From assembly GCA_947306365.1 (NCBI GenBank), contig CAMZGD010000013.1:1-60818 (forward strand): a stretch of DNA of 60,818 bases. The letters run 5' to 3'. Shown here piece after piece: positions 1 to 60,818 of the stretch. The position numbers and the translations under genes are program-made. How positions within the stretch are numbered: position 1 is the stretch's first letter; the number at the start of each line of letters is the position of its first letter. The notes under the pieces were generated by a model. It was given only the letters and a program-made list of their open reading frames with translations, did no database searches and was not told where the DNA came from. Origin of the DNA: an uncultured Bacteroidales bacterium. Lineage in GTDB: Bacteria > Bacteroidota > Bacteroidia > Bacteroidales > UBA932.

Positions 1-1043
1 GGCTTCGACTTGTAGATCTCGCAGTGGTGCGGGCAGTTCATCGGCTTGAGCAGGTACTCCTCCCCTTCCTGCGGCGTGGTGATCGGGCGGAACGAATCCT
101 TCCCGTACTTGGCCCAGTGGCCGGAGGTGATGTAGAGTTCCTTGTTGCCGATATGGGGCGTGATCACCTGCTGGTAGCCGTAGTCCTTCTGCACCTTGCG
201 CAGGAACTGCTCCAGCCGTTCGCGCAGCGCGGCGCCCTTGGGGAGCCAGAGCGGCAGGCCCATGCCCACCTTCGGCGAGAAGGTGAAGAGTTCCATTTCC
301 TTGCCCAGCTTGCGGTGGTCGCGCTTCTTCGCCTCTTCAAGCATCGCCAGGTACTCGTCCAGCATGCTCTTCTTGGGGAAGGTGATGCCGTAGATGCGGG
401 TAAGCTGCTTGTTGTGCTCGTCGCCGCGCCAGTAGGCGCCGGCGATGTTCAGGAGCTTGACCGCCTTGATGACGGACGTGGTGCGCAGGTGCGGGCCGCG
501 GCACAGGTCGGTGAAGGCGCCGTTGCTGTAGAAGGTGATGGTGCCGTCCTGGAGGTCGCCGATCAGTTCGCATTTGTACGGGTCGCCCTTTTCGGCGTAT
601 TTCTTGAGCGCGTCGGCCTTGGAAATGTCGGTGCGGACGAAGGTCTCACCGCTGCGGGCCAGTTCGAGCATCTTGTCTTCAATCTTCTTGAGGTCGGCCT
701 CCACGAGCTGGCGGTCGCCCAGGTCGACGTCGTAGTAGAAGCCGTTCTCGATGGAAGGGCCGATGCCGAACTTGACGCCGGGATAGAGCGCTTCAAGCGC
801 CTCGGCCATCAGGTGGCTCGAGGAATGCCAGAAAGTGGCTTTCGCTTCGCGGTCCTCCCATTTGTGGAGTTTCAGGGTTGCATCCTCAAGGATGGGCCGT
901 TCGAGATCATAAATCTGGTCGTTTACCGATGCACACAATACATCGTTCGCGAGCCGCGGGCTGATGCTTTCCGCAATCCGGTAAGCCGTGATGCCCTTCT
1001 CGAACGCTTTGACGTTGCCGTCAGGAAATGTGATCTTGATCAT
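1..1043 (-). CDS. thrS: Threonine--tRNA ligase, N-terminal part
   Basis: Charges tRNA-Thr with threonine in the cytosol. The visible 347 codons start at the ATG at 1043 with [14 protein letters not shown], the TGS domain. The editing domain follows (the HSSSHL segment near residue 73), and the beginning of the class II catalytic core ends at the window edge with the zinc-binding motif MNCPHHC. The family is about 640 residues long, so the C-terminal half, including the anticodon-binding domain, lies outside the window. A TAnnTTTG box about 33 bp upstream supports this start. The gene is divergent from the DUF4199 gene. Confidence 0.96.
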
Positions 1044-1075
1044 TACAATTGATTTTTGATTTTCGGTTAATCCTG

Positions 1076-1083
1076 CAAATTTA
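1076..1083 (-). promoter_or_regulatory. Promoter -7 box of thrS
   Basis: TAAATTTG on the minus strand matches the Bacteroidota consensus TAnnTTTG. It predicts a leader of about 28 nt before the thrS ATG at 1043. Confidence 0.6.
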
Positions 1084-1096
1084 CACATTATTTTTC

Positions 1097-1104
1097 TATC
1101 TTTG
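1097..1104 (+). promoter_or_regulatory. Promoter -7 box of the DUF4199 gene
   Basis: TATCTTTG on the plus strand matches TAnnTTTG. It lies downstream of the first in-frame ATG (1049), so the mRNA cannot use that ATG. This is the main reason for choosing the TTG at 1133 as start. Confidence 0.65.
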
Positions 1105-1132
1105 CACAAGCAAACTTTTAAAATTCATCGTT

Positions 1133-1687
1133 TTGGAACAGACAGTCCCTTCCGGAAACGCCAAATGGGGCCTCGCGGCCAAGGACGGCCTTATCCTGGC
1201 CGCCGTCACCGTCGTCGTATCGACCCTTACCCTGCTGACCAAGAACGCTTTCCTCGGCACGCTGCTATGGCTGGTCAAGCTCGGCGGCAGCATCTGGCTG
1301 CTCAGCGTCATTATGAAACGGTACGGCAAGACGCACCCCGACGAATCGACCTTCGGCTACGGGTTCATCGTGTGCGTGTTCTCCGCCATCGTCTGCGCGG
1401 TCTGGACGTTCATCGAATTCCAGTACCTCTTCCCCGACGCCGTGGCCGAGGCGCTCGACCAGATGTACACCGGTTTCGAGCAGATGAGCGGCATGCTGCC
1501 CGAAGGGTTTACCGACGCGATGCTGAAGATGGAAGACAACTATGCGCAGATAAACTGCATCTCCACGTTCATCTGGTGCGTCCTGCTCGGACTGCTGTTC
1601 AGTTTCATCCTGTCCCGGAATTCCGGCCGGAAAAACGTCTTCACCGACGAGGAAATGAAGCAGAACAATGACGACTTCAACTTCTGA
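1133..1687 (+). CDS. DUF4199 domain membrane protein
   Basis: A 184-residue integral membrane protein of unknown function, resembling the DUF4199 family of Bacteroidota. About four hydrophobic segments can be seen: after the N-terminal AAKDG, at LWLVKLGGSIWLLSV, at GFIVCVFSAIVCAVW and near the C-terminus (STFIWCVLLGLLFSFIL). The tail is polar. The open frame extends upstream to an ATG at 1049, but a promoter box at 1097 lies within that extension, and the protein that makes sense begins with TTG-GAA-CAG at 1133. The following glycosyltransferase starts within or just after its stop codon. The same gene pair is common in Bacteroidales, from memory, which suggests a shared role in envelope lipid-linked sugar metabolism. 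Confidence 0.8.
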   Translation: MEQTVPSGNAKWGLAAKDGLILAAVTVVVSTLTLLTKNAFLGTLLWLVKLGGSIWLLSVIMKRYGKTHPDESTFGYGFIVCVFSAIVCAVWTFIEFQYLFPDAVAEALDQMYTGFEQMSGMLPEGFTDAMLKMEDNYAQINCISTFIWCVLLGLLFSFILSRNSGRKNVFTDEEMKQNNDDFNF

Positions 1688-2645
1688 CGCCATGGACCTC
1701 TCGATTGTCATCTCCCTCTACAACGAAGCGGAATCGCTCCGGGAACTGGTCGAATGGATCGACCGTTCCCTTGCGCCGCAGGGCTACGAATACGAAATCA
1801 TCCTGGTCGATGACGGCAGCACGGATTCCTCCTGGAATGAGATTGCGTCGCTGTCCGAAAAGTATCCGCAGATCCGCGCCATCGGCTTCCGCCGCAACTA
1901 CGGCAAATCGGCCGCACTTTACTGCGGGTTCGAAGCCGCGCGCGGCGACATCGTCGTGACGATGGACGCCGACCTGCAGGACTCTCCCGAGGAGATTCCC
2001 GAAATGGTCCGGATGATCCGCGAGGAAGGCTACGACCTCGTGTCGGGCTGGAAGAAGAAGCGCTTCGACAACGTGGCGACCAAGAATCTCCCCTCGAAAC
2101 TCTACAACGCAACGGCCCGCCGCGTTACGGGCATCCAGCTCCACGACATGAACTGCGGCCTGAAAGCCTACCGCAACGAGGTCGTCAAGAACATCGAGGT
2201 GTACGGCGAGATGCACCGTTTCATCCCCTACCTGGCCAAAAACGCCGGTTTCGACAAGATCGGCGAGAAGGTGGTGCATCACCAGGCGCGCAAATACGGC
2301 AAGAGCAAGTTCGGGATGAACCGTTTCATCCACGGCTTCCTCGACCTGCTTTCAATCTGGTTCCTGCAGAAGTTCGGCAAGAAACCGATGCACCTGTTCG
2401 GCGGCATCGGCACGCTCATCTTCCTGATCGGCGCGGTGCTGGCCGTCTGGCTCATCGCGGCCAAGCTCATCGCCCAGTCGCACGGCGCGCCGTTCCGTCC
2501 CGTAGCCGACCAGCCGCTCTTCTTCCTGGCGCTCGTAGCCGTCATCCTCGGCGCCCAGCTCTTCCTCACCGGCTTCCTCGGCGAAATGATCGCCCGCAAC
2601 GCCACCGAACGCAACAATTACAACATCAAGCGGACCATCCGCTGA
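1668..2645 (+). CDS. GT2 family glycosyltransferase (polyprenyl-phosphate type)
   Basis: A 325-residue membrane-anchored glycosyltransferase of the DPM1/GtrB group, which transfers a sugar from a nucleotide donor to polyprenyl phosphate on the cytoplasmic face. The N-terminal GT-A domain shows VISLYNEAESL, the VDDGSTD motif and the metal-binding DAD in TMDADLQDSPEE. Two C-terminal membrane segments follow (LFGGIGTLIFLIGAVLAVWL and the FFLALVAVILGAQLFL region). The ATG at 1668 overlaps the end of the DUF4199 gene. An ATG at 1692, giving MDLSIVIS, lies 4 nt after that stop and fits family N-termini at least as well. The two genes are probably cotranscribed. The acceptor and sugar cannot be told from sequence. 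Confidence 0.9.
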   Translation: MTTSTSDAMDLSIVISLYNEAESLRELVEWIDRSLAPQGYEYEIILVDDGSTDSSWNEIASLSEKYPQIRAIGFRRNYGKSAALYCGFEAARGDIVVTMDADLQDSPEEIPEMVRMIREEGYDLVSGWKKKRFDNVATKNLPSKLYNATARRVTGIQLHDMNCGLKAYRNEVVKNIEVYGEMHRFIPYLAKNAGFDKIGEKVVHHQARKYGKSKFGMNRFIHGFLDLLSIWFLQKFGKKPMHLFGGIGTLIFLIGAVLAVWLIAAKLIAQSHGAPFRPVADQPLFFLALVAVILGAQLFLTGFLGEMIARNATERNNYNIKRTIR

Positions 2646-2671
2646 CAACAAGCAACTCCAACTATTCTGAT

Positions 2672-3151
2672 ATGAAACCACTTGCTATTCCAGCATATCT
2701 TCTGCTGCTTCTTTGTATCAGTTGCACACCCGTGACGTATTTAGGGAGTGTGGAAATCCACGCACCTGTCGGAAAAGTCTTTTCCGTCATTGATGATTAT
2801 GAGAACTATCCGACATTCATCCCTGAATTCCACAACAAGACGGCAATCGTAAGTGATATCAAAAAGGGATCAGGCGTCCAATTCGAGAACGAGTCCGTCT
2901 GGAATGGCCACAAGTTGAAATCGACCTATGAGATAACCGCCTATGAGAAAGATCACAAGATTGAGATGTGCAACCTTTCCCAGAAAGGCACTACGGTAAT
3001 GACATTGGAAAGGATTTCCGAAGACTGGACACGATACACCCTGCAGGTCGGCATTTCTATCCCGAGAGGAATGAAAGAAGCATTATTCGCAGCTTTTGAC
3101 AGAGAAATAAACGCTGTCAAGGACTATTGCGAAAGTCATTACGATAACTGA
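2672..3151 (+). CDS. SRPBCC-fold lipoprotein
   Basis: A 159-residue protein with a lipoprotein signal (LLLLLCISC, lipidated Cys at 17) followed by a polyketide-cyclase/START-like (SRPBCC) domain, recognised by VEIHAPVGKVFSVIDDYENY, WNGHKLKSTYEIT and the C-terminal helix IPRGMKEALFAAFDREINAV. The fold binds hydrophobic ligands; no specific ligand is evident. It lies 26 nt after the glycosyltransferase and converges with the EEP gene, with 1 nt between stops. Its codon use is clearly more A/T-rich than that of its neighbours, which may mean recent arrival. Confidence 0.75.
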   Translation: MKPLAIPAYLLLLLCISCTPVTYLGSVEIHAPVGKVFSVIDDYENYPTFIPEFHNKTAIVSDIKKGSGVQFENESVWNGHKLKSTYEITAYEKDHKIEMCNLSQKGTTVMTLERISEDWTRYTLQVGISIPRGMKEALFAAFDREINAVKDYCESHYDN

Positions 3152-3152
3152 A

Positions 3153-3971
3153 TTAAAAGATCACATCAACATACACCGGCAGATGGTCGGAAGCGGTCCG
3201 GACGTCGCCGGTGACAAAGTCCGTGGCGACGGCGCCGCCCAGGACAGAGACTTTCGCGCCGTTATGCAGCACGAAAATATAGTCGATGCATTCGCGGGGA
3301 TCCTTGGCGGAATAACTCTTTTCAAGGGGAGAGAGCAATGTCCAGTCGCGTGACAGCTGACGGAGAAGGGCACTGCCGGGCGTGTCATTGAAATCGCCCG
3401 CCAGGAACACGGGCTTGCGGCCGTTTCCGTAGCGCTGCCGCAAAGCCTCGGTCAGGACACGGGCCTGTTCCAGGCGTGCCGCTTCGCCGATATGGTCCAG
3501 GTGACAGGAAGCATACACATAACGCGGCGTCTCGACGACCACGCAGACGCGCGGTTCACTTCCCTCTCCTTTGGGCAAAGGGATATGGAAGGATTCCACC
3601 ACCCGCGCCCGGGTCACGATGCCGCATCCATAGGCGCCGTCGGCATAGGCCATCGCCCGGCCGAAACGGCCCTGCCATCTCCCTTTACGCCTGCCGGTCG
3701 GCGACAACCCGTTCAATTCATCAGCCAGGTGCTGCACCTGATCGATGTTGTGCCGTCGGTTGCAACTGTCCAGTTCGTTGAGAGAAACCGTCTCTGCCCC
3801 GAGTTCCCCGATCATCCGGGCAATCATCGGGGCACTGTCATCCAGCTCCTTGCCAAACGCCCCGACATTATAGGTCATCAGCCGCACCGGCCGCTTCCGC
3901 GCCTCCGCCGACGGCCCCGTCACCAGCAATCCGGCCGCCAGCACAATGAAAAGTAAAGAGATAGGCTTCAT
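3153..3971 (-). CDS. Exported endonuclease/exonuclease/phosphatase family protein
   Basis: A 272-residue protein with a Sec signal peptide (LLFIVLAAGLLVTGPSAEA) and an EEP domain. The metal and catalytic motifs are visible in order: MTYNVG with its Asn, NELD with the metal-binding Glu, CHLDHIGEAARLEQA, LAGDFNDTPGS and SDHLPVYVDV, with the Asp-His pair near the C-terminus. Members hydrolyse phosphodiesters or phosphomonoesters, and the exported Bacteroidota proteins are poorly characterised. The substrate is unknown. The gene follows lpdA on the same strand across a 76-bp gap that contains a repeat-like segment. Confidence 0.85.
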   Translation of the reverse strand: MKPISLLFIVLAAGLLVTGPSAEARKRPVRLMTYNVGAFGKELDDSAPMIARMIGELGAETVSLNELDSCNRRHNIDQVQHLADELNGLSPTGRRKGRWQGRFGRAMAYADGAYGCGIVTRARVVESFHIPLPKGEGSEPRVCVVVETPRYVYASCHLDHIGEAARLEQARVLTEALRQRYGNGRKPVFLAGDFNDTPGSALLRQLSRDWTLLSPLEKSYSAKDPRECIDYIFVLHNGAKVSVLGGAVATDFVTGDVRTASDHLPVYVDVIF

Positions 3972-3980
3972 ACCTCAAAT

Positions 3981-4036
3981 GCCCAGGCGCCCCCGCCGGG
4001 CCTAAAAAGGTCCTGTCGCGCGCAGGGATGGGCAGC
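3981..4036. repeat. Dispersed GC-rich repeat, copy B
   Basis: This segment between lpdA and the EEP gene starts with GCCCAGGCGCCCCCG and continues with CGGGC, AAAAGG and CGCGCGC. It aligns at about 80% identity with 11980-12033, inside cbiJ-cbiD. The 21-bp outer inverted repeat of that other copy is not found here, so this looks like a shortened or diverged copy. Confidence 0.6.
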
Positions 4037-4047
4037 ACCCCGGTAAC

Positions 4048-5436
4048 TCAAATATGAATGGCTTCGCCGTGAACCGCGGCGGCGGCTTCCATCAGGGCTT
4101 CGGACATCGTGGGATGCGGGAACATCGAGCCGGCAAGCTGTTTGGCAGTAATGCCGAGATTGCGGGCGGCCACGATGCCGCCGATCATCTCGGAGACGTT
4201 GTCACCCACGAGATGGGCGCCGAGCACCTTGTCGGTAGCCGCATCGACCACGAGCTTCACGAAGCCGTCACGGGCGCCGGCGGCGGTCGCCTTTCCGGAG
4301 GCCGTGAAAGGGAACTTGCCGACCTTATAATCGATGCCGAGTTCCTTCGCCTTGCGCTCCGTCATGCCGACAGACGCCACCTCGGGCGTGATGTAGGTGC
4401 AGCCCGGGATGTTGTCGTAGTTGACGGGAGCGGGCTTCAGGCCGGCGATGGCCTCGACGCAGCAGACGGCTTCGGCCGACGCCACGTGCGCGAGCGCCGG
4501 CGTGGCGATGATGTCGCCGATGGCATACAGTCCCTCGACCGAAGTCTTATAGTACGTGTCCACAGGGACCTTGCCGCGATTGAGCTCAATGCCGAGCGCC
4601 TCCAGGCCAAGCCCTTCGGTATTCGGACGTATGCCCACCGCCGAAAGCACCTTCTCCGCCTCGACGATCTCCTCCCCTTTCTTCGTCTCGACCGTCAGCC
4701 GGCAAAGATCGCCGGTCGTATCGACGCTCTTGACGGAAGAAGAAACCATCACTTTGATGCCTGCCTTGCGGAAACTTCGGCTGATTTGCGCGCAGGTGTC
4801 GTCGTCCTCGATGGGAAGCACCCGGTCCATGAACTCGATGATCGTCACCTCAACGCCCAGCGAGCGGTAGAAGAACGCGAACTCGCTGCCGATGGCGCCG
4901 CTGCCGATGACAGCCAGCGATTTGGGCAGCGCCTCGGGCAAGAGGGCCTGGTAGTAGCACCAGATCTTCTCGCCGTCGATGGGCGCGAACGGAAGCTCGG
5001 CCGGATGGGAACCCGTCGCCAGGATGATATGGTCGGCGTCGTACACTTCGGTGACACCCTCCATGTTTACGACGGAAACCTGCTTGCCGGGCAGCACCGT
5101 TCCGGTACCCTTGAGGACCGTGACCTTGTTCTTCTTGAAAAGATACTCCACGCCCTTGTTCATCGTGACGGAGACACCGCGGCTGCGCGCCACGATGGCC
5201 GCCAGGTCAGGCTTCACGCATTCGGCCGTGAAACCATAGTCCGCACCCCGCTCCGCGTAGTGCAGCGCCTGCGCGCTCTTGAGCAGCGCCTTGGTCGGGA
5301 TACAGCCCCAGTTGAGGCAGATGCCGCCCAACTCACTCCGTTCGACAACAGCGGTATTGAATCCGAGCTGTGCCGCCCGGATTGCAGCCACGTACCCGCC
5401 GGGGCCCGCGCCGATAACGATCACATCGTATTTCAT
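4048..5436 (-). CDS. lpdA: Dihydrolipoyl dehydrogenase
   Basis: The E3 flavoenzyme that re-oxidises dihydrolipoamide of 2-oxoacid dehydrogenase or glycine-cleavage complexes with NAD+. It has 462 residues, the usual length. An N-terminal FAD-binding GAGPGGYVAA leads to the redox-active disulfide in GGICLNWGCIPTK (Cys40 and Cys45). The NAD-binding GSGAIGSEFA sits mid-protein, the second FAD segment is YAIGDI, and the C-terminal catalytic HPHPTMSEAL is present. It starts 3 nt after the secA stop, so it is probably the last gene of the DUF1573-meaB-secA-lpdA unit. No lipoylated partner is encoded nearby. Confidence 0.95.
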   Translation of the reverse strand: MKYDVIVIGAGPGGYVAAIRAAQLGFNTAVVERSELGGICLNWGCIPTKALLKSAQALHYAERGADYGFTAECVKPDLAAIVARSRGVSVTMNKGVEYLFKKNKVTVLKGTGTVLPGKQVSVVNMEGVTEVYDADHIILATGSHPAELPFAPIDGEKIWCYYQALLPEALPKSLAVIGSGAIGSEFAFFYRSLGVEVTIIEFMDRVLPIEDDDTCAQISRSFRKAGIKVMVSSSVKSVDTTGDLCRLTVETKKGEEIVEAEKVLSAVGIRPNTEGLGLEALGIELNRGKVPVDTYYKTSVEGLYAIGDIIATPALAHVASAEAVCCVEAIAGLKPAPVNYDNIPGCTYITPEVASVGMTERKAKELGIDYKVGKFPFTASGKATAAGARDGFVKLVVDAATDKVLGAHLVGDNVSEMIGGIVAARNLGITAKQLAGSMFPHPTMSEALMEAAAAVHGEAIHI

Positions 5437-5439
5437 CGT

Positions 5440-8730
<3,291 letters not shown>

Positions 8731-8751
8731 ATCTCCTTACACTAGAATTCT

Positions 8752-9879
8752 TTATAATTTACGCTGATACTTCTCGATGAGCTCGGTGGCCGCCGAGAAC
8801 GACTCGAGGTCGCCCCGCAGCACGGCCTGCTCGTATTCGGGCATCAGCCGCTCAATGCGCTCATCTTCGTAGAACATGTTCTTCAAACTCTCGTTGATGC
8901 TTTCGTACATCCAGTAGCGGGCCTGCTCACGGCGTTTTTTGCGATAGAAGCCGTTGCCCTTGACCAGTTCGAAATACGCTTCGATCTTCTTGAGGATCTC
9001 GGGCAGTCCCTCCTTCGTCACAGCCGACGAAGTCACTGCCGTAGGCACCCAACCCGACTCGGTAGGCGGGAACAAGTGCAGGGCGTTTGAATACAGCGCC
9101 CGTGCCAGCTGCGCCTTCTCGACATTGGTGCCGTCGGCCTTGGTGATGGCGATCAGGTCGGACATCTCCATGATGCCGCGCTTGATGCCCTGCAGGTCGT
9201 CACCGGCACCGGAGAGCATCAGCAGCAGGAAGAAGTCGCTCATCGAATGGACGGCCGTCTCGCTCTGGCCCACGCCCACCGTCTCGATGAAGACCACGTC
9301 GAATCCGGCGGCCTCGCAGAGAAGGATCGTCTCGCGGGTCTTGCGTGCCACGCCGCCGAGCGAACCGGCGCTCGGGCTGGGCCGGATGAACGCGTTGGGA
9401 TCGTGGCAGAGGGTCTCCATCCGCGTCTTGTCGCCCAGGATGCTTCCCTTGCTCTTTTCGGAACTCGGGTCGATGGCCAGCACGGCCAACTTGTGCCCTT
9501 CGCTCGTCAGATAGGAGCCGAACGCCTCGATGAAGGTGCTCTTGCCGGCGCCGGGCACACCGGTGATGCCGATGCGCATCGTCTCTTTCCCGTTGGAAAT
9601 GAGCTGGCAGCGCTGGATGATCTGCTGCGCGACGGCCCGGTGCTGGGGAAGCGAACTCTCCACCAGCGTAATGGCCTGGCTCAGCACCGTGGTGTCACCC
9701 CGCTCGATGCCTTCCATATATTCGTCCGCGGTCTTGATTCCGGGACGCTTCTTGTATACGTTTTTCAGGTACGGATTCACGATCGGCGGCTGTTTCACGC
9801 CGTCGTTGATGATCAGGCTCGAATCTTCGTTGTGGTAGTCGTCGAAAAAATCTCCCTGGTGCGACTTGTCGATGGCCAT
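8752..9879 (-). CDS. meaB: Methylmalonyl-CoA mutase-associated GTPase MeaB
   Basis: A G3E-family GTPase that chaperones adenosylcobalamin loading and protects methylmalonyl-CoA mutase, the B12 enzyme of the succinate-propionate route. The 375 residues show the P-loop GITGVPGAGKST near residue 106, the AIDPSSEKSKGSILGDKTRM segment typical of the family, ETVGVGQSE and the base-specificity motif TKAD. The N-terminal extension (about 60 residues) and the C-terminal dimerisation arm match the family. The mutase genes are not in the window. It lies between DUF1573 and secA, about 1.2 kb from the cobalamin cluster, which makes a physiological link plausible. Confidence 0.95.
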   Translation of the reverse strand: MAIDKSHQGDFFDDYHNEDSSLIINDGVKQPPIVNPYLKNVYKKRPGIKTADEYMEGIERGDTTVLSQAITLVESSLPQHRAVAQQIIQRCQLISNGKETMRIGITGVPGAGKSTFIEAFGSYLTSEGHKLAVLAIDPSSEKSKGSILGDKTRMETLCHDPNAFIRPSPSAGSLGGVARKTRETILLCEAAGFDVVFIETVGVGQSETAVHSMSDFFLLLMLSGAGDDLQGIKRGIMEMSDLIAITKADGTNVEKAQLARALYSNALHLFPPTESGWVPTAVTSSAVTKEGLPEILKKIEAYFELVKGNGFYRKKRREQARYWMYESINESLKNMFYEDERIERLMPEYEQAVLRGDLESFSAATELIEKYQRKL

Positions 9880-9883
9880 ATCG

Positions 9884-10996
9884 TTATTTGACGTTTCCTG
9901 TGATGAATAAGTTGAGAATCGGCTTTGAAGGCGCGTCGGTGATGACGGTCAGCACCTCGATCACCTCGCCGGCGTAGTCGAGGGCGCCCGAGTCGAGCCG
10001 CACCTTGACTTCCGCCTTTCCGCCGGGCTTGACGGTGACCGGCATCGGGGTCAGCACCGTCGAAACGCCGGCCTGGCCTTCCACCTGATGGATCACGAGC
10101 GGATTCTTGCCCTTGTTCCGGACGATGTAGGACGCCGTGACCTGCGCGCCCTTCTTCACTTCCCCGAACTCATAATAACTGCGGTCGATGACCGGCACGC
10201 CGGCACGTTCGATCTCGGTTTTGGAAAGCCGGTCGAAATTATCCTTGATGACGCTCGTGATTGTCAATTTGTCAGTCTCCTCCCTGCCATTGAGGCGGAA
10301 TGCCGCCTCGAACCGCTGCTTGCCCCAGGCGGTGCGCCCCATCTCGGCGGGATTCACCGTGTAGGTGAGTCGCGCCATGCTGCGGGCCGGGATCGGGTTG
10401 GGCGTCACGGTAACCGTCAGTCCGGGCGTCGCCCAAGCCGTCTCCACCGTCAGTTCGCTCCGCGAGAGGTTCGCCACCTGCATCTGGTCGGATTTCACGA
10501 CGCCCTGGTCGATGTAGCCGATCGACGTCTCGGTCTTGCGCAGGCCGAGGTTGCCGATGCTCACCGCGAAGAGTTCGTCGAGGTCCTTCTTCTTCTCGTG
10601 TGCCACGCCACGAAGCCGGAGGACGACCGGCCGGTCGAGGCTGGAGGCGCCCACGCCGACATAGACGGTCAGCGTCTTGTCGAAGGGATACGGGCCCTGG
10701 TCGTTGCTGAACGTGGCCTGGATCGTGCCCGTCGCACCCGGACGGACCGGTTCGCGGGTCCACTCGGGCGTCGTGCAGCCGCACGACGAGATGACATTGT
10801 GTACCACGATCGGCTGCGTACCGATGTTGGTGAAGGTGAACAGGCAAGAGACCGGCCCTTCCGCAATCATCACGTCGCCGAAATCGTGGACTTTCTTGTC
10901 GAAGCGGATGACATCGGCTTCCTTGTAGTATTCCTGGGCAGACACAGCCGTCAGGCAGGAAAACAACACGGAAAACAACACGACGATTCGTTTCAT
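9884..10996 (-). CDS. DUF1573 domain exported protein
   Basis: A 370-residue protein with a Sec signal peptide (MKRIVVLFSVLFSCLTAVSAQ) and repeated Ig-like DUF1573 domains. The first carries the typical HDFGDVMIAEGPVSCLFTFT and the SSCGCTTPEW motif, and the second carries YYEFGEVKKGAQVTASYIV. These proteins are widespread and abundant in Bacteroidota envelopes, but their function is not established. The ATG at 10996 is supported by a promoter box at 11020-11027. The gene is 4 nt before meaB, making it the first gene of the unit. Confidence 0.9.
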   Translation of the reverse strand: MKRIVVLFSVLFSCLTAVSAQEYYKEADVIRFDKKVHDFGDVMIAEGPVSCLFTFTNIGTQPIVVHNVISSCGCTTPEWTREPVRPGATGTIQATFSNDQGPYPFDKTLTVYVGVGASSLDRPVVLRLRGVAHEKKKDLDELFAVSIGNLGLRKTETSIGYIDQGVVKSDQMQVANLSRSELTVETAWATPGLTVTVTPNPIPARSMARLTYTVNPAEMGRTAWGKQRFEAAFRLNGREETDKLTITSVIKDNFDRLSKTEIERAGVPVIDRSYYEFGEVKKGAQVTASYIVRNKGKNPLVIHQVEGQAGVSTVLTPMPVTVKPGGKAEVKVRLDSGALDYAGEVIEVLTVITDAPSKPILNLFITGNVK

Positions 10997-11019
10997 GATG
11001 CAAGTATTTTTATGACTTG

Positions 11020-11027
11020 CAAATATA
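11020..11027 (-). promoter_or_regulatory. Promoter -7 box of DUF1573-meaB-secA-lpdA
   Basis: TATATTTG on the minus strand matches TAnnTTTG, predicting a leader of about 20 nt before the ATG at 10996. It separates this unit from the cbi operon, which ends at 11062. Confidence 0.6.
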
Positions 11028-11061
11028 CGTCAAAAATCAATCCAATCTTGACGTGGCAGGA

Positions 11062-12954
11062 TTATTCTTCAACAAGAATCAGTGCCAGTTCACCGGCCGT
11101 GGAAGGATACGCCGTAGCGCAGACCCGGAGGCAACGGTCGCGCAACGCCGGAAAGAAGCGGCGGGCATCAGCCTCGTCGAGACGGGTCCACAATTCCCGT
11201 GCAAGCGTCATGTCGTCGATTGCAGCGCAGGCTTCCGGCGAACAGCCTGCCTCCACGGCAATTTCCTTCAGGAAAGACTTGTTCATCACGACGCGCTTGC
11301 TATGGGTGTCCAGGTTCCCTTCTGCGAGTTTCACGGCCTTGCCGACCATGATGCCCATCGTCACTTTCGGAATATGGTGTTCGGCGGCGATCTTCAGCGT
11401 ATCGCCGATGAAATTGCCGTAATGGACGAAAGCTTGCGGCGGAAGGTCGGGAAAACGGCTCCTGAGGTACGCCTCGCTCTTCGCGCCCGAGTTGATGACC
11501 AGATGCGTCACGCCCACGGCGACCGCCACATCGACTTCGCGCCGGATGGACTCGACGAAGGCCTCGTTCGAAAAAGGACGCACGATACCGGAAGTCCCGA
11601 TGATGGAAATGCCGTCCACGATGCCCAGTTTCGGATTGAACGTCCGCTGCGCCAGTTCGCGTCCGCCCGGCACGGAGATGGTCACATCGAGACCGCCGTC
11701 GTAAAGCGCCGACAGGTTCTGTTCCATCATCTGTCGCGGTACCCGATTGATGGCCGGTCCTCCGACCGGGATGCCCAGGCCGGGCAGCGTGACACGGCCG
11801 ACGCCCTCCCCTTGCAAAAAATGGATACCAGGCTCGTCGCTAAAAGCGACCGTGGCCACGATGACGCTGCCGTTCGTCACATCGGGATCGTCACCGGCAT
11901 CTTTGATGACAGTGGCCGTGGCGGATTCCGATAGAGGGCGCTGCGTGTGTTGGCCTGGCGGAGCGGCAGGTTCTTTCAAGCCCAGGCGCCCCCGACGGGC
12001 TTGAAAAGGATCTGACGCGCGCTGGAAAGCAGCGCCCTCTATCGGATTCGGCGACAGGGCGCATTCGGCGACGGGCAGAGAAAGGCGTTCGCCGTCGGGG
12101 AAGAGGACCTCGACGGAATCGTCGACAGGGCGGCCCAGCAGGGCCAGCAGGGCAGCCTTGGAAGCCGCCGTGGCACAGGCGCCCGTCGTAAAGCCGCTGC
12201 GCAAGGGGAAGAAACCGGGGACATGGTGTTCGATGGCTTTGCGCAGGCCGTGCTCACCCGTGACTGTTTCAAAGCCTGCGGGCAGCGCCGGCCGACGGAT
12301 GGCATAGAGCGGCAGGCACGCCGCCTGCGCCGCAGCCACTTTCTGCGAAAAGCCACCCGATTCGCCGCTTTCCTTCGTCAGGATTGCCTGCGGCTGCAGG
12401 CGCGCAATCAAGGCTGCCTCGTCATCTTCTTCATAATAGACCAGCCGCTCCTGCGGAAAGCCCTGCTGCAAAGCCTTTTCGAGCGATTCTTCCCGATGCA
12501 GGATGCGGAACCAGCAATCGTGCCGCTCCCAGTAAGGACGCAACTTCGCGATGGTTTGCACGCCCGTGAGGGCCAGCAGACGCGAGATGCCATCGGCCTC
12601 CAGGCGTCGCACGGCATCGGGATAACCGTCACACCAGCGGATATCCGCTTCCCCGTCGGTGTATGTCCGCTCGACACGGATGACAGGAAGGTCGAGCGAT
12701 TCGGCCACGGAAGCCACCGTCCGGTGCAATTCCGTCGCGAAGGGGTGTGCGGCATCTACCAGCAATCGAATGCCATGCTCCCGGCAGAACGCCGTCATCG
12801 CCGCTTCGTCCATCGCCCCGGTAATGTGCGTCCCGTTTTTACACGCGACCTGCTGCAGGCCGCCGCGCGTAGAGTACCAGTACGGCGAACCCGCCGCATC
12901 GGTCACCCGCACCGCGAGCCGTCCCTCCGTCGTACCGCCGAGAATCAGAATCAT
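11062..12954 (-). CDS. cbiJD: Bifunctional CbiJ-CbiD: cobalt-precorrin-6A reductase and cobalt-precorrin-5B C1-methyltransferase
   Basis: Two sequential corrin-ring enzymes in one 630-residue chain. Residues 1 to about 235 form CbiJ/CobK: MILILGGTTEGRLAV with the NAD(P)-binding glycine motif, VDAAHPFATELHRT and LALTGVQTI. From about 250 the CbiD domain begins with FPLRSGFTTGACATAASKAA, followed by TVIKDAGDDPDVTNG and GTSGIVRPFSNEAF. Between the CbiD segments LPVAECALS and ATATVIKDAG, about 42 residues rich in Pro, Arg and Gly (roughly 303-344) are encoded by an inverted-repeat-bounded insertion that keeps the frame. Activity of the CbiD half may depend on whether this loop is tolerated. The gene overlaps cbiGF by the 4-nt ATGA and is last in the operon. 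Confidence 0.93.
   Translation of the reverse strand: MILILGGTTEGRLAVRVTDAAGSPYWYSTRGGLQQVACKNGTHITGAMDEAAMTAFCREHGIRLLVDAAHPFATELHRTVASVAESLDLPVIRVERTYTDGEADIRWCDGYPDAVRRLEADGISRLLALTGVQTIAKLRPYWERHDCWFRILHREESLEKALQQGFPQERLVYYEEDDEAALIARLQPQAILTKESGESGGFSQKVAAAQAACLPLYAIRRPALPAGFETVTGEHGLRKAIEHHVPGFFPLRSGFTTGACATAASKAALLALLGRPVDDSVEVLFPDGERLSLPVAECALSPNPIEGAAFQRASDPFQARRGRLGLKEPAAPPGQHTQRPLSESATATVIKDAGDDPDVTNGSVIVATVAFSDEPGIHFLQGEGVGRVTLPGLGIPVGGPAINRVPRQMMEQNLSALYDGGLDVTISVPGGRELAQRTFNPKLGIVDGISIIGTSGIVRPFSNEAFVESIRREVDVAVAVGVTHLVINSGAKSEAYLRSRFPDLPPQAFVHYGNFIGDTLKIAAEHHIPKVTMGIMVGKAVKLAEGNLDTHSKRVVMNKSFLKEIAVEAGCSPEACAAIDDMTLARELWTRLDEADARRFFPALRDRCLRVCATAYPSTAGELALILVEE
11924..12049. 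repeat. 126-bp inverted-repeat-bounded insertion inside cbiJD (copy A)
   Basis: Two 21-bp arms, 11924-11944 and 12029-12049, are inverted copies with one mismatch (shared core CCGATAGAGGGCGCTGC). Between them lies a second hairpin with a perfect 10-bp stem, TTTCAAGCCC at 11974-11983 and GGGCTTGAAA at 11997-12006. The segment is exactly 42 codons and sits where CbiD proteins normally run straight into the conserved IKDAGDDPDVT block. Its inner part repeats at 3981-4036. In-frame palindromic elements of this kind resemble Rickettsia palindromic elements in behaviour, but I see no sequence relation. Confidence 0.75.
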
Positions 12955-14756
12955 TTTCGGAACAGATGCTTGAATTCGTGGGCATAGAGCCGCGAGAGCC
13001 CCTCCCGGTTGCCAATGGCTTCACCGACTACCAACAATGTGGTCAGGGTCAAGTTGTTGTCGCGGACAATCTTCGCCAGGTCGCGGAGTTCTCCGCGATA
13101 GATGCGCTCCTCTTTCCAGGTCAGCTTGTAGCAGGCCGCCACGGGCGTATCGGGCGGATAGGCCTGCAGCAACTCAGCCTGCACCTCCTCCACGATGGCC
13201 GCACTCAGATAGATGCACATGGTGCTCCGTGACTGCGCCAGTTTGTGGAGTTGCTCGCGCTCCGGCATCGGGGTGCGTCCCTCCCCGCGGGTCAGGATGA
13301 TGGTCTGCACCTTTTCGGGGATGGTGAACTGCGAGCGAAGCGCGGCGGCGGCGGCCTGGAAGGCAGAAATGCCGGGCGTGATGTGGTAATCCATGCCGTA
13401 ACGGTCGAAGAAAGCCATCTGTTCCTGGATGGCACCATAGATGCAGGGGTCGCCCGTATGGAGACGGACCACCAGCAAGCCTTTGTCATAGAACGACTTC
13501 ATCAGCGCAAACTGTTCTTCCAGATCCATCGAGGCCGAACTGCGGACCGTACAGCCCGGCTTGGCATAGTGCGTCAGTTCCTCAGGAACCAGGCTGCCTG
13601 CATACAGGATCAGGTCGGCCTGTTCCAGGAAGCGTTTGCCACGCACGGACACGAGTTCGGGATCGCCCGGTCCGGCGCCGACGATCTCGATGTGGCCGGC
13701 ACGGACCGATGCGGCTTCCTGCGCCAAAGCGAAAGTGAAGTCATTGCCCTCCGACAGCCGTCCCTTCTGCTTTTCGATCCGGAGCGGACCGCCGTGGGCG
13801 CCGGCGATGGCGGCGGATTCCGCCACGCCGGCGATGCCCGTGGCAGCCAGCGCCTTGTCCGAAGGGTTCGGCACGTCGATGGAGGCAAGGGCATCCGTCG
13901 GATATATTTCAGTACGGGCCTGCGGCCAACGGGCCTGGAGGGCTTTCAGCAGCGGTTCGTCCTTTTTCAGTTCGATGGTCCCGATGCTGGCGATCGACTG
14001 CGGCGAAAAGCCTGCTGCCTCAACCGCAGACGCAATATGACCGGGAATCCCTTCGGGCGCGCATTGTCTGCGGCAGCCGAAGCCCAGATGAAGCACCTTT
14101 GGATGGAACGCTAGCACGGCCACACCTTCCGGAACGGCGGGCAACTGTCTCGGCGTGATGGCGATCAGCAGTGCGAATCCGCTGAGATCCATCTCTTCGC
14201 ACCGGTAAAAGACCTTTACGTGCGGCGGGCAGGTGCGTTCCAGGTAATCCGTTCCGGCATCGCGCATCTCCAGCAGCAGTGCCGTGGGCTTCTTTTCCAC
14301 GAAGGCGAAGACGGCACGGTTCAACTGTGACCTGGAAGTCGCGAGCGGCCAGCCCATGCAGCGGTCAAGCGTGTCTATCGGCCACAGCCCTTCGTTGTCG
14401 CTCTGCGTAGTAACGACGGCCTGAGCGCCGATTTGCGCAGCAAGGCTTCGGGCAAGGTCGTTGGCGCCGCCGACATGGCCGGAGACAACGGGAATGACGA
14501 ACTTGCCGGTGCTGTCGATACAGACGACCGCCGGATCCTGATATTTGTTCTTCAAGGCCGGCGCGATGCTGCGGACACAGATACCGAGCGCTCCGATGAA
14601 AATGACGGCGTCGAATTCTTCCCAATGCGCCTTCAAGAACGGCCCGTAAGGGCCAATGTCATCTTTCGTATAGATCGACACTTCATCATGCAGGGAAATC
14701 TTTTGGGCCAAAGGCAAAGACGACCCGGAAACTATAATGATGGCTATCTTGCTCAT
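12951..14756 (-). CDS. cbiGF: Bifunctional CbiG-CbiF: cobalt-precorrin-5A hydrolase and cobalt-precorrin-4 C11-methyltransferase
   Basis: A 601-residue fusion. The N-terminal half is CbiG, which opens the delta-lactone of cobalt-precorrin-5A and releases acetaldehyde. It shows FIGALGICVRSIAP, VCIDSTGKFVIPVVSGHVGG, HLGFGCRRQCAPEGI and DVPNPSDKALAATG. The C-terminal half (from about residue 355) is the SAM-dependent methylase CbiF/CobM, with IEIVGAGPGDPELVSVRG, LVVRLHTGDPCIYGAIQEQ and ITPGISAFQAAAAAL. The two activities act consecutively in the cobalt-early pathway, and CbiG-CbiF fusions occur elsewhere in Bacteroidota. It overlaps both neighbours by ATGA, indicating tight translational coupling. 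Confidence 0.95.
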   Translation of the reverse strand: MSKIAIIIVSGSSLPLAQKISLHDEVSIYTKDDIGPYGPFLKAHWEEFDAVIFIGALGICVRSIAPALKNKYQDPAVVCIDSTGKFVIPVVSGHVGGANDLARSLAAQIGAQAVVTTQSDNEGLWPIDTLDRCMGWPLATSRSQLNRAVFAFVEKKPTALLLEMRDAGTDYLERTCPPHVKVFYRCEEMDLSGFALLIAITPRQLPAVPEGVAVLAFHPKVLHLGFGCRRQCAPEGIPGHIASAVEAAGFSPQSIASIGTIELKKDEPLLKALQARWPQARTEIYPTDALASIDVPNPSDKALAATGIAGVAESAAIAGAHGGPLRIEKQKGRLSEGNDFTFALAQEAASVRAGHIEIVGAGPGDPELVSVRGKRFLEQADLILYAGSLVPEELTHYAKPGCTVRSSASMDLEEQFALMKSFYDKGLLVVRLHTGDPCIYGAIQEQMAFFDRYGMDYHITPGISAFQAAAAALRSQFTIPEKVQTIILTRGEGRTPMPEREQLHKLAQSRSTMCIYLSAAIVEEVQAELLQAYPPDTPVAACYKLTWKEERIYRGELRDLAKIVRDNNLTLTTLLVVGEAIGNREGLSRLYAHEFKHLFRK

Positions 14757-15955
14757 TCTGCGGACATAATGTCAATAGGGTTGAACGAATCGACGGTCAC
14801 GTGCATTTCGCCCGTGACGCGACGGCCGACGGCAGCGACGGCTTCCCGGAAGAGGTCCTGGCTTTGTGTGCTGACGGCGTTGAATACGATGACGCCGCCG
14901 GGCTGCAGCACCTGGTCGATGAGGTGGAGCATCCCGACCATCCTGCCGCCGTGGCCCCCGATGAAGACGGCGTCCGGGGCCGGCAAACTGCCAAGGTCGG
15001 CTTCCAGAAAGTCGCCAATGTGGAAGTCGATGCCGGGAGCGCCGAACTTGCGGGAATTCTTCTCCATCAGTTCCCGTCCGGCCTCGCGGATTTCAAACGA
15101 GGTGATCTTCAGATGCGGGAACTGCAGCCGGGCTTCGATGGATACGGATCCGGTGCAGAAGCCGATGTCCCAGAAAGATGTGCGACGGGCCAAATCCAAA
15201 CGGCTGAGGGTCAGCAGGCGGATCGGCATCTTGGTGATCATGTTCACGCGGCCGTCGAGCAGTTCGAAGTCGCGCTCGGGCAGGCCGAAAGCGTGCGTGC
15301 GGACTGCCGTCCGCTCGAGAATCAGGCAGTTGGGAAATGCGAACGAGGCCTCCGACGCGGCTTGGAGCGTAAGCGGACGGACGCGTTCCGCACCACGGTT
15401 GCCCAGGCACTCCCCTACGGTCATCCGATAATTGTCGTAGCCGTAATCAAGCATCCGCCGGGCGATCATAGCCGGGGTCTTCTGCCGGTCGGTAAGGATA
15501 CCGATAAGCCGTTCACCCCGGATCAGGGCTTCGTCGAAGGCATCCCAGGGACGTCCCGTCAGCGATACGGTGCGCATATCGGCGTATGGCAACTGGATCC
15601 GGTGCGCCAGCAGCTGCAGCGAGTTGAACGATGGATAGACCGTAAGCTCAGCTTCGGGCAACTCCCGACGCAGCGTATTGGCAAAACCGAAGAAAAGCGG
15701 GTCGCCCGAAGCGAAGACCACCACCTCGGGATGGCCTTCATATTGCCGGAAAACGGCTTCGAGCGGCACAGTAATATCGATCCATCGGGCATCTTCCGGC
15801 AGCAGCGGCGCCACGATTTCGTGGTGACGTTTTCCGCCGGAAAACACCCGCCCGGCAACGATGGCCGCCCGGACTTCCGGCGGGAACCAGGTCTCCCGGT
15901 CGTCGGTCATGCCGATGACGATGAAGTGCTGCCTCTTCTGCACGGGACTACACAT
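14753..15955 (-). CDS. cbiET: Bifunctional CbiE-CbiT (CobL-type) cobalt-precorrin-7/6B methyltransferase
   Basis: A 400-residue CobL-like enzyme that methylates C5 and C15 and decarboxylates the C12 acetate. The N-terminal CbiE methylase domain shows FSGGKRHHEIV, VVVFASGDPLFFGFANTL and YPSFNSLQLLAHR. The C-terminal CbiT domain (from about 200) has the class I SAM motif DIGFCTGSVSIEA, the SFEIREAGRELMEKN strand and VFIGGHGGRM. The length matches CobL. The start overlaps the end of cbiHC by 8 nt and the end overlaps cbiGF by 4 nt. Confidence 0.95.
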   Translation of the reverse strand: MCSPVQKRQHFIVIGMTDDRETWFPPEVRAAIVAGRVFSGGKRHHEIVAPLLPEDARWIDITVPLEAVFRQYEGHPEVVVFASGDPLFFGFANTLRRELPEAELTVYPSFNSLQLLAHRIQLPYADMRTVSLTGRPWDAFDEALIRGERLIGILTDRQKTPAMIARRMLDYGYDNYRMTVGECLGNRGAERVRPLTLQAASEASFAFPNCLILERTAVRTHAFGLPERDFELLDGRVNMITKMPIRLLTLSRLDLARRTSFWDIGFCTGSVSIEARLQFPHLKITSFEIREAGRELMEKNSRKFGAPGIDFHIGDFLEADLGSLPAPDAVFIGGHGGRMVGMLHLIDQVLQPGGVIVFNAVSTQSQDLFREAVAAVGRRVTGEMHVTVDSFNPIDIMSAE

Positions 15956-17357
15956 CGCGACCGGGTTTTAAGGCTTCTGCATCGTTGAAGCAAAGGATGG
16001 CGTTCACCAGCGTTGCGGCCAGGTTGCTGCCGCCTTTCCTTCCTTCAATGATTACTTTAGGTATATTACGGAACGGCTTGACCATATGCTTGCTTTCACG
16101 CACATGGACAAAGCCGACAGGTGCGGCGACAATACCTGCTGGAGAAGCTTTCCCCAGACGGATCAGATGGCAGAGTTCCATCAGCGCGGTCGGTGCGTTG
16201 CCGAAAACGAAGAGGGCATCGGGGTGTTCCTCGACGGCCAGCCGGATGCCGGCCTGAGTGCGGGTAATCCCCTGCTCCGCCGCCATGGCGGCCACCCGTT
16301 CATCGGGCAGATAACACTTCACTTCCGCACCAAGCCGTTGGAGTGCGCCCTTGCGGATGCCGGCCGCAGCCATGGTCACATCGGTTACGATGGTTTTAAT
16401 CCGGGCTTCCGCAAAACCGGCATAGAGCGTTTCCAGGGCCCCGTCGTCCACCCGCAGGATGTTCTCCATGTCGAAATCCGCCGTCGTGTGGATGGCATGC
16501 AGCAGCGCCCACTTGCGGCCCAGCGGGATATCGGGATGCCGGAGTTCCTTCTCGATGGTGCGGAAACTCTCGACCATGATTTCCTGCCCGATTCCCCTTG
16601 TCTCCCCGCCCTCGCTCTCGCGATAATAGCCGCGCGGCGTGATGAACTTTCCTTCCCAGCTATAAGACTGGGAGTTGCCGATGAGCAGGACCGTGAACAT
16701 GTCTACCTGCTCCGGATCCAGCGCGCCAAGCGTGGTGAGTTTCACCTGCTGGTCCTCGCGGCCGGCCTGGCGGACGAAGCCGACGGGTGTGTCGGGGCTG
16801 CGGTGCTGCAGGAAGATCTCCTGCAGACGGTACAGTTGCCAGTAGCGGCCGTTGCTCCGGGGATTGTACACAGCCGTGATGAAATCGCCCAGGGCGGCCG
16901 ACACGAGGCGACGCTCGATCTTCTCCCAGGGCGTCATCAGGTCGGAAAGCGAAATGAGACAGAGGTCGTGGCCGATCGGAGCACCCAGCAGCGAAGCGGC
17001 TTTCTGGAACGCGCTGATCCCCGGCAGGACTTCGATTTCGACATCGCTGCCCCGCTCACGCTTCATTTCCCAGATGAGCGGCGCCATGCCGTAAATGCCC
17101 GCATCGCCCGAACTGACCACGCACACAGTCTTGCCCTGCTCCGCCTGCAAGAAGGCCTCCTCGGCCCGCTCCCGCTCTTTCTTCATCCCCGTATCGACAC
17201 AAACGGCCTCCGGTTTCACGAAAGACGCAATGAATTGAAAATAATACTTATAGCCGATGATGACGTCAGCCTCCCGGACGGCCTCGAGCACCGCAGGCGT
17301 GATGTCGCCCGCACTTCCCGGCCCGATACCGGCCACAATGATCCTCGGATTGCCCAT
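15948..17357 (-). CDS. cbiHC: Bifunctional CbiH-CbiC: cobalt-factor III C17-methyltransferase and cobalt-precorrin-8 methylmutase
   Basis: A 469-residue fusion. Residues 1 to about 240 are CbiH/CobJ, the ring-contracting C17 methyltransferase: IIVAGIGPGSAGDITPAVLE, VCVVSSGDAGIYGMAPLIWE and VLPGISAFQKAASLLGAPIGHD. The rest is CbiC/CobH, which moves the C11 methyl to C12: RHPDIPLGRKWALLHAIHTT with the catalytic His, TVDVT-like IVTDVTMAAAG, GNAPTALMEL and PVGFVHVRESK. The frame is open to an ATG at 17492, but that extension is low-complexity sequence antisense in character and overlaps the preceding gene. The ATG at 17357, 1 nt after the preceding stop, begins the family's own N-terminus. Confidence 0.94.
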   Translation of the reverse strand: MGNPRIIVAGIGPGSAGDITPAVLEAVREADVIIGYKYYFQFIASFVKPEAVCVDTGMKKERERAEEAFLQAEQGKTVCVVSSGDAGIYGMAPLIWEMKRERGSDVEIEVLPGISAFQKAASLLGAPIGHDLCLISLSDLMTPWEKIERRLVSAALGDFITAVYNPRSNGRYWQLYRLQEIFLQHRSPDTPVGFVRQAGREDQQVKLTTLGALDPEQVDMFTVLLIGNSQSYSWEGKFITPRGYYRESEGGETRGIGQEIMVESFRTIEKELRHPDIPLGRKWALLHAIHTTADFDMENILRVDDGALETLYAGFAEARIKTIVTDVTMAAAGIRKGALQRLGAEVKCYLPDERVAAMAAEQGITRTQAGIRLAVEEHPDALFVFGNAPTALMELCHLIRLGKASPAGIVAAPVGFVHVRESKHMVKPFRNIPKVIIEGRKGGSNLAATLVNAILCFNDAEALKPGRDV

Positions 17358-17358
17358 A

Positions 17359-18018
17359 TTACGCTTTATCTGCCTGCCGGCGGACGGCTTCCAGATAGAA
17401 GTCTTTCCGCTGGTCCTGTGTGATCGGATAACGGACGAGCCGGGAACTCTCCCGGAGCCCCTCGTCCAGGTTGCATACGAAGAGGTCGTCAACGTCGGCC
17501 AGATACAGGTGGTTGTACCGGATGTCCAGGCTCTTCTGCAGCGAGATGGTGTAGTTCATCGCAAGGACTGCGTCGGTCAGGTCCAGATTGTCACGGCTGA
17601 ACACATACAGTCCCATCCGGTCGAAACGGCCGTAAAAGCCGTTTCCCACCTTCGACACCTTGATCTCCAGGATCCGCCGCAACGGCAGTGCCATCGACCA
17701 GTACGCCAATTCCTTCGCCCCGACGTACTTCCCGGTGCGCAGACCGTACGCATAGCCGTATTCCAGAATCCGTTCGATGTCTTTTTCGCTGATTCCCGGC
17801 GTGATGCCGGCGACGTCTTTCAGGAGTTCCTCCTCCGCCTTCCTGCTTTCCTCCATCGCCCGCGTCACCTCGATGCCGATGCTGCATCCGTCCGTCGACT
17901 GCAGGTCGGGACGGTCGCGGTTCACCAGGCAGCCGAACTCGCCTCCCAGCAGTGAGGCCAGGGAAATCTGGGCATACTCCTCGAAGAAGCAAGTACCGAA
18001 TTTGCAGGCGGCGTCCAT
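17359..18018 (-). CDS. Unrecognised protein heading the cbi operon
   Basis: I do not recognise this 219-residue protein. It has no signal peptide or membrane segment and is mixed alpha/beta in character. The N-terminal third contains FFEEYAQISLASLL, then NRDRPDLQ (residues 33-40) and, ten residues on, IGIEVTRAMEES (48-59). A PD spaced before an E-V-T strand is reminiscent of PD-(D/E)XK nuclease-fold proteins, but no convincing Lys follows the Glu, so this is only a hint. The C-terminal part carries LYLADVDDLFVCNLDE. The gene has its own promoter box at 18037-18044, ends 1 nt before cbiHC and is therefore the first gene of the corrin-ring operon. A role in cobalamin synthesis is inferred from position only. 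Confidence 0.85.
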   Translation of the reverse strand: MDAACKFGTCFFEEYAQISLASLLGGEFGCLVNRDRPDLQSTDGCSIGIEVTRAMEESRKAEEELLKDVAGITPGISEKDIERILEYGYAYGLRTGKYVGAKELAYWSMALPLRRILEIKVSKVGNGFYGRFDRMGLYVFSRDNLDLTDAVLAMNYTISLQKSLDIRYNHLYLADVDDLFVCNLDEGLRESSRLVRYPITQDQRKDFYLEAVRRQADKA

Positions 18019-18036
18019 AACTTGAAACTACATCTA

Positions 18037-18044
18037 CAAATGTA
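18037..18044 (-). promoter_or_regulatory. Promoter -7 box of the cbi operon
   Basis: TACATTTG on the minus strand matches TAnnTTTG; the predicted leader before the ATG at 18018 is about 14 nt. That leaves no room for a cobalamin riboswitch ahead of this operon. Confidence 0.6.
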
Positions 18045-18107
18045 CGAAAAAGCGCGATAAAAACGAAGAATATGCCGGCCGTAGTAGGAAATCCTGCGAA
18101 GAATCGC

Positions 18108-18115
18108 TAATTTTG
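18108..18115 (+). promoter_or_regulatory. Promoter -7 box of the adenosyltransferase-cbiP-cobD-cbiB operon
   Basis: TAATTTTG on the plus strand matches TAnnTTTG and lies 18 nt before the ATG at 18134. The in-frame ATG at 18113 falls within the box and is excluded. Confidence 0.6.
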
Positions 18116-18133
18116 TTGCAATCTGTCAAACCT

Positions 18134-18772
18134 ATGAATCGAATCTATACCCGGACAGGCGACAACGGCACCACCGGCATCCACGGGGGTGCCCGTGTGC
18201 CGAAAGACGACATCCGCATCGAAGCCAACGGCGCGCTCGACGAGTTGAATTGCCAGATCGGCGTCATCCGCTCGATGCTAAGCGAGCAAAGCGGCGGGTG
18301 GTATCCGGCGAAGCGACCTTTTTTCGGGAGCGAGACGGATACCAGCGCCGCGGAGAGAGCGCAGACAGATGATATGCTTCACGATATCCAGCGGAACCTG
18401 ATGATCATCATGAGCCAGGTGGCGACGCCTTCTGTTGAGCGCGATAAGAATCCTAACGACCTGCCCGACGACCTTGTCTCCGACTGCGAGGCGGCGATGG
18501 ACGCCCTGACCGGACAAGCCGGCCCCAGCCTGCATTTCATCCTGCCCGGCGGCACGCCGCTGGCTGCCGGGCTCCAGCTGGCCCGGGCCATTTGCCGCCG
18601 CGCCGAACGGCGGCTATGGACCCTTCACCGGCAGGACCCGTTGCCGGAAGCCATCCTGCAGTACATCAACCGCCTCTCCGACCTGCTGTTCGTGATGGCC
18701 CGTTGCGAACTGGGCCGTCAGGACTGGCCCGAAGAACGCTGGCAGTCCTTCGCCTACAAGAACCAGAAATGA
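18134..18772 (+). CDS. pduO: PduO-type ATP:cob(I)alamin adenosyltransferase
   Basis: Transfers the adenosyl group of ATP to cob(I)alamin or a cobinamide precursor. The 212 residues show the PduO signature IYTRTGDNGTTG at the N-terminus, DELNCQIGVIRSML, and the substrate-site helices IQRNLMIIMSQVATP and HFILPGGTPLAAGLQLARAICRRAERR. About 25 residues between SEQ (52) and DDMLHDI (79) are longer than usual in the family and are encoded by a palindromic segment (18291-18351). The start at 18134 is supported by the promoter box just upstream. The stop overlaps the cbiP ATG (ATGA). Confidence 0.93.
   Translation: MNRIYTRTGDNGTTGIHGGARVPKDDIRIEANGALDELNCQIGVIRSMLSEQSGGWYPAKRPFFGSETDTSAAERAQTDDMLHDIQRNLMIIMSQVATPSVERDKNPNDLPDDLVSDCEAAMDALTGQAGPSLHFILPGGTPLAAGLQLARAICRRAERRLWTLHRQDPLPEAILQYINRLSDLLFVMARCELGRQDWPEERWQSFAYKNQK
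18291..18351. repeat. Palindromic segment inside the adenosyltransferase gene
   Basis: The left arm GCGGCGGGTGGTATCCG at 18291-18307 is nearly the inverse of the right arm CGGATACCAGCGCCGC at 18336-18351, separated by 28 nt containing a T6 run. Translation passes through it in frame and gives a Gly/Ser/Pro-rich loop. Its arms do not match those of the cbiJD element. Confidence 0.5.
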
Positions 18773-20265
18773 AGCCCCGTCTCCATCCCGTGATGCTGGC
18801 CGGTACCGGCAGCGACGTCGGCAAAAGCGTGCTGGCCACCGCCTTCTGCCGAATTTTCAAGCAGGACGGTTACACCCCAGCCCCGTTCAAGGCGCAGAAT
18901 ATGGCGCTCAATTCGTTTGCCACGCCGGAAGGACTCGAAATCGGCCGGGCACAGGCCGTGCAAGCCGAGGCGGCCGGCCTGCCATGCCATACCGACATGA
19001 ACCCGCTGCTGCTCAAGCCCCAGAGCGACCACACTTCGCAAGTGGTGCTGAACGGCCGCCCTATCGGCAACCGCGATGCCTACAACTATTTCCGCAAGGA
19101 AGGCCGGGCCGAACTCCGGGAAGCCGTCTACGCCGCCTACGACCGGCTGTCCGCACGCTACAATCCCATCGTACTGGAAGGCGCCGGCAGCCTGGCCGAA
19201 ATCAACCTTCGCGACGCCGACCTGGTGAATGTGCCGATGGCCATGCACGCGGGCGCCGACATCCTCCTGGTAGGCGACATCGACCGCGGCGGCGTGTTCG
19301 CGAGTGTGTACGGCTCCATCATGTTGCTGCGCCCCGAAGAGCGCAAGTATGTGAAAGGAATCCTGATCAACAAGTTCCGCGGCGACCTCCGGCTCTTCGA
19401 GGAAGGACGGAAGATGCTGGAAGCGCTTTGCGGCATTCCGGTACTGGGCGTGGTGCCGTACTTTCACGACATCCACATCGAGGAAGAGGATTCCGTGGCG
19501 CTGGCGGCCAAGTCCGCCGCCGCGCAACGGGGCAAGGTCAACGTGGCGGTGGTGCTGCTGCGCCACATCAGCAACTTCACGGATTTTGGCGCGCTGGAGC
19601 AGGACCCGCGCGTCCATCTGTTCTACAGCAACAACGTGGACGAGCTGGCAAAAGCCGATGTCATCATCCTTCCGGGCAGCAAGAGTACGCTCGACGACCT
19701 GTACGAGCTGCGGCGCAACGGCGTGGCACAGGCCATCCTGCGGGCCCGCCGCGAAGGCGCCTCCGTGCTTGGCATCTGCGGCGGCTACCAGATGATGGGC
19801 CGTCAGATCCGCGATCCGCATCACGTGGAGGGCGATATCGAGGTGCTTCCGGGCCTGGGCCTGCTGCCGATGACCACGGAGATGCTGCCCGAAAAAGTTA
19901 CCCGCCAGATTCATTTTTCGCTGGCTGACGGTACGGGAGGCCCCATGGAAGGCTATGAGATCCATATGGGCGTCACCCTTCCGGATGAGGGGTGTCCCGA
20001 TTTGCCGCTGAACCGGCTGGAAGACGGTCAGACCGACGGCTATCGGGTGGATGGAAAGTGCATGGGCACCTACATCCACGGCATCCTCGACAACCCGTCA
20101 TTCATAGACCGGCTGCTGGCGCCGCACAGCGTGAAACTGGCCGGTGCCACCGCCGCTTTCGACTACCACGCATTCAAGGAAGAACAATACGACAAACTCG
20201 CCGGCCACGTCCGGAGATATGTCGATATCCCGTTGTTGTATAAGATTTTAAGCCAGGAAAGATGA
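18769..20265 (+). CDS. cbiP: Cobyric acid synthase (CbiP/CobQ)
   Basis: Amidates the b, d, e and g side chains of adenosylcobyrinate a,c-diamide using glutamine and ATP. The 498 residues start with the MinD-like ATP site LAGTGSDVGKSVLATAFCRI and continue with PFKAQNMALNSFAT, VEGAG-type IVLEGAGSLAEIN and GDIDRGGVFASVYG. The C-terminal class I glutamine amidotransferase domain shows the nucleophile in VLGICGGYQMMG and the His of GTYIHGILDN. The frame is open further upstream over the preceding gene; the ATG at 18769 overlaps the previous stop by 4 nt and gives the family start. Confidence 0.96.
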   Translation: MKPRLHPVMLAGTGSDVGKSVLATAFCRIFKQDGYTPAPFKAQNMALNSFATPEGLEIGRAQAVQAEAAGLPCHTDMNPLLLKPQSDHTSQVVLNGRPIGNRDAYNYFRKEGRAELREAVYAAYDRLSARYNPIVLEGAGSLAEINLRDADLVNVPMAMHAGADILLVGDIDRGGVFASVYGSIMLLRPEERKYVKGILINKFRGDLRLFEEGRKMLEALCGIPVLGVVPYFHDIHIEEEDSVALAAKSAAAQRGKVNVAVVLLRHISNFTDFGALEQDPRVHLFYSNNVDELAKADVIILPGSKSTLDDLYELRRNGVAQAILRARREGASVLGICGGYQMMGRQIRDPHHVEGDIEVLPGLGLLPMTTEMLPEKVTRQIHFSLADGTGGPMEGYEIHMGVTLPDEGCPDLPLNRLEDGQTDGYRVDGKCMGTYIHGILDNPSFIDRLLAPHSVKLAGATAAFDYHAFKEEQYDKLAGHVRRYVDIPLLYKILSQER

Positions 20266-21263
20266 TTGAAGGCCACGGTGACGACAGATACCGCTTCCAA
20301 CGGGAAATCCGGGCGGACTTCAGTTCCAATGTGTACGCACACGTGGACCTGACGGACTTGCTGTCGCACCTTGGCGAACGACTCGCAGTCGTCGGCCGTT
20401 ATCCCGAACCCGAACCATACACGCTCGAGAAAGCCCTGGCATCGCACCTCGGCATCGATCCGGCGGCCGTCTGCGTCACGGCCGGTGCCACAGAAGCCAT
20501 CTACCTGACCGCCCACGCCTTCGCCGGCAGCCGCTCCACCGTCCTGCAGCCAACTTTCAGCGAATATGCCGACGCCTGTACATTATACAATCACCGTGAG
20601 CATAGCGGAGAAGCGAAGCGGGCGATGGTCTGGCTCTGCAATCCGAATAACCCCACCGGAACCGTCATCCCCAAAGATGGACTGACCGCCGCCATCGAAG
20701 AAACCCCCGAAACCATCTTCGTCATCGACCAGTCCTATGGGTCCTTTACGCAAGAACGACTTCTGACAGTCCGGGAAGCCGTCGGGTATCCGAATGTCAT
20801 CCAACTCCATTCGATGACCAAACGCTATGCGGTGCCCGGCATCCGGCTGGGCTACGTCACGGCCGAACCAGCGCTCATCGAAAGGATCCGCGCCGTCCGT
20901 ATGCCGTGGAGCGTCAACACGCTGGCCATCGAAGCCGGCCTGTACCTGACGCAGCATCCGGATACCGCACCGATTGACCTGCAAGCCCTGCTCACCGAGA
21001 CGAAACGGCTCCGCAACGCCCTGAACGCCATCCCCGGCCTGACCGCCGAGCCCACACAGACCCATTTCTTCCTCTGCCGCCTCGCCAGCGCCCGCGCCGC
21101 AGCGCTCAAGCAGCGGCTCGCAGAAGAATATGGTTTGCTCATCCGCGACGCATCGAATTTCGCAGGACTCGACGGACACTGTTTCCGCGTCGCCACCCAG
21201 ACCCCGGAAGAAAACGACCGGCTGGTCGAAGCCATTCAAGACATCCTGCAAGGAAATGGATAA
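20262..21263 (+). CDS. cobD: Threonine-phosphate decarboxylase (CobD-type PLP enzyme)
   Basis: A fold-type I PLP enzyme expected to decarboxylate L-threonine O-3-phosphate to the aminopropanol phosphate linker of cobalamin. The 333 residues include DFSSNVYAHVD, VTAGATEAIYLTAHAF, WLCNPNNPTGT, IDQSYG and the PLP lysine in HSMTKRYAVPGIRLGY (Lys187). It overlaps cbiP by ATGA and cbiB by 8 nt. The neighbouring cbiB, which attaches the linker, supports this role over a histidinol-phosphate aminotransferase, its close relative. Confidence 0.92.
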   Translation: MIEGHGDDRYRFQREIRADFSSNVYAHVDLTDLLSHLGERLAVVGRYPEPEPYTLEKALASHLGIDPAAVCVTAGATEAIYLTAHAFAGSRSTVLQPTFSEYADACTLYNHREHSGEAKRAMVWLCNPNNPTGTVIPKDGLTAAIEETPETIFVIDQSYGSFTQERLLTVREAVGYPNVIQLHSMTKRYAVPGIRLGYVTAEPALIERIRAVRMPWSVNTLAIEAGLYLTQHPDTAPIDLQALLTETKRLRNALNAIPGLTAEPTQTHFFLCRLASARAAALKQRLAEEYGLLIRDASNFAGLDGHCFRVATQTPEENDRLVEAIQDILQGNG

Positions 21264-22194
21264 AGCCCTCACGCTCCTGGCCGCCTGGCTGGCCGACCGT
21301 ATCCTGGGAGACCCGTCCTGGATGCCGCATCCCGTGGTGGGATTCGGCAAGCTGATTGCCGCCGGCGAGAAACGCTGGAACCAGGGCACGCACCGGCGCC
21401 GGAAAGGAGCACTGCTGGCCATCGCGCTGGTACTGGGAACCTTCCTCGCGACCTTCGCCCTGCTGCCGGCCCTGCGAACCTTGGGGCAGCACCTGGGCAT
21501 CGGCGTCATCCTGCAGCGGGCTGCGGAGGGCGTACTTATCTTTTTCTGCCTGGCGGGCACCACGCTGATCCGCGAAGTCCGCGAAGTGTTCCGGGCCGTG
21601 GACCGCTCCGTCAAAGAGGGACGGGAACGTGTGGCACGCATCGTGGGCCGCGACACCTCGGACCTCACACCGCAGGAAATCCGGACGGCAGCCCTCGAAA
21701 CGCTGGCCGAGAACCTGAACGACGGCGTCATCGCCCCGCTTTTCTGGCTGGCCCTGCTCGGCGTGCCCGGAATGATGGCCTACAAGATGGTCAACACGCT
21801 CGACTCGATGGTCGGCTATCGAAATGAACGCTATATCGAGTTCGGCCGATTCGCCGCGCGGATGGACGATGTGGCGGGCTGGGTCCCGGCCCGGCTGACG
21901 GCCTTCCTGATGCTCCTCGTGGCCGGCAGGCCCGGACGCATCGGATGGGTCCACGAAAACGGCTGCAAGCATCTGAGTCCCAACTCCGGCCATCCGGAAG
22001 CGGCCCTGGCGGCCATCCTCGACTGCCGTTTCGGCGGTCCGCACAACTATTTCGGACAGGAGGTCTGGAAGCCGTACATCGGTGAAAACGACCGGCCCCT
22101 GACCACCGAAGACATGGAGCGCGCCGTCCGTATCAACCAGTGGGCCGAGGCGTTGATGGTGCTGCTGGTATCGGCTGTTTCCCTGCTGGGTTAG
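21256..22194 (+). CDS. cbiB: Adenosylcobinamide-phosphate synthase CbiB
   Basis: A membrane enzyme that joins aminopropanol phosphate to adenosylcobyric acid. The 312 residues contain AAWLADRILGDPSWMPHPVV with the conserved DP and HPV, several hydrophobic segments, ETLAENLNDGVIAPLFWLAL, YKMVNTLDSMVGYRNERY and SPNSGHPEAALAAIL. The frame extends upstream over cobD; the ATG at 21256, 8 nt inside the cobD end, gives MDKALTLLAAWLADR. It is the last gene of its operon and faces a hairpin terminator. Confidence 0.95.
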   Translation: MDKALTLLAAWLADRILGDPSWMPHPVVGFGKLIAAGEKRWNQGTHRRRKGALLAIALVLGTFLATFALLPALRTLGQHLGIGVILQRAAEGVLIFFCLAGTTLIREVREVFRAVDRSVKEGRERVARIVGRDTSDLTPQEIRTAALETLAENLNDGVIAPLFWLALLGVPGMMAYKMVNTLDSMVGYRNERYIEFGRFAARMDDVAGWVPARLTAFLMLLVAGRPGRIGWVHENGCKHLSPNSGHPEAALAAILDCRFGGPHNYFGQEVWKPYIGENDRPLTTEDMERAVRINQWAEALMVLLVSAVSLLG

Positions 22195-22210
22195 GTTCCC
22201 GGATATAATT

Positions 22211-22239
22211 GGCCCCGCAATTGGCAGAATTGCGGGGCC
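22211..22239. terminator. Perfect hairpin between convergent B12 operons
   Basis: GGCCCCGCAATT at 22211-22222 pairs with AATTGCGGGGCC at 22228-22239 across a 5-nt loop. It lies between the convergent stops of cbiB (22194) and the SLC13 gene (22272). There is no strong T run on either side, so it may be a bidirectional 3'-end stabiliser as much as an intrinsic terminator. Confidence 0.7.
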
Positions 22240-22271
22240 GGCACACACTATAATGATAAAAATCCCCTGCG

Positions 22272-23777
22272 CTACAGCAGCCGAAGCGTGCCGAAGCCGT
22301 AGAGGAAGAGATAGCCGAGTACGATGCTGATGGCGCCGACGATCAGGCCGATCTTGGCCATATCCTTCTGCTTCACGAGGTTCGTTGCGAAGGCCAGGGC
22401 ATTCGGCGGGGTCGAAATGGGCAACACCATGGCACTGCTGGAGGCAATGGCCACGCCGATCAGCACGATGGCCGTACCGCCGATGGAGGCGAGCTTGTCG
22501 CCCATGGCGTTGCAGACGACGGCAAGGATCGGCATCAGCAGGGCAGCCGTGGCCGAGTTCGAAATGAAGTTCGACAGCGCGTAGCAGATCAGACCCGACA
22601 GGATGAGGATCAGCAGCGGCGAGAAGGAATGGAACGGGATGCTCTTGACCAGCAGCGAGGCCAGGCCCGAGACATTCATGGCATACCCCAGCGCGAAACC
22701 GCCCGCCACCATCCAGATGACTGACCAGTTGATTTCCTCGAGGTCCCGCCGGTCAATGACACCGGTGGTGCAAAAGACAGCCATCGGCAGGAGGGCCACC
22801 GTGTAGGTATTGATACCCGTGAAGGAGTCGAGCAGCCAGAGCAGCACGGTCACGATGAACGTCACGATGACGATGCGGGTCTTGCGGTCGCGTTTCAGCT
22901 CGCCTTCGATGACCAGGTCGACCGTCTTCTGCGTGAACGGGAATATCTTCTTGATCAGCAACCAGCTGATAAACAGCAGGAGAATGACCAGCGGGACCAT
23001 CATCAGCATCCACTGGCCGAAACCGATGTTGAGGTTCAGGCCTTCCGGATCGTTCAGGTACTTCAGGGCAATCGTGTTGGGCGGCGTACCGATCGGGGTG
23101 CCGATGCCGCCCAGGTTGGCGGCGACGGGAATGCTGAGCGCCATGGCGATGCGGCCCTTTCCGTGGGCAGGCAACTGCTTGAAGACCGGGGCCAGGAAGG
23201 TCAGCATCATGGCCGCAGTGGCCGTGTTGCTGATGAACATCGAGAACAGGCCGGTAATCAGCAGGAAGCCCAGCAGCACCATCTCGCTCTTGTTGCCGAA
23301 GGGCTTGAGCAGGATCTTGGCCAGATGGACGTCAAGGCCGGTCTTGGTGGCGGCGATGGCCAGCACGAAACCGCCGAGGAACAGCATGATCACCGGATCG
23401 GCAAAACACGCCATGATTCCCTTGTAACTGAGAAGCGTGCCGACCTGGGCCGGGTCACAGATCCATCTGATGCCGGAATCTGAAGCAAAGAACAGCAGCA
23501 TGGTCATGATCGCGATGGAAGTGGCCCAGGCAGGGACCGGCTCCAGAATCCACATAAGCGTGGCGAAGGCGAATACGGCGATGATGCGCTGCTGGACCAT
23601 CGTCATGCCTTCGATTCCGAAGGCACTGACGGGCAGCAGGAACAACGTGACCGTGACGGCCGCCACAAACAGGAGGCTTGCGGTCCTCCGTTTGATCCGG
23701 CCGGCCTGATGCTTCAGCGCCTGGCCCATCTGGTAGATGGACTCTACCAGATGGAAACCGGTAAAGCTCTTGAACAT
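22272..23777 (-). CDS. SLC13/DASS family sodium:anion symporter
   Basis: A 501-residue inner-membrane transporter with about 11-12 hydrophobic segments. The two Na+-binding SNT-type hairpins of the family are visible as FISNTATAAMMLTFLAPVF in the first half and FISNSATAALLMPILAVV in the second, along with GGIGTPIGTPPNTIAL. Known members move dicarboxylates, citrate or sulfate with sodium; the substrate here cannot be read. It begins 6 nt after the lipoprotein CbiK gene and ends the riboswitch-led unit, so it might supply an anion or metal-chelate needed for cobalamin metabolism, or be a passenger. Confidence 0.9.
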   Translation of the reverse strand: MFKSFTGFHLVESIYQMGQALKHQAGRIKRRTASLLFVAAVTVTLFLLPVSAFGIEGMTMVQQRIIAVFAFATLMWILEPVPAWATSIAIMTMLLFFASDSGIRWICDPAQVGTLLSYKGIMACFADPVIMLFLGGFVLAIAATKTGLDVHLAKILLKPFGNKSEMVLLGFLLITGLFSMFISNTATAAMMLTFLAPVFKQLPAHGKGRIAMALSIPVAANLGGIGTPIGTPPNTIALKYLNDPEGLNLNIGFGQWMLMMVPLVILLLFISWLLIKKIFPFTQKTVDLVIEGELKRDRKTRIVIVTFIVTVLLWLLDSFTGINTYTVALLPMAVFCTTGVIDRRDLEEINWSVIWMVAGGFALGYAMNVSGLASLLVKSIPFHSFSPLLILILSGLICYALSNFISNSATAALLMPILAVVCNAMGDKLASIGGTAIVLIGVAIASSSAMVLPISTPPNALAFATNLVKQKDMAKIGLIVGAISIVLGYLFLYGFGTLRLL

Positions 23778-23783
23778 AGACGA

Positions 23784-24920
23784 CTATTCAGGATTCTTGG
23801 AGTGATAGTAGTCGAGCGGTTCACCGTTGATGGCGTCCTGCGTATGGTTCATCCAAATCTGACGGATGGTCTGCAGTTCGAGCAGGCCTTTCTCGATCAT
23901 CGTGGAATTGTTGCAGGTGAAGCCGGAGCCGTTGGCACCGAAGAACATTTTCCAGCTGCAATCCTCGACCTCTCCCTCCTCGTTGGCCTCGGCCATCAGG
24001 TCGGCGAAGGTGTAGGACTTCCCTTCGAACTTCTCAGGCAGGTCGTCGCCGGCCATGTCGTTGTGACCGTGGTCACCGTCGATCGACATCAGCGGGTGCA
24101 GATACACTTTCTTGTTGCCCGTATTCAGCCCCGCTTCGGCCATACGCGCGTACACATGCGGCTTGAAGTTCTCCATCATATCCACCGTGCCCACGAAATA
24201 GTGCGGATTGATGGCCTGAAGGGCTTCTTCCAGCTGCGTGTAGCGGATGTTGGCCTTGTAGGTGTCGTACGAGTCCGGGTTACCGTGGCCCATGAAGGCG
24301 ACTATGTCGTTGGCCGCCTGGTTTTTGTAGAGGGCGTCCAGTGCGCGGGCGACGGCGTTGACATCCGATTCCTCTTCCTGAAGGAGGGGAACACCGAGTT
24401 TCAGGATCACTTTGGAAAGATAGTCATCGTCCAAGTCGCCGTTGGCATTGTTGGCGAAGTCCTTGATGTAGTTGATCACGCGGGTGTATTCCTCGCCCGG
24501 AATCACCTGCAGCGACTGGACCACGATTTCCTTGTACATGACGCCTTTCTGGGCGAAAGCGGTCAACCAGAACGGCGGCGCATAGTAGTTGCGGACTTCG
24601 GCGCCGTCGGCGGCGTTCTCACCGGCCGCTGCACGGTTGATGCAGATGGCGGAAGAGAAGGAAAGGAATACGTCGTAGGACGGGAACGCTTTCTTGTAAG
24701 CGGCAACGGTCTCGTCGAAAGCGTCAAAGGCCTGCTGCCAGGTCGAACCGAAGGCAACCAGGAGGATGGCCTTGTCGTGGGATTTCTGGCTCTTCACCGT
24801 CTCGTTGACGGCCTTCTGGTAAGCATTGTAGTTGTACTGCTCGTTCATCGGATCGCACGCGGTGAAACCAAACGTGAGCACAGCCAGCAGCGCGGCTGCA
24901 AACAATCTAGTTTTCTTCAT
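23784..24920 (-). CDS. cbiK: CbiK-like cobaltochelatase, exported lipoprotein
   Basis: A 378-residue member of the CbiK sirohydrochlorin cobaltochelatase family with a lipoprotein signal (LLAVLTFGFTACD, Cys22). Family features are AILLVAFGSTW, VVQSLQVIPGEEYTRV (Glu143/144), FMGHGNPDS (His212) and HPLMSIDGDHGHNDMAGDD (His284 and His286). In typical CbiK the last motif is VAGDHA-ND with one His, so the DGDHGH version is unusual. The C-terminal 80 residues are longer than in cytosolic CbiK. The related P. gingivalis lipoprotein IhtB sits with a TonB haem receptor. The gene overlaps the upstream TonB receptor by 14 nt. Confidence 0.88.
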   Translation of the reverse strand: MKKTRLFAAALLAVLTFGFTACDPMNEQYNYNAYQKAVNETVKSQKSHDKAILLVAFGSTWQQAFDAFDETVAAYKKAFPSYDVFLSFSSAICINRAAAGENAADGAEVRNYYAPPFWLTAFAQKGVMYKEIVVQSLQVIPGEEYTRVINYIKDFANNANGDLDDDYLSKVILKLGVPLLQEEESDVNAVARALDALYKNQAANDIVAFMGHGNPDSYDTYKANIRYTQLEEALQAINPHYFVGTVDMMENFKPHVYARMAEAGLNTGNKKVYLHPLMSIDGDHGHNDMAGDDLPEKFEGKSYTFADLMAEANEEGEVEDCSWKMFFGANGSGFTCNNSTMIEKGLLELQTIRQIWMNHTQDAINGEPLDYYHSKNPE

Positions 24921-27072
24921 ATTGCTTTGAATTGAAATTGTTTTTTAAGGTATTGTTGAATGTGTCTTTCACTTTCTTGCCCTGGTTGAAGCGCACCGTC
25001 AGGCCGATATAGACCGTCGTGCCGGGCGTCGTGGTGCCCAGATGCAGCCCGTGCGGCGTGCGGTCCACGTAGTTGAAAATGTTGTCGACCCCGGCTTCGA
25101 TGCGCCACGTTGTCCGCTGGGAGTGTCCCAGGTCGTGGGTCGTCGAGATGCGCCAGATCTGGTAACCTTTGCCGTTTCCATCGTCCTGATAGTAGCGCAT
25201 CGAGGACATTCGGCCGTAAAGACCGGCACTCAGGCGGTAATCCGGTGAAAAGCGGTGGTTCCAGGTGACGAAACTGTTTCCCTTGTGATGCGCCGTCCCG
25301 TCGATGATAACCTGCCGCATCCGGTCGTGCGTGGCGTCATACTGGTTGGCCTCAGTATCGAGCCAGCTGTATCCCAGGCCGAAGGCCCAGTCGCTGAAAC
25401 TGTATCGTACGTTCACGTCCACCCCCATCGTCCGGGCATCGTCGACGTTCTGATACTGGCGGGTTTTCACGGGATCGTACTGGATGATGTATTCGGCCGG
25501 CGCTTCATAATTGGGAATCGTCACGAGCGTGATCATGTCCTTCACGACGTTGTAATAGCCTGTGACATTGATGCTCAGGCCGGACAGCGTATATTCCCCG
25601 CCCAGCGAGAAGTAGTTGCTGGTCTGCGGGCGCAGTCCCGTATTGCCCAGATAGAGGTACGTTCCGCTCATCTGCTTGACGTAGCGGTAGTAGCGTTCCT
25701 TGGGCGTGGGCGTCTTGAAGCCCTGGCTCCACGTGGCGCGGATGCGCCAGGGAAGCCCGAGGCCGAGCATGGCGGATACCTTCGGCGTAACTTTCACGCC
25801 GAACTGGCCGTTCCAGGTCAGTCGTGCGCCGGCAGCCAGTTGGATCTGGTTCCGGCTGAAATCGTGCCGCCACTCATCCTGTGCATAGAGGGCGGCCGTC
25901 CAGTCGCTGACCGTCCCCCCCACCACGCGGCCCGGTGCGTTCAGCCAGTCATACCGGTACTCCGCACCTGTATTCAGCCGGTTTTCGCCCGGCAACGAGA
26001 AAACACCCTTGAGGCTGGCCATTGTCCGCTGCTGGTCGCTTTGCAGCTCGGTCTGGCCGGGCAAGTAAGGATAGTAGGGATAATAGAGGGTTCCCTTGCT
26101 CTTTTCGTAGTCCTCCACCAGTGTCGTGGCGGTGAAATAGTACATGTAGGCGTGCTTATTCCAGTCGATGTCGAGGGTCACAACGTCCGTGGCGTTCACC
26201 TTCCACTTGCCGCCCATCGAGGCCGAGGCGTTGCGGTACTGAAGATCATAGGTATGGACATCGAACTGCGCATATTTTCCGTTGGGCCGGTAGATGCGCT
26301 TGCCGTAAAACGTACCGCCGGCATAGAATTCAAACCGGTCGTTCGGCGTAAAGGTAATCTGTTCGCCCACCTGCGCGTTCGTATGCCGGTTCACGGTTTT
26401 GTTCTGCGAGTCCGTCACGGGCTCCTGCGTACCCGTGGTATGCTCCACGGATGTGTTCTGCCAGCCGTCGGAATGCTGCAGCTGGAAGTTCGTCAGCGAA
26501 CTGAACTTCCCGTATTTCAGGCCAATGGCGTTGTGCTGGCGCACATCGAAATAGGAACCGCCGCGGGAGGAATTCTCCAGCAGAAGTCCTTCCTGTCGGT
26601 GCTTGCGCGTGATGATGTTGATGACACCCGCGATGGCGTCGCTGCCGTAGAGCGCAGAAGATGCGCCTTTCACAATCTCGATCTTCTCAATATTCTGCGG
26701 GTCGATCAGTGCCAGGTCGTTCTCTCCGCCCACGTCTCCGTGAAGGCGCTTGCCGTCGACAAGGATCAAGACATAACTGTTGCCCAGGCCATTGAGCTGC
26801 AGATGCGAACCCATGTCATCTTCGTTGAAGGCAAAGGAGGCGGTCAGTCCGCCCAGAATGTCTTCCAGCGAGCGGCCTGCGTAGTTGTCCAGCATCTTGC
26901 GGGTAATGACCTCCGTCTGGACAGGAACATCTTTCAGCAGATGGCTCGTTCCGGTCGCCGTAACGACAATTTCCGGAATCGTATCCTGGAGATACGACTG
27001 CGCTGCCAACGAGTGGGTGAGCAGCACAAATACCCACCCGAAAAACCATCTGCGTTTCATTCCCGCTTTCAT
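24907..27072 (-). CDS. TonB-dependent outer-membrane receptor
   Basis: A 721-residue receptor with a signal peptide (WFFGWVFVLLTHSLAAQ), an N-terminal segment TIPEIVVTATGT that includes the likely TonB box, a plug domain (DILGGLTASFAFNEDDMGS, YVLILVDGKRLHGDVGG, IEIVKGASSALYGSDAIAG) and a 22-strand-type barrel ending in aromatic GLTVRFN. The cargo is unknown. Position between two CbiK-like genes, all downstream of a cobalamin riboswitch, suggests a corrinoid, another tetrapyrrole or a cobalt complex. It begins 3 nt after the preceding gene; an alternative start 4 codons in (MKRRWFF) is equally good. Confidence 0.92.
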   Translation of the reverse strand: MKAGMKRRWFFGWVFVLLTHSLAAQSYLQDTIPEIVVTATGTSHLLKDVPVQTEVITRKMLDNYAGRSLEDILGGLTASFAFNEDDMGSHLQLNGLGNSYVLILVDGKRLHGDVGGENDLALIDPQNIEKIEIVKGASSALYGSDAIAGVINIITRKHRQEGLLLENSSRGGSYFDVRQHNAIGLKYGKFSSLTNFQLQHSDGWQNTSVEHTTGTQEPVTDSQNKTVNRHTNAQVGEQITFTPNDRFEFYAGGTFYGKRIYRPNGKYAQFDVHTYDLQYRNASASMGGKWKVNATDVVTLDIDWNKHAYMYYFTATTLVEDYEKSKGTLYYPYYPYLPGQTELQSDQQRTMASLKGVFSLPGENRLNTGAEYRYDWLNAPGRVVGGTVSDWTAALYAQDEWRHDFSRNQIQLAAGARLTWNGQFGVKVTPKVSAMLGLGLPWRIRATWSQGFKTPTPKERYYRYVKQMSGTYLYLGNTGLRPQTSNYFSLGGEYTLSGLSINVTGYYNVVKDMITLVTIPNYEAPAEYIIQYDPVKTRQYQNVDDARTMGVDVNVRYSFSDWAFGLGYSWLDTEANQYDATHDRMRQVIIDGTAHHKGNSFVTWNHRFSPDYRLSAGLYGRMSSMRYYQDDGNGKGYQIWRISTTHDLGHSQRTTWRIEAGVDNIFNYVDRTPHGLHLGTTTPGTTVYIGLTVRFNQGKKVKDTFNNTLKNNFNSKQYEEN

Positions 27073-27075
27073 CGT

Positions 27076-27921
27076 CTATTTGTCCTGTGCATTTCGGGCA
27101 TGGTCCAGATAGAGGGCCTGGATTTCAGGAACCTGGCCGAGACCTTCCATCAAGACCTCCACCTCAAGCCCTGCTGCTTCAAGGGTTTCTTTCCACTCGC
27201 CGGAAATGTCGTTGGTTGCGTGGTCTCCTGCCACCAGCAGCATCGGAACCAATGTCACCTTTCGAGCCTTGGCGGCCTTCAGGTCGGCCAGCAGCGTCTT
27301 CAGCGTAGGATAACCTTCAATCGTGGCGACGTGAAAAAGCGGGCCGCCCAGATGCTGGAAGAGATGCTCCATCTGGCTGTAGGTAGCCGTAGCAGGTGTA
27401 TAGGTGCCGTGGCCCACGAAAACCACGTGTGCGTGTTTCTTCGCATCGGCCTTGTCACCGTGCCGCTGCATCAGAATCTCCGCCACCTTGCGGCAGTCGT
27501 CCACCGAATAGAGCAGCGGCTCCCCAATGCGGATATCCTCGAAGAAAGGAGCCAGGCTCGCCACATCGCTCCGCAGGGAAGCCATTTCAGCGCCCTCCAG
27601 CAAGGTGGTGGGCTGCACCAGCACGCGCGTATAGCCATCTGCACGCAAGCGCATCAGCGCCTCGACAGGCAGCGGCTTCTCTATGCCGCGGCCCTTGAGT
27701 TTCTTCACGATCATTCGCGATGTCCACGCTTCGCGCACTTCCATTTCCGGGAACGTGGCGCGCGCCAGCGCATTGACCGCATCGATGGTCAGCGTTCGCG
27801 TCTCGTCGTACGATGTCCCGAAATGCACCATCAGCAAAGCCATAGGCGCAGCGGAGCGAAGCCCGGAAAAGGCCGGTATCGTTATCATCATCAACAGAAT
27901 AACAAGTAGTATTCGTTTCAT
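27076..27921 (-). CDS. cbiK: CbiK-like cobaltochelatase, exported
   Basis: A 281-residue CbiK family protein closer to the classical form: MALLMVHFGTSYDETR, VLVQPTTLLEGAEM (Glu109), VFVGHGTYTPA (His171) and VPMLLVAGDHATNDISGEW (His234). The start at 27921 gives MKRILLVILLMMITIPAFSG, a clear signal sequence without a lipobox Cys, so a periplasmic or membrane-anchored protein is expected. Longer in-frame starts overlap the ABC ATPase gene and are disfavoured. The family inserts Co2+ into sirohydrochlorin in the cytosol; Desulfovibrio has a periplasmic version. It lies 4 nt after the ABC ATPase gene and 3 nt before a TonB receptor. Confidence 0.88.
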   Translation of the reverse strand: MKRILLVILLMMITIPAFSGLRSAAPMALLMVHFGTSYDETRTLTIDAVNALARATFPEMEVREAWTSRMIVKKLKGRGIEKPLPVEALMRLRADGYTRVLVQPTTLLEGAEMASLRSDVASLAPFFEDIRIGEPLLYSVDDCRKVAEILMQRHGDKADAKKHAHVVFVGHGTYTPATATYSQMEHLFQHLGGPLFHVATIEGYPTLKTLLADLKAAKARKVTLVPMLLVAGDHATNDISGEWKETLEAAGLEVEVLMEGLGQVPEIQALYLDHARNAQDK

Positions 27922-27925
27922 TTCG

Positions 27926-28711
27926 TTACTGATTGAGATCAAAATGGATCCGGATGCGCTTTTCGCTCTCAGGAAGGTTGAAGAAACGCTCCAGCGAACC
28001 GTCACGGGTCAGGTCTTCGGGGGTTCCGGTATGGACACCGCGGCCCTTGGCCATCAGCCAGAGCTGGTCGGCGACCTGCAGGGCCAGTTCCAGGTCGTGC
28101 GTCGAAAGGAAAACGGTCTTCTGCATCTCGCGGGAAAGACGATGGAGCAAGTGGAGGATTTCCACCTTGCTGGGATAGTCGAGAAAAGCCGTGGGTTCGT
28201 CGAGGAAAATGATAGGGGTCTCCTGCGCCAGCGCCTTGGCAATCATTACCTTCTGGCGCTCGCCGTCGCTGAGGGTCTGCACCAGGCGGTCGCGCAGCGA
28301 AGCGATGCCCACCATCGCAAGCGCCTCCCCCACCTTGGTCCTGTCTCCAGCCGACAAGCGTCCCCAGAAGCCCGTGTATGGACTGCGCCCCATGCCCACC
28401 AGTTCTTCGACCGTCATGTTCTGCAGGTTGCTTTTCTCGGTCAGCACCACGCCGATGACCGTAGCCAGTTCCTTTTCCCGATAGGCCTTCAGAGGCTTGC
28501 CCAGGATGGTGATGTCACCCGAAAGGGGCGGAAGGAAGCCCGAAAGCGTGCGAAGCAGCGTGGATTTCCCGGAACCGTTCTCACCCAGCAGGCAAGTCAG
28601 CTCGCCGCTGCGGATGGTATCGGTAATTCCCTCGGTTACGACCTTGACGCTGTGTTTGGACGTGTACCCGATGGACAGATTCCGGATCCGGATGGTCTCT
28701 TCCCTTCTCAT
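27926..28711 (-). CDS. btuD: ABC transporter ATP-binding protein (BtuD/FecE-type)
   Basis: The ATPase of a corrinoid or metal-chelate importer, 261 residues. It has the Walker A GENGSGKST, the Q-loop region VIGVVLTEKSN, the signature LSDGERQKV, Walker B PIIFLDEPTAFLD and the H-loop STHDLELALQVAD. The ATG at 28711 overlaps the permease stop by ATGA; the frame is open upstream over the permease gene but that stretch is a shadow of it. The operon context with btuF and btuC homologues under a cobalamin riboswitch makes a B12 importer the best call. Confidence 0.92.
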   Translation of the reverse strand: MRREETIRIRNLSIGYTSKHSVKVVTEGITDTIRSGELTCLLGENGSGKSTLLRTLSGFLPPLSGDITILGKPLKAYREKELATVIGVVLTEKSNLQNMTVEELVGMGRSPYTGFWGRLSAGDRTKVGEALAMVGIASLRDRLVQTLSDGERQKVMIAKALAQETPIIFLDEPTAFLDYPSKVEILHLLHRLSREMQKTVFLSTHDLELALQVADQLWLMAKGRGVHTGTPEDLTRDGSLERFFNLPESEKRIRIHFDLNQ

Positions 28712-29745
28712 TCGCCGGTATCCTCCTTTCTGCGCCGGAATAGAACGACGGCTACGACCGGCGCACCGATCAGGGCCGTCACGGAATTGACAGGAAGTGC
28801 GCCCTCGAAGCCCGGCATGCGGGCGATGAGGTTGCAGAGCAGGGCCAGCGAGGCGCCGGCCAGCAGCGAGGCGGGCATCAGCACACGATGGTCCGATGTC
28901 CGGAAAATGCCGCGGCACAGATGCGGAACCGCCAGGCCCAGGAAGGAAATCGGGCCGCAGTAGGCCGTCACGATGGCCACCAGCACGCCGGCGCAGGTGA
29001 TGACCCAGATACGCGCCCGGCGGACGTTCAGGCCCAGGTTGCGGGCATAGCCATCGCCCAGCAGCAGCAGGTTCAGCGTCTTGACCAACAGGAAGGAAAG
29101 CGGCAGCAGGATGGCCATGATGACCACGAAGGTCATGACCTGGCCGCCCGACACGCGGGCGAAACTGCCGAGGCCCCAGACCACGTAGGCCCGCACGTCC
29201 TCTTCTGCGCTGAAAAACTTCAGCACGCCGATAATGGCCGTCGCCACATAGCCGATCATCACGCCGATGATCAGCAGCGTCACGTTGCCGCGCACCTTCT
29301 GCGCCACCCAGACGATCAGCAGCATGATGGCCAACGCACCGATGATGGCCGCCATCGTCATGGCAAATTCGCCCATATAACCGAGCCGGCTCAAGGCGAC
29401 ACCGCCCAGACGGCCGGAAAGCAGCACCACGAAGGCCACGCCCAGGCTCGCGCCGGAACTGACGCCCAGTACCGACGGACCGGCCAGCGGATTGCGGAAG
29501 ACCGTCTGCATCTGCAAGCCGGCCACCGAAAGGCCGGCACCCGCCACCAGCGCCGTGAGCGCCTGCGGGAACCGCGACTTCAGCACGATGTTCTGCCAGA
29601 TGGCATTGTCGACTTCCCCGCCCCAGAGTGCCTTCCATACCTGGCCGGCCGGAATCGTTACCGAGCCCAGCAACAGGTTCAGGAAAAACAGGACGAGAAT
29701 CGACACGCCCAGCAGGATCATTCCGATGGCGACGGGACGCTTCAT
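28708..29745 (-). CDS. btuC: ABC transporter permease (BtuC/FecCD family)
   Basis: A 345-residue permease with about 10 membrane segments. It shows the N-terminal MILLGVSILVLFFLNLLLGS, LTALVAGAGLSVAGLQMQTV, the GPSVLGVSSGASLG loop and LGLAVPHLCRGIFRTSDHR, which contacts the ATPase. This matches the FecCD/BtuC family length and motifs. It overlaps both the ATPase gene and the binding-protein gene by 4 nt, so the three subunits are translationally coupled. Confidence 0.94.
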   Translation of the reverse strand: MKRPVAIGMILLGVSILVLFFLNLLLGSVTIPAGQVWKALWGGEVDNAIWQNIVLKSRFPQALTALVAGAGLSVAGLQMQTVFRNPLAGPSVLGVSSGASLGVAFVVLLSGRLGGVALSRLGYMGEFAMTMAAIIGALAIMLLIVWVAQKVRGNVTLLIIGVMIGYVATAIIGVLKFFSAEEDVRAYVVWGLGSFARVSGGQVMTFVVIMAILLPLSFLLVKTLNLLLLGDGYARNLGLNVRRARIWVITCAGVLVAIVTAYCGPISFLGLAVPHLCRGIFRTSDHRVLMPASLLAGASLALLCNLIARMPGFEGALPVNSVTALIGAPVVAVVLFRRRKEDTGE

Positions 29746-30890
29746 TTCAACAATTCGTAATAAACCGGTTGGTAATCCTCCGGCAACAGTTCCGGATGGA
29801 AGATATGGATCAAGTCGGACAGCACCACGTCGGGCTGCACCGGCATATTCTCGTAGAAGGGTTTCTCGCGCATATTGCAGTAGATGACCCCCTTGTTCTT
29901 GAAGGCGTTCAAGTCGGCATAGCGAGCATCCTCGGCCTTGAGGGCGTCATAGCTGAAGGTGCCGTTATAGCTGTTGACGATACGCCAGTATTTCGCGCCC
30001 GCGGTCTGGCTGTAGACCGTCTCGAAATCGAGGTTCAGGCCGCCCGAATTCGTATCTTCCGGCAGGAAGTATTCGCCCCCGGCGTCCCGGAAGATCTGCG
30101 CCAAAAAGCTGCGGCCGCCACCCACATACCAGTTGCCGCCGTGCAGCTCGCCGCTGAGCACGACGGGACGTTCCGAAACCCCGGCCGTCAGCGTCTTCAG
30201 GGAATTGTATCGTGCTTCGATCTCCGCGAAGATCCGGTTGGCCTTTTCTTCCTCACCCGTGAGCAGGCCGATGAACTTGATCCACTCAGCCTGTCCGAGC
30301 GGGGTCTGCTCCTGGTAACCCAGATGCGGGATCAGCGGAATGTCGACCCCGCGCAACGCTTCATAGCCGCCGCGCTTGAAAGGAGAGATCAGGATCAAGT
30401 CGGGATCCAGGGCGAGGATCACCTCGTTGTCGAAGTTGCCTTCTATGCCGATCTTCTGCGTACGGCCGTCGGCGAGCCGTCGTTTCATTTCCGGATTGAA
30501 GAGATGGCGCGTACTGGTAATACCGGCCACGCGGTCCAGTTCATCGAGGCAGATGAAATTCGAGAGCTGGAGCGATGTCATGCAGACCACCCGTTCCACG
30601 GGCACTTCCAGTGCCGTATACCCTTCCAGCGCCTGACAGGAATCCGTACCGCGGGGTACGAGCAGGTAGTGGAACGATTCACCAGCCTCACGCATCGGGT
30701 CCTGGACATCCACCAGGCATCCAGCCTCCGTATAACGCACCCGGAAACCCTCCGCATAGTGCGGCGTAACCAGTCCGGACTTCGTTCCGGAAAGCACCGC
30801 GGAAGCCCCTGCCGGACCGCCCTTTTTACAAGAAACCACCAGCGAGGCCATCACGGCCAGCAAGATCAGGATAAGTCTTCGGTCCATCAT
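29742..30890 (-). CDS. btuF: ABC transporter substrate-binding lipoprotein (BtuF-type)
   Basis: A 382-residue lipoprotein of the helical-backbone metal/B12-binding family. The signal is LLAVMASLVVSC with lipidated Cys21. Conserved segments include VERVVCMTSLQLSNFICLDE, KIGIEGNFDNEVILALDPDL and GNWYVGGGRSFLAQIFRDAG. The start was chosen as the ATG overlapping the cbiA stop (TGATG at 30892-30888); a longer in-frame start would lie inside cbiA. By position it captures corrinoids delivered by BtuB-type receptors and hands them to the permease. A role with a siderophore or haem is possible but less likely under a cobalamin riboswitch. Confidence 0.9.
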   Translation of the reverse strand: MMDRRLILILLAVMASLVVSCKKGGPAGASAVLSGTKSGLVTPHYAEGFRVRYTEAGCLVDVQDPMREAGESFHYLLVPRGTDSCQALEGYTALEVPVERVVCMTSLQLSNFICLDELDRVAGITSTRHLFNPEMKRRLADGRTQKIGIEGNFDNEVILALDPDLILISPFKRGGYEALRGVDIPLIPHLGYQEQTPLGQAEWIKFIGLLTGEEEKANRIFAEIEARYNSLKTLTAGVSERPVVLSGELHGGNWYVGGGRSFLAQIFRDAGGEYFLPEDTNSGGLNLDFETVYSQTAGAKYWRIVNSYNGTFSYDALKAEDARYADLNAFKNKGVIYCNMREKPFYENMPVQPDVVLSDLIHIFHPELLPEDYQPVYYELLK

Positions 30891-32185
30891 CAATCCCATA
30901 ATCGTAAGAGGTCGGCTTCCCCCCAATACAGATGGGTATAGCCGGCTATGACATTCTTGTAGCGGTACAGCGGCGTGGCGACCGCTTCGCCGCGGGCGTT
31001 GAACTGCTGCGCCACGGAAGGAAGCATGGCAGGATTATCCAGGCGGGAGTAATGGAATTCATGCCCGGGCCACGTACACCCGCAGCGATCCACCACCCGC
31101 CGATAGCCCAAGTGGAGTCTGGCCCCTTCCATCGTAGCGGCGCATGGCAGTACACCGCACATCGGGAAGGGGCCGTTCTCCACCCCCACTATCCTTCTCG
31201 TAAGATAAATCATGCCTCCGCACTCCGCCAGGATCCGGCCGCCGGATTCCGCGAATCCGCGGATCTCCGCCATCAGCTCCGGGTGCGCGGAAAGCCCGCC
31301 CGCGAAGAGTTCCGGATAGCCGCCCGGCAGATAGAGGAGGTCTGTTTCCGGCAGCGCATCGCCGGCAAGCGGGCTGAAAAAGGTCACGGGACCCAGCCCG
31401 GCAAGCCGCGCCAAGTTTTCCCGGTAGATGAAATTAAAGGCCGCATCGCGGGCCACCGTTATCCTGAGGAGGCCGGGAGCCGGAGCGGCGACCGGTTCGG
31501 CCTTGCGGAAACCCGCCGTACAAGCCTCCAGCAGCCCTTTCAGGTCGATGTGCGCTTTCACCAGGTCTGCCGCGCAGTCGATCCACCGGTTCATCTGCTC
31601 TTCCGCGGCAAGAGTCAGGCCCAGGTGCCGCGAAGGGATTTCAAGCCCTTCCGCCCGGGGCAGACAGCCGAAGTAAGGCAGGCCTGCGTCCTCACTGGCT
31701 TCCCGCAACATCGTCGCATGCCTTTCGGAGCCCACCTGATTGAAGACCACGCCTGCAAGCCGGAGACCCGGCCGGAAGGTCTTCACGCCGTGCAGCAGCG
31801 CCGCCACGGTATAGGCCGTGGAACGGGCGCTGACCACCAGCAGGACCGGCAAGTCGAGCAACTGCGCGATCTCCGCGCTGCTTCCCTTCATCCGGTCGTA
31901 GCCGTCGAACAGTCCCATTACGCCCTCCACGATGCAGGCATCCGCATCGGCGCCGTAGCGTGCATACAGATCCTGCACGTGTCCGGGAGAGGCGAGCCAG
32001 GTATCCAGGTTCACCGAGTCACGCCCGGTGGCCACGGAATGGAACCGGGTGTCGATATAGTCGGGACCGCACTTGAACGGCTGTACCTGCAGGCCCTGCC
32101 GCTGCAAAGCCCGCAGGAGTCCCATGGTCAGGGTGGTCTTGCCGCTGCCCGAACCGATGGCGCCGATTAAAAGTTGCGGTTTCAT
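30890..32185 (-). CDS. cbiA: Cobyrinate a,c-diamide synthase (CbiA)
   Basis: Amidates the a and c acetates of cob(II)yrinate with ATP and glutamine. The 431 residues show GAIGSGSGKTTLTMGLLRAL, FKCGPDYIDTRFH, CIVEGVMGLFDGYD and, in the C-terminal amidotransferase domain, LYLPGGYPELFA, the nucleophile in ILAECGGMIYLTR and the His of WPGHEFHYSR. It is placed inside the uptake operon rather than with the other ring-modifying genes, so its expression follows the riboswitch. That would let imported incompletely amidated corrinoids be processed. Its stop overlaps the btuF start. Confidence 0.95.
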   Translation of the reverse strand: MKPQLLIGAIGSGSGKTTLTMGLLRALQRQGLQVQPFKCGPDYIDTRFHSVATGRDSVNLDTWLASPGHVQDLYARYGADADACIVEGVMGLFDGYDRMKGSSAEIAQLLDLPVLLVVSARSTAYTVAALLHGVKTFRPGLRLAGVVFNQVGSERHATMLREASEDAGLPYFGCLPRAEGLEIPSRHLGLTLAAEEQMNRWIDCAADLVKAHIDLKGLLEACTAGFRKAEPVAAPAPGLLRITVARDAAFNFIYRENLARLAGLGPVTFFSPLAGDALPETDLLYLPGGYPELFAGGLSAHPELMAEIRGFAESGGRILAECGGMIYLTRRIVGVENGPFPMCGVLPCAATMEGARLHLGYRRVVDRCGCTWPGHEFHYSRLDNPAMLPSVAQQFNARGEAVATPLYRYKNVIAGYTHLYWGEADLLRLWD

Positions 32186-32204
32186 CCTCCTGTATTACAG
32201 TTAG

Positions 32205-33530
32205 TTACTCAACATCCATCGCGCGGATGATGTCGAAGCAGAAGCCCTTGGAGAGCTCCACGCCCTTCTCCACCACACCGGTCTTGCAATCGTAGATGTA
32301 AATCGTCGGGAAGGTAGCTTCCTCCTCGCCTTCCGTCTCACCGCCGACGCCGATGTAGGCCTTGCCGTTGACCACGACGCTGCGCTGTGAGAAGCGGCCG
32401 CCGCAGTACTGCAGGTCCGTACCGTTGTATTTCACGCGGGAACGCGAACCGTCGGTCAGGTTGATGATGGAATAGAAGTGGCTCTTGCTGTCGATCTTCG
32501 TTCCAAGGTTTTCGTCACGCGAGTAGCAGAGCGCCTTGCCGTCGCCCAGATACTGGACGGTCAGCAGCTTGCCCTCCGGATTCGGGAACCCGTTATACGA
32601 AGTGTCAAACGTTTGGGAACCGGCTTTGATGCGGCGCAGGACGCCCATCTCCTTGCCGTCAAGAGTCTTCAGGCCGGCCAGGTAGAGGTTGCCCGTCTCG
32701 TCGTGCATGATCATGCTCTGCATCAACTCGCCGTAGGCGCTGCCGGCCGTCTCTTCCATCACGTCGCCCGGAACTTCGGTGTTCGATTCGACCGCCATCG
32801 TGGAGGGATTGATGATGGCGATCCACGTCTTGGACGTAGCTGCATCACTCTGTCCGGATGCCGGCTTCGTCAGATAGAAATAGTAGAGTTTCCTGTCGCT
32901 CGGACGATACGTCAGCAGGCCCGCCGTGGAGAAGGCGTTGAATCCTTCCGGAAGATTGATGTCGAACGTTCCCTCGCTATCGACCGAAAGGCCCGTACTC
33001 GAATCTTTCAGTTTCGTCCAGATAATCTTCGTGGTCTTGCTGGCCGTACCGATAATCACGAGCGTATTGTCATCCGTCCAGGCGTGCGTGTATTTGCGGG
33101 CCGAATAGGTGTTGTCCTTGAACGGAATCTCAGCATCTTCGACGATGCTTTCCTCACCGGCCGCGTTGCGCCCGATGTGGAATTTCACGAAACCGCCGGT
33201 AGCCTTCTGGGGCACCTGATAATAGTATTTACCCTTGGTGATGCTTTCGAGCGTATAGTCCTGCGTGATGTCGACACCCTTGCCGGTGAATTCGACACGC
33301 GGCTGGTCGGCCGTCAGCGAGGGGACACTGCGCACGTACGTGCCGTTCTTGTTCTGTGACATGCCGCCATGCTTGACAGCGCACACGAACAGGTCAAAAT
33401 TATAATCTTTCACCACTGGCTCCGGCTCCGGTTCGGGTTCGGGTTCCGGTTCATTGCAACTGACGGCCAGGGTCATCATCGAGACCATCGCGACGGTCAC
33501 GAGGACAAGGAGTTTTTTCAATTCTTTCAT
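32205..33530 (-). CDS. DUF4374 surface-type lipoprotein
   Basis: A 441-residue lipoprotein (MVSMMTLAVSC, Cys26) with a Glu-Pro repeat linker NEPEPEPEPEPEPV after the Cys and a body of beta-strand repeats resembling the DUF4374 family of Bacteroidales, probably a beta-propeller. Recognisable pieces are YTHAWTDDNTLVIIGTAS, LTYRPSDRKLYYFYL and GKAYIGVGGETEG. From memory, the siderophore-binding lipoprotein XusB of B. thetaiotaomicron is of this family. Position directly after a BtuB-type receptor under a cobalamin riboswitch suggests a ligand-capturing partner analogous to BtuG; this is inference. A 22-nt gap separates it from the receptor gene. Confidence 0.8.
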   Translation of the reverse strand: MKELKKLLVLVTVAMVSMMTLAVSCNEPEPEPEPEPEPVVKDYNFDLFVCAVKHGGMSQNKNGTYVRSVPSLTADQPRVEFTGKGVDITQDYTLESITKGKYYYQVPQKATGGFVKFHIGRNAAGEESIVEDAEIPFKDNTYSARKYTHAWTDDNTLVIIGTASKTTKIIWTKLKDSSTGLSVDSEGTFDINLPEGFNAFSTAGLLTYRPSDRKLYYFYLTKPASGQSDAATSKTWIAIINPSTMAVESNTEVPGDVMEETAGSAYGELMQSMIMHDETGNLYLAGLKTLDGKEMGVLRRIKAGSQTFDTSYNGFPNPEGKLLTVQYLGDGKALCYSRDENLGTKIDSKSHFYSIINLTDGSRSRVKYNGTDLQYCGGRFSQRSVVVNGKAYIGVGGETEGEEEATFPTIYIYDCKTGVVEKGVELSKGFCFDIIRAMDVE

Positions 33531-33552
33531 ATTTTAATCAATGATGTGTTAA

Positions 33553-35709
33553 TTATAAAAAAAGTCTGAATTTCAAGAAAAAGGCGCGACCGGGCTTCTG
33601 CAGCCTGTAGTTGTCGAAGGCCAGCGCGTCAAAGAGGTTGGTGCACTCCAGTGACACATTGTAGCGGCTGTCGTGCCAGGCATAGAGCAGCGAAGCGTTC
33701 GTGATGTGCTGCGTCGGCACCTTGGACTTGCTGCTGGCGGAGCCAAAAGCCTCCCAGGTCAGATAGAACCAGTGCACCCACTGGTAGTCGCACGAGAGCC
33801 GGAGCCGGCTGTCGCGCAGGCCCACGTTGCGGAAGGTATACGACACCTCGGCATTGCACCAGGCCCAGGGGCGGTTGGGGGTACGGTTCTTATAGGTGAT
33901 GGAAATGTCGCCCGACTGCGTATACTTCCGCATATCGCGACTGTCGTCGTAGCTGGCGTTGACCGCCAGGTGCAGTTTCCCGGCCCAGTCGTAGCGGACC
34001 TCGCCGTCAACGCCTTTGATATGCACGGCGGCCACATTGACGTACTGCATCATGCTTTCCGTCTCCGACATCTGGGCCCGGATGTAATTGTCCACCAAGC
34101 GGACGAAGCCGTTCACCTCATAGGAGAGCGAATGGCCGCCGCCCAGGCCGGCGGTACCGAAGAGGCCCAGGTTGAAGTTCTCGCTGACCTCGGGTTTAAG
34201 GGCCAGGTTGGGATAGACCGTGGAACCGTTGCCCAGCACTTCGCGCGAGATCGGAAGCCGGACGCTGTGTTCGTAAGAACCTTTCATAGCCAGTTCTTCC
34301 AGGAAAAGGAAGCGGGAACCCACGCCACCGCCCAGATAGTTCTGCGTACTCGAGCCCTTCACCTTGTCGGCGCCGGTCGTCGAGGGAAGTTCTTCCTGAC
34401 CGACGGTCAGGTGGTTGATGTAGTCCTTGACGAAGAAGGCGTTGTTCAGCCGGCCCGACAGCAGCGACTGGTCGTACGACAGGCTGACGACGTGCTTGGC
34501 CAGCACGTCGCCGGTCGGGACGAAATCCTCATCCCACGTATCTTCCTGCCTGTTCACGACGCGGTTGAGCGTATAGTTCAACGCCACGTCGTGCCCTCGG
34601 GCGAAACGATAGTCCAGGTTGGCGCGCACCACCGTCAGCGGGCGACGGTAATGGCGCAGCGTCTTGCCGCGATGGCGGATCTCGCTGTAGGAACCGTCGA
34701 TATAGGTTCCGTCCCAATAGTAGCGGCGGTAGGTGGTGTCGATGGTCCAGGCGTGGTCGAATGTCTGGGATACCGAAGCCAGCAGCTGCATCCCTTCCGT
34801 GAGGAAATCCGTCTTCTCGTAGCGGGACGAGATGCCCAGCGACTGCGTATGGCGCTCCGCCATGCCGATGACGTTGTCCTGCGTAGCGCCGGTCTGGATG
34901 TCCTTGTCGATCTTCGAAACGGATGCGGAGACAAAGAATGCGTCCGCCCAGCTGCGGTCCACCACGCCGGCTTCGAGCTGGCCGAACAGCGAAAGGTAGT
35001 CGTCGTGGAAGCGCGGGAGGTCCCTGATGACGAAGGCCGTGTGCTCCTCGTTGCGCACCTTCACGTCGCGCATCAAATAGTCGTTCTTCGAATAATTGGC
35101 GCTGATGACGGGCTTGATGACGATGCCTGTCTTCTTTCCCGTATACTGCGCACTGAAATCGGCCTTGTGGGTATGGAACGAGCCGAAACCGCAGGAGAAA
35201 TCGAGGTAGTTGCGGGTACGGCGGTTGGTGATGATGTTCACGGCGCCGCCCAGCGCGTCGCTACCGAAACTGGCGGGAATCACACCCTTATATATCTCCA
35301 CGTGGTCGATGATGTTCACGGGAAGATTGGCCAGCGTCATGCCGGTGCCCTTGGCATCGAGCGGCATACCGTCCAGAAAGTAACGGATGGAATTGCCCGA
35401 CATACCGTTGATCGACAGATCGAAGTCGCTGCCCACGCCGCCCTCCTCACGGATGCGGATACCGGCCGTCTTGTCGATGGCCTGGGCGAGAGACTGCAGC
35501 GTGCTGGCCTGCAGGCGGATGTTGAGCGCACCCACAGCAAAGGCCCCTTCGCGCAGCGCCTGTTCCCGGCTCTTGGCCGTCACAGTGGATTGCCGCAACG
35601 TGAGCGTGTCATCCAGTGCACCGGATACTTTCAAAGAATCCTGCGCAAACGAGACGGTAGTCAGGCACACGGCCAGAAGGATCGATACTCCTTGTTTCTT
35701 AAAACCCAT
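33553..35709 (-). CDS. btuB: TonB-dependent cobalamin receptor (BtuB-type)
   Basis: A 718-residue outer-membrane receptor. It has a signal peptide (GVSILLAVCLTTVSFAQ), a plug domain (AIDKTAGIRIREEGGVGSDF, DLSINGMSGNSIRYFLDGMP, VEIYKGVIPASFGSDALGGA) and a barrel that ends in aromatic FFLKFRLFL as expected for insertion. The family motifs alone do not fix the ligand. The cobalamin riboswitch in its leader (35752-35924) makes vitamin B12 or another corrinoid the likely cargo. It is the first gene of the long uptake and chelatase unit. Confidence 0.93.
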   Translation of the reverse strand: MGFKKQGVSILLAVCLTTVSFAQDSLKVSGALDDTLTLRQSTVTAKSREQALREGAFAVGALNIRLQASTLQSLAQAIDKTAGIRIREEGGVGSDFDLSINGMSGNSIRYFLDGMPLDAKGTGMTLANLPVNIIDHVEIYKGVIPASFGSDALGGAVNIITNRRTRNYLDFSCGFGSFHTHKADFSAQYTGKKTGIVIKPVISANYSKNDYLMRDVKVRNEEHTAFVIRDLPRFHDDYLSLFGQLEAGVVDRSWADAFFVSASVSKIDKDIQTGATQDNVIGMAERHTQSLGISSRYEKTDFLTEGMQLLASVSQTFDHAWTIDTTYRRYYWDGTYIDGSYSEIRHRGKTLRHYRRPLTVVRANLDYRFARGHDVALNYTLNRVVNRQEDTWDEDFVPTGDVLAKHVVSLSYDQSLLSGRLNNAFFVKDYINHLTVGQEELPSTTGADKVKGSSTQNYLGGGVGSRFLFLEELAMKGSYEHSVRLPISREVLGNGSTVYPNLALKPEVSENFNLGLFGTAGLGGGHSLSYEVNGFVRLVDNYIRAQMSETESMMQYVNVAAVHIKGVDGEVRYDWAGKLHLAVNASYDDSRDMRKYTQSGDISITYKNRTPNRPWAWCNAEVSYTFRNVGLRDSRLRLSCDYQWVHWFYLTWEAFGSASSKSKVPTQHITNASLLYAWHDSRYNVSLECTNLFDALAFDNYRLQKPGRAFFLKFRLFL

Positions 35710-35751
35710 CGATTCACGGAGCCCTTATTACCCGAAGGCTCGAAAACCAAC

Positions 35752-35924
35752 GATTCCGGCAGGTCTTCTGGCTTGTCCCCGTTCCGGCGCCTTCCCGCCT
35801 TTCGGCAGTGACGTAAGAATGTCGGAACTATGTTCAGGACATACAGCAGCGGTGTCTGCCCAGGATTCACACCTGGTTCCCTTTTCATCCGTGCCGCCGG
35901 CAGGCGGCCCCGGACACCGAAATC
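35752..35924 (-). promoter_or_regulatory. Cobalamin riboswitch
   Basis: Read on the minus strand, the leader contains the conserved core AAAAGGGAA, then CAGGTGTGAATCCTGGGCAG and CGCTGCTGTA, and ends with the B12 box AAGCCAGAAGACCTGCC at 35774-35758. A closing helix P1 can be drawn between GATTTCGG (35924-35917) and CCGGAATC (35759-35752). It lies 43 nt before the btuB ATG. It is expected to repress btuB and the genes behind it when cobalamin is plentiful. A GAGCC/GGGCTC hairpin between the box and the ATG could sequester the start region. Confidence 0.93.
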
Positions 35925-35930
35925 AATCTG

Positions 35931-35938
35931 CAAATTTA
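35931..35938 (-). promoter_or_regulatory. Promoter -7 box of the riboswitch-btuB unit
   Basis: TAAATTTG on the minus strand ends 7 nt before the P1 helix of the riboswitch, so transcription would start right at the aptamer. Confidence 0.65.
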
Positions 35939-35959
35939 GCAAAAGAAATCGAAATAAAC

Positions 35960-35967
35960 TATTTTTG
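35960..35967 (+). promoter_or_regulatory. Promoter -7 box of cobUTSC
   Basis: TATTTTTG on the plus strand matches TAnnTTTG and ends only 4 nt before the cobU ATG, predicting an almost leaderless mRNA. It lies back to back with the riboswitch promoter. Confidence 0.55.
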
Positions 35968-35971
35968 CAGT

Positions 35972-36484
35972 ATGAAACGTGTCGTCCTCATCACAGGCGG
36001 ATCCCGTTCGGGCAAAAGTTCCTACGCTGAAAAACTGGCGTTGGAGCTTTCGGAGAATCCTGTCTATCTGGCCACTGCCCGAATCTGGGACGAAGAGTTC
36101 CGGGAGCGGGTGCGGCGGCATCAAGCCCGCCGCGGGCCGCAGTGGACCAATATTGAAGAAGAAAAATACCTGAGCCGTCACACGCTGGCGGGCCGCGTCA
36201 TCGTCGTGGATTGTCTCACGCTTTGGTGCACCAATTTCTTCTTCGACCTGGAGAGCGATGTGGACCGGGCGCTGGAAGCCGCCAAGGCTGAATTCGACCG
36301 CTTTACGGCACAGGAGGCCACTTTCCTTTTCGTAACCAATGAAATCGGGATGGGCGGAACGTCCGACAACGAGATCCAGCGCAAATTCACCGACCTGCAA
36401 GGCTGGATGAACCAGTACGTCGCCGCCCGAGCTGACGAGGTAATCCTGATGGTAAGCGGCATTCCGGTCAAAATCAAAGGATAA
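35972..36484 (+). CDS. cobU: Adenosylcobinamide kinase / adenosylcobinamide-phosphate guanylyltransferase
   Basis: Phosphorylates adenosylcobinamide and converts it to GDP-cobinamide during nucleotide-loop assembly. The 170 residues show the P-loop [40 protein letters not shown] with the guanylylated His region, [13 protein letters not shown] and [12 protein letters not shown]. The frame is open much further upstream across the riboswitch, but the ATG at 35972 gives the family start and is preceded by a promoter box. It is 1 nt from cobT. Confidence 0.95.
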
Positions 36485-36485
36485 T

Positions 36486-37532
36486 ATGGGCATCTCCTTC
36501 CATATAAAGCGGCCCGACGAAGCCATCCGCCCGGCGCTGCAGGAAAAGATCGACAATCTCACCAAGCCGAAGGGATCGCTCGGGCGGCTGGAATCGCTCG
36601 CCCTGCAGATCGGACTCATTCAGCAGACGCTCTCGCCGTCGCTGCGGCATCCCCAGAACATCGTCTTCGCCGGCGACCACGGCATCGTGGAAGAAGGCGT
36701 GAGCATCGCCCCGAAAGAGGTAACCTGGCAGCAAGTCTGCCATTTCACGCATCCGCAGGGCACGGGCGGCGTCAACTTCCTCTGCCGCCAGCACGGTTTC
36801 ACGCTCAAGGTGGTCGATGCGGGTGTCGACTTTGACCTGCCCCGTGACCGCGGCATCATCGACCTGAAGGTCGGCCGCGGCACCCGCAACTTCCTCTACG
36901 GGCCCGCGATGACGGAAGCGGAAATGGAGCAATGCCTCGCCGGCGGCGCACAGGTCGTCCGGCAATGCTTTGACGAGGGCAGCAATGTCCTGAGTTTCGG
37001 CGAGATGGGCATTGGAAACACTTCCCCCTCCTCCATTTGGATGTCGCTTTTCACGGGGATTCCCCTCGCGGAATGCGTCGGGGCCGGCAGCGGCTTGGAC
37101 AGCACGGGCATCCGGCACAAGCTCGACGTGCTCTCACGCGCCGTGGCCGGCTACCGCGACGACGACTCGCCCCGCGACATCATCCGGTGGTTCGGCGGCT
37201 TTGAGATGGTGATGGCCGTCGGCGCGATGCTGCAGGCGGCGGAGCTCCGCATGGTCATCCTGGTGGATGGCTTCATCATGACCAACTGCATGCTGGCCGC
37301 CTCGAAACTTGAGCCGGCCGTCCTCAACTACGCCGTCTTCGGCCACTGCGGCGACGAATCGGGCCACAAGCGGGTGCTCGATGCACTGGGCGCGAAGCCG
37401 CTTCTCAACCTCGGCCTCCGGCTCGGCGAAGGCACCGGTGCCATCTGCGCCTACCCTATCCTGGAATCGGCCGTCCGCATGATCAACGAAATGGACGATT
37501 TCCGCACCGCGGAAATCACAAAATACTTTTAG
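36486..37532 (+). CDS. cobT: Nicotinate-nucleotide--dimethylbenzimidazole phosphoribosyltransferase
   Basis: Makes alpha-ribazole phosphate, the lower-ligand nucleotide, from a base and NaMN. The 348 residues carry [20 protein letters not shown], the motif [27 protein letters not shown] and, near the end, [20 protein letters not shown], which holds the catalytic Glu. The length matches the family. It sits 1 nt after cobU and 3 nt before cobS in the nucleotide-loop operon. Which base it prefers cannot be told. Confidence 0.97.
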
Positions 37533-37535
37533 AAG

Positions 37536-38303
37536 ATGAGACTGCTGGCTGCGCTGACTTTCTTTACCCGGCTTCCGTTCTGGCGGATCCGGGAGATTCC
37601 GGCGGAATATTTCAAACGGGTCGTGCCGCTGTGGCCACTGGTAGGCTGGCTAACGGGCGGCGTGACGGCCGGGGTGCTTCTGCTCTGCAGCCAGGTGATG
37701 CCGTTGACGCTGGCCTGGATCTTCGCGATCCTGGCCCGGCTGCTGCTGACCGGTGCACTCCACGAAGACGGCCTCGCCGATTTCATCGACGGTTTCGGCG
37801 GCGGTACCTCACGCGAGCGGACGCTCGAAATCATGAAGGATTCGCACATCGGCACCTATGGTGTCATCGGGCTGGTTTTCTATTTTGCCTTGCTGATCCT
37901 GTTCCCGACGTTCGGGAACTTCGGGGACTATCCCGTCTGGACGCTGGCCATCCTCGTCTTTTGCGGCGACTGCTGGAGCAAATGCTGCGCTGCGCAGCTC
38001 ATCAACCTGCTCCCCTACGCCCGCACGGAAGAAACGGCCAAGAACAAGACGGTCTATGCACGGATGACGCTGGGAGAACTGCTGCGCTGCTTCTTCTTCG
38101 GCCTGGCGCCCACGTTCGTCATGCTGTTCGGAATGCATCTGCTTCCGGCCGGTTTCGGCTGGCAACTGATCGTCCCCGTCTTCGTGACGCTATTGCTCGC
38201 CTGGCTGATGAAGCGCCGCATCCAGGGCTACACCGGCGACTGCTGCGGCGCCACCTTCCTCCTCTGCGAACTGGCTTTCTACCTCAGCGTCATTGCCGTT
38301 TAG
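37536..38303 (+). CDS. cobS: Adenosylcobinamide-GDP ribazoletransferase
   Basis: The membrane-bound cobalamin(-5-phosphate) synthase that joins GDP-cobinamide to alpha-ribazole. The 255 residues contain LTFFTRLPFWRI at the N-terminus, the metal-binding signature LHEDGLADFIDGFGGG, MKDSHIGTYGVIGL and the C-terminal GYTGDCCGATFLLCELAFYL, with several hydrophobic segments between. It lies 3 nt after cobT and 12 nt before cobC. Confidence 0.97.
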   Translation: MRLLAALTFFTRLPFWRIREIPAEYFKRVVPLWPLVGWLTGGVTAGVLLLCSQVMPLTLAWIFAILARLLLTGALHEDGLADFIDGFGGGTSRERTLEIMKDSHIGTYGVIGLVFYFALLILFPTFGNFGDYPVWTLAILVFCGDCWSKCCAAQLINLLPYARTEETAKNKTVYARMTLGELLRCFFFGLAPTFVMLFGMHLLPAGFGWQLIVPVFVTLLLAWLMKRRIQGYTGDCCGATFLLCELAFYLSVIAV

Positions 38304-38315
38304 CCAGCATCGACC

Positions 38316-38846
38316 ATGGAAGTCATTCTGATCCGCCACACCACGCCCGACGTACCCGTCGGCACCTGCTACGGGCAGGCCGATGTGCCGTTGAAAGACA
38401 CGTTCGAAGAAGAGGCGGCCGTGACGAAGGCGGCGCTGGAGGCCTGCGGGCCCGTAGACCACGCCTACACCAGCCCGTTGTCGCGTTGTACGCGACTGGC
38501 CGCCTTCTGCGGCTATCCCGATGCCGAACGGGACCCGCGCATCCTGGAGATTGATTTCGGGGAATGGGAGATGCAACGCTTCGAAGAAATCACCGACCCG
38601 CACCTGCAGGAATGGTATGCCGACCACATCCACGTGCAGGTCACGGGCGGCGAGTCGTTCATGCAGCAATATGAGCGCGTGAGCCGCTTCCTCGACGACC
38701 TCCGTCGGCAACCCTGGCATCACGTGGCTGTCTTCGCCCACGGCGGCGTCCTTGTGGCCGCCCAGATCTATGCCGAGCTTGTCACCCCCGAGACGGCCTT
38801 CGGCGCCCTGCCGTCTTTCGGCGGCCTTGTCCGCATCACACTGTGA
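38316..38846 (+). CDS. cobC: Alpha-ribazole phosphatase / histidine phosphatase family protein
   Basis: Removes the 5'-phosphate of alpha-ribazole phosphate or cobalamin phosphate. The 176 residues show the phosphohistidine motif as LIRHTTPDVP (RHT instead of the common RHG), CYGQADVPL, YTSPLSRCTRLA, LEIDFGEWEM and the second catalytic His in VAVFAHGGVL. It ends the cobUTSC operon, and this context separates it from other phosphoglycerate-mutase-like phosphatases. Confidence 0.92.
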   Translation: MEVILIRHTTPDVPVGTCYGQADVPLKDTFEEEAAVTKAALEACGPVDHAYTSPLSRCTRLAAFCGYPDAERDPRILEIDFGEWEMQRFEEITDPHLQEWYADHIHVQVTGGESFMQQYERVSRFLDDLRRQPWHHVAVFAHGGVLVAAQIYAELVTPETAFGALPSFGGLVRITL

Positions 38847-38884
38847 TTTTTTCCGACATCGTGCATTATTCCATTTGTTTTGAC

Positions 38885-38892
38885 TATTTTTG
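38885..38892 (+). promoter_or_regulatory. Promoter -7 box of the M16 peptidase gene
   Basis: TATTTTTG on the plus strand matches TAnnTTTG, giving a leader of about 43 nt before the ATG at 38940. Confidence 0.55.
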
Positions 38893-38939
38893 TCGAAATA
38901 TATCGGTAATTGCTAAAACCAAATCTAGTTCCTATCATA

Positions 38940-41840
38940 ATGAAACGTTTTTCCCTCCTTTTCCTGACGGCACTCGTCCTGCTCGCCACCACGGGCTGCA
39001 GCAAGTACAAGTATGAGACCGTCAAGGGCGACCCCACGAACGCCCGCATCTACACCCTGGACAACGGCCTGAAGGTCTACATGATCGTCAACAAGGACGA
39101 GCCGCGCATCGACGCGCACGTCGCCGTGAAGGTCGGCAGCAAGAACGACCCGCAGGAGACCACCGGTCTGGCCCACTATTTCGAGCACCTGATGTTCAAG
39201 GGCACGAAACAGCTCGGCACGATGGACTACGAGAAAGAGGAACCGCTCCTCAACGAGATCGAAGCCCTCTTCGAAGTGTATCGCAAGACCACCGACCCCG
39301 AAGAACGGAAGGCCATCTACCACCAGATCGACTCCATCTCGTATGAAGCTTCCAAGATCTTCATCCCCAACGAATACGACAAGGCGATGGCAGCCATCGG
39401 CGGTCGCGGCACGAATGCCTACACGAGCAACGACGTGACCTGCTACACAGAGAACATCCCTTCCAACCAGCTCGAGAACTGGGCGAAGATCCAGGCCGAC
39501 CGCTTCGAGAACTGCGTGCTCCGCGGCTTCCACACCGAACTGGAGACCATCTACGAGGAGTATAACATGTACGCCGTGATGGACAGCGAGAAGATCAACG
39601 AGGCCGCCTTTGCCGCCCTGTTCCCGAAGCACCCGTACCACACGCCCGTCATCGGCTGGGGCGACCACCTCAAGAACCCGTCGATCACCAACGTGAAGAA
39701 GTATCACGACCAGTGGTACGTGCCCAACAACATGGCCGTCTGCCTTGCCGGCGACTTCAACCCCAAGCAGGCCATCAAGGTCATCGACAAGTATTTCGGC
39801 AAGCTGAAGCCCAACAAGGACCTCAAGAAGATGGAATTCGAGCCGGAAGACCCCATCACCGAACCCGTCGTGAAGGACGTGCTCGGCCTTGAATCCCCCA
39901 GTATCCTGCTCGCCTGGCGTTTCCCCGGCGCCAACAGCCCCGAGACCAAGTACCTCGACCTGATCGGCGGCATTCTCTCGAACGGCAAGGCCGGCCTGAT
40001 CGACCTGGATGTCAACCAGCAGCAGAAGACGCTCTCGATGTATGCCGGCAACGAAGGCCTGGCAGACTACTCCGCCTTCATCATCATGTCCGAGCCGCTG
40101 CAGGGACAGAGCCTCGAGGAAGTGAAGGAGATCGCCCTCGCCGAAATGGAGAAAGTCAAGAAAGGCGAGTTCGACGACGACCTGCTGACCGCCATCATCA
40201 ACAACCAGAAACTCCAGTACATGCGCATGTACGAGATGCCCCGTTTCCTGGTCCGCCTGGAGGTGAACAGCTTCATCAACGACATTCCCTGGAAGGACGT
40301 GGTCAATGAGATCGACGAGCTGTCGAAGATCACCAAGGAAGACATCGTGGCTTTCGCCAATGAGCATTTCAAAGACAACTACGTGCAGATCAACAAGCTG
40401 GAGCAGCGCGACCCGAACGACACCCGCATCGCGAAGCCGGCCATCACGCCGATCATGATGAACCGTGACGCCGCCAGCCAGTTCCTGAAAGACCTCCAGG
40501 CCTCGCAGGTCAAGCCCATCGAGCCCGTGTTCGTCGATTTCAAGAAGGACATGTCGATCCTCGAAGCCAAGAACGGCCTTCCGGTGCTTTACAAGAAGAA
40601 CGAAACCAACGGCATCTTCGAGCTCCAGTATCTCTTCGAGACCGGCAGCTACGCGGACAAGGTGATGCCTTTCGCCGCCAACTACCTGAACTTCCTCGGC
40701 ACCGACGACATGACGCCGGAAGAAGTCCAGAAAGCCTTCTACCGGATGGCGGTCAATATGAGCGTGGCCTGCGCCGGCGAGCGCACCTACGTCTCGATCA
40801 ACGGCCTTTCCGAGAACATGGAAGAGGCCATGCAGCTTGTCGAAAAGGTCATCGCCCACGCCCAGGCCAATCCCGAAGCGCTCGCGATGCTCAAGGGCAA
40901 CACCCTCTATGAGCGCCGCAACGCCAAGCTGGACCAGCGCAGCAACGCCTCGCGCATCTCCAACTATGCGCTCTACGGTGCGGAGAACCCGATGACCAAC
41001 GTCCTCTCTTCCGCCGAACTGATGCAGCTCACCGACGAGGAACTCCTCGACAAGATCCACCACATCTTCGACAACGAGCACAAGGTGCTCTACTACGGTC
41101 CCCTGGCTGAAGCCAAGGTCGTGGAGACGATCGACCGTATCCACAACGTACCCGAGCAGCTCAATCCCGTGGTCAAGGGCAATCCTTTCCAGTATCTCCC
41201 TACAGAAAGCGACAACGTCGTCCTTGCCGAATACGACGCCAACCAGCTCAACCTCACGGCCTATTACAACACCGGCCTGAACTTCGACGTGGAGACCGCG
41301 CCGATCATCACCCTCTACAACGAGTACTTCGGCGGCGGCATGAACGGCATCGTGTTCCAGGAGATCCGCGAAGCCCGCGGCCTGGCCTACAGCGCCCGCG
41401 CCAACTACGCGATCCCGGCCGACCTCGATCATCCGTCCGTATTCTCCTACTCCATCGGCACGCAGAACGACAAGCTCATCGACGCACTTTCCGCTTTCGA
41501 CGAGATCATCAACGAGATGCCTGTTTCGGAGCATGCCTTCAACATCGCCAAGGAATCGCTGATTTCCAACCTCCGCACCGCCCGCACCGTCCGCGGCCGC
41601 GTCCTGATGTCCTACCTCAACGCCCAGCAGCGCGGCATCGACTATGATCTCAACAAGCTGATCTACGAGAAAGTGCCCGCCCTGACGCTCGACGACGTGG
41701 TCAAGTTCCAGCAGGAATATGTGAAGGGAAAGCCGTACACCATCGGCATCGTGGGCCGCACGGGCGACATGGACCTCAATGCGCTCGCCGGGTACGGAAC
41801 CGTCAAGCGGGTCTCAACGGAAGAAATTTTCGGATATTGA
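38940..41840 (+). CDS. M16 (insulinase) family metallopeptidase, lipoprotein
   Basis: A 966-residue zinc peptidase of the pitrilysin/insulinase family with a lipoprotein signal (TALVLLATTGC, Cys20). The inverted zinc motif is HYFEH (79-83), and the downstream zinc Glu is expected in the TIYEEYNMY segment. A second, inactive M16 half follows with GGGMNGIVFQEIREARGLAY. The protein is thus a full clam-shell of two homologous halves, as usual. It probably degrades or clears peptides in the periplasm or at the surface; substrates are unknown. The start at 38940 was preferred to an ATG at 38910 because it begins the signal sequence directly. Confidence 0.94.
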   Translation: MKRFSLLFLTALVLLATTGCSKYKYETVKGDPTNARIYTLDNGLKVYMIVNKDEPRIDAHVAVKVGSKNDPQETTGLAHYFEHLMFKGTKQLGTMDYEKEEPLLNEIEALFEVYRKTTDPEERKAIYHQIDSISYEASKIFIPNEYDKAMAAIGGRGTNAYTSNDVTCYTENIPSNQLENWAKIQADRFENCVLRGFHTELETIYEEYNMYAVMDSEKINEAAFAALFPKHPYHTPVIGWGDHLKNPSITNVKKYHDQWYVPNNMAVCLAGDFNPKQAIKVIDKYFGKLKPNKDLKKMEFEPEDPITEPVVKDVLGLESPSILLAWRFPGANSPETKYLDLIGGILSNGKAGLIDLDVNQQQKTLSMYAGNEGLADYSAFIIMSEPLQGQSLEEVKEIALAEMEKVKKGEFDDDLLTAIINNQKLQYMRMYEMPRFLVRLEVNSFINDIPWKDVVNEIDELSKITKEDIVAFANEHFKDNYVQINKLEQRDPNDTRIAKPAITPIMMNRDAASQFLKDLQASQVKPIEPVFVDFKKDMSILEAKNGLPVLYKKNETNGIFELQYLFETGSYADKVMPFAANYLNFLGTDDMTPEEVQKAFYRMAVNMSVACAGERTYVSINGLSENMEEAMQLVEKVIAHAQANPEALAMLKGNTLYERRNAKLDQRSNASRISNYALYGAENPMTNVLSSAELMQLTDEELLDKIHHIFDNEHKVLYYGPLAEAKVVETIDRIHNVPEQLNPVVKGNPFQYLPTESDNVVLAEYDANQLNLTAYYNTGLNFDVETAPIITLYNEYFGGGMNGIVFQEIREARGLAYSARANYAIPADLDHPSVFSYSIGTQNDKLIDALSAFDEIINEMPVSEHAFNIAKESLISNLRTARTVRGRVLMSYLNAQQRGIDYDLNKLIYEKVPALTLDDVVKFQQEYVKGKPYTIGIVGRTGDMDLNALAGYGTVKRVSTEEIFGY

Positions 41841-41864
41841 TACGGCCGTTTTCAAAATTGGTAT

Positions 41865-41872
41865 TATCTTTG
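41865..41872 (+). promoter_or_regulatory. Promoter -7 box of the ferredoxin gene
   Basis: TATCTTTG on the plus strand matches TAnnTTTG; the predicted leader is about 35 nt. Confidence 0.6.
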
Positions 41873-41911
41873 CCAACGCATTTGCAACATCAACACTTAA
41901 ACTTTCATACA

Positions 41912-42079
41912 ATGGCTTACAAAATCACTGAAAACTGCGCTGCTTGCGGCACCTGCATCGATGAATGCCCGGTTGGAGCCATCTCCGCCGGCGACATCTA
42001 CAAGATTGACCCCAACGCCTGCGTCGACTGCGGAACCTGCGCCGGCGTTTGCCCGATGGGTGCCATCGAGCAGGCATAA
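41912..42079 (+). CDS. 2[4Fe-4S] ferredoxin
   Basis: A 55-residue clostridial-type ferredoxin for low-potential electron transfer in the cytosol. Both cluster motifs are intact: CAACGTCIDECPVG and CVDCGTCAGVCPMG, eight Cys in total. The frame is open to an ATG at 41837, but a promoter box lies between, so the start is MAYKITENC at 41912. It is monocistronic and closed by a strong terminator. It may feed pyruvate:ferredoxin oxidoreductase or related enzymes outside the window. Confidence 0.95.
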   Translation: MAYKITENCAACGTCIDECPVGAISAGDIYKIDPNACVDCGTCAGVCPMGAIEQA

Positions 42080-42102
42080 CCGACTTGCATCCTACAATAA
42101 AA

Positions 42103-42128
42103 GGGACGGCCGAAAGCCGTCCCTTTTT
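42103..42128 (+). terminator. Intrinsic terminator after the ferredoxin gene
   Basis: GGGACGGC, a CGAAA loop, GCCGTCCC and then TTTTT: a perfect 8-bp GC-rich stem with a T run. Confidence 0.92.
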
Positions 42129-42157
42129 ACGTTGTACGCCCGTTGGCGTCGCAACCG

Positions 42158-42400
42158 CTACTTCTTGAAGAGCGATACGATCCACAGCAGGATGCAGGCG
42201 CCGATGACTGCGGTCAGCAGGCAGCCCCACCAGGTGGCGCCCCAGCTGACACCCAGCCAGTTCAGCAGGTTGCCGCCGATGAAGCCGCCCACGATGCCGA
42301 TGATCAGGTTCAACAGGAAGCCGGAGCCGGAGCCTTTCACGATCCTGCCGGCGAGAAAGCCGGCCAGCGCGCCAATGAGGATACTGATGATGATGTTCAT
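42158..42400 (-). CDS. GlsB/YeaQ/YmgE family stress membrane protein
   Basis: An 80-residue membrane protein with three hydrophobic segments and the glycine-rich pattern of the transglycosylase-associated (YeaQ/YmgE) family: ILIGALAGFLAGRIVKGSG, NLIIGIVGGFIGGNLLNWLG and LLTAVIGACILLWIVSLF. Family members are stress-induced, and no biochemical function is established. It converges with the ferredoxin terminator. Its leader contains a run of AACCA-type pentamers (42411-42434) that could vary in length. Confidence 0.93.
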   Translation of the reverse strand: MNIIISILIGALAGFLAGRIVKGSGSGFLLNLIIGIVGGFIGGNLLNWLGVSWGATWWGCLLTAVIGACILLWIVSLFKK

Positions 42401-42410
42401 AGTGCTTGGT

Positions 42411-42434
42411 GTTTGGTTTGGTTTGGTTTGGTTT
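42411..42434. repeat. Pentanucleotide tandem repeat (GTTTG)4.8
   Basis: Four perfect GTTTG units (42411-42430) plus GTTT. The tract lies in the predicted leader of the GlsB-type gene, between its promoter box and its ATG. Confidence 0.9.
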
Positions 42435-42441
42435 TACCTTT

Positions 42442-42449
42442 CAAATATA
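42442..42449 (-). promoter_or_regulatory. Promoter -7 box of the GlsB-type gene
   Basis: TATATTTG on the minus strand matches TAnnTTTG, 41 nt upstream of the ATG at 42400. Confidence 0.55.
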
Positions 42450-42461
42450 CGGTTTATTTGT

Positions 42462-42469
42462 TATATTTG
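42462..42469 (+). promoter_or_regulatory. Promoter -7 box of the GH29 gene
   Basis: TATATTTG on the plus strand matches TAnnTTTG, 19 nt before the ATG at 42489, back to back with the GlsB promoter. Confidence 0.55.
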
Positions 42470-42488
42470 TTATCTGTAACCCAAGATC

Positions 42489-43820
42489 ATGAAACGACTT
42501 TTCCCGATTGCGGCCCTGCTGCTGCTTTGCACCGGTCTCGCCGCCCAAAGCTATACGCCCACGCCGGAAAACCTTCGTCAGCGGGCTGAATTCCAACAGC
42601 ACCGCCTCGGCATCTTCCTCCACTGGGGCATCTATGCCACGTATGCGCAAGGCGAATGGTACCTGCAGACGGCCGGCATCGACAAGGACGACTATGCCGT
42701 TGCCGCCGAGAGTTTCAACCCCGTCAAGTTCGACGCCGCCACCTGGGTCCGGGCATTCAAGGAGGCGGGCGCCGGCTACATCACCCTGACGTCCCGTCAT
42801 CACGACGGTTTTTCGATGTTCGACACGGCCACGTCCGACTACGACATCGTAGACGGAACGCCGTTCGGCCGCGACGTGGTGGGCGAGCTGGCGGAAGCCT
42901 GCGCCGATGCCGGACTCCGCTTCCACCTGTACTACTCCCTGCTCGACTGGATCCGGGAAGACTATCCGCAGGGACGCACTGGCCATAAGACGGGCCGCAA
43001 GGGAGACCGGCAGGACTACGACCATTATCTTGCGTTCATGGAGACGCAGGTCGGGGAACTGGTCCGCCAGTATCCCAATCTGGCCGTCCTCTGGTTCGAC
43101 GGCATCTGGGACCACGACGAGGATCCGGATTTCGACTGGCGGATGCCCGCCTTCTACGCCTACATCCACGGCCTGAAGCCGGAATTGCTCATCGGCAACA
43201 ACCACCACCTCCTGCCCTTCGACGGCGAGGACTTCCAGATGTTCGAGCGCGACCTGCCCGGCGAGAACAAAGCCGGCCTGTCCGGACAGGGCATCAGCGC
43301 CCTTCCGCTGGAGATGTGCGAGACCATGAGCCATTCCTGGGGCTATCGCATCACCGATACGGACTACAAGAGCGTGAAGGAACTGATCCATCTCCTGGTG
43401 CGTGCCGCCGCCAAGAATGCCAACCTGCTGCTCAACATCGGCCCGCAGCCGAACGGGGAACTGCCGAAGCCTGCGCTGGAACGCCTCGCAGGCATCGGCG
43501 CCTGGATGAAGGACCACGGCGTTTCGGTAGACGGCACCACTTCGACCGCCATCCCGGAACAGCCCTGGGGCGTGACTACGCGCAACGAAGCGGGTTGCTT
43601 CCTCCACATCCTCTCGCCCGGATCGCTGCCCTGCCGCGACGGCGTCTGCAAGCTGCTTGTCCCGCTGCCGCAGGACCTGCAGCCCGCCCGGAAGGGGGCG
43701 GTCTCGCTGCTGAACGGCGAAAAGCTGGCTTATGACCTTTCAAAAGACGGTTTCCTGACCGTCACCCTCCCCGTATCGCGCATCGAAGCGATCGATACGG
43801 TCATCCGCATCCAAAAATAA
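42489..43820 (+). CDS. GH29 alpha-L-fucosidase, exported
   Basis: A 443-residue glycoside hydrolase that releases L-fucose from glycans in the periplasm or outside. A signal peptide (FPIAALLLLCTGLAAQ) precedes the TIM-barrel. Family motifs are GIFLHWGIYATYAQGEWY, YITLTSRHHDGFSMFDT and the nucleophile in LAVLWFDGIWD (Asp204). The chain is short, with only a small C-terminal beta domain (from about 360). No SusC/SusD pair or regulator is present, so it is not in a typical polysaccharide-utilisation locus. The next gene follows after 10 nt and may be cotranscribed. Confidence 0.93.
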   Translation: MKRLFPIAALLLLCTGLAAQSYTPTPENLRQRAEFQQHRLGIFLHWGIYATYAQGEWYLQTAGIDKDDYAVAAESFNPVKFDAATWVRAFKEAGAGYITLTSRHHDGFSMFDTATSDYDIVDGTPFGRDVVGELAEACADAGLRFHLYYSLLDWIREDYPQGRTGHKTGRKGDRQDYDHYLAFMETQVGELVRQYPNLAVLWFDGIWDHDEDPDFDWRMPAFYAYIHGLKPELLIGNNHHLLPFDGEDFQMFERDLPGENKAGLSGQGISALPLEMCETMSHSWGYRITDTDYKSVKELIHLLVRAAAKNANLLLNIGPQPNGELPKPALERLAGIGAWMKDHGVSVDGTTSTAIPEQPWGVTTRNEAGCFLHILSPGSLPCRDGVCKLLVPLPQDLQPARKGAVSLLNGEKLAYDLSKDGFLTVTLPVSRIEAIDTVIRIQK

Positions 43821-43830
43821 GTAGCTACCC

Positions 43831-45987
43831 ATGAAAACGATGCTTCGTTTCAAACGACTCCTCGCAGGCCTCACGCTGCTGGCCTGCTGCATCCTCTCCG
43901 CATCCGCACAGCCGAAAGTCGTCCTGATGGGCGACTCGATCACCGAATTGTGGGCGAAGTACCATCCCGGATTCTTCACCGACAACGGCATCGTCTGCGC
44001 CGGCATCAGCGGCCAGGTGTCCGGACAGATGCTCCTCCGCTTCCGCACCGATGTCATCGACCGGCATCCGGCGGTCGTGGTCATCAACGGCGGCACCAAC
44101 GACATCGCCGAGAACCAGGGTCCTTACGACGAGGACGCGACCTTCGGACATCTCGTCGCGATGGTCGAACTGGCGCAGGCCAACGGCATCCAGCCCGTCC
44201 TGTCGTCCGTGCTGCCGGCGGCCGGCTTCCGCTGGAGAAAGTCGGTGACCGACGCCCCCGATAAGATCGCCTCGCTGAACGCCCGGCTTCAGGCCTATGC
44301 CCTGGAGAACGAGATTCCGTATGTCAACTACTACGCCGCGATGGTGGCGCTCGGGCGCGTGCTCAACCCCGACTACACCAACGACGGCGTCCATCCGACG
44401 CCTGCCGGTTACGACGTGATGGAGCCCCTGCTCCTGAAGACCGTGCTGCCGCTCCTGCCCGGACGGGGACACCTCGTCCGGGGCACGGAGGAGGCCCTGA
44501 TGCGGGGCTGGATCCGTACGCTCGGCTCCGACGATTTCGGCGGGCGGATGCCGATGACCGAATACGAAACCAGGACGATCCGCTACCTGGCCGGCCAGAT
44601 GCAGGAAATCGGGCTGGAGCCCGCATTCGGCGACAGTTACTTCCAGCCCGTCCAGACCATTTCCACCGTCTGCACCCCCGTGGGTGAAGCCTTCCGCGTG
44701 CAGGGCCCTGGGAAAACGGCCGACCTTCGCTTTCCCGACGACCTGGTGGTATGGACCTCCCGCGCCACCGACCGGATCGACCTGCCCGCCGCGGAATTCG
44801 TGTTCTGCGGCTTCGGCATCGACGCCCCGGAATTCAACTGGAACGACTTCGACGGCATCGACGTCAAGGGCAAGATCGTCATCGCGATGGTCAACGATCC
44901 CGGCTTTTACGATGCGGACCTGTTCCAGGGCAGGAACATGACCTACTACGGCCGCTGGACCTACAAGTTCGAGCAGGCGCAGCGGATGGGCGCCGCCGGC
45001 TGCCTGGTGCTCCACAACACGGCGGCCGCCAGCTACGGCTGGAACGTGGCCGCAAACCACACCGGCAGCAACCTCGCGCTCTACGACGCGGCCACGGGCA
45101 ACGCCGGCGAACTCCTTCTCAAGGGATGGCTCCACGAAGAAGGTTGCCGCAAGCTTTTCGCGGCGGCGGGCGCCGACTTTGAAGCCGCCCTCGCCGCCGC
45201 CCGGAAGCCCGGGTTCAAGGCCTTCGCCCTGAACGCCCGTTGCGGCATCGCGCTGGACGTACGCCACCAGATCCAGGAGACCTGCAACGTGGCCGGCGTT
45301 CTCCCGGGGACGGACTTGAAAGAGGAAGCCGTGGTGTTCAGCGCCCATTGGGACCATTTCGGCTATGGCACGCCCGACGAGAACGGAGATGCCATCTACA
45401 ACGGGGCCGCCGACAACGGCTCGGGGATGGCGGCCGTGCTGCTGCTGGCGAAGAAATACAGCGAGCTCCCGGTCCGGCCCCGCCGTTCGATGCTGTTCCT
45501 GATCCCCACGCTGGAGGAAAGCGGTCTCTTCGGCTCCGAATACTACTGCGCGCATCCAGCCTTTCCGATGGACAGGACGGCTGCCTGCATCAACTTCGAC
45601 TGCATCGCGCCGGAGCCCCTGACCTACGATGTCGTGGTGCTGGGCGGCGGCGCTTGCGAACTGGACGCCTACATCCAGGCCAGCGCCGGTGCGCAGGGGC
45701 GCTACGTCGTCTTCAACGACGACAATTCCGACGGCTGGTTTTTCCGGTCCGACCACTTCAATTTCGTCAAGAAAGGCGTGCCGGCCGTCGTCATCGAATA
45801 CGGAACGGACCTCGTGGACCCGTCAAGGCCGAACAAGTATCCCCGTTCGGACTGGTACCACAAACCGTCCGACGAATACCGCGAAGACTGGGATTTCGCC
45901 GGTACCCTGGCCCACGTCAACATGATGTACGCCGTAGGGCTCTCCGTAGCCAACGCAGACCGGAAGCCTGTCAGATTTCAGCAATGA
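43831..45987 (+). CDS. Fusion of SGNH hydrolase and M28 metallopeptidase, exported
   Basis: A 718-residue secreted protein with two catalytic modules. After a signal peptide (LAGLTLLACCILSASAQ) the SGNH/GDSL esterase domain (about 28-210) has the nucleophile in GDSIT (Ser36), GGTND (Asn90) and the Asp-His pair in NDGVHPT (185/188). A linker and a PA-like insert (about 300-420) lead to the M28 zinc peptidase: SAHWDHFGYG (His506), GAADNGSGMA (Asp528), PTLEESGLFGSEYY (Glu562/563), NFDCIAPEP (Asp590) and DWYHKPSDEY with the last His. All expected catalytic residues are present in both parts. Esterase plus aminopeptidase suggests removal of an acyl group and a terminal residue from one glycan- or peptide-derived substrate; this is inference. 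Confidence 0.9.
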   Translation: MKTMLRFKRLLAGLTLLACCILSASAQPKVVLMGDSITELWAKYHPGFFTDNGIVCAGISGQVSGQMLLRFRTDVIDRHPAVVVINGGTNDIAENQGPYDEDATFGHLVAMVELAQANGIQPVLSSVLPAAGFRWRKSVTDAPDKIASLNARLQAYALENEIPYVNYYAAMVALGRVLNPDYTNDGVHPTPAGYDVMEPLLLKTVLPLLPGRGHLVRGTEEALMRGWIRTLGSDDFGGRMPMTEYETRTIRYLAGQMQEIGLEPAFGDSYFQPVQTISTVCTPVGEAFRVQGPGKTADLRFPDDLVVWTSRATDRIDLPAAEFVFCGFGIDAPEFNWNDFDGIDVKGKIVIAMVNDPGFYDADLFQGRNMTYYGRWTYKFEQAQRMGAAGCLVLHNTAAASYGWNVAANHTGSNLALYDAATGNAGELLLKGWLHEEGCRKLFAAAGADFEAALAAARKPGFKAFALNARCGIALDVRHQIQETCNVAGVLPGTDLKEEAVVFSAHWDHFGYGTPDENGDAIYNGAADNGSGMAAVLLLAKKYSELPVRPRRSMLFLIPTLEESGLFGSEYYCAHPAFPMDRTAACINFDCIAPEPLTYDVVVLGGGACELDAYIQASAGAQGRYVVFNDDNSDGWFFRSDHFNFVKKGVPAVVIEYGTDLVDPSRPNKYPRSDWYHKPSDEYREDWDFAGTLAHVNMMYAVGLSVANADRKPVRFQQ

Positions 45988-46624
45988 TGGTGCTGACAGC
46001 CTTGACGTTCTCCCCCACCTTTACCCGGACCTTTGCCGTCGCAGGCAGATAATAGTCGATCCGGGACCCGAACTTGATGATGCCGCATTGCGCGCCGGCG
46101 CGGACTTCCAGCCCCGGTTTCGCATAGCATACGATGCGACGGGCGAATCCGCCGGCAATCTGCTTGAACAGCAGCTCCTCGCCTGCGGGCGTCCGGATGA
46201 CCGTGCAGCTGTGCTCGTTCTCTTCCGAAGCCTTGGGCTTGAAGGCCAGCATATGCTTTCCCGGGAAATAGTCGGCAAAGGAAACCACGCCGGTCACGGG
46301 CCAGAAATTGGCGTGCAGGTCCCAGAAGTCCATATAGACCGACACCTGGATGCAGTCGCGCCTGAGATAGCGCGGCTCGAACACCGGTTCGACGGTAACC
46401 ACCTTGCCGTCGGATACGGCCGAGACCAGCCGGTCGGAGCCGGCGGGGACACGGTCCGGAACCATATGGAAATAGGTCTGCCAGGCACACACCCACAGCA
46501 GGCCCAGCGTCAGCGGCACGTTGATCCACGCAAAGGGTACGAAGCGCCAGAGCAGGAAGATGCAGAGTGCGCAGAAAAGGTAGACCAGCAGCACGGTACC
46601 GTATGTATTCCTGTCCAGCCGCAT
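45971..46624 (-). CDS. psd: Phosphatidylserine decarboxylase
   Basis: Produces phosphatidylethanolamine from phosphatidylserine. The 217-residue proenzyme has two N-terminal hydrophobic segments, SDGKVVTVEPV, SVYMDFWDLHANFWPVTG with the conserved His, and the self-cleavage site IIKFGSRIDYY, where Ser187 becomes the pyruvoyl group. This short form with FGSR is the kind found in Bacteroidota. It starts 4 nt after cdsA, so the two phospholipid enzymes are coupled. Its 3' end overlaps the convergent SGNH-M28 gene by 17 bp. Confidence 0.93.
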   Translation of the reverse strand: MRLDRNTYGTVLLVYLFCALCIFLLWRFVPFAWINVPLTLGLLWVCAWQTYFHMVPDRVPAGSDRLVSAVSDGKVVTVEPVFEPRYLRRDCIQVSVYMDFWDLHANFWPVTGVVSFADYFPGKHMLAFKPKASEENEHSCTVIRTPAGEELLFKQIAGGFARRIVCYAKPGLEVRAGAQCGIIKFGSRIDYYLPATAKVRVKVGENVKAVSTIIAEI

Positions 46625-46628
46625 GGTC

Positions 46629-47450
46629 CTATCCGATGAGTTGAAGTGTCAGCAGATAGACGGCGGCGACCGGGAAGACGAAGAGTGCGTCGTCGAAGCG
46701 GTCCAGCAGGCCGCCGTGGCCCGGAATCAGCCGCCCGGCATCCTTCACGCCGGCGTGCCGCTTGATGAGCGACTCGAAGAGGTCGCCCAGCACCCCGAAT
46801 ACGGCTGCGATCAGCGCGAGCGCCATCCAGTGGACCAGCGGAAGCACCTTTCCGCCCCAGACCGCCCAGACCACCCAGGCGGCCAGGAAGGCGAAAGCCG
46901 TTCCGCCAGCGACGCCGATCCAGGATTTCTTGGGCGACAGCGCGGGGAAAAGCTTGCGGCTGCCGGGACGCTGGCCGAACAGCATCCCGATGCAGTAGGC
47001 GCCGATGTCGCAGCCCCAGATGATGACGAAGAGCCCCAGCGTCAGCCGCCAGGTGAACGCTTCCTGGACCACGCTGAGGCGCAACAGGCTCAGCAGCATC
47101 GGCAGCACATAGACCAGCGGGAAATAGGGCTCCGTCACGAAAGCGTGATCCTCCGCTCCGTCGAAGAGCTGGCAGACGGCGGCCGCCACGACCGGCAGCA
47201 GCCCCAGCCAGAGCCAGCGGTCCGGAAGCGCATAGAAAAGGAACGGCGTAACGACCAGCGAAGCCACCACCAGGATCTCCTCCTTCCTGTAGCGCCGGGG
47301 GACGGTCAGCCGATAGAACTCCGTGGAGAGGACGACGGCCAGGAAGGCGGTTAGCGCAAGCAGGCTGACAGGATGCAGCAGGCACCCCACCATGATTACC
47401 AGGAAAACCGCCCCGCTGACAATCCGTTGCACCAGTGTCGCCTTCCCCAT
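46629..47450 (-). CDS. cdsA: Phosphatidate cytidylyltransferase
   Basis: Makes CDP-diacylglycerol, the precursor of all phospholipids, at the inner membrane. The 273 residues contain several hydrophobic segments and the complete family signature near the C-terminus: SLIKRHAGVKDAGRLIPGHG followed by GLLDRFDD. It lies 3 nt after ftsH and 4 nt before psd. Confidence 0.96.
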   Translation of the reverse strand: MGKATLVQRIVSGAVFLVIMVGCLLHPVSLLALTAFLAVVLSTEFYRLTVPRRYRKEEILVVASLVVTPFLFYALPDRWLWLGLLPVVAAAVCQLFDGAEDHAFVTEPYFPLVYVLPMLLSLLRLSVVQEAFTWRLTLGLFVIIWGCDIGAYCIGMLFGQRPGSRKLFPALSPKKSWIGVAGGTAFAFLAAWVVWAVWGGKVLPLVHWMALALIAAVFGVLGDLFESLIKRHAGVKDAGRLIPGHGGLLDRFDDALFVFPVAAVYLLTLQLIG

Positions 47451-47453
47451 TCC

Positions 47454-49412
47454 TTACGCCTCCGCTTCGGTTTGGGCGGCGGGTTCCTCTTCCCGCAGCA
47501 TCTTGTTGGGATCGACGCCGCCCTTGCGCGGGCCGAAGATCGCTTCCAGGTCTTCCGAGAAGACGACTTCGCGCTCGAGCAGCAGGGCCGCCAGCCGTTC
47601 GAAGCCTTCCCGGTTTTCGGTCAGGACCTTCGTCGCGGTCGCGTGTGCCGCTTCGATGAGCCGCTTCACCTCGGCGTCGATCAGTTCGGCCGTCTTCTCG
47701 CTGTAGGGCTTGCTGAAAGCCATGTCGCGGCTGCCGGTCGAATCGTAGTAGGAAAGGTTGCCCAGTTTCTCGCTCATGCCGAAATAGGTCACCATCGCAT
47801 AGGCCTGCTTGGTCAGTTTCTCCAGGTCGGAGAGCGCGCCGGTAGAGATGCGTCCGTTGACGAGCTCCTCGGCGACGCGGCCGCCGATGGTCGCCGCCAT
47901 CTCGTCCATCATCTGCTCGGTGGTGGTGAGCTGGCGCTCTTCCGGCAGGTACCAGGCAGCGCCCAGGCTCTGTCCGCGCGGGATGATCGTCACCTTCAGC
48001 AGCGGATTGGCATTGGGCAGCAGCCAGCTGACCGTCGCGTGGCCCGCCTCGTGATGGGCGATGGTCGTCTTCTCCTCGGGCGTGATGATCTTGCTCTTCC
48101 GTTCGAGGCCGCCGACGATGCGGTCGATGGCGTCGAGGAAATCCTGCTTCTCCACCAGGTCCTTGTTCTTGCGGGCGGCGATCAGGGCCGCCTCGTTGCA
48201 CACGTTGGCGATGTCCGCGCCGCTGAAGCCCGGCGTCTGCTTCGCCAGGAAATCGATCTGGAAGCCCGGCGCGAGCTTGATGTTGCGCAGGTGCACCTTG
48301 AAGATGTCGAGCCGTTCCCGGAGTTCCGGCAGGTCCACGTGGATCTGCCGGTCGAAACGGCCGGCCCGCATCAGCGCCTTGTCCAGGATGTCGGCCCGGT
48401 TGGTGGCCGCCAGGATGATGACGCCGGAATTCGAACCGAAGCCGTCCATCTCCGTCAGCAGCTGGTTGAGCGTATTCTCCCGTTCGTCATTCGACGTGAA
48501 GCCCGCATTCTTGCTGCGGGCGCGGCCCACCGCATCGATCTCGTCGATGAACACGATGCAGGGCGCCTTCTCCTTGGCCTGCCGGAAGAGGTCGCGGACG
48601 CGAGAAGCGCCCACGCCCACGAACATCTCCACGAAATCGGAACCCGACATCGAGAAGAACGGCACGTCGGCTTCGCCGGCGACAGCCTTGGCCAGCAGGG
48701 TCTTGCCGGTGCCCGGAGGGCCGACCAGCAGCGCGCCCTTGGGAATCTTTCCGCCCAGGGCCGTGTATTTCTTCGGATTCTTGAGGAAATCCACGATTTC
48801 CTTCACCTCCACCTTCGCCTCCTCCATGCCCGCGACGTCCTTGAACGTAACCTTCACGTTGCCGGACTTCTCATAGAGCTTCGCCTGCGACTTGCCCACA
48901 TTGAAGATGCCGCCGCCGGCACCGCCGCCCATCCCCCGCATCGGGCGCATGAACAGGAAGAACATCAACAGCAGCATCAGCGGGAACAGGATCCATTCGA
49001 TCACGGGTCCCCAGTAGTTCTTGTGCTCGTCCACCACCACGCGGAAACGGTCCGCCTCAGGCAGGGATTCCACAAGCTCGTCGAACTGGCTCTCGGCGTC
49101 GAACTTCTCCGAAACGAGGAAATAGAAATGCGGTCCGGCCTTGGGCTCCCGGCCGCCGTAGAGATTCTTGTACTTGTCGAGCGCGGCCTGCTTGAGGTAG
49201 ATCTCCCCCTTGTGCTCGTTGCGCACGTACACCAGTTTATCCACGTCCCCGCTCACCAGCAGGCCGTCTTTCACGTCGATCCACTCCTTCTTGAGCGGGC
49301 TGGACGTTCCGGTCGAAGACCACATGTAGGCCAGTCCCAGCAGGAGGAACAGATACACCAGCGAGAACCAGTTGAACCCGCGGCGCGGCGTTTTCTTATT
49401 GTTTTCCATCAC
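47454..49412 (-). CDS. ftsH: ATP-dependent zinc metalloprotease FtsH
   Basis: A membrane-anchored AAA+ protease that degrades misfolded membrane proteins and regulators. The 652 residues show two membrane segments ([17 protein letters not shown] at the N-terminus and [16 protein letters not shown]), the Walker [18 protein letters not shown] near 230, [12 protein letters not shown], the arginine-finger [15 protein letters not shown] and the zinc site [12 protein letters not shown] near 454. The C-terminus is Glu-rich. It overlaps rsfS by ATGA. Confidence 0.98.
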
Positions 49413-49771
49413 GCGTCTTTATCGGAATAGGTGGTTTTCACGGCGTCCGCCCAGAGGTCTTCGAGCCGGTAGAACAGGCGCTGGTCCGTCTTGAAGATGT
49501 GGACGACGATATCGGTATAGTCGAGGATGATCCAGAACGCGTTCTCGCGTCCCTGCTTTCGCCGGACGCTGCGTCCGAACGCCTTCTCCATCTGTTCCTC
49601 GACGTAATCGGAGATGGCGACGACCTGCGTCGTCGAATCGGCGTTGCAAATCACGAAATGGTCGGCGATGGCGGTGCCGATCCGGGTCAGGTCGAGCGAC
49701 ACCACGTCGCTGGCCTTCTTCTCCAACATAGCTTCGGCGATCACGCCGATTTCAGGCAGCATATTATTCAT
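49409..49771 (-). CDS. rsfS: Ribosomal silencing factor RsfS
   Basis: Binds uL14 and blocks subunit joining in stationary phase. The 120 residues show KKASDVVSLDLTRIGTAIAD, FVICNADSTTQVVAISDYVE and WIILDYTDIVVHIF, all typical. An alternative start at the fourth codon (MLPEIG) is possible. It is the first gene of rsfS-ftsH-cdsA-psd, with a promoter box at 49807-49814. Confidence 0.95.
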   Translation of the reverse strand: MNNMLPEIGVIAEAMLEKKASDVVSLDLTRIGTAIADHFVICNADSTTQVVAISDYVEEQMEKAFGRSVRRKQGRENAFWIILDYTDIVVHIFKTDQRLFYRLEDLWADAVKTTYSDKDA

Positions 49772-49781
49772 TAAATTGAAC

Positions 49782-49789
49782 TATCTTTG
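49782..49789 (+). promoter_or_regulatory. Promoter -7 box of birA
   Basis: TATCTTTG on the plus strand matches TAnnTTTG. It lies inside the predicted 5' leader of rsfS on the other strand. Confidence 0.6.
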
Positions 49790-49806
49790 CATCACGATTC
49801 ATCTTA

Positions 49807-49814
49807 CAAAGATA
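49807..49814 (-). promoter_or_regulatory. Promoter -7 box of rsfS-ftsH-cdsA-psd
   Basis: TATCTTTG on the minus strand matches TAnnTTTG and lies inside the predicted 5' leader of birA, facing the birA promoter across 17 bp. Confidence 0.6.
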
Positions 49815-49857
49815 CAATATTCCTGCAAATATCCGGCCATCCGCCGAAACTGAAATT

Positions 49858-50622
49858 ATGGCAGATTCCATCCGCTGGTTTGACACGGTCGACTCCACGA
49901 ACACCCGCCTGCTCGCCGAACAGGCCGGCCTCCCCGACCGCACCGTCTATGCGGCGCTTTTCCAGACCGCCGGACGCGGGCAGAAAGGCAACCGCTGGGA
50001 GAGCCGTCCCGGCGAGAACCTCACCTTCTCCATCCTGCTGAAGCCCGCGCAGCTCTCCGCACGGGAACAGTTCATCCTGTCGCAGGTGGTCGCGCTGGGG
50101 CTGACCGACTACCTGGCGGAACAAGGCGTCGAAGCCACGATCAAGTGGCCCAACGACATCTATGCCGGCGACCGGAAGATCTGCGGCACGCTCATCGAAC
50201 CCACGCTGTCGGGCGGCCGGGTCGCCTCGGCCGTCGCCGGCATCGGGCTGAACCTGAACCAGCACGTCTTCGACCCGTCCATCCCCAACCCCACGTCGCT
50301 TGCGCTGGAGACGGGAAAAGCCTACGACGTGCAGGCGGAGCTGCCGAAACTGCTCGCCTGCATCTTCCGCTACTGCGACAAGCTGGATTCGGCCTATGCC
50401 CGCAACGGATTCGACGCGGCCTATCTGGAGAAACTCTACCGCCGCGGCGCCTGGCACACCTTCGAGGAACTGCCCGCCAGCGACGTCCCGGCCGAACACA
50501 GGTCGGGCCGCCGCATCGAAGCCCGGATCCTGGGCATCGACACGGCGGCCCGCCTGCTGCTGGAGCACAGGGACGGCACCCTGCACGCCTACGGTTTCAA
50601 GGAGATCAAGTACGTCCGCTAA
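49858..50622 (+). CDS. birA: Biotin--[acetyl-CoA-carboxylase] ligase
   Basis: Attaches biotin to carboxylase carrier proteins. The 254 residues show FDTVDSTNTRLLAEQ, the biotinyl-AMP loop QTAGRGQKGNRWES, TIKWPNDIYAGDRKICGTLI and AGIGLNLNQ, followed by the C-terminal SH3-like domain. There is no N-terminal helix-turn-helix, so it is a ligase without the repressor function of E. coli BirA. It converges with rpe, overlapping by 4 bp. Confidence 0.96.
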   Translation: MADSIRWFDTVDSTNTRLLAEQAGLPDRTVYAALFQTAGRGQKGNRWESRPGENLTFSILLKPAQLSAREQFILSQVVALGLTDYLAEQGVEATIKWPNDIYAGDRKICGTLIEPTLSGGRVASAVAGIGLNLNQHVFDPSIPNPTSLALETGKAYDVQAELPKLLACIFRYCDKLDSAYARNGFDAAYLEKLYRRGAWHTFEELPASDVPAEHRSGRRIEARILGIDTAARLLLEHRDGTLHAYGFKEIKYVR

Positions 50623-51275
50623 GCGTCGAGCAGGGCGCGGATCGCCTTCTTCGGGTCGCCCGAGGAGAAGGCCGCGGAACCGGCGACGAAGACGCCGGCG
50701 CCCAGCCGCTCGAGTTCGGCAATGTTCTGGACACTCACGCCGCCGTCCACCTGGATGAAGCAGTCCGCCTCGGCGGCGGCGATCATCTCTGCCAGCACCC
50801 CCACCTTCTCGGTCGTCTCGGGAATGTATTTCTGGCCGCTGTAGCCGGGATGCACGCCCATCACCACGACATAGTCGATGGCGTGGAGATACGGGATCAG
50901 CACCTCGGCCGGCGTCTCCGGGTTGATGGCCACGCCGACGCCCATTCCGCAGCGGCGGACCAGCTTGATGCATTCCCTGAGCCGGCGGTCGGAGCACGCC
51001 TCGTAATGGAAGCTGAGGTACTTCACGCCCAGATCGGCGAAACGCTCGATGTAGCGCCAGGGCTCGACGATCATCAGGTGCGCGTCGAGCGGCTTTTCCG
51101 CCACTTCGGCGATGGCCTTGCAGACGGGGAATCCGAACGAGATGTTCGGTACGAAGCGGCCGTCCATCACATCGAGATGGAACCAGCCGGCAGCACTCCG
51201 GTTCACGCGACGGCAGTCCCGGTGGAGATTGCCGAAGTCGGCGGAGAGCATCGAGGGAGCGATCAGTCTGGGCAT
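50619..51275 (-). CDS. rpe: Ribulose-phosphate 3-epimerase
   Basis: Interconverts ribulose 5-phosphate and xylulose 5-phosphate in the pentose phosphate pathway. The 218-residue TIM barrel shows IAPSMLSADFGNL, WFHLDVMDGRFVPNISFG with the metal-binding His and Asp, DAHLMIVEPWRYI, VVMGVHPGYSGQKYIP and FIQVDGGVS. It begins 2 nt after pepD. Confidence 0.97.
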   Translation of the reverse strand: MPRLIAPSMLSADFGNLHRDCRRVNRSAAGWFHLDVMDGRFVPNISFGFPVCKAIAEVAEKPLDAHLMIVEPWRYIERFADLGVKYLSFHYEACSDRRLRECIKLVRRCGMGVGVAINPETPAEVLIPYLHAIDYVVVMGVHPGYSGQKYIPETTEKVGVLAEMIAAAEADCFIQVDGGVSVQNIAELERLGAGVFVAGSAAFSSGDPKKAIRALLDA

Positions 51276-51277
51276 GG

Positions 51278-52708
51278 CTACACGTTTTTAAGTACGTCGA
51301 GGAGAACGGCCCAGAAACGGTCGAGCGAAGCCAGGTCGAGGCGCTCGCCGGGTGCGTGCACGCCTTGGAGCGTCGGGCCGAACGCGATCATGTCCATATC
51401 GGGGAACTTTTCGGTGAACAGGCCGCACTCCAGGCCGGCGTGGATGGCGCGGACCACCGGTTCGCGGCCGAACAGCCGCTTGTACGATGCCACGCAGACA
51501 TCCTTCACGTGCGAGTTCATATTGGGCTTCCAGCCCGGATAACCGTCGGAATGCCGGGCCTTCGCACCCGCCAGTTCGAACACGGCGGCGACCCGTTCTG
51601 ACAGGAAGACGCGCTGGCTGTTGACCGAACTGCGCTGCATCGTTCCCACCACGATCTTCCGGCCGTTTTCCATCTTGACGGAAGCCAGGTTGGTCGAGGT
51701 CTCGATCAGGCCGGGAATGTCGGCGCTCATGGCTTCCACGCCGTGCGGGATGGAGAGCAGCGCACGGATCAGCCGGCCGGCCGTGCCGCGGTCGATGGCG
51801 ACCGCCGGACGGGACACCGGTTCCGCCTTGAAATACAGGCCCGGATCGGTCACGGCGTATTCGGCCTTGAGCCGGGCGGCCAGGTCGTTGAACACGGCGA
51901 TGACCTTTTCCTCGCTGCGCGCGGGAATGGCTACCACGACCTCGCCCCCGCGGGCGATGGCATTGCGCTTGTTGCCGGCGATGATGCTGCAGAGATCGAC
52001 GTTCAGCGGCCAGATCTCGTTGAGGAAACGGGCAGCCTGCTGCACCCCGTTGAACCGGCCCTTGTCGATGTCGTCGCCGCTGTGGCCGCCCTGTCCGCCG
52101 CCGAGCGTGAACTTCGTCACGACGGTGCCGGGCGCCAGTCTCTTCTCGCGATAGGTGAACGTACCCACGGTATCCGCGCCGCCGGCGCAGCCGACGCAGA
52201 AATACCCTTCATCCTCGTCGTCGAGGTTGATGAGCGTCTTGCCGGTAATGAACCCTTTCTTCACGGCGCGGGCGCCGTCGAGTCCGGTCTCCTCCGAAAC
52301 GGTAAAGAGGCATTCCACACGCGGATGTGCGATCGCGTCGTCGTCGAGCACGGCCATCGCGGCCGCCACGCCGATGCCGTTGTCGGCGCCGAGCGTCGTA
52401 TCGTGGGCGACCATCCATCCGTCCTCGATCACATAGTGGATCGGATCCTTGGAAAAATCGAAATTGGAGGTGCTCTTCTTTTCGCACACCATATCGGTAT
52501 GTCCCTGGAGAACCACCGTCGGACGGTCCTCATACCCCTTCGAGGCCGGCTTGGCGATCATCACGTTGCCGACCTTGTCGGTCTTGCATTCCAGGCCGCG
52601 GGCCGCGGCGAACCGCTGCAGGTAGGCGACCATCTGTTCCTCGTGGCCGGATTCACGCGGGATACGGGTGATCTCACGGAAAAAATTCAAGACTTTTTCT
52701 GTATTCAT
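51278..52708 (-). CDS. pepD: Aminoacyl-histidine dipeptidase (PepD, M20C)
   Basis: A cytosolic dizinc dipeptidase cleaving Xaa-His and other dipeptides. The 476 residues contain FFREITRIPRESGHEEQM, VVLQGHTDMVCEK with the metal His and Asp, TTLGADNGIGVAAAMAVLDD with the bridging Asp, LFTVSEETGLDGA with the catalytic Glu pair, GGGQGGHSGDDI and AIHAGLECGLF. Length and motifs match PepD. It lies 24 nt after dnaA on the same strand. Confidence 0.95.
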   Translation of the reverse strand: MNTEKVLNFFREITRIPRESGHEEQMVAYLQRFAAARGLECKTDKVGNVMIAKPASKGYEDRPTVVLQGHTDMVCEKKSTSNFDFSKDPIHYVIEDGWMVAHDTTLGADNGIGVAAAMAVLDDDAIAHPRVECLFTVSEETGLDGARAVKKGFITGKTLINLDDEDEGYFCVGCAGGADTVGTFTYREKRLAPGTVVTKFTLGGGQGGHSGDDIDKGRFNGVQQAARFLNEIWPLNVDLCSIIAGNKRNAIARGGEVVVAIPARSEEKVIAVFNDLAARLKAEYAVTDPGLYFKAEPVSRPAVAIDRGTAGRLIRALLSIPHGVEAMSADIPGLIETSTNLASVKMENGRKIVVGTMQRSSVNSQRVFLSERVAAVFELAGAKARHSDGYPGWKPNMNSHVKDVCVASYKRLFGREPVVRAIHAGLECGLFTEKFPDMDMIAFGPTLQGVHAPGERLDLASLDRFWAVLLDVLKNV

Positions 52709-52732
52709 TGCGCAATATTTTAGAGAGAGTTG

Positions 52733-54166
52733 TTACTCGGGGGAATTGAGCACCCGCTCAATGTCGTGCACGAACCCGCGGAAGCTGCGGTCGGTGTCCA
52801 TCAGGTCGTTGACCGTGTTGCACGCGTGGAGCACCGTGGCGTGGTCCTTCCCGCCCAGCTGCGCCCCGATCGACGAGAGGGACGTCTTGGTGAGGCTGCG
52901 GCTCAGGTACATCGCGATCTGGCGGGCCTGCACGATCTCCCGCTTGCGGGTCTTCGACAGGAAAACCTCGTCGGTAATGCCGAAATAGTTGCAGACGGCC
53001 TCCTGGATCCTGCCGACCGTGATCTCGCACTTGGGATCGGCCACGATCTTGTCGACCAGCCGCTGCGCCAGTTCCAGGGTGATCTCCTGCCGGTTGAACG
53101 TGGCGTTGGCGATGAGCGAGAACAGGATGCCCTCGAGCTCCCGGATGTTGGTCTTGACGCTGCGGGCCACGAAGGAAAGCACCTCTTCGGAAACCGCGAC
53201 GCCTTCCCGGGCGCACTTCGCGCGCAGGATGGCCAGGCGCGTCTCGTAAGCGGGCGGAAGAAGCTCCGCGGAGAGGCCCCACTTGAAGCGGGAAAGCAGC
53301 CGCTGGTCGAGCCCCTGCAGGTCCACCGGCGGCTTGTCGGACGTGAGGACAAGCTGCTTTCCGCTCTGATGCAAGTAGTTGAAGATATGGAAGAACGCCC
53401 CTTGCGTACCTTTCTTCTCGGCAAACTCCTGCACGTCGTCGATGATCAGCACGTCGATCAGCTGGTAGAACCGCAGGAAATCGGCCACCTTGTTGCCGTT
53501 GTTGGCGCTCTTGGCCGAGCAGGCGGCGTTCATATACTGGTTCTGGAACGTGTTGGCATTGACGTAGAGCACCACCTTTTCCGGGAAACGCTCCTTCACC
53601 GCAATGCCGATGGCCTGGGCGAGATGGGTTTTCCCAAGCCCGGGGCCGCCGTAGATGAACAGCGGATTGAAGGTGCTCCGGCCCGGATTGGCCGCGATGC
53701 TCAGGCCGGCGGAACGGCCCAGCCGGTTGCAGGTCCCTTCGATGAAGTTTTCGAAATTGTAGATCGGATTGAGGCACGGCTCGATGTTGAGCTTGCGCAG
53801 GCCCGGAATGGCATAGACGCTGCCCGTGTAGTGCGAACCGGCGTCGGGAATCGGGAGTTCCGCGTTGCGTACGCGGCCGCCCTTGGGACGCTGCTCGATG
53901 AAAATGTCGTCGAGGATCCGCACCTTGTAAACCAGCGAGGCGCCCGGCCCGATCTCGCGCCGGAGGACCCGGCTCAACAGGTCGATGAAATGCTCCTCGA
54001 TATACTCCCGCCAGAAATCGGAAGGCACCTCGATCGTCAGCCGCTGGTCTTCGAGCGAGATCGGCTTGATCGGTCCGAACCAGGTCCTGAACGTGTCCTC
54101 GTTCAGGTTGTCCCTGAGGATCTCAAGGCACCGGGTCCATACGGTCGTCTGATTGTCGGGAGTCAT
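52733..54166 (-). CDS. dnaA: Chromosomal replication initiator DnaA
   Basis: Binds oriC and opens the origin. The 477 residues show the N-terminal domain I (WTRCLEILRDNLNEDTFRTW), AAA+ Walker A YGGPGLGKTHLAQAIG near 175, Walker B DVLIIDDVQEFAEK near 240, sensor and arginine-finger segments (RLLSRFKWGLSAELLPP) and the domain IV signature GAQLGGKDHATVLHACNTVN near 440. The domain II linker contains RPKGGRVRN. The AT-rich region directly upstream is a candidate regulatory or origin region. Confidence 0.98.
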   Translation of the reverse strand: MTPDNQTTVWTRCLEILRDNLNEDTFRTWFGPIKPISLEDQRLTIEVPSDFWREYIEEHFIDLLSRVLRREIGPGASLVYKVRILDDIFIEQRPKGGRVRNAELPIPDAGSHYTGSVYAIPGLRKLNIEPCLNPIYNFENFIEGTCNRLGRSAGLSIAANPGRSTFNPLFIYGGPGLGKTHLAQAIGIAVKERFPEKVVLYVNANTFQNQYMNAACSAKSANNGNKVADFLRFYQLIDVLIIDDVQEFAEKKGTQGAFFHIFNYLHQSGKQLVLTSDKPPVDLQGLDQRLLSRFKWGLSAELLPPAYETRLAILRAKCAREGVAVSEEVLSFVARSVKTNIRELEGILFSLIANATFNRQEITLELAQRLVDKIVADPKCEITVGRIQEAVCNYFGITDEVFLSKTRKREIVQARQIAMYLSRSLTKTSLSSIGAQLGGKDHATVLHACNTVNDLMDTDRSFRGFVHDIERVLNSPE

Positions 54167-54403
54167 GAAAAAAGTTTAGGGTTCAGGTCTTAATCCGACA
54201 ACAAAATTGGGGAAAAATCGGTGGAAAAAAAAACTTTTTTTTGTTGTTTTTTTTCAAAATCCCACAACTGCCTAATTATCAAGATAAAAAATTTTCAGCT
54301 TTTGTTTTAAGCTGAAAATCAATTAATTACAAATTTACAAAACGGCTACCTAACTGATAATAATCTACTTAGAAACGCAATTAAGTTCAAGAAAGCAGAC
54401 CGG
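54167..54403. other. AT-rich intergenic region between the amidase gene and dnaA
   Basis: This gap of 237 bases is strongly A/T-rich with long T and A runs, in sharp contrast to the GC-rich surroundings. It contains a terminator hairpin (54286-54318), one near-match to a DnaA box (TTTTCCACC on the minus strand, 54228-54220) and a weak promoter-like CAATTTTG (54209-54202). It may hold the dnaA promoter and possibly an unwinding element, but a DnaA-box cluster expected of an origin is not visible. Confidence 0.4.
54286..54318 (-). terminator. Intrinsic terminator after the amidase gene
   Basis: On the minus strand a perfect 10-bp stem, TTTTCAGCTT with AAGCTGAAAA (54292-54301 and 54309-54318), has a 7-nt loop and is followed by T6. 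The stem is A/T-rich, so it is weaker than the others here. Confidence 0.65.
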
Positions 54404-55486
54404 CTATTCGACAGCGATGATGAACGCCCCCGGAAATTTCTTCCGGATCGCCGGAAGCTGCCTTGCCGCCTCCTCGCGGGAGGCAAAGTTACCAACAGAA
54501 TATTTGTACAGGCCGTTGATAAACCGGCACTCGTACTGCGTGAGTCCCTTGAGCTCGGACGACCCGTTCCTGAGCTTTTTCGACGAGGCGAGCACCTGGA
54601 TTTCGAAGTGCGGTCCCGCAGCGGCCGGCGCCGCCTCTTCCGGCTCATCCGGCTCCTGCGACGCGAGCAGCGAAGGGTCGATCTCGAAGGCTGCATCGGA
54701 ATCGTACTGCGCCTTGAAAGCCGAGAAAGCCCGGAAGATGTCGTCGGCGATCTTCTGCCGGCTTGCCGCCTGGTTCAGTACGCTCCGGTCGGAGGCGTTC
54801 GACAGGAAGCCCACCTCGACCAGCACCGACGGCATCGTCGTCCGCCAGAGCACCATCAGGGGCGCCTGCCGCACGCCGCGGCTCTTCTTCACAGGCCCGT
54901 TGCTGATGAACTGCTGCTGCACCAGCGAGGCGAAAGCGATGCTCTGCTCGAAATGCGCATTCTGCATCAGGTTGAAGATGATATAGGATTCCGGATTGCC
55001 GGGATCGAAGCCTTCGTAGGTCGTCGAATAGTCGTCTTCCAGCAGGATCACCGCATTCTCGCGCTTGCACACCTCCATGTTGGACTGGCTCTTGTCGGTA
55101 CCCATCACGAACGTCTCGGTGCCGCTGGCCGACGCGTTCTTCGCGGAATTGACGTGGATCGAGATGAACAGGTCGGCGTGGTTCCGGTTGGCGATGTTCC
55201 CGCGCTCGGCCAGTTCGATGAAACGGTCGGTCTTCCGGGTATATATGACTTTCACGTCCGGGCATTCCTTTTCGATCCGTGCCCCGAGCTTCAGGGCGAT
55301 GTCCAGGTTGATCTGCTTCTCGCTCAGCTTGCTCGATTTGGAAACCGCACCGGGATCGTGCCCGCCGTGACCCGGATCGATGACCACGGTGCGCAGCTTC
55401 ACGCCGCTTCCCTGCGCCGCGGAAAAGACCGGCAGCAACAGGAGAAACAGGAGCAGAAGCCAGGTTCCCGGCCGTTGAAACGTCAT
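54404..55486 (-). CDS. N-acetylmuramoyl-L-alanine amidase with SPOR domain
   Basis: A 360-residue periplasmic peptidoglycan amidase of the Amidase_3 type. A signal peptide (WLLLLFLLLLPVFSAAQG) is followed by the zinc-site segments VVIDPGHGGHDPGAVSK, DLFISIHVNSAKN and SVLVEVGFLSN. After an Asp/Glu/Pro/Ala-rich linker, the C-terminal SPOR domain (from HFEIQVLASSKKL to the end) binds denuded glycans at the septum. A role in daughter-cell separation is likely. The start at 55486 begins the signal sequence; MPVRVNMTF from 55504 is also possible. It is divergent from lptD with overlapping promoter regions. Confidence 0.92.
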   Translation of the reverse strand: MTFQRPGTWLLLLFLLLLPVFSAAQGSGVKLRTVVIDPGHGGHDPGAVSKSSKLSEKQINLDIALKLGARIEKECPDVKVIYTRKTDRFIELAERGNIANRNHADLFISIHVNSAKNASASGTETFVMGTDKSQSNMEVCKRENAVILLEDDYSTTYEGFDPGNPESYIIFNLMQNAHFEQSIAFASLVQQQFISNGPVKKSRGVRQAPLMVLWRTTMPSVLVEVGFLSNASDRSVLNQAASRQKIADDIFRAFSAFKAQYDSDAAFEIDPSLLASQEPDEPEEAAPAAAGPHFEIQVLASSKKLRNGSSELKGLTQYECRFINGLYKYSVGNFASREEAARQLPAIRKKFPGAFIIAVE

Positions 55487-55524
55487 ATTTACGCGCACTG
55501 GCATGCTAGTTGCTGTTTTTTTAT

Positions 55525-55532
55525 TAATTTTG
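55525..55532 (+). promoter_or_regulatory. Promoter -7 box of lptD
   Basis: TAATTTTG on the plus strand matches TAnnTTTG and lies downstream of the first in-frame ATG (55503), so a later start is needed. Confidence 0.55.
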
Positions 55533-55540
55533 CCTTTCTG

Positions 55541-55548
55541 CAAAGATA
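55541..55548 (-). promoter_or_regulatory. Promoter -7 box of the amidase gene
   Basis: TATCTTTG on the minus strand matches TAnnTTTG and faces the lptD box across 8 bp. Confidence 0.55.
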
Positions 55549-55559
55549 CGAATTTTGTT

Positions 55560-58310
55560 TTGCATAATATAAGATTATCGAACAGCCTGCTGCCGGGCAT
55601 CCTGCTGGTCCTGTTCCTGCTGGGAGCAAGGAGCGTGCCGTCCTCCGCCCAGGAGCCTGATTCGCTGCTTGCGCGCCCGGATTCCCTGCTGGCCCGCCCC
55701 GACACGCTGCTGACCCGGCCGGATTCCCTGCTGACCCTGCCGGACTCTCTGGCCGCACAGCACGACACGCTGTTCGTACAGCCCAAAGGTGCGCTCGACC
55801 GGCCCGCCTTCTCGACCGCCCGCGACTCCGTGATCGAAGACATCGAGAAGAACATCCTCTACTATTTCGGCGACGTGACGGCCACCTATCAGGAAATAGA
55901 GCTCAAGGCCGACTACATGGCTTACAACACCAAGATGAACGTGGTCTATGCCAAGGGCACGCTCGACACCATCACGGGCCAGCTCACCGGCCGGCCGGTG
56001 ATGACCACCGGCGGCAAGAGCTATGAGATGGACGAAGTGTACTACAACTTCTCCACGCAGAAGGCCAGGATCAAGAACATGGCCACGCAGCAGGAGGAAG
56101 GCAAGTTGATCGGCGACAAACTCAAGATGATGCCCGACCAGTCCATCAACATCTCCAACGGCCAGTACACGGTATGCGACGCCGAGCATCCGCACTACTA
56201 CCTGAAAATGACGGCGGCCAAGGTGATGACGGAACCCCGGCAGAAGACGATGTTCGGTCCGGCCTATGTCGTGGTCGAAGACGTGCCGCTCCCGTTGGGC
56301 CTCCCCTTCGGTTTCGTGCCCGAGAAGCCCGACCGCGCCAGCGGCATCCTGATCCCGACCTACGGCGAGGAGAACGCGCGCGGCCTGTACCTGCGCGACT
56401 TCGGCTATTCCTTCGTGATCGGGGACTACCTCGACGTCGCCCTGACCGGCGACATCTACTCCTATGGCTCCTGGGCCGCCCGGCTGACCTCGCGCTACAA
56501 GAAACGGTACGCCTTCGACGGATCCCTCTCCCTGAACTACTCCAACGACATCACGGGCGAACGCAACACGCCCTCCTTCACCCAGTCGAAGAACTTCGGC
56601 GTCACCTGGAGCCACTCCCAGGACGCGAAGGCCCGCCCGGGAACCACGTTCCGCGCCTCGGTCAACTTCTCGAGCCCTTCGAACAACCGCTACAACGCGA
56701 CCAGCGTGAGCGACGCGCTGCAGAACCAGGCCTCCTCCTCCATCTCCTACGGAAAGACCTGGAGCGGCGTCTCCCTATCGCTCAACCTGCTCCACAGCCA
56801 GAACTCGCGCGACAGCTCCTATTCGTTCACGCTGCCCAACGTCACCCTCAACGTCAACCGGTTCTATCCGTTCAAGCGCAAGAACCGCGTGGGAAAGGAA
56901 CGGTTCTACGAGCAGATCTCCTTCAGCTACGGCGCCACCCTGCAGAACAAGGTCTCGTTCAAGGCCAGCGAGTTCTCGATGGACAAGGAGATGCTCAACA
57001 AGATGAAGAACGGCATGGCCCATACCTTCTCCATCGGGCTTCCCGGCTTCACGCTGCTCAAGTACCTGCAGTTCACGCCCAGCGTGAGCTACGGCATGAA
57101 CTGGTTCTTCCGGGAGCAGTACCGGCAGTACGATCCCGAGACCAACCGGGTGGAGACACTCTGGACCGACCAGTTCTCCCGCTTCGGCATAACGCAGACC
57201 TACTCGGGCGGCATTTCGATGAACACCCGCATCTACGGCATGTACACGTTCGGCAAGAAGAGCCGGCTGCAGGCCATCCGCCATATGATCACGCCGTCGT
57301 TCAGCTTCTCGCTGAGCCCGAACCTCGCCACGAAAGCCAACGGCTACACCTCCTATGTCTATACGGACAAGGACGGCGTCGAGCGCACCGTGGAATACAA
57401 CCGCTTCGCCGGCCAGCTGTATTCGCCGCCGGGATCGGGACGGACGGCCGCCCTGTCCTTCTCCTTCGCCAACAACCTGGAGGCAAAGGTGCTGAAGAAC
57501 CTGGATCCGATGGCCGAGGAACCATCCAACCCGAAAGAGAAATTCGAGAAGATCAAGCTGATCGACCAGCTCAACCTTTCCGGGTCGTATAATTTCCTGG
57601 CCGACTCGATGCGCCTGTCCAACATCAACGTCAACGCCAGCACCACGATCTTCGGCAAGCTGGGCCTCAACGGCAACATGTCGCTCGACCCCTATGCCGT
57701 CAACGAGCGGGGCGTCCGGATCAACCAGCTTAATGTCCTCCGCACCGGAAAGCCGTTCCGCCTGACCAACGCCAGCGCCTCCCTCTCCTACTCCCTCAAC
57801 GGGGGCGGCAAGTACAAGGGGAACGACGGACACAACGACAAAGGAAAAAGCGGAGGCGGAAACGCCGGAAACTCCGGTTCCGACTACGCCCGCGTCTACT
57901 ACCATCCCATCACCGGCGAATACATCCCGGGCGGATGGGTCTATTACCTCAATCCCAACATCCCCTGGTCGCTGAGCTTCAACTACAGCTATTCTTATTC
58001 CCGCAGCTACCAGTACACGGCCGAACAGCTGCAGACCAAGCACAGCCACATCCAGACGCTCAGCATGTCGGGGCAGCTCCGGCTCACCAAGGCGATGAAC
58101 ATCAACGTCAACACTGGCTTCGACCTGACGAAGATGAAACTGAGCACCACCCAGGTCAGCGCGACCTACGACCTGCACTGCTTCGCCATCAGTGTCTCCT
58201 GGGTCCCGACCGGCCAGTGGGAGAGCTGGAGTTTCCGGATTGCAGCCAAGGCATCCGCGCTGAGCGACCTGCTGCAATTCAAGAAATCGGCCAGTTATTG
58301 GGATAATTGA
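55560..58310 (+). CDS. lptD: LPS-assembly outer-membrane protein LptD (OstA-like)
   Basis: Inserts lipopolysaccharide or lipooligosaccharide into the outer leaflet. From a TTG at 55560 it has 916 residues. A signal sequence (LLPGILLVLFLLGARSVPSSAQ) leads to a PDSLLAR-type heptad-repeat linker (about 33-71), then a beta-jellyroll OstA domain (LYYFGDVTATYQEIELKADY, ARIKNMATQQEEGKL) and a long barrel with YGEENARGLYLRDFGYSFVI. The ATG at 55503 lies upstream of the promoter box and would add a second hydrophobic stretch, so TTG is preferred. This gene lies divergent from an amidase gene in many Bacteroidales, from memory. Confidence 0.87.
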   Translation: MHNIRLSNSLLPGILLVLFLLGARSVPSSAQEPDSLLARPDSLLARPDTLLTRPDSLLTLPDSLAAQHDTLFVQPKGALDRPAFSTARDSVIEDIEKNILYYFGDVTATYQEIELKADYMAYNTKMNVVYAKGTLDTITGQLTGRPVMTTGGKSYEMDEVYYNFSTQKARIKNMATQQEEGKLIGDKLKMMPDQSINISNGQYTVCDAEHPHYYLKMTAAKVMTEPRQKTMFGPAYVVVEDVPLPLGLPFGFVPEKPDRASGILIPTYGEENARGLYLRDFGYSFVIGDYLDVALTGDIYSYGSWAARLTSRYKKRYAFDGSLSLNYSNDITGERNTPSFTQSKNFGVTWSHSQDAKARPGTTFRASVNFSSPSNNRYNATSVSDALQNQASSSISYGKTWSGVSLSLNLLHSQNSRDSSYSFTLPNVTLNVNRFYPFKRKNRVGKERFYEQISFSYGATLQNKVSFKASEFSMDKEMLNKMKNGMAHTFSIGLPGFTLLKYLQFTPSVSYGMNWFFREQYRQYDPETNRVETLWTDQFSRFGITQTYSGGISMNTRIYGMYTFGKKSRLQAIRHMITPSFSFSLSPNLATKANGYTSYVYTDKDGVERTVEYNRFAGQLYSPPGSGRTAALSFSFANNLEAKVLKNLDPMAEEPSNPKEKFEKIKLIDQLNLSGSYNFLADSMRLSNINVNASTTIFGKLGLNGNMSLDPYAVNERGVRINQLNVLRTGKPFRLTNASASLSYSLNGGGKYKGNDGHNDKGKSGGGNAGNSGSDYARVYYHPITGEYIPGGWVYYLNPNIPWSLSFNYSYSYSRSYQYTAEQLQTKHSHIQTLSMSGQLRLTKAMNINVNTGFDLTKMKLSTTQVSATYDLHCFAISVSWVPTGQWESWSFRIAAKASALSDLLQFKKSASYWDN
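55656..55772 (+). repeat. 21-bp tandem repeats encoding PDSLLAR heptads in lptD
   Basis: About five and a half imperfect 21-bp units encode PDSLLAR, PDSLLAR, PDTLLTR, PDSLLTL, PDSLAAQ and HDTL. The units alternate in third-position bases, so the repetition is constrained at the protein level as well as in the DNA. Confidence 0.8.
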
Positions 58311-58321
58311 TTTATTTTTAA

Positions 58322-58329
58322 TATATTTG
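58322..58329 (+). promoter_or_regulatory. Promoter -7 box of rho
   Basis: TATATTTG on the plus strand matches TAnnTTTG, giving a leader of about 50 nt that includes a small GGCCG/CGGCC hairpin. Confidence 0.55.
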
Positions 58330-58384
58330 TGCTTTCAAATCAAACCGTCGGCCGTTTTCCGGCCCGGTTTCCCATGCAAAATAG

Positions 58385-60241
58385 ATGTTAGATATCATTG
58401 AATTGAGCAGCAAGAGCCAAGAAGACCTTGTTGCTATCGCGAAAGAACTGAACGTTCGCAAGCCCGAATCGCTCGACAAGGATACCCTGATCTACGCCAT
58501 CCTCGACGAACAGGCCATCCAGAGCAAGGAATCTCCGGTCAAACGGCAGCGCAGGAAAACGGCGAAGAAGAACGAGGCGCAGGATAAGGCCGCGCAGGAG
58601 AAGCCAGTGGAGCCGGCCGCCGCCGAAAGCGAAGCCGGGAAACCGGCCGAAGCCGGCGCGCCCGCCCAGGAGAAGCGCAAGCGCGGCCGTCCGCGCAAGA
58701 ATGCCGCGGCCGAAGCCGAGAAGCCGGCCGACGGGCAGAAGGCCGAAGCCCCCGAGCCGACGGAAAACCGTCCGGAGCCCAAGGCGGAAGGCAAGCCCGC
58801 TCCGGAGAAAAAAGATAAACGCCGCCCGCGCATCGCTTCCGAGCAGAAGGCCGGGGATGCACAGGACGCCGAAAAGCCGGCCGAGCCGAAGCCTCAGCCG
58901 CAACCGGTCCAGCAGCAACCGCAGCAACAACAGCAGAACAAACAGCATAAGAAGAAGCAGCAGAACCAGCAGCAACAGCCGCAGCAGTCCCAGCAGCAGA
59001 ACCAGCAGCCGCAACAGCAGCAGAATCAGCAGCAGCAACAGCAGCAGAATCAGCAGCCGCAACAGCAGCCGCAACAGCCGCAGCAGCCGAAACAGCCCCG
59101 CATCGAATTCGAGGGCGTCGTCGAAGCGACCGGCGTGCTGGAAATCATGCCCGACGGTTACGGGTTCCTCCGCTCCTCCGACTACAATTACCTCAACTCC
59201 CCCGACGACATCTACGTCTCGCAGAACCAGATCAAGCAGTATGCCCTCAAGACGGGCGACACCATCCTGGGCGAGATCCGGCCGCCGCGCGAAGGCGACA
59301 AGTATTTCCCGCTGGTGAAGGTCAACCGCATCAACGGCCGTTCGCCGGAATTCATCCGCGACCGGGTCCCGTTCGATTTCCTCACCCCGCTCTTCCCCGA
59401 TGAAAAATTCAACCTCACGGGCCACGGACACAACAGCAACATCTCGGTCCGCGTGGTCGACCTGTTCACCCCCATCGGAAAAGGGCAGCGCGGCCTGATC
59501 GTGGCGCAGCCGAAGACCGGCAAGACCGTCCTGCTGAAGGACATCGCCAACGCCATCGCCGACAACCATCCGGAAGTCTACATGATCGTCCTGCTCATCG
59601 ACGAGCGTCCCGAGGAAGTCACCGACATGCAGCGCAGCGTGAAGGCCGAAGTCATCGCCTCCACCTTCGACGAACCGGCCGACCACCACGTGAAGGTGGC
59701 CAACATGGTGCTCGAAAAGGCCAAGCGCCTGGTGGAATGCGGCCACGACGTCGTGATCCTGCTCGACTCGATCACCCGCCTGGCCCGCGCCTTCAACACG
59801 GTGCAGCCTGCCTCCGGCAAGGTGCTTTCCGGCGGTGTGGACGCCAACGCGCTCCACAAGCCGAAGCGCTTCTTCGGCGCGGCCCGCAACATCGAGGGCG
59901 GCGGCTCGCTGACCATCCTGGCCACGGCGCTCACCGAGACCGGCTCCAAGATGGACGACGTGATCTTCGAGGAATTCAAGGGCACCGGCAACCTCGAGCT
60001 GCAGCTCGACCGCAAACTCTCCAACCGCCGCATCTTCCCGGCCGTCGACGTCACGCTCAGCTCCACCCGCCGCGACGACCTGCTCTACGATCCCGACTAC
60101 GTGAACCGCGTCTGGATCCTGCGCAACCACCTGGCCGACATGACCTCGCTCGAGGCGATGGAGTTCATGAAGAGCCGGCTCGAGAAGACCCGCGACAACG
60201 AGGAATTCCTGATCTCGATGAACGGCGACAAATTGAGTTAA
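58385..60241 (+). CDS. rho: Transcription termination factor Rho with glutamine-rich insert
   Basis: A hexameric RNA helicase that ends transcription. The 618 residues begin with the Rho N-terminal helical domain ([20 protein letters not shown]). A long disordered insert (about 50-238) contains an Ala/Glu/Lys/Pro-rich stretch, an AT-hook-like KRGRPRK (99-105) and a nearly pure Gln tract with Pro and Asn (169-237). The RNA-binding OSB fold follows with [13 protein letters not shown], then the ATPase with [10 protein letters not shown] (375-381) and [14 protein letters not shown]. coli Rho has about 419 residues, so almost 200 are added. In B. thetaiotaomicron a Rho insert has been linked to phase separation and gut fitness; whether this one behaves likewise is inference. 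Confidence 0.97.
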
Positions 60242-60247
60242 ATATTT

Positions 60248-60278
60248 TTTGCAAGTAGAAAAAATATTTCTACATTTG
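60248..60278 (+). promoter_or_regulatory. Full Bacteroidota promoter of tRNA-Lys
   Basis: TTTG at 60248-60251, exactly 19 bp, then TACATTTG at 60271-60278 match the TTTG-N19-TAnnTTTG consensus. Transcription would start about 15 nt before the tRNA. Confidence 0.8.
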
Positions 60279-60298
60279 CAGTCCCAAAACAAAGGGAT

Positions 60299-60371
60299 AC
60301 CTCCTTAGCTCAGTTGGTAGAGCACGACACTCTTAATGTTGGGGTCCAGGGTTCGAGCCCCTGAGGGGGTA
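60299..60371 (+). tRNA. tRNA-Lys (anticodon CTT)
   Basis: A 73-nt cloverleaf. The acceptor ACCTCCT pairs with AGGGGGT with one G-T; the D arm is GCTC-AGTTGGTA-GAGC; the anticodon stem CGACA/TGTTG encloses loop CTCTTAA with anticodon CTT at 60332-60334; the T arm is CAGGG-TTCGAGC-CCCTG. The discriminator is A and CCA is not encoded. Confidence 0.95.
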
Positions 60372-60374
60372 CAA

Positions 60375-60409
60375 GAAAGCAGCTTCAATCGAAGCTGCTT
60401 TCTTTTTTT
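60375..60409 (+). terminator. Intrinsic terminator after tRNA-Lys
   Basis: GAAAGCAGCTTC pairs perfectly with GAAGCTGCTTTC (12 bp, 4-nt loop AATC) and is followed by T7. It also lies 3' of clpX on the other strand and could serve both. Confidence 0.93.
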
Positions 60410-60434
60410 GTCTGTCGGCGGAAGCGCTGCCTGC

Positions 60435-60818
60435 TCAGGCTTCCAGGCCGATCATCCGGCCGGCGAATTTCTCGATCTTCTCCTTCGCGTATTCCAGCGT
60501 GATGGTCAGCTGCTTGCGGCGGCTCGTGGGCGCGTCGAACATCGCGTCGGTCATGATGGCCTCGCAGATGGAGCGGAGACCGCGTGCGCCGAGCTTGTAC
60601 TGGATCGACGTATCGACGATGAATTCCAGCACTTCGGGCTTGATCTTGAGCTTGATGCCGTCGAGGGCGAAAAGCTCCTGGTACTGCTTCACCAGGGCAT
60701 TCTTCGGGCGCGTAAGGATGGCCAGCAGCGTCGGACGGTCGAGCGGGTCGAGGTGGCAGAGCACGGGCAGACGGCCGATGATCTCGGGAATCAGGCCGTA
60801 GGCGCGCAGGTCCTGCGG
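60435..60818 (-). CDS. clpX: ClpX ATPase subunit, C-terminal part
   Basis: The C-terminal 127 residues of the unfoldase of the ClpXP protease. GLIPEIIGRLPVL is the family's region around the pore-proximal domain, and LGARGLRSICEAIMTDAMF contains the sensor-2 arginine. The stop is at 60435. The N-terminal zinc domain and Walker motifs lie beyond the window edge. Confidence 0.95.
   Translation of the reverse strand, partial: PQDLRAYGLIPEIIGRLPVLCHLDPLDRPTLLAILTRPKNALVKQYQELFALDGIKLKIKPEVLEFIVDTSIQYKLGARGLRSICEAIMTDAMFDAPTSRRKQLTITLEYAKEKIEKFAGRMIGLEA

Follow-up and report, generated by a model that had tools for sequence, protein, structure and literature searches.

Inverted arms and a folded core inside the cbiJD gene

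The window, which is the whole analysed stretch of 60,818 nucleotides from an uncultured Bacteroidales bacterium, carries the gene cbiJD on its minus strand. The Pfam search of the gene product found the domains CbiJ (7e-48) and CbiD (4e-89), and the CbiD match was split into two stretches. Inside the CbiD half lies a segment of 126 bp (11924–12049), which makes 42 codons without a stop and is bounded by two arms complementary over 21 bp with one mismatch. The features of the locus are as follows:

11062..12954, minus strand: host gene cbiJD, CbiJ half followed by CbiD half (630-aa open frame; Pfam)
11944..12029, plus strand: core, the repeated unit, antisense to cbiJD (match to the covariance model R1 of 96.9 bits, which is not independent since the window core is one of the ten rows used to build R1)
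11924..11944 (11918–11944 in the tolerant scan), plus strand: inverted arm, downstream in the gene sense (complementarity; inverted-repeat scan)
12029..12049 (12029–12055 in the tolerant scan), minus strand: inverted arm, upstream in the gene sense (complementarity; inverted-repeat scan)
11963..11969, plus strand: stem P2, 5' side (alignment of ten copies, pair counts)
12012..12018, plus strand: stem P2, 3' side, with one mismatch in the window copy (alignment of ten copies, pair counts)
11969..11973, plus strand: conserved internal-loop motif GGTTC, 5' side (sequence read)
11974..11983, plus strand: stem P3, the inner hairpin, 5' side (perfect 10 bp; pair counts)
11997..12006, plus strand: stem P3, the inner hairpin, 3' side (pairs with 11974–11983)
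3981..4026, plus strand: truncated second copy, with the 3' half of the core alone (46 bp, 85% identity)

A sequence-only reading of this DNA had described the 21-bp arms with one mismatch, the in-frame segment of 42 codons, and the perfect 10-bp inner hairpin, and all of these were reproduced at the positions given above. In a tolerant scan the arms widened to 27 nt (89%) and headed the list of the nine inverted-repeat pairs in the window (at least 16 nt long, at most 200 apart). The 3' internal-loop motif of the window copy, at 12008–12012, reads GGATC. The truncated second copy is located directly upstream of an apparent minus-strand start codon.

The same reading had taken the segment for a small mobile palindromic element with the arms as its ends, and had held that finding the arms nowhere else would speak against this. 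The arm core CCGATAGAGGGCGCTGC has two exact matches in the own genome, both in this segment, and the other four matches listed carry three mismatches; none was found in 148 other genomes of the family at up to one mismatch. The arm sequence, being unique to this site, was dropped as the repeat unit. Meanwhile, the inner ~70 bp of the segment are 77–96% identical to six other full-length places of the own genome, and this comparison is independent of R1. As judged from sequence comparison, the arms are local to this gene copy and the repeated unit is the core of ~86 bp (11944–12029). Since the inside of the segment is a dispersed repeat, the segment is more than a product of chance. The proposed mobile element thus holds for the core, which forms a dispersed family and stands in frame in several genes. 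It does not hold for the arms, which are absent elsewhere, differ between species even at the same site, and are not the terminal repeats of the element.

In the CbiD structure model (mean pLDDT of 84.6), residues 303–340 had pLDDT values below 50 and lay between two strands. They are predicted to form a disordered loop, which fits the survival of the element in permissive loops.

Distribution of the core family

When 151 bp spanning the segment were searched against the own genome, six full-length places and, in addition, shorter pieces were found. The covariance model R1, built from ten aligned copies with a structure drawn by hand, gave 13 matches in the own genome at E ≤ 0.01 and, across the genus, 130 matches in 21 of its 40 genomes. 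The flanks were examined for 126 of these 130 matches; two of the other four lie at contig ends and two near the E limit. With stricter filters, R1 at E ≤ 0.001 found the core in 20 of 299 genomes of the family, all of the same genus, and across the order in one genome of 393, the own one. Under these filters, the core was absent from 259 other genomes of the family and 392 other genomes of the order, the two sets overlapping.

One exact pattern was found in 40 stretches of a collection of 84,980 species, and all the record titles name a Bacteroidales or Bacteroidia bacterium. Many of these titles point to the rumen or the omasum, and we take RUG in the titles to mean rumen genomes. So far, the element has been found in one genus of uncultured Bacteroidales, apparently mostly rumen bacteria. 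The genomes of the genus are draft assemblies, and movement of the element was never seen directly.

Carriage by phages was considered and set aside, as the exact pattern (one, of the main subtype) gave no stretch in viral contigs. The Rfam cmscan of 11 loci gave three weak matches, none of them above the gathering score, which ruled out a curated RNA family as the identity of the core. A description of the element was not found in the titles and abstracts of the open-licence literature.

Covariation of the core stems

The core has a length of 76–88 bp and contains two stems and internal loops. Its outline is nGnGnGnnGGCCTGGTGGAG, then the P2 stem, GGTTC, P3 with its loop, a second GGTTC, the return of P2, CGC, and a short tail. 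In the alignment of ten copies, 92.8% of the cells were paired and 8 of the 21 pairs were altered on both sides, and none of 500 shuffles was as high. One of the five covariation measures, that of further pair types, was matched by 24 of 500 shuffles.

The pairing was also counted in 123 distinct cores and compared with that after the 3' halves had been swapped between copies. P3 was fully paired (8 of 8) in 95 cores, compared with a mean of 20.8 (at most 25) after the swaps, and P2 was fully paired in 80 cores, compared with a mean of 26.2 (at most 35). An automatic search for the best stem, in which a few stems were off target, distinguished 43 P2 pairings among 117 copies and 54 P3 stems among 97. 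Across the copies compared, the core stems are shown to covary.

Ten copies of the genomes G153, G161, G171, and G174 carry the two motifs of a short outer stem, whose bulges are conserved, and all ten are without long arms. The outer-stem copies look recently spread. They often adjoin other repeated motifs (e.g., L204–L209 and L163–L169).

Long arms and the host genes

An inverted-arm score of at least 20 within the 40-nt flanks was taken to define long arms. Long gene-specific arms that touch or nearly touch the core were present in 38 of the 126 copies, and the remaining copies had short arms or none. In the first 90 copies, 30 were long-armed compared with 1.2% when the flanks of different copies were paired, a control that covered 90 of the first 92 copies. 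The idea that every gene copy has long arms was dropped, as the ABC-F and aminotransferase groups include arm-less copies.

Every one of the 38 long-armed copies is enclosed in an open frame, 252–910 aa long, that continues for at least 17 codons on both sides. Pfam domains were found in 16 of the 20 frames scanned and none in the other 4. They comprise CbiJ/CbiD, glycerate kinase with RNase HII, aminotransferase, TrmO, MacB/FtsX, GH43, GntP, cobalamin adenosyltransferase, HI0933-like proteins (2), pseudouridine synthase (2), radical SAM with UPF0004 and TRAM (2), and ABC proteins (2). The hosts with radical SAM, UPF0004, and TRAM were taken as RimO and the ABC-protein hosts as ABC-F. The host genes are unrelated to one another. 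The long-armed copies are 17 sense and 21 antisense, so that neither orientation is favoured; this label follows the longest open frame and is probably wrong for at least one of the 38 (G175:C5:58237), which appears to have been assigned to the wrong strand, as its frame lacks a Pfam domain and its flanks are those of an ABC-F locus.

In one genome (L105, G000:C1), a single open frame encodes glycerate kinase joined to ribonuclease HII. Three of the carrier genes look related to cobalamin (L210, L211, L117, L037), namely cbiJD, the aminotransferase, which may be CobD-like, and the cobalamin adenosyltransferase, and G153 has all three sites on one contig (C145).

Occupied and empty orthologous sites

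Empty sites in CbiD orthologues, which the sequence-only reading had proposed to look for, were found. The CbiJD tree of the genus covers 22 orthologues and omits G166 (incomplete locus) and G164 (partial contig). Ten of the 22 carry the element, five in the sense and five in the antisense orientation, and 12 are without the full element, among them G162, in which an in-frame remnant was read by eye. In all ten carriers the frame is kept and contains no stop. On this tree, presence requires at least six changes and orientation at least three.

The glycerate kinase tree holds 11 of the 24 orthologue loci, the rest being incomplete or without a motif match. In-frame remnants were read by eye in the glycerate kinases of G052 and G161. 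Target-site duplication was not evident by eye when occupied sites of cbiJD and glycerate kinase were compared with empty ones, and the flanks are heavily rewritten. These alignments show that there are related species without the core at the same site and that the frame is preserved in the gene copies examined.

In the glycerate kinase of G159 (L322), the same loop holds an in-frame short palindromic repeat, which by eye has the look of a CGTC-type REP. The glycerate kinase loop therefore seems to accept different repeats. In G175, one copy has a core and near flanks identical to those of G103 (L115/L159) and another to those of G161 (L199/L200), which hints at a mixed assembly or at exchange.

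Both orientations of the core at shared sites

Twenty loci are common to at least two species, and their copies form 103 pairs of the same orientation and 113 flipped pairs. Nine of the 20 loci include a flip, one of them being the HI0933 locus, in which two neighbouring copies are mixed in both G158 and G067, so that some of its five flipped pairs may be false. Of the loci that include an armed copy, 8 of 12 showed a flip, and of those that do not, 1 of 8. As the numbers of species differ between these two sets, this excess is only suggestive of flips going with armed loci.

The cbiJD cores of G160 and G067 match at 78 of 83 positions when one is inverted and at 50 of 83 when they are compared directly. 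These two are sister species (support 100/98), and their cbiJD cores are reciprocal nearest and 94% identical. A flip by assembly is unlikely in this pair because its arms are imperfect. The cbiJD cores of G158 and G172 are reciprocal nearest (0.95) and flipped as well. At the ABC-F site of the sisters G159 and G161, the core matches at 76 of 85 positions inverted and at 59 of 85 directly. The outer gene flanks of this site are common to both species and complementary to each other; the inner arm pairs perfectly over 23 nt in G159 and imperfectly in G161. As the G161 core resembles the G159 core in cbiJD (0.96) more than its own G159 orthologue (0.89), with which it is not reciprocal nearest, a re-insertion is possible at the ABC-F site. 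The inversions between sisters are therefore few, one clear (G160/G067) and one doubtful (G159/G161); in these two sister pairs, two of seven shared loci are flipped and five have the same orientation.

For 44 of the 80 copies at shared loci, nine of them flipped, the nearest foreign core was found at the same locus, compared with 3.8 (at most 11) for random partners. From this we conclude that many cores are inherited in place and that some of them were probably turned later. The compared loci show related species holding the core in opposite orientations at one site.

Turnover of the arms around older cores

The cbiJD cores of G158, G172, and G052 are 88–95% alike, and their arms are unrelated between the species and complementary within each. 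As orthologous cores up to 95% alike have unrelated arms, the arms appear to have changed after insertion. In the ten cbiJD carriers, the 20-nt arms are 57 and 59% identical between species, when random 20-mers are 52% identical, and the core is 73% identical. The gene 30–60 nt outside is 57% identical upstream and 75% downstream. The complementarity of the arms in these carriers is 86% within species versus 58% between species. The five glycerate kinase carriers, which exclude G175 as identical to G103, have arms of 67 and 61% identity, a core of 77%, and an outer gene of 80 and 79%, and their arm complementarity is 92% within species versus 63% between them. The other four gene groups are weaker, with 64–79% within and 52–62% between species; the two ABC-F groups among these lack three copies placed there later, and one of them includes G172:C28, which is paired with another locus. 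The arms are shown to be complementary within species and, at cbiJD and glycerate kinase, nearly unrelated between them.

By eye, the arm on the side of the better conserved protein segment seems native and the opposite one copied. In the window, the downstream arm leads into the conserved ...SATATVIKDAG part of CbiD, and the upstream arm falls in a protein stretch that is variable between species. We therefore infer that the downstream arm was the template side and the upstream arm the copied side. In the cbiJD copy of G159, the outer-stem motif was read by eye on one side and its exact reverse complement on the other, as though one arm had overwritten its partner.

Possible origin of the inversions and arms

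The reading that we prefer, and to which we give about an even chance, is that the core is a non-autonomous mobile hairpin residing in permissive protein loops, much like Rickettsia palindromic elements, and that template switching inverts it and copies its flank. Copies would arrive by means of a trans-acting enzyme and would survive only in protein loops that tolerate ~40 extra residues. The folded core would then make the replicating polymerase switch its template, and a single kind of event would invert the core as the spacer and copy one flank onto the other as its reverse complement. Purifying selection would retain only those events that spare the conserved protein side and the frame, and the element would therefore keep rewriting the codons beside it. 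No benefit of the element to CbiD was shown.

Template switching between inverted repeats is described in a yeast study as producing arm homogenisation and spacer inversion, also in coding genes (PMC8604942), and a second report describes it as creating and maintaining perfect stems (PMC8794818). Both arm homogenisation and spacer inversion are present as sequence patterns at the orthologous sites studied here. Several results count against this reading. The spacer is ~86 bp long, whereas the inverted spacers of the yeast study carried substitutions of only 2–5 bp (PMC8604942). From template switching by itself, one would not expect long arms to be confined to open frames, as they are in all 38 copies. 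Five of the seven shared loci of the sister pairs keep the same orientation, the arms of the other four gene groups pair less well, and the upstream flank of cbiJD is as variable (57%) as the arms. The covariation measure matched by 24 of 500 shuffles and the fruitless search for a mobilising enzyme (none of 30 Y1-transposase loci with the core) count against it too.

Alternatively, the arms could be kept complementary by compensatory mutations, under selection for a folded hairpin of RNA or DNA whose function requires a closed stem. The covarying stems of the core agree with this, and so do the common short closing stem with conserved bulges in the ten copies of G153, G161, G171, and G174 and the three adjacent coupled changes seen by eye between the glycerate kinase copies of G034 and G067. 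However, with 17 sense and 21 antisense armed copies no single RNA would be served, the host genes are unrelated, and arms that are near-random between species around cores of 73–77% identity, as in cbiJD and glycerate kinase, are hard to reach base pair by base pair. We consider such selection an unlikely cause of the arms. It also seems improbable that the arms arise anew with each insertion, e.g., through fold-back copying of the flank at the target, and that the same loops are hit repeatedly in either orientation. This would agree with the changes in cbiJD presence on the tree (at least six), the G161 ABC-F core whose nearest relative stands at another locus of the sister G159, and the palindromic repeat of another kind in the glycerate kinase loop of G159 (by eye). 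It is opposed by the 44 of 80 copies whose nearest foreign core is at the same locus, by the arms that changed around orthologous cores up to 95% alike, and by the G174 copies, in which very similar cores have fixed short arms that are not derived from the target.

Invertible promoters of Bacteroides are turned by recombinases, and a site-specific recombinase inverting the core would likewise leave both orientations at shared loci. The arms, however, have no sequence common to different loci or species and hence offer no common recombination site outside the core, which makes a recombinase highly improbable. The protein would never contain the insert if the segment were cut out of the message or passed over by the ribosome, and long perfect arms would bring the flanks together for this. 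But a removed segment would be free to gain stops and frameshifts, while the ten cbiJD carriers are all in frame without a stop and the 38 long-armed copies are all in open frames. This argument is weakened by the G+C-rich core, many of whose frames are open anyway; even so, we regard removal or skipping as very unlikely.

If template switching is the cause, the core itself might be a cis-acting mutator module, whose conserved fold makes the fork switch template, repeatedly flips the insert, and overwrites the neighbouring codons of each host gene with the reverse complement of the opposite flank. We put this forward tentatively and think it rather doubtful. If true, it would mean a standing, genus-wide source of multi-residue protein change on a mobile element.

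With its orthologous sites, empty sites, remnants, and both orientations, the family offers a natural data set for studying how short-range template switching may rewrite bacterial protein-coding DNA. It suggests that flanking arms may be perfectly complementary without selection on RNA structure. Differences in linkers between orthologues may stem from one mutational event and not from adaptation, and the element appears to act in nature as a source of multi-letter protein changes.

Relation to known systems

Y1 transposase genes above the cut-off were found in 20 of the 21 carrier genomes versus 5 of the 19 non-carriers, a co-occurrence that could reflect shared ancestry. At E ≤ 1, R1 found no match in 30 Y1-transposase loci (of 68 Y1 matches), each of ~3 kb or less. 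A Y1/RAYT transposase was therefore rejected as the mobiliser in spite of its co-occurrence with carriers. Four Y1-type transposase genes (L240, L241, L244, L266) seem to be bounded by hairpins of their own, unlike the core.

REPs are hairpin repeats that are reported to lie sometimes within coding regions of several phyla, the CGTC kind also in Bacteroidetes (PMC3733652). The core resembles these GTAG/CGTC REPs of RAYT systems in being a hairpin repeat found in coding regions. It differs in its ~86 bp, two covarying stems, and GGTTC internal loops, compared with the 20–40 bp of REPs, and, as judged by eye, it has no GTAG/CGTC tag on a 20–40 bp stem.

Correia elements, for which inversion is reported (PMC10969869), and other bacterial MITEs are likewise non-autonomous, multi-copy, and built with inverted repeats. 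The present family has no terminal inverted repeat common to all copies, common short arms being limited to the ten copies of G153, G161, G171, and G174, and its gene insertions examined are in frame. From invertible DNA it differs in having no common recombination site at the arms of its copies. The yeast template-switch repeats (PMC8604942) share with it arm homogenisation and spacer inversion in coding DNA; here, the spacer is a folded mobile element of ~86 bp and not a few bases, and the same site is occupied in either orientation in many species.

The Rickettsia palindromic elements (RPEs), small dispersed palindromic repeats described as lying in frame in unrelated genes (PMC10969869), are similar to the present element, by description, in being multi-copy, palindromic, and in frame in unrelated genes. 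The outer arms are gene-specific here and not common to the copies, and the core stands in both orientations at one site. RPEs are reported to encode a conserved peptide, whereas here both strands are read. Neither ends shared by all copies nor a link to a Y1 transposase was found. We regard the core as a new family of a known kind of element, namely a separate family of in-frame palindromic elements, found in one genus only, with an unusual history of inversion and arm rewriting.
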